From an uncultured Oscillospiraceae bacterium (GTDB lineage: Bacteria > Bacillota > Clostridia > Oscillospirales > Oscillospiraceae): a stretch of DNA of 38,263 nt. This document shows positions 1 through 38,263 of this stretch, piece after piece; position 1 is the stretch's first letter; each line of letters starts with the position of its first letter. The position numbers and the translations under genes are program-made. The stretch is from assembly GCA_944387015.1 (NCBI GenBank), contig CALXDH010000024.1, positions 1 through 38,263 of the forward strand. The letters are read 5' to 3'. Below the pieces are notes generated by a model. That model saw only the letters and a list, made by a program, of their open reading frames with translations, was not told the DNA's origin and made no database searches.

Positions 1-173
1 ACCGCCTGCTCCACCAGCTGGTTCAGGTGCCAGCTGCCGGGGTGAGAGTCGCCGTACACGCTCTCCACCATGATCTGAGGCTTTTCGATGTCCGTGTCGT
101 CCCAGCCCGTGCCCATTTCCAGGGAGTCGAACTGTGCCCACAGCATCCGATCGTCATGACTTTTCTGCATCAT
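1..173 (-). CDS. IlvD/Edd-family dehydratase, N-terminal part only
   Basis: The first 57 codons of a gene that runs off the left edge of the window. The start at 173 (two ATGs in tandem) lies 9 bases after an AAAGGAG ribosome binding site. The peptide contains KPQIMVESVYGDSHPGS and then HLNQLVEQA, which resembles the N-terminal substrate and Fe-S region of the dihydroxy-acid / phosphogluconate dehydratase family (IlvD/Edd). These enzymes dehydrate 2,3-dihydroxy acids, including sugar acids, using an Fe-S cluster. The gene lies downstream of a GntP-type sugar-acid permease on the same strand, so I infer an aldonic-acid dehydratase rather than the branched-chain amino-acid enzyme. The substrate cannot be told from this fragment. 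Confidence 0.6.
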   Translation of the reverse strand, partial: MMQKSHDDRMLWAQFDSLEMGTGWDDTDIEKPQIMVESVYGDSHPGSWHLNQLVEQA

Positions 174-281
174 TTGCTTTTTCTCCTTTTTACCTTTGAT
201 TGGATGGTTGTTGTCTGAGATGGTATTTGCAGGCGAATTTTACCGCAAACCGCCTGTTATACGCACTGAATTTCAAGAGAA

Positions 282-323
282 GGGGCCACCGCCGCTGCCA
301 CATACGGCACCAACGGTGGCCCC
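282..323 (-). other. Long hairpin between permease and dehydratase genes
   Basis: GGGGCCACCG at 282-291 pairs with CGGTGGCCCC at 314-323: a perfect 10-bp stem with a further TGCC/GGCA pair inside the loop. On the minus strand it is followed by TTCTCTTGAA, not a clean T run. It may be a weak terminator, or an mRNA processing element that sets the level of the downstream dehydratase relative to the permease. Confidence 0.5.
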
Positions 324-382
324 TATTCTATGTACGCTTACACCATGCGCTCAGACTGCAAACGCAGTCCCAAGCCGCATTC

Positions 383-1792
383 TTACATCGCACCGACGGT
401 GATGAAGATGGCGCCAACGATACCGGCGATCACACCGGCAACGCCGCCCACCAGGGTGTTGTACTTGAAGGTACGGGTCATATCCATGTTGAGCATGGAC
501 TGGCTGACCCACCAGCCGGAGTCGTTGACGTGAGAGACGATCATGGTGCCGGCACCGATCATGACCGCGCAGGCCACGGGAGAGATGCCCAGGGAATCCA
601 GCATGGGCAGGCACAGACCGGCAGCCGTCATGCCGGCGGTGGTACGGGAACCGACAGCGCACTCCATTACAGCGCCGATGACGAAGGGAACCAGCAGTCC
701 GGGGAATCCGCTGGCCGCCACTACGTCGCCCAGCTCGCCAGCAGCGGGAGCGTCCTTAATGATCTGAGCAAAGCCGCCGCCGAAACCGGTGACGATCAGA
801 GGAACCAGAGCGACTTCCAGGGCCTCGCCGACCCAGCCGTTGAACATCATGGTGAAGAGGCTCTTCTCGTTCTTGCCGGAGGTCTGATTGTAGTTGGCCA
901 GGGCCTTCTCCTTATGGGTCACAGCCAGCAGCCAGCCGAACACCATGCCCAGGAACATAGCGATGTTCCGGTTGCCCAGGGTATCCAGCACCACACGGGC
1001 CATGGCACCCTCAGCCATAGTCATGTCAGCGAAGGAAGCCAGAGCGATCAGGATGACGGGGACCAGGATGGGGGACATAGCGAAAAGAACGTTGGGGAGG
1101 TTCTCCTCCTTGATCAGCAGATCATGGTAGTCGTTGCTCTTGACCTCTTCCACGCCTTCCACGAACTCGGGCTTGGGGGGATAGTAATCCTTGCCGGCCC
1201 ACTTGCGCATCAGGATCCAGGTGATGATGTAGGCGATGAAGGAGCAGACAATGCCCCACAGAATGACCAGGCCCAGGTCAGCGCCCAGCAGCACGGCAAC
1301 CGCCAGGATGCCGGGGGTGGGAGGAACCATGGAGTGGGTCAGGTTCAGAGCCAGGACCGTGAACGCAGCCATCTGGCCCATGGGCTTATTCTGGCGCTTG
1401 GAAATGATGGCGCACAGAGGGGAGATCAGCACCATGGTCACATCGCCGAACACAGGGATGGACATGATGTAGGCCGCCATACCGGTGGACAGCTCCAGAT
1501 TCTTGCCGTGGAAGAGCTTGATGAAGAAGTTCACCATGGACTTGGCGGCACCGGAATCCCGGATGGAGCAGGCGATGACGGAACCGAAGATGATGGTCAT
1601 GCCGATGCTGCCCAGCGTGCTGCCGAAGCCGTTGGCGATGGCCGTAATGGTAGTCACCGGATTGTTGCCCAGAATGGAACCGGCGATCATACTGCCGACA
1701 AACAGGGAAATGACGGGATGGATGTTCAGCTTAACGATCATGAAGATCAGGACTGCAATCGAAATCAGGATTGCAAGAACAAATTGCGTCAT
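383..1792 (-). CDS. GntP-family gluconate/sugar-acid:H+ symporter
   Basis: A 469-residue, very hydrophobic integral membrane protein. The start at 1792 (MTQFVLAILISI) is preceded by AGGAGG at 7 bases; a longer version from 1819 has no such site. The sequence shows the GntP layout: an N-terminal membrane block, the conserved stretch with PVFGDVTMVLISPL, then THSMVPPTPGILAVA, and a C-terminal block with ECAVGSRTTAG and HVNDSGWW. Members import gluconate and related hexonates, and sometimes glycerate or lactate-like acids, with protons. The downstream gene looks like a sugar-acid dehydratase, which supports an aldonate uptake and catabolism pair. The exact substrate is inferred only. Confidence 0.88.
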   Translation of the reverse strand: MTQFVLAILISIAVLIFMIVKLNIHPVISLFVGSMIAGSILGNNPVTTITAIANGFGSTLGSIGMTIIFGSVIACSIRDSGAAKSMVNFFIKLFHGKNLELSTGMAAYIMSIPVFGDVTMVLISPLCAIISKRQNKPMGQMAAFTVLALNLTHSMVPPTPGILAVAVLLGADLGLVILWGIVCSFIAYIITWILMRKWAGKDYYPPKPEFVEGVEEVKSNDYHDLLIKEENLPNVLFAMSPILVPVILIALASFADMTMAEGAMARVVLDTLGNRNIAMFLGMVFGWLLAVTHKEKALANYNQTSGKNEKSLFTMMFNGWVGEALEVALVPLIVTGFGGGFAQIIKDAPAAGELGDVVAASGFPGLLVPFVIGAVMECAVGSRTTAGMTAAGLCLPMLDSLGISPVACAVMIGAGTMIVSHVNDSGWWVSQSMLNMDMTRTFKYNTLVGGVAGVIAGIVGAIFITVGAM

Positions 1793-2329
1793 AAACACAC
1801 CTCCTAAGAAATCAAACACAGGCAGATCATGGAACGGTACTTTTCAAGCCGCAAGGAGTTGAGACCAAGCGCTGCCTCCCTCTCAGACACGCGCTTTGCC
1901 GGTCCTGCTGCGCAGGTCCGGTTCCATCCGCCGCTCGGCGGGAACGCATCTCCCCTTTCTTTGTTTTTCCCTCCCTTTCGAGCTTTCCAATACCGCCGGG
2001 CGCAACAGCGCCCGTCCAAAATCTGTTCTTATTATAGCGTTCTTGTCCGCCGGGAGCGATATATAAAAAAGCGTTTTTATTTGAAATTCCTGCCGTGCAA
2101 ATTCCGCCTTGTCTTATGATACTTCGTCAAATCAAACAAGCTTGTGTTTTTCCTTAAAAAACCCGGGTTTTTTGTGTTAATATTTTCACTTTCCATAGTT
2201 TTTCAGCTCATGCAAGGTTTGCTATTGTGTATTTTGCATAATTTCAAAGTTGTTGATTTTTGATTTTTATATTTCGTTTTTTGATTTTTCTGCACAGCTA
2301 TGGCAGGAAACCCAGTGTTCAAATCTTGT
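1793..2329. other. Permease upstream region, AT-rich, with palindromes
   Basis: About 540 bases without a convincing gene. On the minus strand a TATAAT-type -10 lies at 2036-2031, but no good -35 was found at 16-18 bases, so a promoter here may need an activator. The part from about 2060 to 2330 is very AT-rich compared with its neighbours and holds two perfect palindromes: ACAAGCTTGT at 2136-2145 and the 18-bp AAAAAACCCGGGTTTTTT at 2156-2173. They could be regulator sites for the permease gene or a hairpin. No regulator can be assigned. Confidence 0.35.
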
Positions 2330-2378
2330 AAAAAGCCCCTGCCCGCTCTTAGAGCGGACAGGGGTTACGCGGCTTTTT
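2330..2378 (-). terminator. Terminator of the lactate/Etf operon
   Basis: CCCCTGCCCGCTCT (2336-2349) pairs with AGAGCGGACAGGGG (2351-2364) with one mismatch. An outer AAAAAGCC / GGCTTTTT pair gives a T run on the minus strand at 2334-2330. It begins 20 bases after the esterase stop codon. The symmetry means it could also stop plus-strand transcription. Confidence 0.85.
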
Positions 2379-2383
2379 GCCCG

Positions 2384-3190
2384 TCAGATCAAATTGCAAA
2401 ACCGGAGCACTTCCGGCAGCATCCCGTCCCAAAAGGCAAAATCATGAATCCCGGGAGCCACCTGCAGTTCATGCTGGATGGAAGGGCACTCCTGTGTCAA
2501 AAATGCGTCAAATTCCCGGCAGCCGGACAGCAGAGGATCCTCATCGCCGCACATCTGGAGCAGGCGGGGTCTGGGGCAGCTGCTTGCTTCCAGATCCCGT
2601 GCCAACTTACGCAGGCTGTATGCCGAGATCTCATAAGATGCGTCATCTCCGAAGATCTCCTGGAAGTTATCGTCAATCTCCGGTACCTCCGGAATGGCCA
2701 GTCCCTTATCCGCGTGTCCCCGAAGGCTGGTCTTTCCCATCCGAATGACCGAGGAAAGTCCGACGACCGTGCCGTATTGCTCCGGATGGCTGAGTGCCGC
2801 CCGCAGCGCACCATATCCGCCCATGGACATGCCGGCGATCATCGTCTCCTCCCGCTGATTGGAGATGTGGAACCAGTTTTTTAGGATGCAGGGCAGCTCC
2901 TCGGTCAGATAGGTACCATACCGATGGCTGTGAACGCCATCGACATAGCAGCCCCGGCTGCCGTTGGGCATCACCACAATGACATCGCTGTTTTGCAGGT
3001 AATTTTCCAGGCGAGTCAAGCGGAGCCAGCTGGTGTGGTCCTGGCCATGGCCGTGCAGCAGATACAAAACCGGATAGGGGCGCCCTTCCCGGGAGGTGCA
3101 GGGAACGCCTCTGCGCTCCGGCAGCAGCACGGTCGCCTGGGTGTTCATTGCCAGCTCATAAGAATAAAAATCAAGATTTACAACCGCCAT
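2384..3190 (-). CDS. Esterase of the alpha/beta-hydrolase fold (EstA/FrmB-like)
   Basis: 268 residues. The start at 3190 (MAVVNLDFYS) follows GAGGAG at 9 bases. The protein has the esterase-D / tributyrin-esterase pattern: YLLHGHG near residues 44-48 (oxyanion hole), the nucleophile motif GMSMGG with Ser122, an acidic residue in the CGDEDPLL stretch and a late His in GIHDFAFWD. Such enzymes split short acyl esters or S-formylglutathione-type thioesters in the cytosol; there is no signal peptide. It is the last gene of the operon starting at 8546, 30 bases after the GntR regulator, and is followed by a terminator. Its role beside lactate oxidation is unclear: it could act on an acyl-ester by-product or be a passenger gene. 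Confidence 0.82.
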   Translation of the reverse strand: MAVVNLDFYSYELAMNTQATVLLPERRGVPCTSREGRPYPVLYLLHGHGQDHTSWLRLTRLENYLQNSDVIVVMPNGSRGCYVDGVHSHRYGTYLTEELPCILKNWFHISNQREETMIAGMSMGGYGALRAALSHPEQYGTVVGLSSVIRMGKTSLRGHADKGLAIPEVPEIDDNFQEIFGDDASYEISAYSLRKLARDLEASSCPRPRLLQMCGDEDPLLSGCREFDAFLTQECPSIQHELQVAPGIHDFAFWDGMLPEVLRFCNLI

Positions 3191-3220
3191 CAGAATTTTC
3201 TCCTCTATCAAGTCGTGAAT

Positions 3221-3952
3221 TTATGATTCAGCACGGTTTTGGGTACGTGTCTCCAGCCGCTGGTCGATCAGGGCGAAATGTTCCTCCACCGCCGCGGAGC
3301 CGGCGGCCACATCCTTGGTAAAAATGCTCTCCACCATCCGCCGGTGGGCATCGTGGAGCTTTTTCTTGCGGCTCTCCTCCGACATAATATCCTGCCGCAG
3401 ATCAGCGATGAACCGATCCATCACATCCGACAGGGCCTGGAGGATCTCCACGAAAAGCATATTGCCCGACGCCCGGGCAATGGTGTAATGCAGCCGCTTA
3501 TCCAGCAGCACGTTCTCCTCTTCTTCCTTAATGCCCATATCCAGCTGGGAAATGATCTCCCGCAGATCCGCCAGATCCTGCTCCGTGGCGTTCTGTACCG
3601 CCAGGGTAAAGGATTTGAGCTCCAGGGCATAGCGCAGCTGGCTGACCTGCTGAAAATCCAGCTCCTTAAGCACAAACATCAGTGAGAGCGTTTCCACCAG
3701 AGCGCTTTCAAAGTTGTTGGCAATGAAATGTCCCGCGCCCTGGACACTGACGGTAGTCCCCATGATCTCCAAAACCCGGACCGCTTCCCGGACGGAATTG
3801 CGGCTGACGCCCAGCATCTCCGCCATGGTCCGCTCCGGCGGCAGCTTGGAACCGATCTGCAGCCGTCCGGCGGTGATCTCCTGCTTGATATAGTCGATCA
3901 CCCGCACATACATCCGGTCGGAATCCTGTAAGCCGTTTGTTTTCTGGGGCAT
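3221..3952 (-). CDS. FadR/LldR-type GntR-family transcriptional regulator
   Basis: 243 residues. The ATG at 3952 follows GGAGG at 5 bases. Residues about 12-76 form the GntR winged helix ([23 protein letters not shown]), and residues about 90-235 form an FCD ligand-binding domain. D151-x3-H155, H203 and H225 fit the metal/carboxylate site of FCD proteins that sense lactate, pyruvate or other small acids. The gene is fifth in the operon with the 2-hydroxyacid dehydrogenase and Etf genes. The operon promoter carries a palindrome (8590-8606) of the form bound by PdhR/LldR relatives, so I infer that it represses its own operon until the acid substrate binds. Confidence 0.88.
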
Positions 3953-3968
3953 GGCATCCTCCAATACA

Positions 3969-3998
3969 CGCGGCGCAGGACAAATGTCCTGCGCCGCG
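3969..3998 (-). other. Perfect GC-rich hairpin between etfA and the regulator gene
   Basis: CGCGGCGCAGGACA (3969-3982) and TGTCCTGCGCCGCG (3985-3998) are perfect inverted repeats. The element fills most of the 52-base gap between the etfA stop and the regulator start, and ends 10 bases before the regulator's ribosome binding site. On the minus strand there is no T run after it, so it is not a standard terminator. It may reduce expression of the regulator and esterase, or stabilise the etfA message end. Confidence 0.6.
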
Positions 3999-4004
3999 AT
4001 TTTC

Positions 4005-4958
4005 TCAGCTCTTGCGAGCCTTGACTTCTTCGATCATCAGCGGCAGGATCTCATTCACATTGCCGACAATGCCCACGTCCGCCACGTCAAAGATGGGAGC
4101 GTCCTCATCCTTGTTGATGGCCACGATGTACCCGGAGCCGCTCATTCCGGAGACATGCTGCATGGCACCGGAAATGCCGCAGGCGATGTACAGCTTGGGC
4201 GCCACGATCTTGCCGGACTGGCCCACCTGATGGTTACGGGGCACCCAGCCCTCCTCGATGGCAGGACGGCTTGCACCGACCACACCGCCCAGCAGATCCG
4301 CCAGTTCCTTCACCATGGCGAAGTTCTCGGCGCTGCCCATGCCGCGGCCGCCGGCCACGATGACCTCGGCGTCCTCCAGATTCACCATCTCCGCCAGTTC
4401 CTTCACGGTATCCCGGATCACCGCGCGGACTTCAGGAATCGCCACGGTCTCCTCCTGGACAGACGCGGTGCGTCCCTCTTCCCGCTCCGGCTTGCCGAAG
4501 CTGCCGGAACGGACCGTCACCACAGCTGTGCCTTCCACTGCCACGGTCTCCAGCAGAGAGCCGCCGTACACAGAGCGGACCCAGCCCTGTTCAGAGAGGC
4601 CATTGGCGTCGGTAACACAGCCGGCGCCCAGCCGGGCCGCTACCCGTGCCGCCAGTTCCTTGCCGTCCCGGGTGGAACCCATCAGCAGGCAGTCCGCCTC
4701 ATAGCGCTGGCACAGCTCCGTCAGAGCTGCGGCGTAGCACTCGGCCTGATAGCCGCCCACCTGGGCGCTCAGGATCTCTGCGGCGCCGTAGGCGCCCACC
4801 TCTGCCGCGGCGTCGGCGCTGTCCAGCAGCACTGCCGCCACAGGCTTGCCGCCCTGCTGCGCCGCCAGGCGCTGTGCGGCATTGAGCGCCTCCAGGCCCG
4901 CCTTTACCGGCTGGCCGTCAGCGCACTCCATGTATACCAAAATGCCATGATTCTGCAT
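4005..4958 (-). CDS. etfA: Electron transfer flavoprotein alpha subunit
   Basis: 317 residues. The ATG at 4958 follows GGGAGG at 8 bases; a TTG two codons earlier is not needed. The C-terminal half carries the FAD domain with [11 protein letters not shown] and the ETF-alpha signature ending [17 protein letters not shown] and then IVAIN. There is no N-terminal ferredoxin extension, unlike some clostridial EtfA proteins. With EtfB (14 bases upstream) it forms a soluble FAD heterodimer that moves electrons between flavoprotein dehydrogenases. Its partners here are very likely the lactate-type dehydrogenase and the acyl-CoA dehydrogenase of the same operon. Whether this Etf bifurcates electrons with NAD and ferredoxin cannot be judged by eye. 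Confidence 0.93.
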
Positions 4959-4972
4959 CTTCAAATCCTCCC

Positions 4973-5758
4973 TCAGATCAGCTTCTGACCGGCCAGCATC
5001 TCCATGGCCCGGCGCACGGACTCAGCGGCTTCCTTCTCCTGGATCTTCACGCCGCTTTGCCGCTGGGGAGGCGCAGCGAGCACCACACGCTTGGCAGGCG
5101 CTGCAGCCACACGGGCTTCCTCCGCGCCGGCATCTGCCGCGGACAGCGTGCCGATGGGCATCTTCCGGGCCGCCATCTTGCTCTTGATGGAGGGATACCG
5201 GGGCTCATAGGCAGGCTTGGTCACCGTTACCACGCAGGGGCAGGGCGCTTCCACCACACGGTAGCCCTCCTCCGTCTCCTGCTTGGCGGAGATGCCGCCG
5301 TCCTTGGGCTCCAGCTCCAGAACGTTGGTGATCACAGGCAGACCCAGCTGCTCTGCCAGCTGCACGCCCGCCTGGCCGTCGGCGGTATCGGTGGACTCGC
5401 AGCCGCAGAAGATCACATCAAAGGGACCCTCTGCCAGCTTGCCGGCAGCCTTGCCCAGCAGGTAGCTCTTGCCCAGGGCGGAGACTGCAGCAGGCTCCGT
5501 CACCACGTAGGCGTGCTCCGCACCCACGGACAGGCAGCTGCGCAGAGACGGCGTCAGGGCGGCCTCGTCGCCGATGGTGACCACCGTCACGCTGCCGCCG
5601 TTGGCCTCCTTGAATCGGGTAGCCATCTCCAGGGCATAGGTGTCGAAGGCGTTGACCACCGGCGTGATGTCCTTGAGCTGGGGACCGCCGGTGGCCGGGT
5701 CCAGCGTCACGGTGACGGAATCATCCGGCACCTGCTTGATGCAAACCAAAAGTTCCAT
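4973..5758 (-). CDS. etfB: Electron transfer flavoprotein beta subunit
   Basis: 261 residues. The start at 5758 follows AAGGAG at 7 bases. The N-terminus MELLVCIKQVPDD, the NAFDTYALEMA stretch and the PAYEPRYPSIKSKMAA stretch are those of EtfB. The usual nucleotide-site stretch (family form CG-x-Q-A-x-DGDTAQV) reads CGCESTDTADGQAGVQLAEQLG here, an unusual variant that may matter for AMP, FAD or NAD binding. The gene is third in the operon, after a 160-base spacer with three hairpins and before etfA. It acts in the cytosol as the partner of EtfA. Confidence 0.93.
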   Translation of the reverse strand: MELLVCIKQVPDDSVTVTLDPATGGPQLKDITPVVNAFDTYALEMATRFKEANGGSVTVVTIGDEAALTPSLRSCLSVGAEHAYVVTEPAAVSALGKSYLLGKAAGKLAEGPFDVIFCGCESTDTADGQAGVQLAEQLGLPVITNVLELEPKDGGISAKQETEEGYRVVEAPCPCVVTVTKPAYEPRYPSIKSKMAARKMPIGTLSAADAGAEEARVAAAPAKRVVLAAPPQRQSGVKIQEKEAAESVRRAMEMLAGQKLI

Positions 5759-5791
5759 GTTGCTTTACTCCTTATTGTTAGATTCCGCTCA

Positions 5792-5902
5792 GGATCCGGA
5801 GCCGACGCGCCGGATCCCTGTTCCGAAAAGCCGGCTGTCCCGGAACACCGGGCAGCCGCACCGAAGGGACGGCCCCGGCGCCCGGCAGACCGCCGGGCGC
5901 CG
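5792..5902 (-). other. Three consecutive hairpins in the acd-etfB spacer
   Basis: The 160-base gap between the acyl-CoA dehydrogenase and etfB contains three inverted repeats: GGATCCGG / CCGGATCC (5792-5799 and 5810-5817), TGTTCCG / CGGAACA (5819-5825 and 5841-5847), and CGGCGCCCGGC / GCCGGGCGCCG (5876-5886 and 5892-5902). None is followed by a T run on the minus strand. The gap is much longer than others in the operon except by this structure. It may be an RNA processing or stability element that separates the expression of the dehydrogenases and the Etf. Confidence 0.6.
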
Positions 5903-5918
5903 CTGGCCGATGCAGTTC

Positions 5919-7058
5919 TCAGAACTTGCCGATGACGCTCTTGCCGATGACCATCCGCTGGATCTGGTTGGTACCCTCGTAGATCTGGAAGATCTTGGCG
6001 TCCCGGAGGAGCTTTTCCACCGGGTACTCACGGCTGTAACCGTAACCGCCCAGGATCTGGATGGCATCCAGCGCGTTCTGCACGGCGATGTCGCCGGCAT
6101 AGCACTTGGCGATGGCGGACTCACGGCTGTAAGGCAGACCGGCGTCCATCAGCTTCAGGGCGTGGGCCACCATCTGACGGGCGGTCTCCACCCGGATCTC
6201 CATGTCGGCGATCATGAACTGGAGGCCCTGGTTCTTCAGAATGGGCTTGCCAAAGGTGATGCGCTGCTTGCCGTAGGCAACCGCCTCATCAATGGCCCGC
6301 TGGGCAATACCCACAGCGCCGCAGCCCACCCAGGTACGGGACATGTCCAGGGTCTTCATGGCGATCTTGTAGCCCTCGCCCTCGGCACCCATCAGAGCAG
6401 AGGCAGGAATGCGGCAGTCCTCAAACACCACGTCGCAGGTGTTGGAGGTGCGAATGCCCATCTTGTTCTCGTGGTTGCCCGTGGACAGGCCCGGCGTGCC
6501 GGCCTCCACCAGGAAGGCGGACATGCCCTTGACGCCCTGAGACTTATCGGTCATAGCGGTGACCACATAGAAGGAGGCCACACCGCCATTGGTGATGAAG
6601 CACTTGCGGCCGTTGAGGACGTACTCGTCACCCTCCCGGACCGCAGTGGTCTTGGAGTTGCCGGCATCGGAACCGGCCATGGGCTCGGTCAGGCAGAAGG
6701 CGCCGTGGTTGCCTTCCATCAGCAGATCGCAGCAGTGCTGCTTCTGCTCCTCGTTGCCGCCGATGAGGACGGCCTTGAGGGCCAGGTTGCTGGCGGTGAT
6801 GGTGGTGACAAAACCAGCGTCCGCCTTGGCGAACTCCTCCATCAGCGCGGCCACGGTGATGCGCTCCAGGCCCAGGCCGCCGTACTCCTCGGGGACCTCC
6901 AGGCCGTTGTAGCCCAGCTCCGCCGCCTTCTTGTAGATCTCCGCCGGCCATTCGCCGGAGACGTCATACTCCTTGCACTGTTCCTTGATCTCTTTTTCGC
7001 AGAACTCCCGCACGCTGTCCAGCAGGTCCTGGTCCTCGGGATTGATCAAATAAGCCAT
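5919..7058 (-). CDS. Acyl-CoA dehydrogenase (short-chain/butyryl type)
   Basis: 379 residues, the usual length. Shows the FAD and substrate motifs of the family: CLTEPMAGSD, NGRKCFITNGG, QRITFGKPI, the C-terminal LGGYGYSREYPVEKLLRDAK, and IYEGTNQIQ with the expected catalytic base Glu361. The short- or medium-chain type fits butyryl-CoA dehydrogenase, which reduces crotonyl-CoA with electrons from Etf. It is second in the operon, between the 2-hydroxyacid dehydrogenase and etfBA. This suggests electrons from lactate oxidation and from or to acyl-CoA pass through one Etf. The ribosome binding site is GGCGG at 8 bases, weaker than its neighbours. Substrate chain length is inferred. Confidence 0.92.
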   Translation of the reverse strand: MAYLINPEDQDLLDSVREFCEKEIKEQCKEYDVSGEWPAEIYKKAAELGYNGLEVPEEYGGLGLERITVAALMEEFAKADAGFVTTITASNLALKAVLIGGNEEQKQHCCDLLMEGNHGAFCLTEPMAGSDAGNSKTTAVREGDEYVLNGRKCFITNGGVASFYVVTAMTDKSQGVKGMSAFLVEAGTPGLSTGNHENKMGIRTSNTCDVVFEDCRIPASALMGAEGEGYKIAMKTLDMSRTWVGCGAVGIAQRAIDEAVAYGKQRITFGKPILKNQGLQFMIADMEIRVETARQMVAHALKLMDAGLPYSRESAIAKCYAGDIAVQNALDAIQILGGYGYSREYPVEKLLRDAKIFQIYEGTNQIQRMVIGKSVIGKF

Positions 7059-7127
7059 GTGATTTTCCGCCTTTCTTTGTCGATCATCGCCGCAAGCGAT
7101 TCCGTTTTGTATTTTAATCGTTATGTA

Positions 7128-8546
7128 TTACAGTTTGTAGCAGACTTTACCGGGGTTGAGGATCAGGTTGGGGTCAAACACCTGCTTGATCTGCTCCATC
7201 AGCCGCATGTTGACCTCGCCCACAGACTCGGCCAGATAGGGCACCTTGCCGTGGCCGATGCCGTGCTCGCCGGAGACCTGGCCGCCCAGCTCGGTGGCCT
7301 TCACGTAAACGGCCTCCATGAACTTCTCGGCCCGGGCCTTGAACTCGTCCTCTTCCAGGTCGTTGCTGCAGCAATAGATGTGCAGGTTGCCGTCGCCGGC
7401 ATGGCCGAAGCTGCGGACCTTCAGGCCCACGGTCTCTTCCAGGGACTCCACATAGCCCAGGAACTTGGCGATCTGGGTGACGGGAACCACCACGTCGCAC
7501 TCGTCCAGCAGCTTGGTATCCGCCATGATGGCCTCCAGGAAGCTGCTGCGGGCAGCCCAGGCATCCCGCTTCAGCGCCGGGGTATCTGCCACCAGCACGT
7601 CGATGGCGCCGGCTTCCAGCACCACCTCGGACGCCTTCTCGATCACGGCGTCCAGCTCATCGGCGTCGTTGCCGTCGAAGGTCACCAGCAGATAGGCCTC
7701 CGCCTCCACGCCGTCGATCTTCCGGGGGAACACCTGCTTGCCCACATAGGCCTCGGAGGAGATGACGATGTCCTTGCCCATGAACTCCAGCGCCTGGGGA
7801 TTGAGGTGATGCATGAAGAAGGCGGGCACCGTGGCGATGCAGGACTCCATGTCGGGATAGGGGATGATGAGGCTGATGGTCTCCTTGGGAGCGGGGATCA
7901 GCTTGAGCGTCAGCTCGGTGATGATGCCCAGGGTGCCCTCGGAGCCGATCATCAGGTTCAGCAGGCTGTAACCGGAGCTGGTCTTGGAGACGGAGCTGCC
8001 CAGATGGATGATCTCGCCGGTGGGCAGGACCACGGTCATGGCCTTCACATAATCCCGGGTGCAGCCGTATTTGACGGCCCGCATGCCGCCGGCGTTGGTG
8101 GAGACGTTGCCGCCCAGGGTGGCGAACTTCTCACCGGGATCGGGGGGATACAGCAGGCCCTTGGAGGCTGCGTCCTCTGCCAGAGTATTGAGCAGGACGC
8201 CGGGCTGTACAGTGACGGTGAAGTTCTCCTCGTCATAGCCCAGGATCTTGTTCATCCGGGTGGTCACCAGCAGCACACCGCCGCGGATGGGCACCGCACC
8301 GCCCACCAGGCCCGTACCGGCGCCGCGGGGGGTAACAGGGATGTGATGCTCGTTGCAAAACTTCATCACCGCGGCGATCTCTTCGGTGGAAGCAGCTTCC
8401 ACCACGGCCTCGGGAACGGATTTGCCGTAAATGGGCATCTCGTCGTGGCTGTAATCCTCATTAATGTCGCTGCCGGTAAACACGCGGCCGGGCGCGATGG
8501 CGGACAGCTCCTGGACGAGTTCCGGCGTCAGTGCCTGATAATCCAT
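7128..8546 (-). CDS. FAD-linked lactate/2-hydroxyacid dehydrogenase (LctD/GlcD type)
   Basis: 472 residues. The ATG at 8546 lies 10 bases after AGGAG; a TTG at 8555 is too close to that site. Contains a PCMH FAD-binding domain (VTPRGAGTGLVGGAVPIRGG, then PGEKFATLGGNVSTNAGG, then SEGTLGIITELTL) and the C-terminal oxidase domain with RSFGHAGDGNLHIY and SGEHGIGHGK. This is the glycolate oxidase GlcD / D-lactate dehydrogenase family. In Acetobacterium woodii and lactate-using gut Clostridia a homologue forms a complex with EtfAB and oxidises lactate to pyruvate. As first gene of the operon with etfBA it is most likely the lactate-oxidising subunit. Other 2-hydroxyacids remain possible. Confidence 0.9.
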   Translation of the reverse strand: MDYQALTPELVQELSAIAPGRVFTGSDINEDYSHDEMPIYGKSVPEAVVEAASTEEIAAVMKFCNEHHIPVTPRGAGTGLVGGAVPIRGGVLLVTTRMNKILGYDEENFTVTVQPGVLLNTLAEDAASKGLLYPPDPGEKFATLGGNVSTNAGGMRAVKYGCTRDYVKAMTVVLPTGEIIHLGSSVSKTSSGYSLLNLMIGSEGTLGIITELTLKLIPAPKETISLIIPYPDMESCIATVPAFFMHHLNPQALEFMGKDIVISSEAYVGKQVFPRKIDGVEAEAYLLVTFDGNDADELDAVIEKASEVVLEAGAIDVLVADTPALKRDAWAARSSFLEAIMADTKLLDECDVVVPVTQIAKFLGYVESLEETVGLKVRSFGHAGDGNLHIYCCSNDLEEDEFKARAEKFMEAVYVKATELGGQVSGEHGIGHGKVPYLAESVGEVNMRLMEQIKQVFDPNLILNPGKVCYKL

Positions 8547-8589
8547 AATGCTCAATCTCCTATCACTTGAAATCTCTCGGCTTTCGCCG

Positions 8590-8606
8590 AATTGGTTCTA
8601 CCAATT
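8590..8606. promoter_or_regulatory. PdhR/LldR-like operator palindrome
   Basis: AATTGGTTCTACCAATT is a perfect palindrome with 7-bp arms and a 3-bp centre. It fits the ATTGGT-N3-ACCAAT consensus I know for PdhR and the shorter T-N-GT-N3-AC-N-A core of FadR/LldR-type GntR regulators. It starts a few bases downstream of the predicted transcription start of the lactate/Etf operon, a position suited to repression. The only GntR regulator in the window is the fifth gene of this operon. Confidence 0.75.
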
Positions 8607-8615
8607 TTCGCAATC

Positions 8616-8645
8616 ATCATACACCTGTCATACAAGTCTTGTCTA
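8616..8645 (-). promoter_or_regulatory. Sigma-A promoter of the lactate/Etf operon
   Basis: On the minus strand TAGACA (8645-8640) is followed after 18 bases by TATGAT (8621-8616). The predicted start of transcription is near 8609, just before the operator and about 65 bases before the first ATG. The rest of the gap up to about 8820 is AT-rich with no gene seen. Confidence 0.55.
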
Positions 8646-8824
8646 GCAGTTTTTTTGTGAAAAAGTTATCAAAATCGGTTAAAACTCTCACAAACCCAAT
8701 CAAAATGTCCTAAATCATACGATTACGTGAAAATTGCGCAGAAAAACAACCGGTAAAAAATGCATTTCTCCGCCCGTTTTGTGAATCTGATAAATTTTGG
8801 CTTTCTTTTTTGGCAGAAACGGAC

Positions 8825-8868
8825 AAAAAAGAGCTGACCGACCATCTAAACGATGATCAGTCAGCTCT
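8825..8868 (-). terminator. Second terminator downstream of the nitroreductase
   Basis: AGAGCTGACCGACCATC (8830-8846) pairs with GATGATCAGTCAGCTCT (8852-8868), with two G-U type pairs. It is followed on the minus strand by a run of six T (8830-8825). It backs up the terminator at 8924-8971 and insulates the lactate/Etf promoter region. Confidence 0.75.
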
Positions 8869-8923
8869 CTTTCCAGCTGAAAAAGCAGCCTGCGGAACGG
8901 TCCCTTCAGCGTTTTTTCACAAC

Positions 8924-8971
8924 GTCAAAAGAGCCTGCCATCCGCCCGACGGCGGAGGCAGGCTGCTCTTT
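8924..8971 (-). terminator. Terminator of the nitroreductase gene
   Basis: AAAGAGCCTGCC (8928-8939) pairs with GGCAG...GCTCTTT (8957-8971, a 3-base bulge). An inner CGCC/GGCG pair extends the stem, and on the minus strand TTTT follows. It starts about 20 bases after the stop codon at 8991. Confidence 0.7.
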
Positions 8972-8990
8972 CCCGCCGGAGTTTCCGCTT

Positions 8991-9506
8991 TCAGCGATAG
9001 CGGACCATTTCCTCCAGCGGCTTGCGCTCGGTATGGAGACGGGAAGGTCTTGCGTTCTCGGCAGGATAACCCAGGGCCAGCAGGGCGATCGGCACCAGGC
9101 CCGCCAGCTCCTCCGGGAAGGCCGCCCGGAGCTTTTCCGGGTCGAACATGCCTATATAGGTGGTGCCCAGGCCCAGATCCGCTGCCTGGAGCATCATCTG
9201 GGTGGTGGCGATAGCGGCGTCGATCTCCCCGTGGTTTTTGCCGTCCTCTTCCCGGATCCAGGCGTCGGCCGGATCATAAGAGACCACCAGCATCACGGGA
9301 GAATCAAAATGGGATCTGGAGCAGCCGTCCGCCAGGGCCAGGGCCTCCTTGCTCCGAAGCACCAGGATCCGCTGGGGCTGGTTATTGTGGGCGGTGGGGG
9401 CGTTGCGGCCGGCCTCCAGGATCCGGGCCAGCGTCTCCTCTTCCACGGGCTGATCGCTGAATTTGCGGAGAGAATACCGCTCCGCTGCCAATTTTTCAAA
9501 ATCCAT
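8991..9506 (-). CDS. Nitroreductase-family FMN oxidoreductase
   Basis: 171 residues. The ATG at 9506 follows AAGGGAG at 6 bases. The N-terminus RYSLRKFSDQPVEEETL, the ILEAGRNAPTAHNNQP stretch (phosphate and flavin contacts) and the C-terminal LLALGYPAENARP are those of small nitroreductases. They use FMN and NAD(P)H to reduce nitro groups, quinones or similar acceptors. It is a single gene with its own promoter (9546-9575) and two terminators. The natural substrate is unknown. Confidence 0.9.
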   Translation of the reverse strand: MDFEKLAAERYSLRKFSDQPVEEETLARILEAGRNAPTAHNNQPQRILVLRSKEALALADGCSRSHFDSPVMLVVSYDPADAWIREEDGKNHGEIDAAIATTQMMLQAADLGLGTTYIGMFDPEKLRAAFPEELAGLVPIALLALGYPAENARPSRLHTERKPLEEMVRYR

Positions 9507-9545
9507 CGGGATCTCCCTTTCGTACAAGAATGTCGGATACCGTGG

Positions 9546-9575
9546 ATTTTAGCACAATTTCCCCCGCCTGTGCAA
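9546..9575 (-). promoter_or_regulatory. Promoter of the nitroreductase gene
   Basis: TTGCAC (9575-9570), 18 bases, then TAAAAT (9551-9546) with an extended -10 TG one base before it, all on the minus strand and about 40 bases before the ATG. It lies between the gerQ stop and the nitroreductase. Confidence 0.65.
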
Positions 9576-9583
9576 CTGTTTTC

Positions 9584-10126
9584 TCAGGTGGTGCCTCCCT
9601 GCCACTGGCCGTTTTGGAGCATCTCATGGCACATCTCCCGGCACCGGGTGTCGTAGAACTCGATGAATTTCAAAGAGTAAATGTCCGATACGATGTACCG
9701 GTCCCGGCCCTCCTGGTAAATGGTCACATAATCATTGCCCACGTCATACAAAATGCCTTCCCATGCCACCGTGTTCTGGGTGCCCACCAGGAAGGTGGCC
9801 ACCACATAGTTGCCCACATACCGCAGCAGCATCGCCTTCAAAGAGCCCCGATAGGCCTCCTCCACGGAGATGGGGTCTGTAATGACTTCGCTGGGAAGAT
9901 GGTTTCGCAGGTCCATTTGTCCGCCCGGGCTGGTGGTCCCGCCGGTCCCGGCAAGACCCGGCATGGTCCGGCCGGTGCCGGCGCCGGAGGTTGGCCGCGT
10001 CGGCGCAGCCGGGGCCGGCTGACCCCCGTTGATCTCTCCGGACCAATCCATTCCCGCCGGCACCGCCTGCCCGCCATTGACTCGCATCCGCGCCACCGGC
10101 TGCGCGCCGTTTTGATACTGCATCAT
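9584..10126 (-). CDS. gerQ: Spore coat protein GerQ family
   Basis: 180 residues. The ATG at 10126 follows GAGGGG, which overlaps the end of cwlJ (gap 12 bases). Residues about 1-75 are low-complexity and rich in Gly, Pro, Thr and Gln. Residues about 90-165 form the conserved part: LLRYVGNYVVATFLVG, then WEGILYDVGNDYVTIYQ, DRYIVSDIYSLKFIEFY. This fits GerQ, an inner-coat protein which in Bacillus is cross-linked by transglutaminase and is needed for CwlJ to work in germination. The adjacent cwlJ strongly supports the call. Expression in the mother cell during sporulation is expected, but I did not find a clear sigma-E box. Confidence 0.85.
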   Translation of the reverse strand: MMQYQNGAQPVARMRVNGGQAVPAGMDWSGEINGGQPAPAAPTRPTSGAGTGRTMPGLAGTGGTTSPGGQMDLRNHLPSEVITDPISVEEAYRGSLKAMLLRYVGNYVVATFLVGTQNTVAWEGILYDVGNDYVTIYQEGRDRYIVSDIYSLKFIEFYDTRCREMCHEMLQNGQWQGGTT

Positions 10127-10138
10127 AAGCAACACCCC

Positions 10139-10579
10139 TCAAGTTCGATAATAGGCATTCGTCGGATTATAAAAGCAGTGATCGCCGATTCTGGTCTGCC
10201 AATACCCCACATCCGACGGGAAAAAGGGCCGGCAGGTAGGGCCAAACGGGTTATAGAACCACAGCGATTCCGCCACATCCGGCAGCCGGTTGCCCGCAAT
10301 GGCCCAGTCGGCAATGTCATAGTGAATCTGTTCCGGGCGCATGTTGTAAATATTCTGAGGGTTGTAGACCCCTCCCTCGGTCTCGCTGGCACAAACGAAC
10401 TGGTACGGCTGGAAAATGATGTTGCGGATGCTGCCCTGGCCCACCCGGGCGTATTCGCCGCCGGTGGCGTTGACCCGGTTCATCACCACGCCCGCCACCG
10501 CCTTCATTCCGTTTTCCCCCTCCCCGCCCGCTTCACACTGGATCAAACGTGCCAGCAGTTCCCGGTCGGAATATGCCAT
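10139..10579 (-). CDS. cwlJ: Spore cortex-lytic hydrolase CwlJ (SleB/CwlJ family)
   Basis: 146 residues, the length of CwlJ. The ATG at 10579 follows GGGAGG at 8 bases. The single Hydrolase_2 domain begins with LLARLIQCEAGGEGENGMKAVAGVVMNRV, quoted in part: CEAGGEG holds the expected catalytic Glu16. The C-terminal part has AESLWFYNP and YWQTRIGDHCFY. There is no signal peptide, as for CwlJ, which is placed in the coat from the mother-cell side; SleB, in contrast, is secreted and has a peptidoglycan-binding domain. It breaks cortex peptidoglycan during germination. It forms an operon with gerQ, the coat protein it depends on. Confidence 0.92.
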   Translation of the reverse strand: MAYSDRELLARLIQCEAGGEGENGMKAVAGVVMNRVNATGGEYARVGQGSIRNIIFQPYQFVCASETEGGVYNPQNIYNMRPEQIHYDIADWAIAGNRLPDVAESLWFYNPFGPTCRPFFPSDVGYWQTRIGDHCFYNPTNAYYRT

Positions 10580-10701
10580 CGCTCCTTCCTCCCCAAACAG
10601 TCTCCGGTCCCGGCCGGAAGCAGTAAGTACACCTCAAGCAGAGAAAGACTTCCGGTCATTCAGGACCGCCGGAACCATCTCCGGCCCGTTTCATCTTATG
10701 C

Positions 10702-10738
10702 AAAGGGACCGCCGCCGGTGTCTCCCGGCGGCGGTCCC
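10702..10738 (-). terminator. Terminator of the glycosyltransferase gene
   Basis: A perfect 14-bp stem, GGGACCGCCGCCGG (10705-10718) with CCGGCGGCGGTCCC (10725-10738), followed by only TTTG on the minus strand. It lies 17 bases after the glycosyltransferase stop codon. Confidence 0.65.
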
Positions 10739-10755
10739 TCAGAACCCGGATGCAA

Positions 10756-11895
10756 TTATTGCGCGCTGCCCCGCTGCTCGGCGATGGCCTGGCGGAACAT
10801 CTCCTCCGTCAGCTGGATGGAGCGCTCCAGGGCATATTGCTTGGCATGCTCGGCGTAGCGCACCTCCATCTCCTGCCGCTGGGCGGGATGGTCGATCCAC
10901 CAGTCGATCCGGCTGGCCAGCGCCACGCTGTCCCCAGCCGGGAACAGGCTCCGCTCATCCAGCGCGAACTGGGGCGTGGCAGAGCGGGGCGAGTCGGCGA
11001 TCACCGGCACCAATCCGCAGGCAAATGCCTCCATGCAGCTCATAGCCTCGATCTCAGCGTCGGAGGTGTGGACATACAGATCGCACATGGAGAGGATGTC
11101 CAGCAGCCGCTCCGGCGTGTAAAATTCCATAACGATGGGATTGGGCAGCTTTTCCGCCAGGCGGCGGTATTTTCTCTCCAGCGGACCCTTGCCCGCCAGG
11201 ATCACCTGCAGCTGCTGGGCATACCGGGAGCGGGCGCAGGCATCGATCAGCACGTCCTGCCGCTTCTCTCCCGCGTACCGTCCCACCATCAAGACATTGA
11301 ACCTGCCCAGCATCCAGTCCTCCTTGGGGAGTTTGCGGTAGTGGTACTGAGGACTGATACCGTTGGAGATCACATGCAGCTGGGCAGTATAGCCATGCTG
11401 GCGCAGCTGGTCCGCGATCATATTGCTGGGGCAGTGGATATGGGTGAAGCGATTGTAAAAGCTGTCCCGGAAGCGGTTGTACAAAAAGTCATTGACCCGT
11501 TTGCTGTTGCCCAGGTGCAGCGTGAAGGTGATGTTCTCCGGCTGGCAGTGGAAGGCCGCCGTGTGGGGGATCCCCAACTTTTCCACATGCTTGAGGCCCA
11601 TCACCGCCAGCGGGGAGGGCATCATAAAATGCACCACGTCCGCCCAGGCCGCCGCCTTCTCAAAGACATGCCGGTTGGGAACAGCCAGGCGCATGCCCTG
11701 GCTGGTGATGAGATGCTCCACGATGGGCATGAAGCGCATCTGGCGGACCGCATACTTATTGGGTCCCGGCTTTCCGATGGCAATGACCCGCACTTCGTTG
11801 CCATGCTCCTTAAGGGCCATGGCAAACCGCCGGGCACTGATGGTGGTGCCGTTGTTTGCATCGTCAAACTGGTCGATGACCAACACGATTTTCAT
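10756..11895 (-). CDS. GT4-family glycosyltransferase
   Basis: 379 residues. The ATG at 11895 is preceded by a weak GAGCGG at 9 bases. It shows a GT-B fold: an N-terminal Rossmann half (MKIVLVIDQFDDANNGTT) and a C-terminal half with VLMVGRYAGEKRQDVLIDA, VILAGKGPLE, and EIEAMSCMEAFACGLVPVIAD, the E-x7-E-type nucleotide-sugar site. No signal peptide. The N-terminus resembles enzymes that glycosylate diacylglycerol or other lipids at the inner membrane face. This is an inference, since cell-wall or exopolysaccharide enzymes share the fold. It is a single gene with its own promoter and terminator. Confidence 0.85.
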   Translation of the reverse strand: MKIVLVIDQFDDANNGTTISARRFAMALKEHGNEVRVIAIGKPGPNKYAVRQMRFMPIVEHLITSQGMRLAVPNRHVFEKAAAWADVVHFMMPSPLAVMGLKHVEKLGIPHTAAFHCQPENITFTLHLGNSKRVNDFLYNRFRDSFYNRFTHIHCPSNMIADQLRQHGYTAQLHVISNGISPQYHYRKLPKEDWMLGRFNVLMVGRYAGEKRQDVLIDACARSRYAQQLQVILAGKGPLERKYRRLAEKLPNPIVMEFYTPERLLDILSMCDLYVHTSDAEIEAMSCMEAFACGLVPVIADSPRSATPQFALDERSLFPAGDSVALASRIDWWIDHPAQRQEMEVRYAEHAKQYALERSIQLTEEMFRQAIAEQRGSAQ

Positions 11896-11956
11896 ACGTT
11901 TCAACCGCTCTTTCCTTACTTTTCCGTCTTTTCTCTATCCAGTTCCGTATTTTTTA

Positions 11957-11985
11957 AGTTTAACACGTCCCAATCGGCTTGTCCA
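11957..11985 (-). promoter_or_regulatory. Promoter of the glycosyltransferase gene
   Basis: On the minus strand TGGACA (11985-11980), 17 bases, TAAACT (11962-11957) with an extended -10 TG. The transcript start would be about 55 bases before the ATG at 11895. Confidence 0.6.
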
Positions 11986-12048
11986 TCGGAAAACCAGAAT
12001 TTGGGTGTGTATTGCGCTTATTTTCCGTAAAGAATTGCTGCGGCGCCG

Positions 12049-12078
12049 TAAAAAAGAGGCCGGAACCCGGCCCCTCTT
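12049..12078 (-). terminator. Terminator overlapping the TSCPD gene stop
   Basis: AAGAGGCCGG (12054-12063) pairs with CCGG-CC-CCTCTT (12067-12078), then a run of T on the minus strand (12054-12049). The outer arm touches the stop codon of the TSCPD gene. Confidence 0.8.
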
Positions 12079-12338
12079 TACTGCTCCTGCTGTGCCAGGA
12101 TCTGTTCCAGGCCCTGGGCCAGCTGATCCGGACAGGAGGTGGATTTGGCTCCGCAGCGAATGCCCTTGAGCCGCTCCACGGCCTCCCGGGCGCTCATGCC
12201 CCGCACCAGTGCGGAGATCCCCTTCAGGTTGCCGCTGCAGCCGCCCAGAACTTCCAGATTCGCAATACGCCCCTGCTCGTCCAGATCCACCCGCATCTCC
12301 TGCGAACAAACCCCGTGGGGCCGGAAAGAATAGGTCAT
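12078..12338 (-). CDS. TSCPD-domain protein (TIGR03905 type)
   Basis: 86 residues. The ATG at 12338 follows GAGGAG. The protein holds GVCSQEM near residues 9-15, GGCSGNLKGI near 32-41, GIRCGAKSTSCPDQL near 59-73 and so carries the TSCPD motif itself. Cys residues at these places could bind a metal. The TSCPD domain is known at the C-terminus of vitamin B12-dependent ribonucleotide reductases and as small stand-alone proteins in anaerobes, whose function is not established. It is divergent from the PadR gene with its own promoter (12377-12405). Confidence 0.85.
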   Translation of the reverse strand: MTYSFRPHGVCSQEMRVDLDEQGRIANLEVLGGCSGNLKGISALVRGMSAREAVERLKGIRCGAKSTSCPDQLAQGLEQILAQQEQ

Positions 12339-12376
12339 GTTTTTCTCCTCTTTTCCTAGTATGGTCCTTTTTTTTT

Positions 12377-12405
12377 AGAATAGCACGGTAAAAAAATTTT
12401 GGCAA
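12377..12405 (-). promoter_or_regulatory. Promoter of the TSCPD gene
   Basis: TTGCCA (12405-12400), 17 bases, TATTCT (12382-12377) with an extended -10 TG on the minus strand, about 35 bases before the ribosome binding site. It is back-to-back with the PadR operator region. Confidence 0.6.
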
Positions 12406-12418
12406 GTCCGGTTTTTAT

Positions 12419-12500
12419 CATCGATATTCGATATTTTTTCTTGACAAGCTCGATGATCGATATTATGCTGAAAGCAGGAAAGATCGATTATCGATATTAG
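12419..12500 (+). promoter_or_regulatory. PadR operon promoter with repeated CGATATT operators
   Basis: TTGACA (12441-12446), 17 bases, TATGCT (12464-12469). CGATATT occurs four times in this short stretch, at 12422, 12429, 12458 and 12492, mostly inside ATCGAT-centred palindromes. One set is upstream of the -35, one overlaps the -10 and one lies just after the expected transcript start. I infer these are autoregulatory sites of the PadR protein encoded directly downstream. Confidence 0.7.
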
Positions 12501-12518
12501 TTGGAAGGGAGGTCCGTC

Positions 12519-12839
12519 ATGGCCCGGGAAAAATTTCAGACGCTGACAGAGCAGATGTTCTACATTCTGCTGTGCCTGCGGCAGGAGCAGTGCGGTGCCG
12601 ACATCATGGCCCAGGTCACTGCCCTGACGGCGGGCCGGGTGAGCGTAGGGCCCGGTACGCTTTACAATCTGCTGGAGCAGTTTCTGGACGCCGGCTACAT
12701 CCAGGAGACCAAGGTAGAGGGCCGCAGGCGCAGCTACCTTTTGACACAGGCAGGTGAAACCGCCCTGGCGGAGGAGCGCCGCCGCCTGCAATCCCAGATC
12801 GACGACTACGACCGTTTCACGGCGGAAGGAGGCATCTGA
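12519..12839 (+). CDS. PadR-family transcriptional regulator
   Basis: 106 residues. The ATG at 12519 follows GGGAGG at 6 bases. A winged-helix domain covers almost the whole protein: LTEQMFYILLCLRQEQCGADIM, quoted in part, then VSVGPGTLYNLLEQFLDAGYI (recognition helix and wing) and RRRSYLLTQAG. A short C-terminal helix serves for dimer formation. PadR proteins repress their own operon and are released by a ligand or partner. The stop codon is 2 bases before the DUF2812 gene, a pairing often seen in Firmicutes, where the membrane protein is thought to control or be controlled by the regulator. Confidence 0.92.
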   Translation: MAREKFQTLTEQMFYILLCLRQEQCGADIMAQVTALTAGRVSVGPGTLYNLLEQFLDAGYIQETKVEGRRRSYLLTQAGETALAEERRRLQSQIDDYDRFTAEGGI

Positions 12840-12841
12840 CC

Positions 12842-14248
12842 ATGAAACACACCAAACGGGAGTGGATCCCCCTCTACAACTTCCTGGATCGGACCAGGCT
12901 CACCGCCCACCTTTCCGAGATGGCCGCCCAGGGCTGGCTGCTGACGTCCATCTCCTCCTGGAGCTGGAAATACCGCCGGACGGAGCCCCGGAAACTGAAA
13001 TTCGCTGTGACCTTTTTTGCCGGAGTCGGGCGGTTCTCCCCCGCCCCGGCGCCGGGGCTTGACACCTTCCGGGACTACTGCGCCCAGGCCGGATGGCAGG
13101 TCGCCGCCAGCATGGATCAGGTGCAGGTCTTCTACAACGAGGACGAAAACGCCGTCCCATTGGAGACGGACTCCGCTCTGGAGCTGGCCAACATCCAAAA
13201 AAGCATTGGCGGTCCACTGAAAAAAAGCTACCTGGCCCTGCTGGTCCTCTCCCTCTTCCAGCTGGGATTTGGTCTCTGGCGGCTGGTGCAGGACCCGGTG
13301 GATAACATCGGCAACAGCTCCTTTCTGCTCTCCGCCGGCGCCTATCTGCCGCTGTCCGTTCTGGTTTTATGGGGCCTTCTTGCATACCGCCGCTGGCTCC
13401 GGAAGGCCGGGGCCGCCGCCGAAACCGGAGCCCCTCTGCCGGACTTGCCCAGCGCCAAATGGCTCAGCATCCTGACCATGGTGTGGTCGGCCCTGCTGGT
13501 GCTGGCCTCCTTCGCCACCGTGAGCCGGTCGGCCGGAATGGTACTGTTGCTGGTGGGGATGCTGGTATTCTATCTGCTGGTGGGCGTCCTGGCAAATCTG
13601 GTGCGGAAAGGCCTCCAGCGCCTGCGGTGTCCGGCCTGGGGCAACTTTCTCGCCATCATCGCCCTCGCCATACTTTTGACGGTAGGCGCTCTGGCAGGAC
13701 TGATGGCCCTGGTGATCGGCAATACCGGTACGGACCTCTTCGCGGACCATCCGGTGGCGGAGACTTACACCTACCAAGGCATCACCTGGTCCGTCTACCA
13801 CGACCCCATCCCCTTGCGCATCGAGGATCTGACAGAGGTGGACTATGACCGCTGGTCCACCGAGGCCCGGGTGGACACCTCCTTCCTGGGCAGTCACGGG
13901 GAATACCGTCAGGACGCCCGGCTGGGCGAGGGCCAGTGGCCGGAACTCCGGTATGACATCGTCACCGTGAAAGTCCCCTTCCTCTACGATCTTTGCAAAC
14001 AGGACTTCATCGACTGGGTCGCGCGGGACAACGACCAGATACCTGCACAATACCAGGAAGAATACCGCTCCGTGGATCCTTCCCCCTGGGGAGCGGAAGA
14101 AGTCCTTCAGGTATCTATCGGCGATGAGGCCGTAAATCAATACCTGCTCTGCTGGCCGGACCGGCTGGCGGAGGTCCACATTCCCTGGGACTGGGATCTG
14201 ACGGCGGAGCAGATGGCAATCATCGGGGAGAAGCTGGCGGCAGGCTGA
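12842..14248 (+). CDS. DUF2812-domain membrane protein
   Basis: 468 residues. The start is 2 bases after the PadR stop, so translation is probably coupled. Residues about 10-115 are the DUF2812 domain (MAAQGWLLTSIS, WKYRRTEPRKLKF, FRDYCAQAGWQ, QVFYNEDENAVPLETD). Five likely membrane helices follow at about 128-148, 163-180, 212-230, 236-256 and 268-291. A C-terminal soluble part of about 175 residues, probably outside the cell, contains repeated aromatic and acidic patches (TYQGITWSVYHDPIP, PWGAEEVLQVSIGDEAVNQ). The function is not known. The PadR neighbour suggests a membrane sensor or a stress-response partner. No catalytic motif was recognised. Confidence 0.85.
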   Translation: MKHTKREWIPLYNFLDRTRLTAHLSEMAAQGWLLTSISSWSWKYRRTEPRKLKFAVTFFAGVGRFSPAPAPGLDTFRDYCAQAGWQVAASMDQVQVFYNEDENAVPLETDSALELANIQKSIGGPLKKSYLALLVLSLFQLGFGLWRLVQDPVDNIGNSSFLLSAGAYLPLSVLVLWGLLAYRRWLRKAGAAAETGAPLPDLPSAKWLSILTMVWSALLVLASFATVSRSAGMVLLLVGMLVFYLLVGVLANLVRKGLQRLRCPAWGNFLAIIALAILLTVGALAGLMALVIGNTGTDLFADHPVAETYTYQGITWSVYHDPIPLRIEDLTEVDYDRWSTEARVDTSFLGSHGEYRQDARLGEGQWPELRYDIVTVKVPFLYDLCKQDFIDWVARDNDQIPAQYQEEYRSVDPSPWGAEEVLQVSIGDEAVNQYLLCWPDRLAEVHIPWDWDLTAEQMAIIGEKLAAG

Positions 14249-14256
14249 CCAAGGGC

Positions 14257-14287
14257 AAAAAAGGAGAGGCGTTCCGCCTCTCCTTTT
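14257..14287. terminator. Bidirectional terminator between DUF2812 gene and spo0A
   Basis: AAGGAGAGGCG (14261-14271), loop TTC, CGCCTCTCCTT (14275-14285). There are T runs on both sides: TTTT on the plus strand and six T on the minus strand. It ends the PadR-DUF2812 operon (plus) and spo0A (minus). Confidence 0.88.
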
Positions 14288-14301
14288 ACGCTATATACAC
14301 T

Positions 14302-15069
14302 TCATGCCTTCCAGGCCTTGGTCTGGTTTTTCTGCTCCAGCACCAGCCGGTCCGCGATCATGGCAATAAACTCGCTGTTAGTGGGTTTTCCCTTGGCGTT
14401 GGAAACCGTATAGCCGAAGTACTTTTGCAGCGTCTCCAGGTCCCCCCGGTCCCAGGCCACCTCAATGGCGTGGCGGATGGCGCGTTCCACCCGGGAGGCC
14501 GTCGTGCCGAACCGCCGGGCCACCTCCGGATAGAGCACCTTGGTGACGGCGTTGATCACATCCATATCCTGCACCGTGATGATAATGGCCTCCCGCAGAT
14601 ACTGATAGCCCTTGATGTGCGCGGGGACGCCGATCTCATGGATCACGGAGGTCACCAGATTTTTCAGTTCCAGAGACTGATCCGGCTGGGGCTCGGCCTG
14701 GGCAAACAAGGCCTGCATCCGCTCGATCAGCGCGGCGGGATCACAAGGCTTGGCCAGGAAATAGCTGGCCCCCAGCTCCACAGCCTCCGCCACCACCGAT
14801 TCGCTGCAGAAGGCGGACACCACGATCACCTTCGGACTTTCCGCCCCGCTGAGTTTGAGCTGTTTTAGAACCGTCAGACCATCCCCCGGCAGCACCACAT
14901 CCAGCACCAGCAGCTCCGGACGCAGCTGCTCCGTCAGTTCCAGCGTCTCCGCCGCACTCCCGGCAACGCCCGCCACGGCAAACGCTTCGGTTTGATCTAT
15001 CGCCTTCCGCAGCAGCGCGCGGAATTCCTCATTGGCATCTGCCAACAATACCCTTCTTCTCACGTCCAT
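14302..15069 (-). CDS. spo0A: Sporulation master regulator Spo0A
   Basis: 255 residues. The ATG at 15069 follows AAGGGA. Residues about 5-120 are a receiver domain with phospho-acceptor Asp57 ([11 protein letters not shown]) and the late Lys in FLAKP. Residues about 145-255 are the Spo0A DNA-binding domain ([53 protein letters not shown]), which is diagnostic. Phosphorylated Spo0A binds TTCGACA-type boxes and starts sporulation. Odd point: the acidic pair at the metal site, DD in Bacillus subtilis, is D11-A12 here (the codon is GCC), and the loop after Asp57 is one residue shorter. spoIVB, the usual upstream neighbour, is 4 kb away. Confidence 0.96.
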
Positions 15070-15358
15070 GATTTCCCTTGTCCTTTTCCTGAAATTTTGA
15101 TACACTCATACCGTGTTTTCAGTAGGTGCAGCGCCCCTGCCGCGGCGGAACGCGCACCCGTTTGCGACGGATTCATGAAGCTTCAAATCACGTTTTCTAT
15201 AAATTACCATAAACGGACAGCGTTTGCAAGACGGAACTGTAAATAAATTCCAAAAATCATTCGACGGTTTTTTTGAAAAAGCCCGCAATCCCTGTATTTT
15301 CAATGGTTTTTGTGCTTCATTCCACTGGGAACGGGCCAGGCGCAGAAGGAGAAGACGC

Positions 15359-15925
15359 ATGTCATTTTTAAGCCAAATCGAGGCCTATCAGCCCTGGAAT
15401 GAACAGGAATCCGCAGACCGGGAGGTACTGCTGGCGCGGATGCGCCGGGGCGAGGAACTCTACACCCGGGCCAATCCCGACGCCCACTTCACCGCCTCCG
15501 CCTGGGTGGTCAGCCCCGACCGCAAACAGGTCCTGATGGCCTATCACAACCTCTATGGCTCCTGGGCCTGGCTAGGCGGCCACGCTGACGGGCAGCAGGA
15601 CCTTCTGGCGGCAGCGATTCGGGAAGTACAGGAGGAGAGCGGCCTCACAGAGGTCCGCCCGGTGACCCCGAACATCTTTTCCCTGGAGATTTTGACGGTG
15701 GACGGCCACGAAAAGCACGGCCGCTATGTCTCTTCCCATCTGCACCTGAACGTCACCTATCTGCTGGAGGCAGATCCCACGCTGCCGGTACGCTGTAAGC
15801 CGGACGAAAACAGCCGGGTGGGATGGTTCGGTCTGGAGGAGGCCGTGGCCGCCTCCACGGAGCCCTGGTTCCAGCAGCGCATCTACAAAAAACTCAACGC
15901 AAAACTGCTGACGCTGGGGCTGTGA
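15359..15925 (+). CDS. Nudix hydrolase
   Basis: 188 residues. The ATG at 15359 follows AAGGAG at 7 bases; longer versions lack a ribosome binding site. The Nudix box spans residues about 79-101: GHADGQQDLLAAAIREVQEE, then SGL. The core REVQEESG with the metal-binding glutamates is intact, while the first conserved Glu of the box is Gln. Nudix enzymes hydrolyse nucleoside diphosphates linked to another group. The layout, with WLGGHADG and a C-terminal WFGLEEA, resembles ADP-ribose or isopentenyl-type Nudix proteins of Firmicutes, but the substrate is open. It is divergent from spo0A and followed by a terminator at 16003-16038. Confidence 0.9.
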   Translation: MSFLSQIEAYQPWNEQESADREVLLARMRRGEELYTRANPDAHFTASAWVVSPDRKQVLMAYHNLYGSWAWLGGHADGQQDLLAAAIREVQEESGLTEVRPVTPNIFSLEILTVDGHEKHGRYVSSHLHLNVTYLLEADPTLPVRCKPDENSRVGWFGLEEAVAASTEPWFQQRIYKKLNAKLLTLGL

Positions 15926-16002
15926 AAACCCCGGCAGGCTTCGTCTGCCCCGGATTTTCCGCCACATTTCCCCCGCTTTTTTAACACGCCGGAACGTACC
16001 GA

Positions 16003-16038
16003 AAAGACCGATTGCCGGGAGGGCAGTCGGTCTTTTTT
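16003..16038 (+). terminator. Terminator after the Nudix gene
   Basis: AAAGACCGATTGCC pairs with GGCAGTCGGTCTTT with one mismatch, followed by TTTTTT on the plus strand. It separates the Nudix gene from the dehydratase operon. Confidence 0.85.
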
Positions 16039-16126
16039 CCGTGTATATAATCTTAAAAAGTCTCTGTCTTCGGAGACGGCGGTTTTCGCTTTTCAACCGT
16101 TATTCTTTTGAATAGGAATCTAATAC

Positions 16127-16155
16127 TTGCCTTTTATGCAGTTTTCATCTAAAAT
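16127..16155 (+). promoter_or_regulatory. Sigma-A promoter of the activator / double-cubane operon
   Basis: TTGCCT (16127-16132), exactly 17 bases, TAAAAT (16150-16155). Transcription would begin near 16162, about 270 bases before the activator ATG, so the remnant gene lies in the leader of this operon. Confidence 0.6.
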
Positions 16156-16164
16156 ACGGAGTAA

Positions 16165-16437
16165 ATACCCACACGATTTTGCACACTTCTGTTTACTGGA
16201 GACCTCCGGCAACTGTGTTGTGCCCATACACAACCGCTGAGGCAGCCGGTGGACGAGGCCATTGAGATGGTTCTCCAGTCCTGCCACACCTACGATGTGG
16301 AGTCCTCCTTCATCCGGCGGTTTGCGACCCGGGAGAAGGAGCTCCCCTACCTGAACACTGAGACCGACTATTCCCAGACGGACACAGGGCAGGTCAACAC
16401 CCGTCTGGTTGCCTTTTGGGAGACGATCGACAAATGA
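16165..16437 (+). pseudogene. C-terminal remnant of a 2-hydroxyacyl-CoA dehydratase subunit
   Basis: An open frame with no stop from 16165 to the TGA at 16435-16437. From codon 16249 on it reads as the last ~60 residues of the HgdB/FldC dehydratase family: LQSCHTYDVESSF, then PYLNTETDYSQTDTGQ and TRLVAFWE. The full-length homologue at 17383-18657 ends in the same way (LETDYADTDAEQLRTRI). No good start or ribosome binding site lies before it, and about 350 residues of the usual protein are missing. The stop overlaps the activator start in ATGA, the tight coupling expected of an intact dehydratase gene. I read it as the leftover of a deleted gene; a short translated leader peptide is the alternative. 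Confidence 0.7.
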
Positions 16438-17201
16438 ACTACTTTACGGGAATCGACATCGGCTCCACCGCCTCCAAGGTGGTGGTGCTCAGCGAGACAG
16501 AGATCGAAGATCGCTTCGTCCTGCCTACCGGCTGGAGCAGCCGGGAGACATCCAGCGACATCGCCCGACGGCTGGCGGAAGGCGGCCATCCGGTGGGTGA
16601 GGGAATGACCGTGGTGTCCACCGGTTACGGCCGGGCGGCGGTGGACTACGCAGACAAGACCGTTACAGAAATCACCTGCCATGGCCGCGGCGGCTGGTAT
16701 CTGCTGGGCCGGGACTGCACCATCATCGACATCGGCGGCCAAGACACCAAGGTCATCACCGTGGAACACGGGATGCCCACCAGCTTTCTCATGAACGACA
16801 AGTGCTCGGCAGGCACTGGAAAATTTCTGGAGATCATGGCAAACCGCCTGGGAGTGGATCTGTCGGAGCTGTTCACACTTGCAGAATCCGGCACGCCCCT
16901 TGCCATCAGCTCCATGTGCACCGTCTTTGCCGAAAGTGAGGTAATCAGTCACATCGGCGCCGGCGAGCGCCGGGAGGACATCGCCGCGGGTGTGGTGGAC
17001 TCGGTGGTGTGCAAGGTAGCGGGTCTGTGCGCCCGGCACACCATGACAGGAGATGTACTGCTTACCGGCGGACTGTGCGAGAGCACCTACCTGGTAAAGC
17101 AGCTCTCGCAGAAACTGAAACGCCCCGTCCTCACCGACCCCATGGGCCGGTACGCCGGCGCTCTGGGCGCGGCGCTGATCGCCCGGGGCAAGGCCAGATA
17201 A
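16434..17201 (+). CDS. ATP-dependent 2-hydroxyacyl-CoA dehydratase activator (HgdC/YjiL type)
   Basis: 255 residues, the usual size. It has an ASKHA (actin-like ATPase) fold: GIDIGSTASKVVVL at residues 6-19, DIGGQDTKV at 99-107, and a C-terminal GGLCES. Cys124 (DKCSAGTGKF) and Cys162 (SSMCTVFAESEV) match the two cysteines by which the homodimer holds one [4Fe-4S] cluster. Such proteins use ATP to push a low-potential electron into a partner iron-sulfur protein. The ATG overlaps the stop of the upstream remnant (ATGA). The intact partner now is the double-cubane-type protein 180 bases downstream. The 181-base gap holds no further gene. Confidence 0.93.
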   Translation: MNYFTGIDIGSTASKVVVLSETEIEDRFVLPTGWSSRETSSDIARRLAEGGHPVGEGMTVVSTGYGRAAVDYADKTVTEITCHGRGGWYLLGRDCTIIDIGGQDTKVITVEHGMPTSFLMNDKCSAGTGKFLEIMANRLGVDLSELFTLAESGTPLAISSMCTVFAESEVISHIGAGERREDIAAGVVDSVVCKVAGLCARHTMTGDVLLTGGLCESTYLVKQLSQKLKRPVLTDPMGRYAGALGAALIARGKAR

Positions 17202-17382
17202 TCCGCCGCACTTGCAGACGGCAGCGCAAAGGCTTCAGCATCCCCCTGAAAAATCCGGTCTCGGGGAAACGCCCGGTTTGCCTTCCCCCGCAGCACCCGC
17301 AGACAGCGGGAACAAGCCGCAGGCAGATCCGGCCATCCCCGTCGGGCCGTGAGAACATCTACAAAAAATGGAGGAACGCGGT

Positions 17383-18657
17383 ATGTCAGATTATGTACAG
17401 ATGTGGAAAGACCTGGGAATGGATCTGGAGAACCATGACCTGCTTTGTCAGGTGCTCCCCACCGCCGTGGGGGACGTCTTCCTCTCCCAGGAGAACCGCC
17501 CCAAGGCCATGGATTTCTGGGATCTGGTGATCTCGGAGGTCCACGGCATCCGTCCGGCGGAGTTGATCGAGGCCCAGAAGCAGGGCCGCAAGGTCTTCGG
17601 CACCTTCTGCGTCTACGTGCCGGACGAGGTGGTGGTAGCTGCCGACGGCATCGTCACCGGCCTTTGCGGCGGCTCCCAGTTCTGGGTGCCTGACGGCGAG
17701 GCCGTGCTGCCCAAGAGCACCTGTCCTCTGGTAAAGGCCTCAGTGGGCGCCCGGCTGGGCCGGACCTGCCCCTTCTTCCGCATCGCCGACCTGTATGTGG
17801 GCGAGACCACCTGCGACGGCAAGAAAAAGGCCTATGAGATCCTTGGAGAGGACGTGCCCATGTACATCATGGACGTGCCCCAGATGAAGCGGGAAAAGGA
17901 CATTTTGAAGTGGAAGGACGAGATCGCGGACTTTGCCGAAAAGGTGGAGGAATTTACCGGCAACCCCATTACCCCGGAAAAGCTGGGAGAGGCCATCCAC
18001 ATCATCAACGAAAAGCGCAAGGCCCTGGCCCGGATTTACGAGTGCCGCAAGTCCACCTGTCTGCCCATCTCCGGCCGGGACGCCCTGCTGGTGATGCAGA
18101 TCGCCTTCTTTGACGATCCGGTGCGGTGCGCCCAGATGTGCAACCGCCTGGCCGACGAGCTGGAACAGCGCATTCGGGACGGGGTCAGCGTGGTCCCCGC
18201 CGGTACCAAACGCATCCTGGTCACCGGCACTCCCATGGCCGTGCCCAACTGGAAACTCCACAACATCATCGAAACCAGCGGCGCTGCCGTGGTGTGCGAG
18301 GAGATGTGCACGGGCACCCGGTACTTTGAGAATCTGGTAGACGAGACCAAGACCACGCTGGACGAGCAGTTCATGGCCCTGTCCCAGCGATACATGAAAA
18401 CCAACTGCGCCTGCTTTACCCCCAACACCGGCCGTATCGACGACATCCTGCGCTTGGTCAAGGAGTACCAAGTGGACGGCGTCATCGACTGCAACCTGAA
18501 ATTCTGCTGCCTGTACGACACGGAGAAGTATGCCGTCAGCCGGGCGCTGAAGGAGGCCAGTGTGCCGGTGCTCAGCCTGGAGACCGACTACGCCGACACC
18601 GACGCCGAGCAGCTGCGCACCCGCATCGGAGCCTTTGTGGAGCTGCTCAATGGCTGA
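17383..18657 (+). CDS. 2-hydroxyacyl-CoA dehydratase homologue, double-cubane cluster protein type (YjiM-like)
   Basis: 424 residues. The ATG at 17383 follows GGAGG at 8 bases. The whole length matches the dehydratase-D family, with RKVFGTFCVYVPDEVV, STCPLVKASVG, NWKLHNIIETSGAAVVCEEMC, NCACFTPNT, NLKFCCLYDTEKYAV and LETDYADTD. It has 17 Cys, including C76, C114, C129, C305, C309, C342, C344, C375 and C376. A single subunit without an alpha partner next to an activator is the layout of double-cubane cluster proteins, in which a homodimer holds [8Fe-9S] clusters. These are reduced by the activator with ATP and reduce small molecules in vitro. A true 2-hydroxyacyl-CoA dehydratase would need a second subunit. 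The natural substrate is unknown. The end overlaps the next gene by 8 bases. Confidence 0.85.
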   Translation: MSDYVQMWKDLGMDLENHDLLCQVLPTAVGDVFLSQENRPKAMDFWDLVISEVHGIRPAELIEAQKQGRKVFGTFCVYVPDEVVVAADGIVTGLCGGSQFWVPDGEAVLPKSTCPLVKASVGARLGRTCPFFRIADLYVGETTCDGKKKAYEILGEDVPMYIMDVPQMKREKDILKWKDEIADFAEKVEEFTGNPITPEKLGEAIHIINEKRKALARIYECRKSTCLPISGRDALLVMQIAFFDDPVRCAQMCNRLADELEQRIRDGVSVVPAGTKRILVTGTPMAVPNWKLHNIIETSGAAVVCEEMCTGTRYFENLVDETKTTLDEQFMALSQRYMKTNCACFTPNTGRIDDILRLVKEYQVDGVIDCNLKFCCLYDTEKYAVSRALKEASVPVLSLETDYADTDAEQLRTRIGAFVELLNG

Positions 18658-18922
18658 GGAACAGGTCCGCTATTACATCCTCTTTGCCAACTACGAGCAA
18701 GGGCTTGCCCTCCATGACCTGTTGGACCGGGAGAACATCCCTAACCGGATCGCCCCGGCCCCCAGGGCCATCCAGGGGGAGCTCTCCTGCGGGATGTCCC
18801 TGCTGATCCAGCCGGAGGCGCTGGAGACCGTGAAGGACTGCATTCGGCGGCACAACGCCCCCCACCACGCCATCGTGCCTCTGGCGGGTCAGATCAAGCC
18901 CCGCCGGGACCGGTACTGCTGA
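18650..18922 (+). CDS. DUF3343 small protein (putative Se/S carrier-like)
   Basis: 90 residues. The ATG at 18650 lies inside the end of the dehydratase-like gene (8-base overlap), so the two are translationally coupled. The fold pattern YYILFANYEQGLALHDLLDR, quoted in part, then GELSCGMSLLIQPE, fits the DUF3343 family, known as a putative Se/S carrier-like domain. Cys47 is the conserved one (SCGMS), Cys64 lies in VKDC, and the protein ends in Cys90 (RDRYC). It may deliver sulfur or selenium, or bind the double-cubane protein during cluster assembly. This is an inference from the tight gene link. Confidence 0.85.
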   Translation: MAEEQVRYYILFANYEQGLALHDLLDRENIPNRIAPAPRAIQGELSCGMSLLIQPEALETVKDCIRRHNAPHHAIVPLAGQIKPRRDRYC

Positions 18923-18966
18923 GACGCTTTTCACAGCCAGCCCCAAGTTCAAAATTTGATGCAGTG

Positions 18967-19010
18967 CCGCCCTCCCGCTCCCCTGCCGGGGAATGGGAGG
19001 GCGGTGTTTT
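18967..19010 (+). terminator. Terminator of the double-cubane operon
   Basis: CCGCCCTCCC (18967-18976) pairs with GGGAGGGCGG (18995-19004), with an inner CCCC/GGGG pair, followed by GTGTTTTG on the plus strand. It is 44 bases after the DUF3343 stop. Confidence 0.78.
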
Positions 19011-19068
19011 GATGCGCTGCGCTTCCCAGGGCAGTCAGCTGACTGCTCCGGTGTATTTTTGTGTTCAT

Positions 19069-20124
19069 TTACGCATCATTTTGCGCGGCACTTAGCATAG
19101 TATCCAGCAAAATTCCATATCCTTTGGTTGGATCATTCAGCAGCACATGGGTCACTGCGCCAACAAATTTGCCATCCTGCAGGATCGGGCTGCCGCTCAT
19201 GCCCTGGACAATGCCGCCGGTGGTATCGATCAGCTCGGGATCCGTTACGGAGATGAGCAGCTCCCGACCATCGAAAGCACCTGCGCTGACCTTCAAAATT
19301 TCAATGTCATACTCCCGGACGGCGTCCCCATCCACATTGGAGCGGATGGTTGCCGCACCGGTGTGGACCTCATCCGGGTCCGCTACAGGCAGCGCCTGTC
19401 CCATCTGTTCCGTCAGTTCACAGGGGGAGAGGGTACCGAAAATACCGCTGTTGGTATTGGCGTACAGGTCACCCAGATCGCCGGTAAGGTCAAAATCTCC
19501 CCGCAGCTCACCGGCTTCTCCTGCTGTGCCCTTTTTCACCGCCTTCACCGTGGAGGCCAGGATGGAGCCGGAGGAGAAGGGCATCAGCAGCGCCGTGTCG
19601 CTGTCCGTGATGCCGTGGCCCAGCGCGCCGAAGGCACCGCTGTCGGGATCATAATAGGTCATGGTGCCGATGCCGGCCATGGAGTCCCGGATCCAGGCAC
19701 CGATTGCATATTGCCCCTGGTCATTTTGTTCCGGCGAAACGGACAGTGTCATGGTCTCTGCGCCCCGCCGGACCTGGAGGTCCGTGGAGGTCTCACCGGT
19801 ATTTTGCAGCAGGGTCTGGAACTGCTCCGTGGAGGTCACGGAAACGCCGCCGCACTTGACGATGATGTCACCGGTCTGCAGTCCGCTCTCCCTGGCCGGT
19901 GAATCACCCTCGGGGAGTTTCACCACCAGTACGCCCCGGGCAAAGAGTTTGATGCCTACTGTGTGGCCCACCGGCACCAGCATCCGGGCGGAGGTGCCTG
20001 CGGCCGGGCCGTCCGCCGTTACGTCCGCAGCTCTGGCGGGAGCTGCTGCGCACAGCAGCAGTGCCAGCAGGCACGCCGCGCCGCCCCGCAGCCATTTTTT
20101 TGCTGTTTGCAAGGATTCATGCAT
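19069..20124 (-). CDS. spoIVB: SpoIVB serine peptidase (sporulation checkpoint)
   Basis: 351 residues. The ATG at 20124 follows AAGGGG at 7 bases. Residues about 13-33 form an N-terminal membrane anchor or signal, about 62-130 a PDZ domain (LQTGDIIVKCGG), and about 135-350 the S55 peptidase domain. Likely catalytic residues are His170 (ALGHGITD), Asp295 (SVTDPEL) and Ser310 (VQGMSGSPI). SpoIVB is made in the forespore, secreted into the intermembrane space, and cuts SpoIVFA to let pro-sigma-K be processed. In most spore formers it lies directly upstream of spo0A; here an inserted block separates them. It follows ftsZ on the same strand. Confidence 0.95.
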   Translation of the reverse strand: MHESLQTAKKWLRGGAACLLALLLCAAAPARAADVTADGPAAGTSARMLVPVGHTVGIKLFARGVLVVKLPEGDSPARESGLQTGDIIVKCGGVSVTSTEQFQTLLQNTGETSTDLQVRRGAETMTLSVSPEQNDQGQYAIGAWIRDSMAGIGTMTYYDPDSGAFGALGHGITDSDTALLMPFSSGSILASTVKAVKKGTAGEAGELRGDFDLTGDLGDLYANTNSGIFGTLSPCELTEQMGQALPVADPDEVHTGAATIRSNVDGDAVREYDIEILKVSAGAFDGRELLISVTDPELIDTTGGIVQGMSGSPILQDGKFVGAVTHVLLNDPTKGYGILLDTMLSAAQNDA

Positions 20125-20180
20125 TGAATCACCCCTTTCCAAAACGCATCCGGCAAACGCACTGGTCTGCCGGCCCGCTT

Positions 20181-20194
20181 ATCTTGGGCAAGAT
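20181..20194. repeat. Palindrome upstream of spoIVB
   Basis: ATCTTGGGCAAGAT is a perfect palindrome with 6-bp arms, 57 bases before the spoIVB ATG. It could be an operator or a small hairpin in the leader. No regulator is suggested. Confidence 0.3.
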
Positions 20195-20267
20195 CAGACG
20201 CACTCACCCCCAGCAAAAACCGCCAGCGCCGCCATGGCAGCGTTTGCCTGTCGGCTGAACGCAGGCA

Positions 20268-20305
20268 TAAAAAAAGACCCCGCAGGCAAAAACCTGCGGA
20301 GTCTT
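20268..20305 (-). terminator. Terminator of ftsZ
   Basis: AGACCCCGCAGG (20275-20286) pairs with CCTGCGGAGTCT (20293-20304), followed by seven T on the minus strand. It separates ftsZ from spoIVB. Confidence 0.9.
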
Positions 20306-20319
20306 CCAGCACTTGACAA

Positions 20320-21468
20320 TCAGTCACGCTTATTGAAAATTTTGAAAATGTCCTCGAAGGGATCATCCTCCGGCTCGGGCTCAGGACCTACCGGCTCCGG
20401 AGCCTTGACAGCGGAATGCTCCTGAGGTTCGGCGGCTGTGGCACCAGATGCGGCGGTCTGGGCCGGCGCCGCACCGGTCTGGCTGCCAGAGACCTTAGGC
20501 AGCTCCGCAGGGGCCTTGTCGAAGCCCGTAGCGATGACGGTGACCCGGATCTCGTCGTCCAGCGTCTCGTCGAAGGTGGCGCCGAAGATGGTAAGGGCAT
20601 CGGGATGGACGGCCTCCTGCACCAGAGACGCCGCCTGCTCCACTTCCTCCAGGCCGATGTCCATAGAACCGGTGATGTTGATCAGCACGCCCTTGGCGCC
20701 GGCAATGGACGTCTCCAGCAGGGGGCTGGAAATAGCCATGCGGGCAGCCTCCTCGGCTTTGCCCTTTCCAGCGGCCCGGCCCACGCCCATGTGGGCCATG
20801 CCGGCGTTTTTCATGACGGCGGTGACATCCGCGAAGTCCAGGTTGATAAAGCCGGTGTCCCGGATCAGATCGGAGATGGACTGCACTGCCTGGCGCAGCA
20901 CATCGTCGGCGATCTCAAATGCGTTGGCAAACGTGATCTTCTGATCGGTGGCGTGCTTGAGCCGGTCATTGGGGATAATGACCAGGGAGTCCACCCGGTC
21001 CTTCAGCTCGGCAATGCCGGACTCGGCAGCCCGCATACGGCGGGGGCCTTCAAAGCCGAAGGGCTTGGTGACCACGGCCACGGTGAGGATGTCCATTTCC
21101 TTGGCGATCTCCGCCACGATGGGAGCACCGCCGGTGCCGGTGCCGCCGCCCATGCCGGCGGTGATGAACACCATGTCGGTATCCTCCAGGGCCTTGGCGA
21201 TCTGCTGGCGGCTCTCCTCGGCGGACTTGCGTCCCACCTCGGGATCGGAGCCTGCGCCCTGTCCGTGGGTCAGCTTCTCGCCGATCTGGATCTTATAGGT
21301 GGCGCTGGATACGTTCAGCGCCTGTTTATCGGTATTCACCGCCACGAACTCTACGCCCTTGGTCCCGGAGCGAACCATGCGGTTGACCACGTTGTTGCCG
21401 CCGCCGCCTACGCCGATGACCTTAATATTGACAACGGTATCGGGACCGGTCTCCAATCCAAATGCCAT
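20320..21468 (-). CDS. ftsZ: Cell division GTPase FtsZ
   Basis: 382 residues. The ATG at 21468 follows AGGAGG at 6 bases. The tubulin-like GTPase domain has [16 protein letters not shown] near residue 16, the signature loop [13 protein letters not shown] and the T7-type loop [13 protein letters not shown]. After about residue 315 there is an Ala/Pro/Glu-rich linker, ending in [14 protein letters not shown], the C-terminal peptide that would bind FtsA, SepF or EzrA-type anchors. FtsZ forms the division ring. It has its own promoter (21554-21582). No ftsA lies upstream; ftsQ is the preceding gene, so another anchor, likely SepF elsewhere, must serve. Confidence 0.97.
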
Positions 21469-21498
21469 GATGTGCCTCCTGCTATCAGTTGTGTAAAA

Positions 21499-21515
21499 GG
21501 GGAACACTGCTCCCC
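21499..21515 (-). other. Small hairpin in the ftsZ leader
   Basis: GGGGA and TCCCC arms (5 bp) around a 7-base centre, in the predicted 5' untranslated region about 20 bases before the ribosome binding site. It may influence ftsZ mRNA stability. Confidence 0.35.
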
Positions 21516-21553
21516 GGAAACCCACGATATTTTGTATGATACAGATTTAGTTT

Positions 21554-21582
21554 ATTGTATGACACTTTGCCGTTCGGGTCAA
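21554..21582 (-). promoter_or_regulatory. Sigma-A promoter of ftsZ
   Basis: TTGACC (21582-21577), exactly 17 bases, TACAAT (21559-21554) on the minus strand. The leader would be about 80 bases long. It lets ftsZ be transcribed apart from the dcw operon. Confidence 0.8.
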
Positions 21583-21645
21583 GTGGACCTCCGGTTTTTC
21601 CCGCAACTTTTTCAAAGAAAGCGGAAATTAGACGTCTTTTGACAC

Positions 21646-22431
21646 TCAGCCCTCCCAGCGCTGCCCCGGCATGAAGCGGGCCTGGTACTCACCGTCGGGA
21701 TTGAGGCGGATGGTACCGGTCTGGTTGGTCTCCAGCTGGCTCACGGCGATCACCAGGATCTGCATCAGACGCCCGTAGTTCTCCGCCCCATAGGGCATCT
21801 CCACGGTAAAGCGGTCCAGATAGTCCATGGCCAGCGTGGAGCCATCCCCCAGGTGGATGGCATCCACGTCGTCCATCATGCTGTTGTCCTCCAGCGCCGC
21901 CAGCAGCTTCAATAGGCTGGACTGCTGCGTGGCGTACTCCGTTTTCAGCGCGATGGAGGACCCCACCGACGGTGCCAGCAGCTCACAGCCGTCAATGGCG
22001 CCGTAGTCCGCCGCCTCTGCGGCCGTCTTCTGGTCCACGATCTTGCCGGTGGAGCTGATGAGCCATGCGCTGCCGTCCTGCACCAGGGCCAGAGGCGTGC
22101 CGCACTCCTCCACCTGGATAAGCAATGTGTCAGGCAGCTTACGGTTGATGCGGATCTCCTCGATGTAGGGCAGTTCACCCACGATGTTCTGCGCCACATC
22201 GTACTTATTCATCAAAAACAGGTTGTCGCCGGTCTTGATGCCCGTGGCGTCGATGACCTCCTGCTGGGTATAGCGCTGGGTCCCGGTGACCACAACGGTG
22301 TCCACCCGGAAAAACAGCGTCAGCGCCACCACGATCACGCCGCAGATCACCAGCACGGACAGCAGCCGATAGAGGAAGCTGAAGCTCCCCCTCCTGCGCC
22401 GCCGGTTAGAATGTCTGCGTCTGGCTGCCAT
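21646..22431 (-). CDS. ftsQ: Cell division protein FtsQ/DivIB
   Basis: 261 residues. The ATG at 22431 follows AGGAG at 7 bases and lies 4 bases after the murA stop. A short Arg-rich cytosolic tail (AARRRHSNRRRRRG), one membrane helix at about 18-42, then the POTRA domain (VDTVVVTGTQRYTQQEVI, GIKTGDNLFLMN, PYIEEIRINRKLPDTLLIQVEE) and a beta domain. FtsQ/DivIB links FtsL and DivIC to the septal penicillin-binding protein in the divisome. Last gene of the main dcw run before ftsZ. Confidence 0.93.
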   Translation of the reverse strand: MAARRRHSNRRRRRGSFSFLYRLLSVLVICGVIVVALTLFFRVDTVVVTGTQRYTQQEVIDATGIKTGDNLFLMNKYDVAQNIVGELPYIEEIRINRKLPDTLLIQVEECGTPLALVQDGSAWLISSTGKIVDQKTAAEAADYGAIDGCELLAPSVGSSIALKTEYATQQSSLLKLLAALEDNSMMDDVDAIHLGDGSTLAMDYLDRFTVEMPYGAENYGRLMQILVIAVSQLETNQTGTIRLNPDGEYQARFMPGQRWEG

Positions 22432-22435
22432 AGCG

Positions 22436-23713
22436 TTACTCCTGTTCCGATCTGTTGTTCTCCCCGCCCCAGCGGATGTCAGCCCCCAGGGCTCCCAGGT
22501 CTCTTGCAATATCCTCATATCCCCGGGCAATGTGGGCGGTCTCGGAGATGCAGCTCTCCCCCTCCGCCGCCAGGGCCGCCACGCAAAGCGCCGCCCCGCC
22601 CCGCAGGTCCGTGCACCGCACCGGCGCGCCGTGGAGCGTCTCCACGCCGGTGACCACCGCCACCCGGCCCATCACCCGGATGTCCGCCCCCATGCGGGCA
22701 AGTTCATCCACGTGCCGGTAGCGGTTTTCAAAGATGTTCTCCTCAAATGCCGTAGCGCCCCGGGCCCGCAGCAGTGCCGCCATCAGCACCGCCTGGGCAT
22801 CGGTGGGAAAGCCCGGATAGGGAGCCGTCCGCACGGGACGCACCGCCCGCAGCCGCTCCCGGCAGGCACAGGCGATCCCCTCGGGCCCCGCGGAGATGTG
22901 GCACCCCGTCTCCCGCAGCACCGCCGTCACCGTGGCCAGATGCTCCTCCCGGGCGCCCCGGAGAAATCCCGTGCCGCCGGCAGAAGCCAGGGCACAAAGG
23001 TAAGTAGCCGCCGCGATGCGATCCGGCATCACCCGGTATGTGCCGCCATGGAAGGTCCGTCCGCCCCGGATCACCACCGTGGAGGTGCCGGCGCCCCGGA
23101 CGTCGCCGCCGCAGGCATTGAGGAAGCTTTGCAGATCCTCGATCTCCGGCTCCCGGGCGGCGTTGGAGAGCACGGTGGTCCCCTCCGCTCCGCAGGCCGC
23201 CAGGATGAGATTCTCCGTGGCCCCCACGGACGGCAATCGCAGCACCACGGTCCGGCCCCGCAGCTGCGAGGCGGTGGCGTGCAGAAAGCCGCCCTCCTCC
23301 CGGATCTGTGCCCCCAGTTCCCGCAGCCCCGCCAGATGCAGGTCGATGGGCCGGGGGCCCAGCTCGCATCCGCCGGGGTAGCTGATGTCCGCCTGGCCGC
23401 ATCGGGCCAGGATCGCTCCCAGAAAAATGGCGGACGAGCGCATTTCCCTCATCAGTATATCAGAGATGGAACACCGGTTCAAGGCGGCGGTATCCACCGC
23501 CAGGGTGTCCTCCTCCCATCGGGCACTGCACCCCAGATCCCGCAGGATCCGGATGGAGGCGTCCACGTCCCGCAGGCGGGGACAGCCCTCCAGGCGCACT
23601 TGTCCCCGCGTCAGCAATGTGGCGGCCAGAATGGGGAGCACGCTGTTTTTCGCGCCCTGGACGCGTACCTCGCCCTCCAATGTCCTGCCGCCGCGGATGT
23701 AAAGCTGGTTCAT
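22436..23713 (-). CDS. murA: UDP-N-acetylglucosamine 1-carboxyvinyltransferase MurA
   Basis: 425 residues, full length. Lys22 in QGAKNSVLPIL and the catalytic Cys116 in PGGCELGPRPIDLH are those of MurA; the Cys means it should be sensitive to fosfomycin. It also has the ATENLILAA stretch and the FPTDAQA loop. It makes enolpyruvyl-UDP-GlcNAc, the first committed step of peptidoglycan synthesis. It stands between murG and ftsQ, a place often held by murA or murB in Clostridia. Its Arg and Ala content is high, giving very GC-rich codons. A second MurA copy may exist elsewhere, as is common in Firmicutes. Confidence 0.96.
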   Translation of the reverse strand: MNQLYIRGGRTLEGEVRVQGAKNSVLPILAATLLTRGQVRLEGCPRLRDVDASIRILRDLGCSARWEEDTLAVDTAALNRCSISDILMREMRSSAIFLGAILARCGQADISYPGGCELGPRPIDLHLAGLRELGAQIREEGGFLHATASQLRGRTVVLRLPSVGATENLILAACGAEGTTVLSNAAREPEIEDLQSFLNACGGDVRGAGTSTVVIRGGRTFHGGTYRVMPDRIAAATYLCALASAGGTGFLRGAREEHLATVTAVLRETGCHISAGPEGIACACRERLRAVRPVRTAPYPGFPTDAQAVLMAALLRARGATAFEENIFENRYRHVDELARMGADIRVMGRVAVVTGVETLHGAPVRCTDLRGGAALCVAALAAEGESCISETAHIARGYEDIARDLGALGADIRWGGENNRSEQE

Positions 23714-23778
23714 ACCCTTTTCCCTCCGCTTCCCAGAATGGCTTACCGCCCCATCCTATGGAAGGGAGGAAAATTCGG

Positions 23779-24918
23779 TTACTGGCACAAATCCAGAATC
23801 GTCCGGTAGATCCGCTCCGTGGCGTCCCGGATGCCCAGCGACGCCATGGCACGCTCCATCGCGCTGCGCCGGTCCCCGTCGTGCAAAATACCGCAGGCGG
23901 TCTGGAAGAGGGTCTGCCCCGAGGCGTCCTGCTCCAGCACCACCGCCGCGCCGCCGGCCTTTTCCAGCACCCGGGCGTTTTTCTCCTGGTGGTTGTTGGT
24001 GACATAGGGCGAGGGAACGATCACCGCCGGGACCCCCAGGGCCGTCAGCTCGCTGATGGTGGAGGCACCGGCCCGGCAGAGCACCAGGTCTGCCGCCCGC
24101 ATGACGGTAGCCATGTCGTAGATGTACTCCCGGACCTGCAGCGCCGGGTGGTCCGCCAGGTCCACTCCCTTGCCCCGCAGCTGCTCCAGCAGTACGGGAT
24201 AGCCGCTCTTTCCCGCGCCGTGAATGTGGTGGAAAGGTTCCTTTTCCGCCTCCAGGGCCAGGAAGTCCGCCATGGCCCGGTTCATGCCGGAGGCCCCCAG
24301 GGAACCCCAGAAGGACACCACCAGCGGCCGGCCGTCGTCCACCCCAAGCTGCCGTTTGGCCTCCGCCTTGGTCCGGGTGAAAAAGTCCTCCCGCACCGGC
24401 GTACCAGTGACGATGACCTTCTCCGGATGGCGGTAGTGCTGGCGGCATTCCTCAAAGCCCACCATCACCCGCCCGGCATAGGGTTCCAGCATCTCGGTGG
24501 TAAGGCCGGGGACCATGTTGGACTCGTGGACCGCCGTAGGGATGCCGGCCTTGGCCGCCGCCTTCACCAGGGGGTAGCTGGCGTAACCGCCGGTCCCCAC
24601 CACCACGTCGGGGCAAAAGTCCCGCAGGATGGCCCGGGCCTCGTGGGGGGCCCGCATCAGATTTCCCACGGAGACCAGGTTGTGCCGGATCTCCTTGGGA
24701 CGGAAGGAACGGTGGAAGCTGGAGATGTGGACCGTTCGGAACGGGTATCCCGCCTTGGGCACCAGATCTTTTTCCAGTCCCCGCTCCGCACCCACGAACA
24801 AAACCTCGGTTTTTGGGTTTTCCCGCTGCATCAGCTGCGCCAGGGCGATGGCCGGATTCACATGCCCCGCCGTGCCGCCGCAGGTGAAGATGACACGATG
24901 CAGTTTGGTTTCACTCAT
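23779..24918 (-). CDS. murG: Lipid II synthase MurG (GlcNAc transferase)
   Basis: 379 residues. The ATG follows GGGAGG at 8 bases. It shows the glycine-rich loop FTCGGTAGHVNPAIALA, the VGTGGYASYPLV stretch, HESNMVPG, and the C-terminal UDP-GlcNAc site DLVLCRAGASTISEL and VPSPYVTNNHQEKNA. MurG adds GlcNAc to lipid I at the inner membrane face to give lipid II. It lies 37 bases after ftsW, with a hairpin in the gap, and 65 bases before murA. Confidence 0.97.
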   Translation of the reverse strand: MSETKLHRVIFTCGGTAGHVNPAIALAQLMQRENPKTEVLFVGAERGLEKDLVPKAGYPFRTVHISSFHRSFRPKEIRHNLVSVGNLMRAPHEARAILRDFCPDVVVGTGGYASYPLVKAAAKAGIPTAVHESNMVPGLTTEMLEPYAGRVMVGFEECRQHYRHPEKVIVTGTPVREDFFTRTKAEAKRQLGVDDGRPLVVSFWGSLGASGMNRAMADFLALEAEKEPFHHIHGAGKSGYPVLLEQLRGKGVDLADHPALQVREYIYDMATVMRAADLVLCRAGASTISELTALGVPAVIVPSPYVTNNHQEKNARVLEKAGGAAVVLEQDASGQTLFQTACGILHDGDRRSAMERAMASLGIRDATERIYRTILDLCQ

Positions 24919-24943
24919 AAATCACGCCTCCCGGACAGGGTAC

Positions 24944-24968
24944 AAAGGCCGGCGGCTAGCCGGCCTTT
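24944..24968 (-). other. Hairpin over the ftsW stop codon
   Basis: AAAGGCCGGC (24944-24953) and GCCGGCCTTT (24959-24968) form a perfect 10-bp stem with the TAG stop codon of ftsW in its 5-base loop. It is followed on the minus strand by only GTACC, so full termination is unlikely. It may tune murG expression. Confidence 0.5.
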
Positions 24969-26182
24969 GTGGGTTTCATCTGCCTGGATACCGACAATAC
25001 GATCCCCATTTCCGCCAGTTGGATGGACAATGCCGTTCCGCCGTAGCTGAAGAAGGGAAGGGAAATGCCGGTGGTGGGCAGCAAACCCGTTACCACGCCG
25101 ATGTTTAAAAATGTCTGGAGTCCCACCAGGGTGGTGATGCCCACCACCATCAAGCTGCCGAACCGGTCCCGGGCATGGAGGGCGATCCAGAAGCCCCGGA
25201 GGATCAGTGCCGCAAAGAGCAGCATGATGACTGTGGCGCCGATAAGACCCAATTCCTCGCAGACGATGGCGAAGATGAAGTCGTTGTGCTCTTCCGGCAA
25301 ATACAAAAACTTCTGTCGGCTCTTCCCGAGGCCTACGCCCAGAAGACCGCCGGAGCCGATGGTCAGAAGGCTCTGGGCCAGCTGGTAGCCCTTGCCCTGG
25401 GCATCCTTCCAGGGGTCCAGCCAATAGGTAATGCGGGAGGTGTTGTAGCCGATGACGAAGAGTACGGTGTACATCATGGTGGCCGCCGCGCCTATGGCGC
25501 CGCCGACCCAGACCCAGTGGATACCGCCCACCAGCATCAGCACGGCGCCGGCGCCCAAGATCAGCATGGCGCCGGAGAGGTGGGGCTCCAAGCCCACCAG
25601 ACCCGCTACCGCTATCAGAATGATGGCGTAGGGGGCGATGCCGTAGCGGAAGGTCCGCATCAGATCCTTTTTCTTGGAGATGCTGTCGGAGAAGTACAGC
25701 ACGATGGCCAGCTTCGCCACCTCCGAGGGCTGGAACTGCAGCGAAGTGCCGGGGATGCCCAGCCAGCGGGTGGCGTTGTTGCGGGTGATGGCCAGGGGGT
25801 TGCCCGGGATCAGCACCAGCAGCAGCAAAATAACAGCCAGGTACAAAAGCGGCTTTGCCAGGGCCCGGAACCGCTGGTAGTTGATCTTTCCGATCAGCAG
25901 CATGGCGGCCACGCCCATAATGGCGAACACGCCCTGGCGGATGAAGTAGCTCATGGGATTGGTTCCCTCAGTCTCATAGTAGGCGGAGGGAAAACTGGCG
26001 GAGAGCAGCATGATGAGACCGATGCCCGTCAAAAGCATCGTCAGCACCAGAAACGGCAGGTCGATGGGACCCCGGGCCAGTTCCCGGCTCTCCTCTTCCA
26101 TCTCCCGCTGATGCTGCCGGCGCTGCTGAAGCGCCAGCGCCTCTTCCCGGCTCAGGGGCCGGCGGCGGGGTCTTGCTGCCAT
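24956..26182 (-). CDS. ftsW: Lipid II polymerase FtsW (SEDS family)
   Basis: 408 residues from the ATG at 26182, which has a very strong GAGGAGG site at 7 bases. Ten membrane helices of the SEDS type are visible, with NNATRWLGIPGTSLQFQPSEVAKLA, quoted in part (ATRWLGIPGTSLQFQPSE), EEHNDFIFAIVCEELGL and PTTGISLPFFSYGG. SEDS proteins polymerise glycan strands together with a class B penicillin-binding protein, here the PASTA protein at 29111-31531. The frame is open for 84 more codons to an ATG at 26434 that overlaps the mraY stop (TGATG). That longer form adds a tail rich in Arg, Ser, Gln and Pro and may be the true start. Confidence 0.93.
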   Translation of the reverse strand: MAARPRRRPLSREEALALQQRRQHQREMEEESRELARGPIDLPFLVLTMLLTGIGLIMLLSASFPSAYYETEGTNPMSYFIRQGVFAIMGVAAMLLIGKINYQRFRALAKPLLYLAVILLLLVLIPGNPLAITRNNATRWLGIPGTSLQFQPSEVAKLAIVLYFSDSISKKKDLMRTFRYGIAPYAIILIAVAGLVGLEPHLSGAMLILGAGAVLMLVGGIHWVWVGGAIGAAATMMYTVLFVIGYNTSRITYWLDPWKDAQGKGYQLAQSLLTIGSGGLLGVGLGKSRQKFLYLPEEHNDFIFAIVCEELGLIGATVIMLLFAALILRGFWIALHARDRFGSLMVVGITTLVGLQTFLNIGVVTGLLPTTGISLPFFSYGGTALSIQLAEMGIVLSVSRQMKPTKAG

Positions 26183-26433
26183 ATCACTCCCTCCTCTCCC
26201 TGGGGACGCCGCCTGCAGGGGGCGGCTCTGTTTGCGGGGCGGCCACGGGAACCGGGTTGCTCCGCCCTGCCTGGCGGCGGAACTCCGTCCGGACGGAGCG
26301 CTCTGTCTGGGCAGGGACGTTCTCCGGGATGAGACGCTCTGCCGGAGCTGGGCACTCTGCCGGGGCGCACTTCGCCGACGGGAATCCCGGGGACGGTCAG
26401 ACACATTACGCGGGGTCCTGCCCGCTCTCTCCA
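26183..26433 (-). other. Gap or N-terminal extension region of ftsW, with short repeats
   Basis: Between mraY and the strong ftsW start lies 251 bases, all open in the ftsW frame. Translated, it gives repeated RQSA/RQSV-like units (PRQSAQLRQSV, PRQSAPSGR). At DNA level, CTCTG-CCGG-like units recur between about 26300 and 26365 on the plus strand. Either it is coding for a disordered tail, or it is a spacer with repeats. Confidence 0.45.
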
Positions 26434-27420
26434 TCAAAGCCGTCCCTGGACGCCCAGGAAGGCCAGGGCGCAGAACACCAGGGTAATGCCGGAGAACACC
26501 GCCACCAGCTTCGCCTCACTCCAGCCGGAGAGCTCCAGGTGATGGTGCAACGGTGCCATTTTGAAAAAGCGCTTGCCGTGGGTGGCCTTAAAGTAGGTCA
26601 CCTGGATGATGTCGGACATGGTCTCGGCGATGTAGATGATGCCCACCAGGATCAGGATCAGCGGCATATCCATGGCGAAGGCCAGAGCTGCCACCGCGCC
26701 GCCCAGGAACAAACTGCCGGTGTCGCCCATAAACACCTTGGCAGGGTGGTGGTTATAGACGAAGAAGGCCGCAAGTCCGCCTGCCAGCGCCGCCGGGAAC
26801 AGTCCCTGCCGATCCTGAGCGCTCCAGAGGGTCCCGGTAACGGTAAAGAACACCATCACCACGAAGGTGACACTGCACGCCAGACCGTCGATGCCGTCGG
26901 TCAGGTTCACCGCGTTGACGCAGCCGACGATGACAAAGGCGGCAAACACCAGATACACGATCCAGTTCACCGTCACCGTCACGTTGGCAAAGGGGATGTA
27001 CAGCGCATTGCTCAGCAGTCCTTCATACCGCATCAGGCAGAGGAAGACCACCGCCGCGGCCAGCTGCAATACGAACTTCTGCTTGGCGGTGAGGCCCTCG
27101 TTCTGATGCTGGCGGACCTTGCGGTAGTCATCCACAAAGCCGATGATGCCGAAGATCAGCGCGAACAGATACACGTACAGATGAACAAAGCTGCCCCGCA
27201 GCATAGCGTCCCAGCCCAGTACGAACACCGTGACGCCGCCGCCCAGGATAAACATGATGCCGCCCATGGTGGGGGTGCCCGCCTTGGACTTGTGCCAGGT
27301 GGGGCCATCCTCCCGGATCTCCTGCCCGGCCTTGAGCTTGCGCAGCTCCGGGATCAGGAATCTGCCGATGACCAGCGTCAGCACAAAGCTGACCGCCAGC
27401 GCAATGAGTGCCTGTGTCAT
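26434..27420 (-). CDS. mraY: Phospho-MurNAc-pentapeptide translocase MraY
   Basis: 328 residues, about ten membrane helices. Typical stretches: REDGPTWHKSKAGTPTMGG near residues 36-54, FVDDYRKVRQHQNEGLT, the NAVNLTDGIDGLA catalytic loop with its Asp residues, FMGDTGSLFLGG and MAPLHHHLELSGWSE. MraY moves phospho-MurNAc-pentapeptide onto undecaprenyl phosphate to form lipid I. The gene follows murE after 123 bases that hold a hairpin. No murF lies before it and no murD after it, unlike the usual dcw order. Confidence 0.97.
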   Translation of the reverse strand: MTQALIALAVSFVLTLVIGRFLIPELRKLKAGQEIREDGPTWHKSKAGTPTMGGIMFILGGGVTVFVLGWDAMLRGSFVHLYVYLFALIFGIIGFVDDYRKVRQHQNEGLTAKQKFVLQLAAAVVFLCLMRYEGLLSNALYIPFANVTVTVNWIVYLVFAAFVIVGCVNAVNLTDGIDGLACSVTFVVMVFFTVTGTLWSAQDRQGLFPAALAGGLAAFFVYNHHPAKVFMGDTGSLFLGGAVAALAFAMDMPLILILVGIIYIAETMSDIIQVTYFKATHGKRFFKMAPLHHHLELSGWSEAKLVAVFSGITLVFCALAFLGVQGRL

Positions 27421-27492
27421 AACTCGTTCTCTCCCTTTCCTTGGCCGGTCACACCTCCGGCGCTTTGGTATCCGTGGCGGAACAGCGTTCCC

Positions 27493-27519
27493 GCCCGCGG
27501 CGCAGATCGTGCCGCGGGC
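27493..27519 (-). other. Hairpin between murE and mraY
   Basis: GCCCGCGGC (27493-27501) and GCCGCGGGC (27511-27519) form a perfect 9-bp stem with a 9-base loop in the 123-base spacer. No T run follows. The spacer lies where murF would be expected. Confidence 0.45.
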
Positions 27520-27543
27520 ATGGCCCCGATCCGGACTGTGCCG

Positions 27544-28995
27544 TCAGTTTCCGGCTTTCAAGTAGTCCGCCACGATCTCCCGCTCATCCATGTGGTGCTT
27601 GACATGGTTGATTTCCTGATAGGTCTCATGCCCCTTGCCGCACAGGGCGATGACGTCCCCGGGCTGGGCATGGTCCATCGCCCAGTGGATGGCCTCCACC
27701 CGGTCCTCGATGACCACATGGGGGGTGTCGCTGCCCTCCAGGCCCGGCAGGATGTCGGCAATGATGTCTCCGGGGTTCTCCGTGCGGGGATTGTCGGAGG
27801 TCACCACCACGAAGTCCGCGATGTCCGCGGCGATCTTGCCCATCTTGGGGCGCTTGGTCTTATCCCGGTCGCCGCCGCAGCCAAAGAGCGCAATGGTGCG
27901 TCCCTTGGCAAAGCCCTTGACGCTGGTGAGCACGTTCTCCAGTCCGTCGGGGCTGTGGGCGTAGTCGATGAGGATCGTATAGTCCTTGCCGGGGGTTGGG
28001 ACCACCTCCACCCGGCCCTTGACGTGGGGAACTGCGGCCAGCACCCGGGCACTCTCCTCCAGAGAGACCCCCAGCGCCTGTGCCGCTCCCAGCACATCCA
28101 GCGTATTATATACCATAAATCCCCCGGGAATGCCAACCTGAACCGGCACACTTCCGGATTTTTCCACCGCGTCAAAGGCGATGTGGTCCGCGCCCAGGGA
28201 GACGTTCTTTGCCTGCAGGTCGGCCTCCGCATGCTCGGCGTAGGTGAAGACGCGGCAGGTGGCCTCCCGCAGCAGCCGCTCAGTCCAGGGATCGTCGGCG
28301 TTCACCACGCCCACGTCGCAGTTGCGGAACAAAATGGCCTTGGCATCGCAGTAGGCCTCCATGGTCTTGTGGAAGTCCAGGTGATCCTGGGTCAGATTCG
28401 TGAAGATGCCCACGGCGTAGTGGACGCCATGCACCCGGTCCAGCACCAGCGCGTGGGAGGAGACCTCCATCACCACATGGGTGCAGCCCGCGTCCCGCAT
28501 CCGGGCAAAGAGCTTCTGGACCTCAAAGGACTCCGGCGTGGTCCGCTCCGTGGGGATCACTTCGCTGCCGATCATGTTCTGGTTGGTGCCGATGAGGCCC
28601 ACCTTGGCCCCCGCCGCCTGCTCCAAAATCGCCTTGAGCAGGTACGTGGTGGTGGTCTTTCCGTTGGTGCCGGTGACGGCCACCATGGTCATATCGTCCG
28701 CCGGATGGCCGAAGTAGTTGGCGCCCACCTCCGCCAGGGCCCGGCGGGAGTCCGCCACCTGGACATAGGGGATCTCCATCCCCTCCGGCACATCCTGGCA
28801 CAGCACCGCCGCTGCGCCGGCAACCGCCGCCTTGCCGATGAAGGTATGGCCGTCCACAGCAAAGCCCTTCATGGCAACAAACAGATCGCCCGGTTTTGTT
28901 GCCCGGGAGTCATAGCTGACGCCGCCGATGTCCAGGTCCGGGTCCGCTGTGGCGGACAATACGGGGATACCCCGCAGCAAGTCTTTCAATTTCAT
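27544..28995 (-). CDS. murE: UDP-MurNAc-L-Ala-D-Glu:meso-DAP ligase MurE
   Basis: 483 residues from the ATG at 28995 (MKLKDLLRGIP), with a modest TGAGG site at 9 bases. An ATG five codons earlier is possible; the open frame runs much farther upstream into the neighbouring gene and is not coding there. The ATP loop VTGTNGKTTTTY, the NLTQDHLDFHKTMEAY stretch and the SDNPRTENP motif are clear. The DNPR motif is the mark of enzymes that add meso-diaminopimelate rather than lysine, so the wall should be DAP-type. The gene is 115 bases after the penicillin-binding protein, with a TATAAT-like box at 29050-29045 in the gap. Confidence 0.95.
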   Translation of the reverse strand: MKLKDLLRGIPVLSATADPDLDIGGVSYDSRATKPGDLFVAMKGFAVDGHTFIGKAAVAGAAAVLCQDVPEGMEIPYVQVADSRRALAEVGANYFGHPADDMTMVAVTGTNGKTTTTYLLKAILEQAAGAKVGLIGTNQNMIGSEVIPTERTTPESFEVQKLFARMRDAGCTHVVMEVSSHALVLDRVHGVHYAVGIFTNLTQDHLDFHKTMEAYCDAKAILFRNCDVGVVNADDPWTERLLREATCRVFTYAEHAEADLQAKNVSLGADHIAFDAVEKSGSVPVQVGIPGGFMVYNTLDVLGAAQALGVSLEESARVLAAVPHVKGRVEVVPTPGKDYTILIDYAHSPDGLENVLTSVKGFAKGRTIALFGCGGDRDKTKRPKMGKIAADIADFVVVTSDNPRTENPGDIIADILPGLEGSDTPHVVIEDRVEAIHWAMDHAQPGDVIALCGKGHETYQEINHVKHHMDEREIVADYLKAGN

Positions 28996-29044
28996 CGCAG
29001 TAAGCCTCATTTCCGCGTTTTTCACCGCATAAGCAGTCTTTTTT

Positions 29045-29050
29045 ATTATA
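29045..29050 (-). promoter_or_regulatory. Possible -10 box before murE
   Basis: A perfect TATAAT on the minus strand in the spacer before murE. No good -35 lies 16-18 bases upstream, so an internal promoter is only a possibility. Confidence 0.25.
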
Positions 29051-29110
29051 CCCGGACGCAAACGCGAAGGATAATGGTGGAAGATGCCGGAAACCTTGCA
29101 AAACCTGTTC

Positions 29111-31531
29111 TCAGTCCAGCACGGAGTTGTCGCCGAACTGAACAGTGACCACGGTGCCTGCCGGGACCTGTGTTCCGGCGGAGACATCCTGTGTGATGGC
29201 GTGAACGTTTCCGGAACTGGATGTGGTGGCGCCGGAGGCCCGCATGATGAGTCCCGCATTGGTGAGGGCCTTATTGGCCTCCGAGGCGGACTTGCCCACC
29301 ACGTTGGGCACAGTGCAGGGCGTATCCGGCTTTTCCGCCCCCAGGTACAAGATGATGGAGGCGTTATTGGGCACGATGGCGCCGCCGGCAGGGGTCTGAT
29401 CGGTGACGGTGGCGCCGTCGCCTACGGTGGTGCAGGCAAAGCCCGCGTTGCTCAGCCGGGTCTTGGCGTCCTCCAGCGTCATGCCCACTACATTGGGCAC
29501 AGTGGTGTCGGCGCCGGCCAGCTCTTCAGCGGTGTACTCCGGCTCGATGCCCAGATACGGCAGCACCTCGCTCATAATGGAGCTTGCGGTGGGCGCCACC
29601 ATGGTGCCGCCGAACACGGCGGTGCCGGTGGTACGGCTGGGGGTATCCATCGTCAGCAGCATGATGATCTGAGGATCATCCGCCGGGGCAAAGCACATGA
29701 AGGAGACCACTACGTCGTTGGTGCCGGTCTTATCGGCGGTACCGGTCTTGCCGCCGATGCGGTAGCCGGCCACCTGGCCGTTGCGGCCGCCGCCGTCGGA
29801 GACGACCCACTCCAGGCACTCCCGCACCTTGGCGGAGGTCTCCTCGCTGATGACCTGGCGGACGGGCACGGACTCATGCTGTTCCACCACGGCGCCGCTG
29901 TCGTCCAGCACCTGCTCCACCACATAGGGGGTATACAGATAGCCGCCGTTGATGGTGGCCGCCTGGGCGCGGATCAGCTCCAGGGGCGTGACATTGAAGG
30001 TCTGGCCGAAGGCATAGGACGCCAGGGAGACCACGTTGGAGTTGAAGCTTTCCTCATCGGCGAAAATGCCCGCCACCTCGCCGATCATGTCCACGCCGGT
30101 CTTTTCCATCAGGCCGAAGGACTTAAGGTACTTATAATAGGTCTCCGTGCCGATCTTCAGGCCCATGGTGACGAAGGCCGGGTTGCAGGAGTTTCCGGTG
30201 GCCACCTTCAGGGTCTGGAGCCCATGGCCGGCCCGCTTGGAGCAGTTGATGGGCCGTCCCCAGCCCTGGACCGTGATGGAGCCGGTGCAGTTGAAGGTGG
30301 TGTTCATATCCACCACGCCCTCTTCCAGGGCCGTGGCCAGGGTGATGGGCTTGAAGGTGGAGCCGGGCTCATAGGTGGAGTCGATGCACTTGTTGCGCCA
30401 CTGAGAACTCAAAACGGAACTCTTGGCCGCAGAGACAGCTGCCTGGTAGTCCTCCTCCGTCTCATAGTCGGCCCGGTTCTGGGCCAGCTCCGCCAGCTGA
30501 CTGTCCAGCTGGGACTGGAGCTTTTCATCGTACAGCGTGCCATAGGAATTGGGATCATAAGTAGGGTAGGACGCCATGGCCAGGATGGCACCGCTGTTGA
30601 CATCCATGATGATACCCGTGCCGCCCTTGGCGGCGTCGAACTTGGTGATCATGCTGGAAAGGCCCTTTTCCAAAGCCGCCTGGACGCCCCGGTCCAGCGT
30701 CAGCACCAGGCTGTTGCCGTTTTCCGCATCATAGTACTGCTCATACTGATAGAGCATGTCGTTGCCGTTGTTGTCCCGGGCGGTAATGGTAAGGCCCGCG
30801 GTGCCCTGAAGAACGCTGTCGTACTTGGCCTCCAGGCCTACGCCGCCCACATTGTCGTTGTTGACAAAGCCCAGCACATTGGCCGCCAGGGTGCCGTTGG
30901 GATAATACCGCTTGGAGTCCGGCTCCATGTACACACCGTGGACCCGCACGGGACTCTTATCCGGGTCGGAGATCAGCACGGTCTCCCCATCGTCGTTGAC
31001 GGTCGTCAGCTGGTTGCCCTCATCGTCGATCTCACCGTTGATGAACTTGCGCACCTCATCGGCGACTTCCTGGTCCACCCGCTTTTTCACGATCTCGTAG
31101 GCGGAGCTGGTTTTTTCCATCTTCTCCAGGATGGTCTCCTCATCCACTTCCAGGATGCGGCTCAGGCCCCGTGCGATGTATTCGGCGTCCCGGACCTCCG
31201 TGTTGCCCTGCTCCGCCTGCTCCTGCAGATACTGCTGCAGTCCCTTGGGATCCACGAACACGTTTTCCGCCGTAGCGGACACCGCCAGAGGATGCCCGTT
31301 CCGGTCGTAGATCGTGCCCCGGGACGCGGTGATGACGGTGCTGCGGGTCTGCTGGGCCACAGCCTTTTCCTGCAGTTCGTCGTGCTGACGGATCTGCAGG
31401 TCGAAAAGCTTCAAAAACAGCGCCCCGAAGGTAACAACACCCAGCAGCGCCATGACCAGCACCGTCCGGGTCCGGATGATCTGATTGGCCCGCCGGGCGG
31501 CGTCCGTCTTTCGTCTGGGTAAATTTGCCAT
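29111..31531 (-). CDS. Class B penicillin-binding protein with PASTA domains (FtsI/SpoVD type)
   Basis: 806 residues from the ATG at 31531, which follows GGGAGG. A membrane helix lies at about 22-41, then the dimerisation domain (SRGTIYDRNGHPLAVS) and the transpeptidase domain with S391-TFK (EPGSTFKP), SCN at 448-450 and KTG at 595-597. Two C-terminal PASTA domains start at VPNVVGMTLEDA and VPNVVGKSASEA. It cross-links septal peptidoglycan with FtsW. Clostridia may have both FtsI and the sporulation version SpoVD, which share this layout; from one gene in the dcw cluster the two cannot be separated with certainty. An acidic insert lies near residues 166-190. Confidence 0.93.
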   Translation of the reverse strand: MANLPRRKTDAARRANQIIRTRTVLVMALLGVVTFGALFLKLFDLQIRQHDELQEKAVAQQTRSTVITASRGTIYDRNGHPLAVSATAENVFVDPKGLQQYLQEQAEQGNTEVRDAEYIARGLSRILEVDEETILEKMEKTSSAYEIVKKRVDQEVADEVRKFINGEIDDEGNQLTTVNDDGETVLISDPDKSPVRVHGVYMEPDSKRYYPNGTLAANVLGFVNNDNVGGVGLEAKYDSVLQGTAGLTITARDNNGNDMLYQYEQYYDAENGNSLVLTLDRGVQAALEKGLSSMITKFDAAKGGTGIIMDVNSGAILAMASYPTYDPNSYGTLYDEKLQSQLDSQLAELAQNRADYETEEDYQAAVSAAKSSVLSSQWRNKCIDSTYEPGSTFKPITLATALEEGVVDMNTTFNCTGSITVQGWGRPINCSKRAGHGLQTLKVATGNSCNPAFVTMGLKIGTETYYKYLKSFGLMEKTGVDMIGEVAGIFADEESFNSNVVSLASYAFGQTFNVTPLELIRAQAATINGGYLYTPYVVEQVLDDSGAVVEQHESVPVRQVISEETSAKVRECLEWVVSDGGGRNGQVAGYRIGGKTGTADKTGTNDVVVSFMCFAPADDPQIIMLLTMDTPSRTTGTAVFGGTMVAPTASSIMSEVLPYLGIEPEYTAEELAGADTTVPNVVGMTLEDAKTRLSNAGFACTTVGDGATVTDQTPAGGAIVPNNASIILYLGAEKPDTPCTVPNVVGKSASEANKALTNAGLIMRASGATTSSSGNVHAITQDVSAGTQVPAGTVVTVQFGDNSVLD

Positions 31532-31629
31532 GGTCTGTCTCCTCCCACAGGGCCTGAAAGCCCCATACCGAAGCAAGGAGTAAGAAGTCCCCCTTCTTAC
31601 TCCTCACGCTGCTTCATTATAGTGCGGTC

Positions 31630-32190
31630 TTACTCGAAGTATTCCACCACCGCGTAAACGCCGTGGTGCAGGGATGTCAGCAGACGGCTGAGGACATCCG
31701 GCTCTTTTTGCTGATAAACCACAGCACTGTCGCCGTCACTGAGATCGATGTAGTAGATCTGGCTGCCGCTGGGCTTGCTCATCCCCGCCGCCTCAGCGGC
31801 TTCCTGCACGGTGGTCAGATCGTACATCCGCTCGTACTGCGTCGTCAGCGTCACATTTTCGGTTTCCAGATCCTCCAGCTGGCTCTTGAGGTTCACCACG
31901 CTGTTGGAGATCCCCATCAGCTGGATATAACTCATCAAAACCAGCACAGCCAGCGCTGCGGCGGCTCCAAAGCCCAGCACCGTGAGGACGGAGAGCTTTT
32001 GCCGCTCCCGGGTCTGCACCCGGGTCGCCCGGCGGACCTGCGGCAGTTCCTTTGCTGCCTGGCGCTGGCGGGGAGCCTCGCCGGCATGGCGGAACTGCCG
32101 TTCCCGCAGCTCCCGATCCAAATCATACGCCAGGTCCCCATAAACCATGCCTGTATTGCTGTAACGCAATTCCTTTGCCGCAGATGCCAC
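31630..32190 (-). CDS. FtsL-like cell division protein
   Basis: 186 residues from a GTG start at 32190 with GGAGG at 9 bases. A cytosolic N-terminal part of about 66 residues, rich in Arg, Gln and Ala, one membrane helix at about 67-90, and a short coiled coil at about 95-121 (VVNLKSQLEDLETENVTL) followed by EAAEAAGM. This is the topology and place (between rsmH and the penicillin-binding protein) of FtsL/DivIC, which recruits the septal synthase. FtsL proteins are usually about 100-120 residues; the extra length is in both tails. Sequence match is weak, so the call leans on context. Confidence 0.82.
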   Translation of the reverse strand: MASAAKELRYSNTGMVYGDLAYDLDRELRERQFRHAGEAPRQRQAAKELPQVRRATRVQTRERQKLSVLTVLGFGAAAALAVLVLMSYIQLMGISNSVVNLKSQLEDLETENVTLTTQYERMYDLTTVQEAAEAAGMSKPSGSQIYYIDLSDGDSAVVYQQKEPDVLSRLLTSLHHGVYAVVEYFE

Positions 32191-32274
32191 AATGGGCTCC
32201 TCCCCTCATTTGTATCTCACTCCACACAACCGGGGGACTTCCCCCATACCGGGCCGTCGGCTCCGGCGCATCGA

Positions 32275-33222
32275 TCAAAGATCGAATGTCTCACACTTTT
32301 CCGCCACCCGCAGCTTGGCGCTTCTGGCCCGCGGGTTTTCCGACAGTTCCTCTTCGCCGGAGACGATGGGCTTGCGGGTGATCAGCTTCACCTTGGGCTT
32401 CTTCCCGCACACGCACACCGGAAACTCCGGCGGACAGGTACAGCCCCGGGCCATATCCTGAAGCGCCTGCTTGACGATCCGGTCCTCCAGGGAATGGAAG
32501 GTGATGACCGCCAGCCGTCCACCGGGGTTGAGCCCGTCCACGGCGGCGTGCAGCATGGGCGGCAGAGCGTCCAGCTCGCCGTTGACGGCGATGCGGATCG
32601 CCTGAAAGCTGCGCTTGGCCGGATGCTGCTTCTCCCGCAGCGCAGACGGAGGCATGGCTCCCTTGATGATCTCCACCAGCTCCAGTGTGGTGGAGATGGG
32701 CGCGGTCTCCCGCGCCCGGACAATCGCTCTGGAAATGGCGGGAGCATACCGCTCCTCACCGTATTCATACAAGATGCGGCGCAGTTCCTCGCCGCTCCAG
32801 GTGTTTACCACTTCATAAGCGCTCAATGGCGCATCCTTATCCATCCGCATGTCCAGCGGCGCGTCCTGCATGTAGGAAAACCCGCGGGACGCATCGTCCA
32901 GCTGGGGCGAGGAGACGCCCAGATCAAAGAGCATCCCGTCCGCGCCGGAGACGCCCGCCTGATCCAGCACCTCTCCCAGGGAGGAGAAGTTGCTGTGGAC
33001 CAGCGTCACATGGTCCATCCACGGACCCAACCGTTCCTGGGCTGCGTCGATGGCGGCCTGATCCCGGTCGATGCAGATGAGTCTGCCGGTGGTCAGCCGT
33101 TTGGCGATCTCCCGGGAGTGGCCGGCTCGTCCCAGCGTGCCGTCCACGTAGATACCGTCCGGCCGGATGCGCAGTGCGTCGATGCACTCGTGCAGCAGCA
33201 CGGGCTTATGGATATATTCCAT
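32275..33222 (-). CDS. rsmH: 16S rRNA m4C1402 methyltransferase RsmH (MraW)
   Basis: 315 residues. Start HKPVLLHECIDAL; SAM site VDGTLGRAGHSREI; then FDLGVSSPQLDDASRGFSY, quoted as seen, the KRSFQAIRIAVN stretch and ITFHSLEDRIVK. The late CTCPPEFPVCVCG cysteine patch is common in Firmicutes RsmH. It methylates N4 of C1402 in 16S rRNA. It is the second gene of the dcw operon, 6 bases after mraZ. The ribosome binding site GGGGGT is not ideal. Confidence 0.96.
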   Translation of the reverse strand: MEYIHKPVLLHECIDALRIRPDGIYVDGTLGRAGHSREIAKRLTTGRLICIDRDQAAIDAAQERLGPWMDHVTLVHSNFSSLGEVLDQAGVSGADGMLFDLGVSSPQLDDASRGFSYMQDAPLDMRMDKDAPLSAYEVVNTWSGEELRRILYEYGEERYAPAISRAIVRARETAPISTTLELVEIIKGAMPPSALREKQHPAKRSFQAIRIAVNGELDALPPMLHAAVDGLNPGGRLAVITFHSLEDRIVKQALQDMARGCTCPPEFPVCVCGKKPKVKLITRKPIVSGEEELSENPRARSAKLRVAEKCETFDL

Positions 33223-33228
33223 GGCTTC

Positions 33229-33672
33229 TTACCCCCGGTTTCTGCGGGCACGGGACAATGCGTCCAGAGCGAAGGCCATATCCTCGCTCTCCAGCATCCG
33301 CTGCTCCCGCTCCTCCCACGTCTTTTCGTCCCAGATCTCCGCAAAGGAGTTGAGACCGACAATGGTGGCCGTCTTTTTCAGTCCTGCGTACTTGCGCAGT
33401 CCCGCCGGGATCAGCACCCGGCCCTGAGCGTCCGGCTCACACTGGACGGCGTTGGCATAGAGCAGCGACAGCGCCCGGGCTTCAGAATAGCTCAGCTGGT
33501 CCATGTCGTCAGACATCTGGTCCCATTTGGCCTGGGGATAGATGGTCAGGCAATGCTCAGCCCCGATGGTGATGGTGAAGGTATCTCCCAGCGCCTCCCG
33601 CATGGAGGCAGGAATGACCAGGCGGCCCTTGGAATCGATGCTGTTGTTGGATTTTCCCAGCAGTCGCGCCAC
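33229..33672 (-). CDS. mraZ: Transcriptional regulator MraZ
   Basis: 147 residues from a GTG at 33672 that follows a G-rich ribosome site (GGGGGGC); a longer open frame to 33798 runs through the promoter and is not likely. Two AbrB/SpoVT-like swapped-hairpin domains are visible, with the [17 protein letters not shown] and [17 protein letters not shown] motifs. MraZ forms rings and binds repeats in its own promoter to control the dcw operon. Candidate repeats are present upstream at 33744-33788. Confidence 0.93.
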
Positions 33673-33743
33673 GGACGCCGCCCCCCTTCTCCCCCTTTTT
33701 TGGGGCCGGATGGGAATTATGTGGCACTTCGTGCGCCATTCAC

Positions 33744-33798
33744 CCACTTTTCCCCACCACTTGCTTTTGAGTATAAGCGAAACCACTTTTGATTGCAA
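33744..33798 (-). promoter_or_regulatory. dcw operon promoter with MraZ-box-like repeats
   Basis: On the minus strand TTGCAA (33798-33793), 17 bases, TATACT (33775-33770). AAGTGG occurs at 33788-33783, 33762-33757 and 33749-33744, that is at 26- and 13-base steps, one copy inside the spacer and two just after the expected transcript start. MraZ of other bacteria binds direct repeats with a GTGG/TGGG core, so these are good candidate autoregulatory boxes. The leader to the GTG is about 90 bases. Confidence 0.7.
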
Positions 33799-33914
33799 GG
33801 ATTTTTTTTCGACCCCAAGCCTTCAAAAATGGCAGAATTTATGCAAAAATCGTCCAAAACGGGCCATTTGAAACATTCGTTCGATGTCGCTTCTGTTGGT
33901 TTACGTAAAATTGA

Positions 33915-33954
33915 AAGCCCCTGGCAACACAAGATTTTGTGCTGTCAGGGGCTT
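33915..33954 (-). terminator. Terminator of the rsmD-coaD operon
   Basis: AAGCCCCTG (33915-33923) pairs with CAGGGGCTT (33946-33954), and the stem continues inside with CACAA/TTGTG. On the minus strand TCAATTTTA follows. It lies between the coiled-coil gene and the mraZ promoter. A further AT-rich inverted repeat, GAAATTTT / AAAATTTC, is at 34001-34031; nothing else is seen in the 390-base gap. Confidence 0.7.
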
Positions 33955-34065
33955 ATCTCAAACTTTTCCACAATATACGGTATCTTCCAAAAAAGTTTCA
34001 GAAATTTTACCGTCGTTTTTTACAAAATTTCAGGGATTATGGTTGCCCTCCTGCGCGGAGCGCGG

Positions 34066-34584
34066 TCACTCCCCGTCCTGCGGGACATCCCGGCCTTCCA
34101 GTTTTTCCCTCTGCTCCTGCATTTTGGCAGCGGAGGCGCTGCGGAACTGGACCCGGGACTGCTTGACCTCATCCAGCGCGGCCTGGACCGCTTCCTCCGT
34201 CCGGGCCAGGGCATCCTCGGCGTATTCGTTGGCCACCTGGTAAAGCTGGCGGGAACGTTCCTCCGCCCGGGTGATGATCTGACGGGCCTTCTCCTTGGCG
34301 GCGTAGAGCACTTCGCTCTCGGAGACCTTGGCCTTCGCATCCAGTTCAGCCTGGCGCATCATCCGATCCACATCCCGCTTGGCATCGTCCACAAACTTCT
34401 CCCGGGCGGCCAGCAGCTCCTGCGCCCGCTTGATCTCCACCGGCAGCTGCGCCCGCAGCTCGTCCAGCAGATCCAGCATCTCATCCCGGTCCACCATGCT
34501 CATATTGGGTTTGAGGGCGGGGGCCTTCGCATCCTCGATCCGTTCATAGATCATATCGATCAGTCGGTTAATATCATTGGCCAT
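34066..34584 (-). CDS. Coiled-coil protein of unknown function, co-transcribed with coaD
   Basis: 172 residues. The start at 34584 shares one base with the coaD stop (TGATG). Long helical, highly charged sequence with Ala-, Glu- and Lys-rich heptads over residues about 35-140 (LLDELRAQLPVEIKRAQELL, KVSESEVLYAAKEKARQII). It resembles the peripheral-stalk subunits of ATPases and DivIVA-like proteins, a likeness that comes mainly from the coiled coil. The N-terminus NDINRLIDMIYERIEDAK is not coil-like and may be a binding motif. No membrane helix. Many Clostridia have such a gene next to coaD, and its role is not established. Confidence 0.8.
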   Translation of the reverse strand: MANDINRLIDMIYERIEDAKAPALKPNMSMVDRDEMLDLLDELRAQLPVEIKRAQELLAAREKFVDDAKRDVDRMMRQAELDAKAKVSESEVLYAAKEKARQIITRAEERSRQLYQVANEYAEDALARTEEAVQAALDEVKQSRVQFRSASAAKMQEQREKLEGRDVPQDGE

Positions 34585-35081
34585 CAGGTCTCATCCTTTC
34601 TCATTTCAGTCATCTGCTGCACCAGGGGAATAATAGATGCCGGCAGATAGCGCTCCAGCGGCTGGTGGTAACGGATCATCTCCCGGGCCATGGAGGAGCT
34701 GAAGTGCTGATACGCCGGGCTGGCTGGCAGCAGCAGCGTGTCCAGCTCCGGATGGATCCCCCGGTTGATGGCGGCCAGCTGGGCCTCCACGTCGTAATCC
34801 GTTCCGTTGCGCACGCCCCGGACGATGGTGCAGGCCCCCCGCTCCACGGCATAATCCGCAAGCAGGCCCGGCCAAAGCTCCGCCTCCACATGGGGCAGAT
34901 CCGCCACGGCGGTCTGCACCAGATGGAGCTTCTGCTCCGGAGTAAACATTTGACTTCTCTTTTCCGCGTTGGGGCTGACACACACCCAAACCCGGTCAAA
35001 ACAGGCAGCAGCCCGGCGGATGATGTCCAGGTGCCCCAGGGTGATGGGGTCGAAGCTGCCTGAGCAAACGGCTGTTTTCAT
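34584..35081 (-). CDS. coaD: Phosphopantetheine adenylyltransferase CoaD
   Basis: 165 residues. The nucleotidyltransferase motif GSFDPITLGHLDII is at residues 8-21 with the catalytic His17. The VRGVRNGTDYDVE stretch and the FSSSMAREM motif complete the family pattern. It turns phosphopantetheine and ATP into dephospho-CoA, the fourth step of CoA synthesis. The start overlaps the rsmD stop by 4 bases (ATGA), and the end overlaps the coiled-coil gene by 1 base: a tight three-gene operon. Confidence 0.97.
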   Translation of the reverse strand: MKTAVCSGSFDPITLGHLDIIRRAAACFDRVWVCVSPNAEKRSQMFTPEQKLHLVQTAVADLPHVEAELWPGLLADYAVERGACTIVRGVRNGTDYDVEAQLAAINRGIHPELDTLLLPASPAYQHFSSSMAREMIRYHQPLERYLPASIIPLVQQMTEMRKDET

Positions 35082-35650
35082 GGGATCTTTTCCTCGCTTA
35101 CCTGGTTTGCGTCACGGTGATAGACCGTCAGGGCGATCTTCCCGTAACGATATGTGCGGTGGACCCGGTAAGGCGGTGCCAGAGCCGGTGTGGTCCGGCC
35201 CGCCGGGTGTTCCGCTACGATTATACCATGGGGGGCGAGAATGTCAAATCTGGCAATATGGGCCAGGGCCGGTTCCAGCAGCCCCGCCTCGTAGGGCGGG
35301 TCCAGGAAGATCAGGTCGAACTTCTCCCGCAGGGACTTGAGGTACTCCATGGAGTCCCCCGCCACCACCCGGGCTCCGTCCTGCAGGTTCGTGATCTTCA
35401 GATTCTCCCGGATCAGCTTGACGGCGTCCGGCCGCCGGTCCACGAACACCGCGGAGGCCGCGCCCCGGCTGAGGCATTCGATGCCCAGCTGTCCGGTGCC
35501 CGCAAACAGATCCAGCACCCGGCGCCCCTCGATGTCGAACTGCAAAATATTGAAAAGCCCCTCTTTCACCCGGTCCGTGGTGGGACGGGTCTCCATCCCC
35601 TCCAGCTCCTTGAGCCGGCGGCCCCGGGCGGAGCCTGTAATAACACGCAT
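35078..35650 (-). CDS. rsmD: 16S rRNA m2G966 methyltransferase RsmD
   Basis: 190 residues. The ATG at 35650 follows AAGGAG at 8 bases. Typical start MRVITGSARGRRLKELEG and RPTTDRVKEGLFNIL; SAM site VLDLFAGTGQLGIE; catalytic motif FLDPPYEAG. It methylates N2 of G966 in 16S rRNA. First gene of the rsmD-coaD operon, with its own promoter at 35710-35738. Confidence 0.95.
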   Translation of the reverse strand: MRVITGSARGRRLKELEGMETRPTTDRVKEGLFNILQFDIEGRRVLDLFAGTGQLGIECLSRGAASAVFVDRRPDAVKLIRENLKITNLQDGARVVAGDSMEYLKSLREKFDLIFLDPPYEAGLLEPALAHIARFDILAPHGIIVAEHPAGRTTPALAPPYRVHRTYRYGKIALTVYHRDANQVSEEKIP

Positions 35651-35709
35651 GATGTTCTCTCCTTCCTCCCCTCCGGTCCGCCGGACCGGAAAAGACGGCT
35701 GTTAGTCCC

Positions 35710-35738
35710 ATTTTACGGCAAATGTGCCGCCATTTCAA
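35710..35738 (-). promoter_or_regulatory. Promoter of the rsmD operon
   Basis: TTGAAA (35738-35733), exactly 17 bases, TAAAAT (35715-35710) on the minus strand, about 60 bases before the rsmD start. It is back-to-back with the promoter at 35773-35801. Confidence 0.75.
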
Positions 35739-35772
35739 TAGGATTCCGCTGCCGGGGAATTCTTTTTTTAGC

Positions 35773-35801
35773 TTGTACTTTCTCCCGTCATCGTTTATAA
35801 T
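35773..35801 (+). promoter_or_regulatory. Promoter of the asp23-fakA operon
   Basis: TTGTAC (35773-35778), exactly 17 bases, TATAAT (35796-35801). The transcript would have a leader of about 90 bases before the ATG at 35901. Confidence 0.8.
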
Positions 35802-35900
35802 AAGATTCCATATAGAACACTCCAACGCGGACAGCCGCCCGCAGGCGTTCCCACGGGGCCGCCGGGTCTCTGTCAATACGGAAAAAGAAAGGACGTTCTC

Positions 35901-36251
35901 ATGATTCAATTCAAATCCGATCATGGAGATATCTCCGTCAGCAGCGCCGTATTTTCCAACATCACCGGCATGGCGGCCACCAACTGCTTCGGCGTCAAGG
36001 GTATGGCCTACCGCTCCATGACCGACGGCCTGGTCCATCTGCTGCGCCGGGAGGCCATGAGCAAGGGTGTGAGCATCACCTATCACGACGATAATTCCAT
36101 TTCCATCGAGCTTCATATCATCGTGGAGAACGGCGTCAACCTCCCCGCGGTGTGCCGTTCCATCATGAATGAGGTGCGCTACGTGGTCACCAAGAACACC
36201 GGCGTGCCTGTCAAAGCGGTGGACGTGTGCGTCGATTCCATGACCCTGTGA
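35901..36251 (+). CDS. Asp23/Gls24-family protein (YloU-like)
   Basis: 116 residues. The ATG at 35901 follows AAAGGA at 7 bases. The Asp23 domain covers nearly all of it: GDISVSSAVFSNITGMAATNCFGVKGM, quoted as GDISVSSAVF and GVKGM, then ISIELHIIVENGVNLPAV and YVVTKNTGVPVKAVDVCVDSM. The family is linked to the cell envelope and stress in Firmicutes, with the biochemical role unclear. It is 17 bases before fakA, the same pair as yloU-yloV in Bacillus, which suggests a shared role in membrane lipid use. Confidence 0.9.
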   Translation: MIQFKSDHGDISVSSAVFSNITGMAATNCFGVKGMAYRSMTDGLVHLLRREAMSKGVSITYHDDNSISIELHIIVENGVNLPAVCRSIMNEVRYVVTKNTGVPVKAVDVCVDSMTL

Positions 36252-36268
36252 GGGGAGGAGCAAAACGA

Positions 36269-37969
36269 ATGAACGAACAAATTACCGGTGCGCTGTTCAA
36301 GCAGATGGTGCTGCACGGCGCCGCCGTCATCACGGCCCACAAGCAGGCCATCAATGACCTCAATGTCTTCCCGGTGCCGGACGGCGACACCGGCACCAAT
36401 ATGTCCATGACCATCGGCACCGCCGTCACGGAGCTGCGCAAGTCCAGCCCCGCCACGGTGGAACAGGCTGCCTCCGTCACCGCCTCCGCCCTGCTGCGGG
36501 GCGCCCGGGGCAACTCCGGCGTTATCTTGTCCCTGCTCTTCCGGGGCCTTTCCAAAGGTCTCAAGGGCATGGAGAGCGCCGATGCCCCCGCTTTCGCCGC
36601 TGCTATGCAGGAGGGCGTCTCTGCCGCTTACAAGGCCGTCATGAAGCCCGCCGAGGGCACCGTCCTCACCGTCTCACGTCTTGCAGCCAAGCGGGCCGCG
36701 GAAGTGGCCGCTGAGGAAAAGGATGTGGAAAAAGTGCTTGAGGAAGCCATCCGGGAGGGCCGCGAAGCCCTGGCCCAGACCACCGAGATGAATCCCGTCC
36801 TGAAAAAGGCCGGCGTAGTGGATGCCGGCGGCAAGGGCTACCTTCTGATCCTGGAGGGCATGCTGGCGGAGCTGCGGGGCGAACCCATGCCCCAGCAGGA
36901 CGAGGAGAGCGCTCCCGAAAAGGAGAAGGCGGACTTCCAGGCCATGAACGTGGAGGACATCACCTTCGCCTTCGACACGGTGTTCATCGTCCGCAAGGCC
37001 ACGTCCGACATCTCCCTGGAGCCGCTGCGCACGTACCTCAACAGCATCGGCGACAGCCTGGTGATCGGCGAGGACGACGAGGCCTTCAAGGTCCACGTCC
37101 ACACCAACATCCCGGGCAACGCCCTCAACGAAGCCCAGAAGTACGGCACACTGGAGCTGGCCAAGATCGAGAACATGCGCACCCAGGCCGAGGATCTGGC
37201 CGCCGGCAAGCACGTTCAGAGCACCGACGATCTGGATGCGGTGGAGCAATCCCTGGAAGAAGGCGCCGGGCAGCCCGAAGAGGACATCCATACCGTGGCC
37301 GCACCGGAAAAGCCCTACGGCTTTTTGGCGGTGTGCGCCGGCGAGGGTCTGGAGGCCGTGTTCCGGGACCTGGGTGCCGACGGTGTGGTTTCCGGCGGAC
37401 AGACCATGAATCCCTCCACCGAGAGCCTGCTCAAGGGAGTGGACGCCATCCCCGCTGAGACCGTATTCATCCTGCCCAACAACAGCAACATCATCATGGC
37501 CGCCCAGCAGTGCAGTGCCCTGACGGAGAAAAAGGTTGTGGTCATCCCCACCAAGACCGTGCCCCAGGGCATCACCGCCATGATGAACGTGGACTTCGAG
37601 GCGCCGGACGCCCAGACCATCACCGACGCCATGACCGAGGCTCTCTCCACCGTCACCACCGCCCAGATCACCTACGCCGCCCGGAACTCCGATTTTGACG
37701 GCTTCGACATCAAGGAAGGTGACTATCTGGCTCTGGAGGAGGGTAAGCTCTTCGGGACCGACAGCTCTCTGGACACCCTGCTGCAGAAGCTGGCGGAGGA
37801 CGCCGCCAGCCGGGGTTCCTCTTTCATCTCGCTGTACTTCGGCGAGGATGTAACGGAGGAAGACGCCCAAAAGGCCGCCCAGGTCTTTGAAAATACCTGC
37901 CCCGACGCTGAGGTGGCGGTGCTGCCCGGCGGACAGCCTGTTTACTACTATATCATCTCCATGGAGTAA
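36269..37969 (+). CDS. fakA: Fatty-acid kinase subunit FakA (DhaL/DegV-type, YloV-like)
   Basis: 566 residues, typical for the family. The ATG at 36269 follows GGGGAGGAG; an earlier in-frame start inside asp23 is not needed. The N-terminal DhaL kinase domain (about 1-205) has NDLNVFPVPDGDTGTNMSMT with the Mg-ATP-binding Asp residues, and LLRGARGNSGVILSLL. A central domain (about 225-330) and a C-terminal DegV-like part (ILPNNSNIIMAAQQ, VVIPTKTVPQGI) follow. FakA phosphorylates fatty acids held by FakB proteins for entry into phospholipid synthesis. No fakB is in this window. Confidence 0.92.
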   Translation: MNEQITGALFKQMVLHGAAVITAHKQAINDLNVFPVPDGDTGTNMSMTIGTAVTELRKSSPATVEQAASVTASALLRGARGNSGVILSLLFRGLSKGLKGMESADAPAFAAAMQEGVSAAYKAVMKPAEGTVLTVSRLAAKRAAEVAAEEKDVEKVLEEAIREGREALAQTTEMNPVLKKAGVVDAGGKGYLLILEGMLAELRGEPMPQQDEESAPEKEKADFQAMNVEDITFAFDTVFIVRKATSDISLEPLRTYLNSIGDSLVIGEDDEAFKVHVHTNIPGNALNEAQKYGTLELAKIENMRTQAEDLAAGKHVQSTDDLDAVEQSLEEGAGQPEEDIHTVAAPEKPYGFLAVCAGEGLEAVFRDLGADGVVSGGQTMNPSTESLLKGVDAIPAETVFILPNNSNIIMAAQQCSALTEKKVVVIPTKTVPQGITAMMNVDFEAPDAQTITDAMTEALSTVTTAQITYAARNSDFDGFDIKEGDYLALEEGKLFGTDSSLDTLLQKLAEDAASRGSSFISLYFGEDVTEEDAQKAAQVFENTCPDAEVAVLPGGQPVYYYIISME

Positions 37970-37989
37970 GTCCCCGGAAACAAAACAAG

Positions 37990-38021
37990 AAAGGACGGAG
38001 CCAAAAGGCTCCGTCCTTTTT
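37990..38021. terminator. Bidirectional terminator after fakA
   Basis: AAAGGACGGAGCC (37990-38002), loop AAAA, GGCTCCGTCCTTT (38007-38019), then TT. A perfect 13-bp stem that can stop fakA (plus) and the HD-domain gene (minus). Confidence 0.92.
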
Positions 38022-38059
38022 CATTCTTTGGAACAGCGATGCCCGCCGGAGACGCGGCT

Positions 38060-38263
38060 TTACAGCGCCGCCAGTTCCCGGGCCACCGATTCCTCGCAGC
38101 TGCGCTGGGCCTGGAGGGTCTTGTCCATCAGCTCTTCCAGGGTCCATCCCAGATTCTCCGCCCCCTGGCGGATCACATCCCGGGAGCAGCCGGCGGCGAA
38201 CTTCTTGTCCTTGAACTTCTTCTTCAGGGAGCTGACCTCCATGTCCTGGCAGCTCTTGCTGGG
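38060..38263 (-). CDS. HD-domain hydrolase, C-terminal part only
   Basis: The last 67 codons of a gene that enters from the right edge. The frame stays open to the border (PSKSCQD before an internal Met), so the ATG at 38242 is probably not the start. The sequence SKSCQDMEVSSLKKKFKDKK, then FAAGCSRDVIRQGAENLG, resembles the C-terminal tail of small HD-superfamily hydrolases of Clostridia, in which a helical tail follows the metal-binding HD domain. The catalytic part is outside the window, so the call depends on the tail alone. Confidence 0.55.
   Translation of the reverse strand, partial: PSKSCQDMEVSSLKKKFKDKKFAAGCSRDVIRQGAENLGWTLEELMDKTLQAQRSCEESVARELAAL

Follow-up and report, generated by a model that had tools for sequence, protein, structure and literature searches.

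An activator, a double-cubane cluster protein, and a DUF3343 protein share one locus

The window analyzed here, a 38,263-nucleotide contig of an uncultured Oscillospiraceae bacterium, carries three genes coding for an activator, a double-cubane cluster protein (DCCP), and a DUF3343 protein (Table 1). An earlier note on this DNA had placed these genes exactly where we find them, and the details it gave are all present: an 8-base overlap of the DUF3343 gene with its neighbor, a terminal Cys in the DUF3343 protein, 17 Cys in a dehydratase homologue, and activator residues C124 and C162. All three genes lie on the plus strand, with 181 bp between activator and DCCP genes, and likely form one operon. 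An alternative start of the DCCP open reading frame (ORF) is possible at 17368. The promoter candidate falls within a stretch that is well conserved in a near relative (L018); the consensus scan found 2 promoter-like sites in the region against 0.7 expected by chance.

Table 1. Positions of genes and other features at the DCCP locus in the window
Feature	Position	Strand	Description
Sigma-70-like promoter candidate	16127..16155	+	TTGCCT, 17 nt, TAAAAT; upstream of DCCP remnant and activator
Remnant of a second, short-form (YjiM-type) DCCP	16246..16437	+	Last ~60 codons; NF040772 match
Activator gene	16434..17201	+	255 aa; TIGR00241 and PF01869 matches
DCCP gene, long form	17383..18657	+	424 aa; NF040772 and PDB 6ENO/7YYL matches
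DUF3343 gene	18650..18922	+	90 aa; PF11823 match

The DCCP remnant upstream of the activator, which does not appear in the earlier note, matches positions 314-372 of NF040772 (E 4.3e-19), and its stop codon shares 4 bases with the start of the activator gene. The remnant is most similar to short-form DCCPs (58-60% over 60 aa), and the corresponding position in a relative with a 98%-identical DCCP holds a diverged copy of it (45 aa, 64%). The description of the dehydratase homologue as single-subunit therefore holds only with a caveat, given this remnant and the two DCCPs found around one activator in some relatives.

The dehydratase homologue is a DCCP

The activator matches TIGR00241 at 247.9 bits (cut-off 125.4, E 1e-73) and PF01869 at E 4e-54, identifying it as an ATP-dependent DCCP reductase/BadF-type ATPase with both cluster Cys in place; its gene lies directly upstream of the DCCP gene. 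The larger protein scored 490.6 bits with the double_cubane model NF040772 (cut-off 350) and matched PDB entries 6ENO and 7YYL, which we take to be the DCCP and its reductase system of Carboxydothermus hydrogenoformans, along its whole length (E ~1e-141). The scores with TIGR00241 and NF040772 thus bear out the proposed pairing of an activator with a DCCP-type protein. The [8Fe-9S] ligands of BzdN, as given in PMC11971306, are Cys36, 73, 100, 263, 293, and 327; mapped by eye, they align with C76, C114, C144, C309, C344, and C375 of the window protein, and these six putative ligands are invariant in 14 aligned DCCP proteins, the window's included. Judged from its sequence, the window "dehydratase" is a double-cubane cluster protein, with a predicted [8Fe-9S] cluster and ATP-dependent reduction.

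The Pfam HGD-D domain and the activator alongside would also fit a 2-hydroxyacyl-CoA dehydratase, but we regard this as highly improbable. The HadC model NF052456 gave 118.5 bits against 700, whereas the score with the DCCP model exceeded that model's cut-off. Searches of the window's own genome with the window DCCP and NF040772 recovered only the DCCP gene and the remnant of the second DCCP, and no second intact HGD-D gene. The tree comparison with two-subunit dehydratases that the earlier note had called for likewise has the protein as a DCCP, and the dehydratase reading was rejected on model scores and tree. The tree was built with FastTree from 179 rows, which include 22 hand-picked from 80 named loci, after exclusion by length of ORFs below 300 aa, above 600 aa, and some others; because the outgroup failed to root it cleanly, we used only the clades near the window.

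The DUF3343 partner carries a conserved Cys tail

The small protein is a genuine DUF3343 member (PF11823, 58.8 bits; gathering threshold 25) with Cys at two sites, C47-G48 and the C-terminal R86-x-x-x-C90. Among 40 aligned DUF3343 proteins, the window's included and all drawn from proteins having the tail, P36, P38, C47, G48, R86, and C90 are invariant; C47 is also invariant in a separate set of 27. The C-terminal end reads R-[DNG]-x-[YF]-Cys in 78 of the 80 DCCP-adjacent DUF3343 proteins of the nearest relatives listed, and a terminal Cys occurs in none of the 31 other DUF3343 proteins of the same loci, so that the tail sets the DCCP-adjacent copies of the window clade apart. It is not universal, being found in 11 of 23 DCCP-adjacent homologues in our first, wider alignment. 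The AF2 model has a beta-alpha-beta-beta-alpha-beta fold, whose top PDB hits, PstA, CutA, and PII, score poorly, at E 0.0036 for the best and a TM of about 0.5; a PDB sequence search retrieved no relatives. A role of DUF3343/PF11823 as Se/S carrier has been put forward as a hypothesis (Lin et al. 2015, PMC5322559); with that family the window protein shares the conserved Cys-Gly and the linkage to YedF and lyase genes. Carriage of S or Se, as supposed in the earlier note, is a plausible job for this protein.

DCCP-DUF3343 coupling is conserved within one clade

A DUF3343 gene directly follows the DCCP gene in all 80 of the nearest named relatives listed, and the DUF3343-linked DCCPs group in one clade. 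The claimed coupling of the three genes is thus conserved beyond chance, and DUF3343, its neighbors being nonrandom, stands as a genuine partner. Across the home phylum, DUF3343 is not directly adjacent at 89 of 109 DCCP loci, a count that leaves out L082, L138, and L160 (these were counted in the later neighbor scan). None of the 25-row clade holding the characterized 6ENO protein was scored DUF3343-adjacent. The Carboxydothermus DCCP belongs to the same family as the window DCCP over its whole length and is also of the long form, but it falls in a different long-form clade, the dedicated DUF3343 partner being a feature of the window clade. Five DCCP loci have a NifU/IscU Fe-S scaffold gene beside them, and none of these five has an adjacent DUF3343. 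The matches in L082, L138, and L160 are 183 aa long, with an N-terminal part that resembles the DUF3343 domain. In L224, the DUF3343 gene does adjoin the DCCP gene; its nonadjacent label in the tree stems from a mis-called start.

Genomic context points to selenium supply

The selenium module comprises SelD, YedF (TIGR03527), selenocysteine lyase (TIGR01977/SclA), YedE, and LysR_Sec (Haft and Self 2008, PMC2276186; Lin 2015, PMC5322559). Its genes share strings with DCCP-DUF3343 in many relatives. At least one of DUF3343, YedF, YedE, or SelD is present in 41 of 109 home-phylum DCCP loci compared to 0 of 20 loci of non-DCCP HGD-D proteins, 15 of which have an activator. We also sampled two further groups, presumably Actinomycetota and archaea, as assigned from genomes titled Gordonibacter and Methanocorpusculum; in the former, the same genes occur in 7 of the 14 DCCP loci fetched, of 31. 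By custom HMMs, 64 of the loci of the 80 nearest relatives contain the lyase, 62 the activator, 34 YedF, and 15 SelD. Three of these (L166, L172, L178) show the operon-like string SelD-YedF-DUF3343-activator-lyase-DCCP-DUF3343, L144 has DCCP-DUF3343-activator-lyase-[DUF3343::SelD fusion]-YedF, and the lyase is adjacent in a congener (L017). In the window itself, SelD, YedF, and the lyase are absent beside the three-gene set. The same genome encodes SelD elsewhere (G000:C7:41943-42863, 406.7 bits) in the order YqeC-YqeB-SelD, as well as a separate YedF-lyase-DUF3343 string without DCCP. Genomic context thus points to a tie between the DCCP set and cellular selenium supply. One match of a loose home-made SelD HMM, at L267, was set aside as probably a related protein, in a genome without SelD at E <= 1e-40.

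SelD itself is present in 91 of 92 home-phylum genomes with a DCCP versus 49 of 80 genomes whose homologues are all of the non-DCCP type, and the latter fraction compares with 63 of 127 genomes without any homologue (P 0.12). SelD also occurs in each of the 20 sampled genomes where a DUF3343 gene directly adjoins the DCCP gene, and among 14 control genomes, DCCP, DUF3343, and SelD each match the same two, Escherichia coli and Methanocaldococcus jannaschii. In the two further samples, where SelD was scored manually on hit lists cut at E <= 1e-60 and 1e-40 and a weaker SelD could therefore be missed, it was found in 29 of 31 Actinomycetota DCCP genomes versus 11 of 26 with only non-DCCP homologues, and in none of the seven DCCP-positive archaeal genomes, where DCCP-activator pairs are present. 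Three other DCCP genomes (G205, G576, G617) likewise lack SelD. DCCP chemistry is therefore not always selenium chemistry, and we rejected a selenium-only reading of all DCCPs on the archaeal sample. SelD is missing from 16 of 181 home-phylum DUF3343 genomes, and when only genomes having SelD are compared, the frequency of DUF3343 does not clearly rise with the presence of a DCCP (79/91 with, 86/112 without; P 0.07). A within-family test of DCCP-SelD association (observed 11, expected 10.0) had almost no power, with 4 informative families, so part of the co-occurrence may reflect shared ancestry.

A possible reductive step ahead of SelD

In our preferred reading, which we give about an even chance, the set forms the reductive center of a module that supplies selenium, or possibly sulfur. 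ATP spent by the activator would drive low-potential electrons into the DCCP, in the way reported for the Carboxydothermus system. DUF3343, as a ferredoxin-like carrier, would take up Se or S at C47-G48; the probable donor is YedF or a selenocysteine lyase/cysteine desulfurase (TIGR01977). The C-terminal Cys arm of DUF3343 would then bring this cargo to the DCCP, which would reduce it to a form usable by SelD, selenide (or sulfide). Direct binding of DUF3343 to the DCCP, the identity of the cargo as Se, and its reduction are what we infer from the pattern above. More tentative, and to us somewhat doubtful, is the specific picture of an ATP-driven, nitrogenase-like [8Fe-9S] cluster reducing carrier-bound Se(0) on a swinging C-terminal Cys arm before SelD, as DsrC does for sulfur. 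The analogy is with DsrC/TusE as small sulfur carriers with a C-terminal Cys arm that would serve a metallo-reductase; DsrC/TusE were not among the matches listed in our PDB searches with DUF3343. If true, the DCCP, its activator, and a Cys-tailed DUF3343 would be the long-missing delivery/reduction step ahead of SelD.

The tight adjacency and overlap of the DCCP and DUF3343 genes, and the presence of an enzyme of the cysteine desulfurase family at 64 of 80 loci, would also suit a maturation factor delivering S (or Se) for the DCCP's own [8Fe-9S] cluster, a role that the earlier note had suggested. We do not favor it and consider it rather unlikely: most DCCP loci, and the whole 6ENO clade, do without an adjacent DUF3343, NifU/IscU adjoins five DCCPs of that kind, and the other recurrent partners are selenium genes. 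DUF3343 most likely passes Se (or S) on to the reductase for use by SelD, instead of providing S for the cluster. A regulatory or docking subunit of the PII/CutA type, not a carrier, is suggested by the best fold matches of the AF2 model, but is distinctly unlikely given how weak those matches are. A protein with that job would have no need of two conserved Cys sites, and DUF3343 is fused to SelD elsewhere and, in the window's own genome, sits beside YedF and lyase without a DCCP.

That the DCCP reduces some other small substrate also seems unlikely. The selenium linkage would then come from anaerobe lifestyle or from co-regulation with methyl-selenium corrinoid methyltransferase clusters, as DCCP-activator pairs in archaea without SelD might suggest; MtaA/UroD-like genes also lie near the DCCPs of 12 genomes (one representative scanned), a cluster type described in PMC10418091. 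Against this, non-DCCP homologues of the same phylum show neither the linkage (0/20) nor a strong SelD association (49/80), and the DUF3343-linked clade often lies inside selenium gene strings.

Relation to known systems

A DCCP has been "provisionally linked" to selenium metabolism in type 1 mlp gene clusters (Kountz and Balskus 2023, PMC10418091), which hold methyltransferase-like genes, as are found near some DCCPs here; unlike those clusters, the window set has no such methyltransferase adjacent. The text of that paper does not mention DUF3343. "Dehydratase" and "activase" are not found in the accessible text of PMC2276186, and in PMC5322559 they were found only in Table 1. Among the papers listed in searches of the published literature on DUF3343, DCCP/YjiM/YjiL/YtiA, and selenium, none described a Cys-tailed DUF3343 partner of a DCCP, none combined DUF3343 with double-cubane proteins, SelD and dehydratase came together only in PMC5322559, and none joined 2-hydroxyacyl-CoA dehydratase with selenophosphate. 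The Cys-tailed partner did not turn up in these searches, while PMC10418091 already carries a hint of the DCCP-selenium link.

The biological function of DCCPs was stated to be unknown in 2025 (PMC11971306), and a selenium link would offer this orphan reductase a role open to experiment. The in vivo Se form and donor system of SelD are incompletely elucidated according to a 2026 review (PMC13188914). With a conserved gene string that joins DCCP, two-Cys carrier, selenocysteine-lyase-type enzyme, and SelD, the two questions can be addressed at once.

E. coli K-12, a standard laboratory strain, likewise has a DCCP, an activator, and a DUF3343 gene in one string, yjiM-yjiL-ytiA, but with a short-form DCCP, another gene order, and a YtiA without C-terminal Cys. 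Classical selenium-gene screens in E. coli reportedly recovered selA-D and not yjiM, so the yjiM set cannot be essential there. The yjiM-yjiL-ytiA string brings the question into E. coli K-12.

The activator-DCCP-DUF3343 set

The identities of the three genes, their coupling, their conserved cysteines and their genomic context are established. The large protein exceeds the cut-off of a family named double-cubane-cluster-containing anaerobic reductase, and its closest solved structures are 6ENO and 7YYL, the former named as a DCCP in excerpts of PMC11971306. The earlier note had reported two activator cysteines (C124 and C162), 17 cysteines in the DCCP, an 8-base overlap between the DCCP and DUF3343 genes, and a terminal cysteine on the DUF3343 protein, all of which are present. 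According to the same excerpts, the BzdN cluster has six ligands (Cys36/73/100/263/293/327). In our alignment, mapped by eye, these match C76, C114, C144, C309, C344 and C375 of the window DCCP, which do not vary across 14 aligned proteins, the window's among them.

Features of the window and of comparison loci
Feature	Location	Strand	Assignment
C-terminal remnant of second DCCP, last ~60 residues	16246-16437		5' of activator gene
Activator ATPase	16434-17201	+	TIGR00241, acyl-CoA dehydratase activase
DCCP, HGD-D protein, 424 aa	17383-18657	+	NF040772, 490.6 bits (cut-off 350)
DUF3343 protein, 90 aa, C-terminal Cys	18650-18922	+	PF11823 Se_S_carrier, 58.8 (cut-off 25)
SpoIVB peptidase and FtsZ	19072-21525	opposite to set	3' of set
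E. coli K-12 yjiM, yjiL, ytiA	L241 7669-9851		ytiA = b4715, annotated uncharacterised, PF11823
DUF3343::SelD natural fusion	L144 4869-6167

The remnant upstream of the activator is nearest to short-form, YjiM-type DCCPs (58-60%), and a 4-base overlap joins its stop to the activator start. The same kind of overlap is seen in locus L073, there with an intact short DCCP, and a long DCCP and then DUF3343 lie further downstream, an order also found in L098 and L113. Because the remnant's position matches this intact order, the set in the window looks like a four-gene one that has lost its first gene. A near relative, L018, carries a diverged remnant copy at the equivalent position.

A DCCP clade coupled to DUF3343

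The pairing of DUF3343 with DCCP put forward in the earlier note recurs in other genomes. Among 299 home-phylum genomes, DCCP exceeded the cut-off in 92; the 109 loci fetched are the over-cut-off places of 91 of these, the 92nd being the window's own. A same-strand DUF3343 gene lies directly 3' of DCCP at 20 of the 109, and in all 80 of the named relatives (the best 80 of at least 563 confirmed; 71-98% identity), with spacings from -14 to +199 bases. A tree of 179 proteins places 45 of the 46 rows scored as DUF3343-adjacent within a single region of the long-form DCCPs; the exception is L081. The window's clade (47 rows, support 99) has 44 members scored as DUF3343-adjacent, or 45 with L224 corrected, L156 and L157 being non-adjacent, a count enriched for its kind since the named rows were retrieved as window relatives. 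6ENO belongs to another long-form clade, none of whose 25 rows is DUF3343-adjacent. A NifU/IscU-type scaffold gene lies near long-form DCCPs that have no adjacent DUF3343 in L088, L116, L117, L149 and L152.

The window-type DCCP occurs in 2 of 24 congeners searched, some incomplete (G001, 91%; G023, 98%). In E. coli K-12, yjiM encodes a DCCP (531.4 bits), yjiL the activator, and ytiA, 3' of yjiL with a 4-base overlap, a DUF3343 protein (48.9 bits).

The DCCP-adjacent DUF3343 proteins of the best 80 of at least 563 relatives carry a C-terminal R-[DNG]-x-[YF]-C in 78 cases and contain Cys-Gly in all 80; a terminal cysteine was found in none of 31 other DUF3343 proteins from the same loci, detected with a home-made HMM. 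Across 40 aligned sequences (the window and 39 of the 80 relatives, every one tail-bearing), P36, P38, C47, G48, R86 and C90 are invariant. The tail does not hold generally: in a broader sample, 11 of 23 rows of alignment A3 directly next to a DCCP end in cysteine. An AF2 model (mean pLDDT 83) predicts a beta-alpha-beta-beta-alpha-beta fold in which C47 sits immediately ahead of strand three and the tail (residues 81-90, mean pLDDT 65) is modelled with less certainty; its PDB matches are weak, mostly of PII/CutA type.

Selenium genes beside DCCPs

Recurrent neighbors at the 109 loci, their representatives named by NCBIfam, are DUF3343 (26 genomes), the lyase/desulfurase TIGR01977 (18), YedF TIGR03527 (17), YedE TIGR04112 (11), LysR_Sec_metab NF040786 (10) and SelD TIGR00476 (6). 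In a second count, DUF3343, YedF, YedE or SelD lay beside 41 of 109 DCCP loci versus 0 of 20 non-DCCP HGD-D loci (Fisher P 0.0004). Loci of the best 80 of at least 563 relatives, many on short contigs, hold the lyase in 64 cases, YedF in 34 and SelD in 15, and 7 of 14 Actinomycetota DCCP loci fetched from 31 genomes carry selenium-module genes. In congener G001 the lyase sits directly 5' of activator-DCCP-DUF3343. The window's genome encodes SelD together with YqeB and YqeC, a selenium-cofactor trait, and elsewhere a YedF-lyase-DUF3343 string and a second DUF3343-lyase pair.

The DUF3343::SelD fusion of L144 lies in a string with DCCP, DUF3343, activator, lyase and YedF. DUF3343 matches within open frames of ~430-460 aa (G073, G176, G268, G075, G119, G043, G086, G250) are possibly further fusions. 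In L082, L138 and L160 a 183-aa protein adjoining YedE joins an N-terminal DUF3343-like domain to a second domain.

Co-occurrence with SelD

SelD exceeded its cut-off in 91 of 92 home-phylum DCCP genomes versus 112 of 207 others, and in 49/80 genomes with only non-DCCP homologues versus 63/127 without a homologue (P 0.12). Counted per family, SelD was present in 44/44 with DCCP versus 39/74 without, the within-family test being almost powerless. In the Actinomycetota sample, 29/31 DCCP genomes had SelD, versus 11/26 with only non-DCCP homologues and 104/166 of all the rest. DCCP, DUF3343 and SelD each matched two of 14 control genomes, E. coli and M. jannaschii in every case. On the other side, DUF3343 genomes had SelD in 165 of 181 cases, leaving 16 without, and among SelD-positive genomes DUF3343 occurred in 79/91 with DCCP versus 86/112 without (P 0.07).

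Against a strict link also stands the archaeal sample, the phylum of a genome titled Methanocorpusculum, which we take to be Halobacteriota: DCCP occurs in 7 of 147 genomes, and SelD in none of these and in one overall. The six DCCP loci read there have no DUF3343, lyase, YedF or YedE beside DCCP. In the seventh DCCP genome, the MAG G338, DCCP lies on a Clostridia-like contig that may be a contaminant. DCCP also occurs without SelD in G205 (home phylum) and in G576 and G617 (Actinomycetota). The lyase and DUF3343 that lie close to the DCCP of G205 suggest that sulfur can be a cargo.

Loci L265-L270 are DCCP-activator pairs in SelD-less archaeal-sample genomes. Binning contamination probably explains L208 and L213, DCCP/DUF3343 contigs of Clostridia-like character in MAGs labelled as Dehalococcoidales and Methanocorpusculum.

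Proposed mechanism and published hints

In the most likely, still putative mechanism, drawn from sequence and context, DUF3343 would bind DCCP and carry selenium or sulfur to it for reduction. The lyase or YedF would load selenium (or sulfur) onto DUF3343, whose terminal cysteine arm may offer it to DCCP, and ATP-driven electrons could then bring it to the selenide level for SelD. Such electrons would make sense, since Se(0) is reduced to HSe- only at a very low potential. An activator-to-DCCP electron step has reportedly been seen in the Carboxydothermus system, work that PMC11971306 and PMC7306483 cite.

A dedicated Cys-tailed DUF3343 partner of DCCP had no mention in the literature searched. 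The general DCCP-selenium link is already a published hint: DCCP is "provisionally linked" to selenium (PMC10418091), and DUF3343 is proposed as a Se/S trafficking protein (PMC5322559). In Table 1 of the latter, YedE, YedF and DUF3343 each have an activase as a listed partner, and 2-hydroxyglutaryl-CoA dehydratase subunits are listed for YedF and for a LysR-like gene; outside that table, the text yielded no activase or dehydratase terms. Excerpts elsewhere link YedF and TIGR01977 to SelD (PMC2276186), call the Se donor system of SelD incompletely elucidated (PMC13188914), state that the biological function of DCCP is unknown (PMC11971306) and report a DCCP pair down-regulated under CO (PMC7306483).
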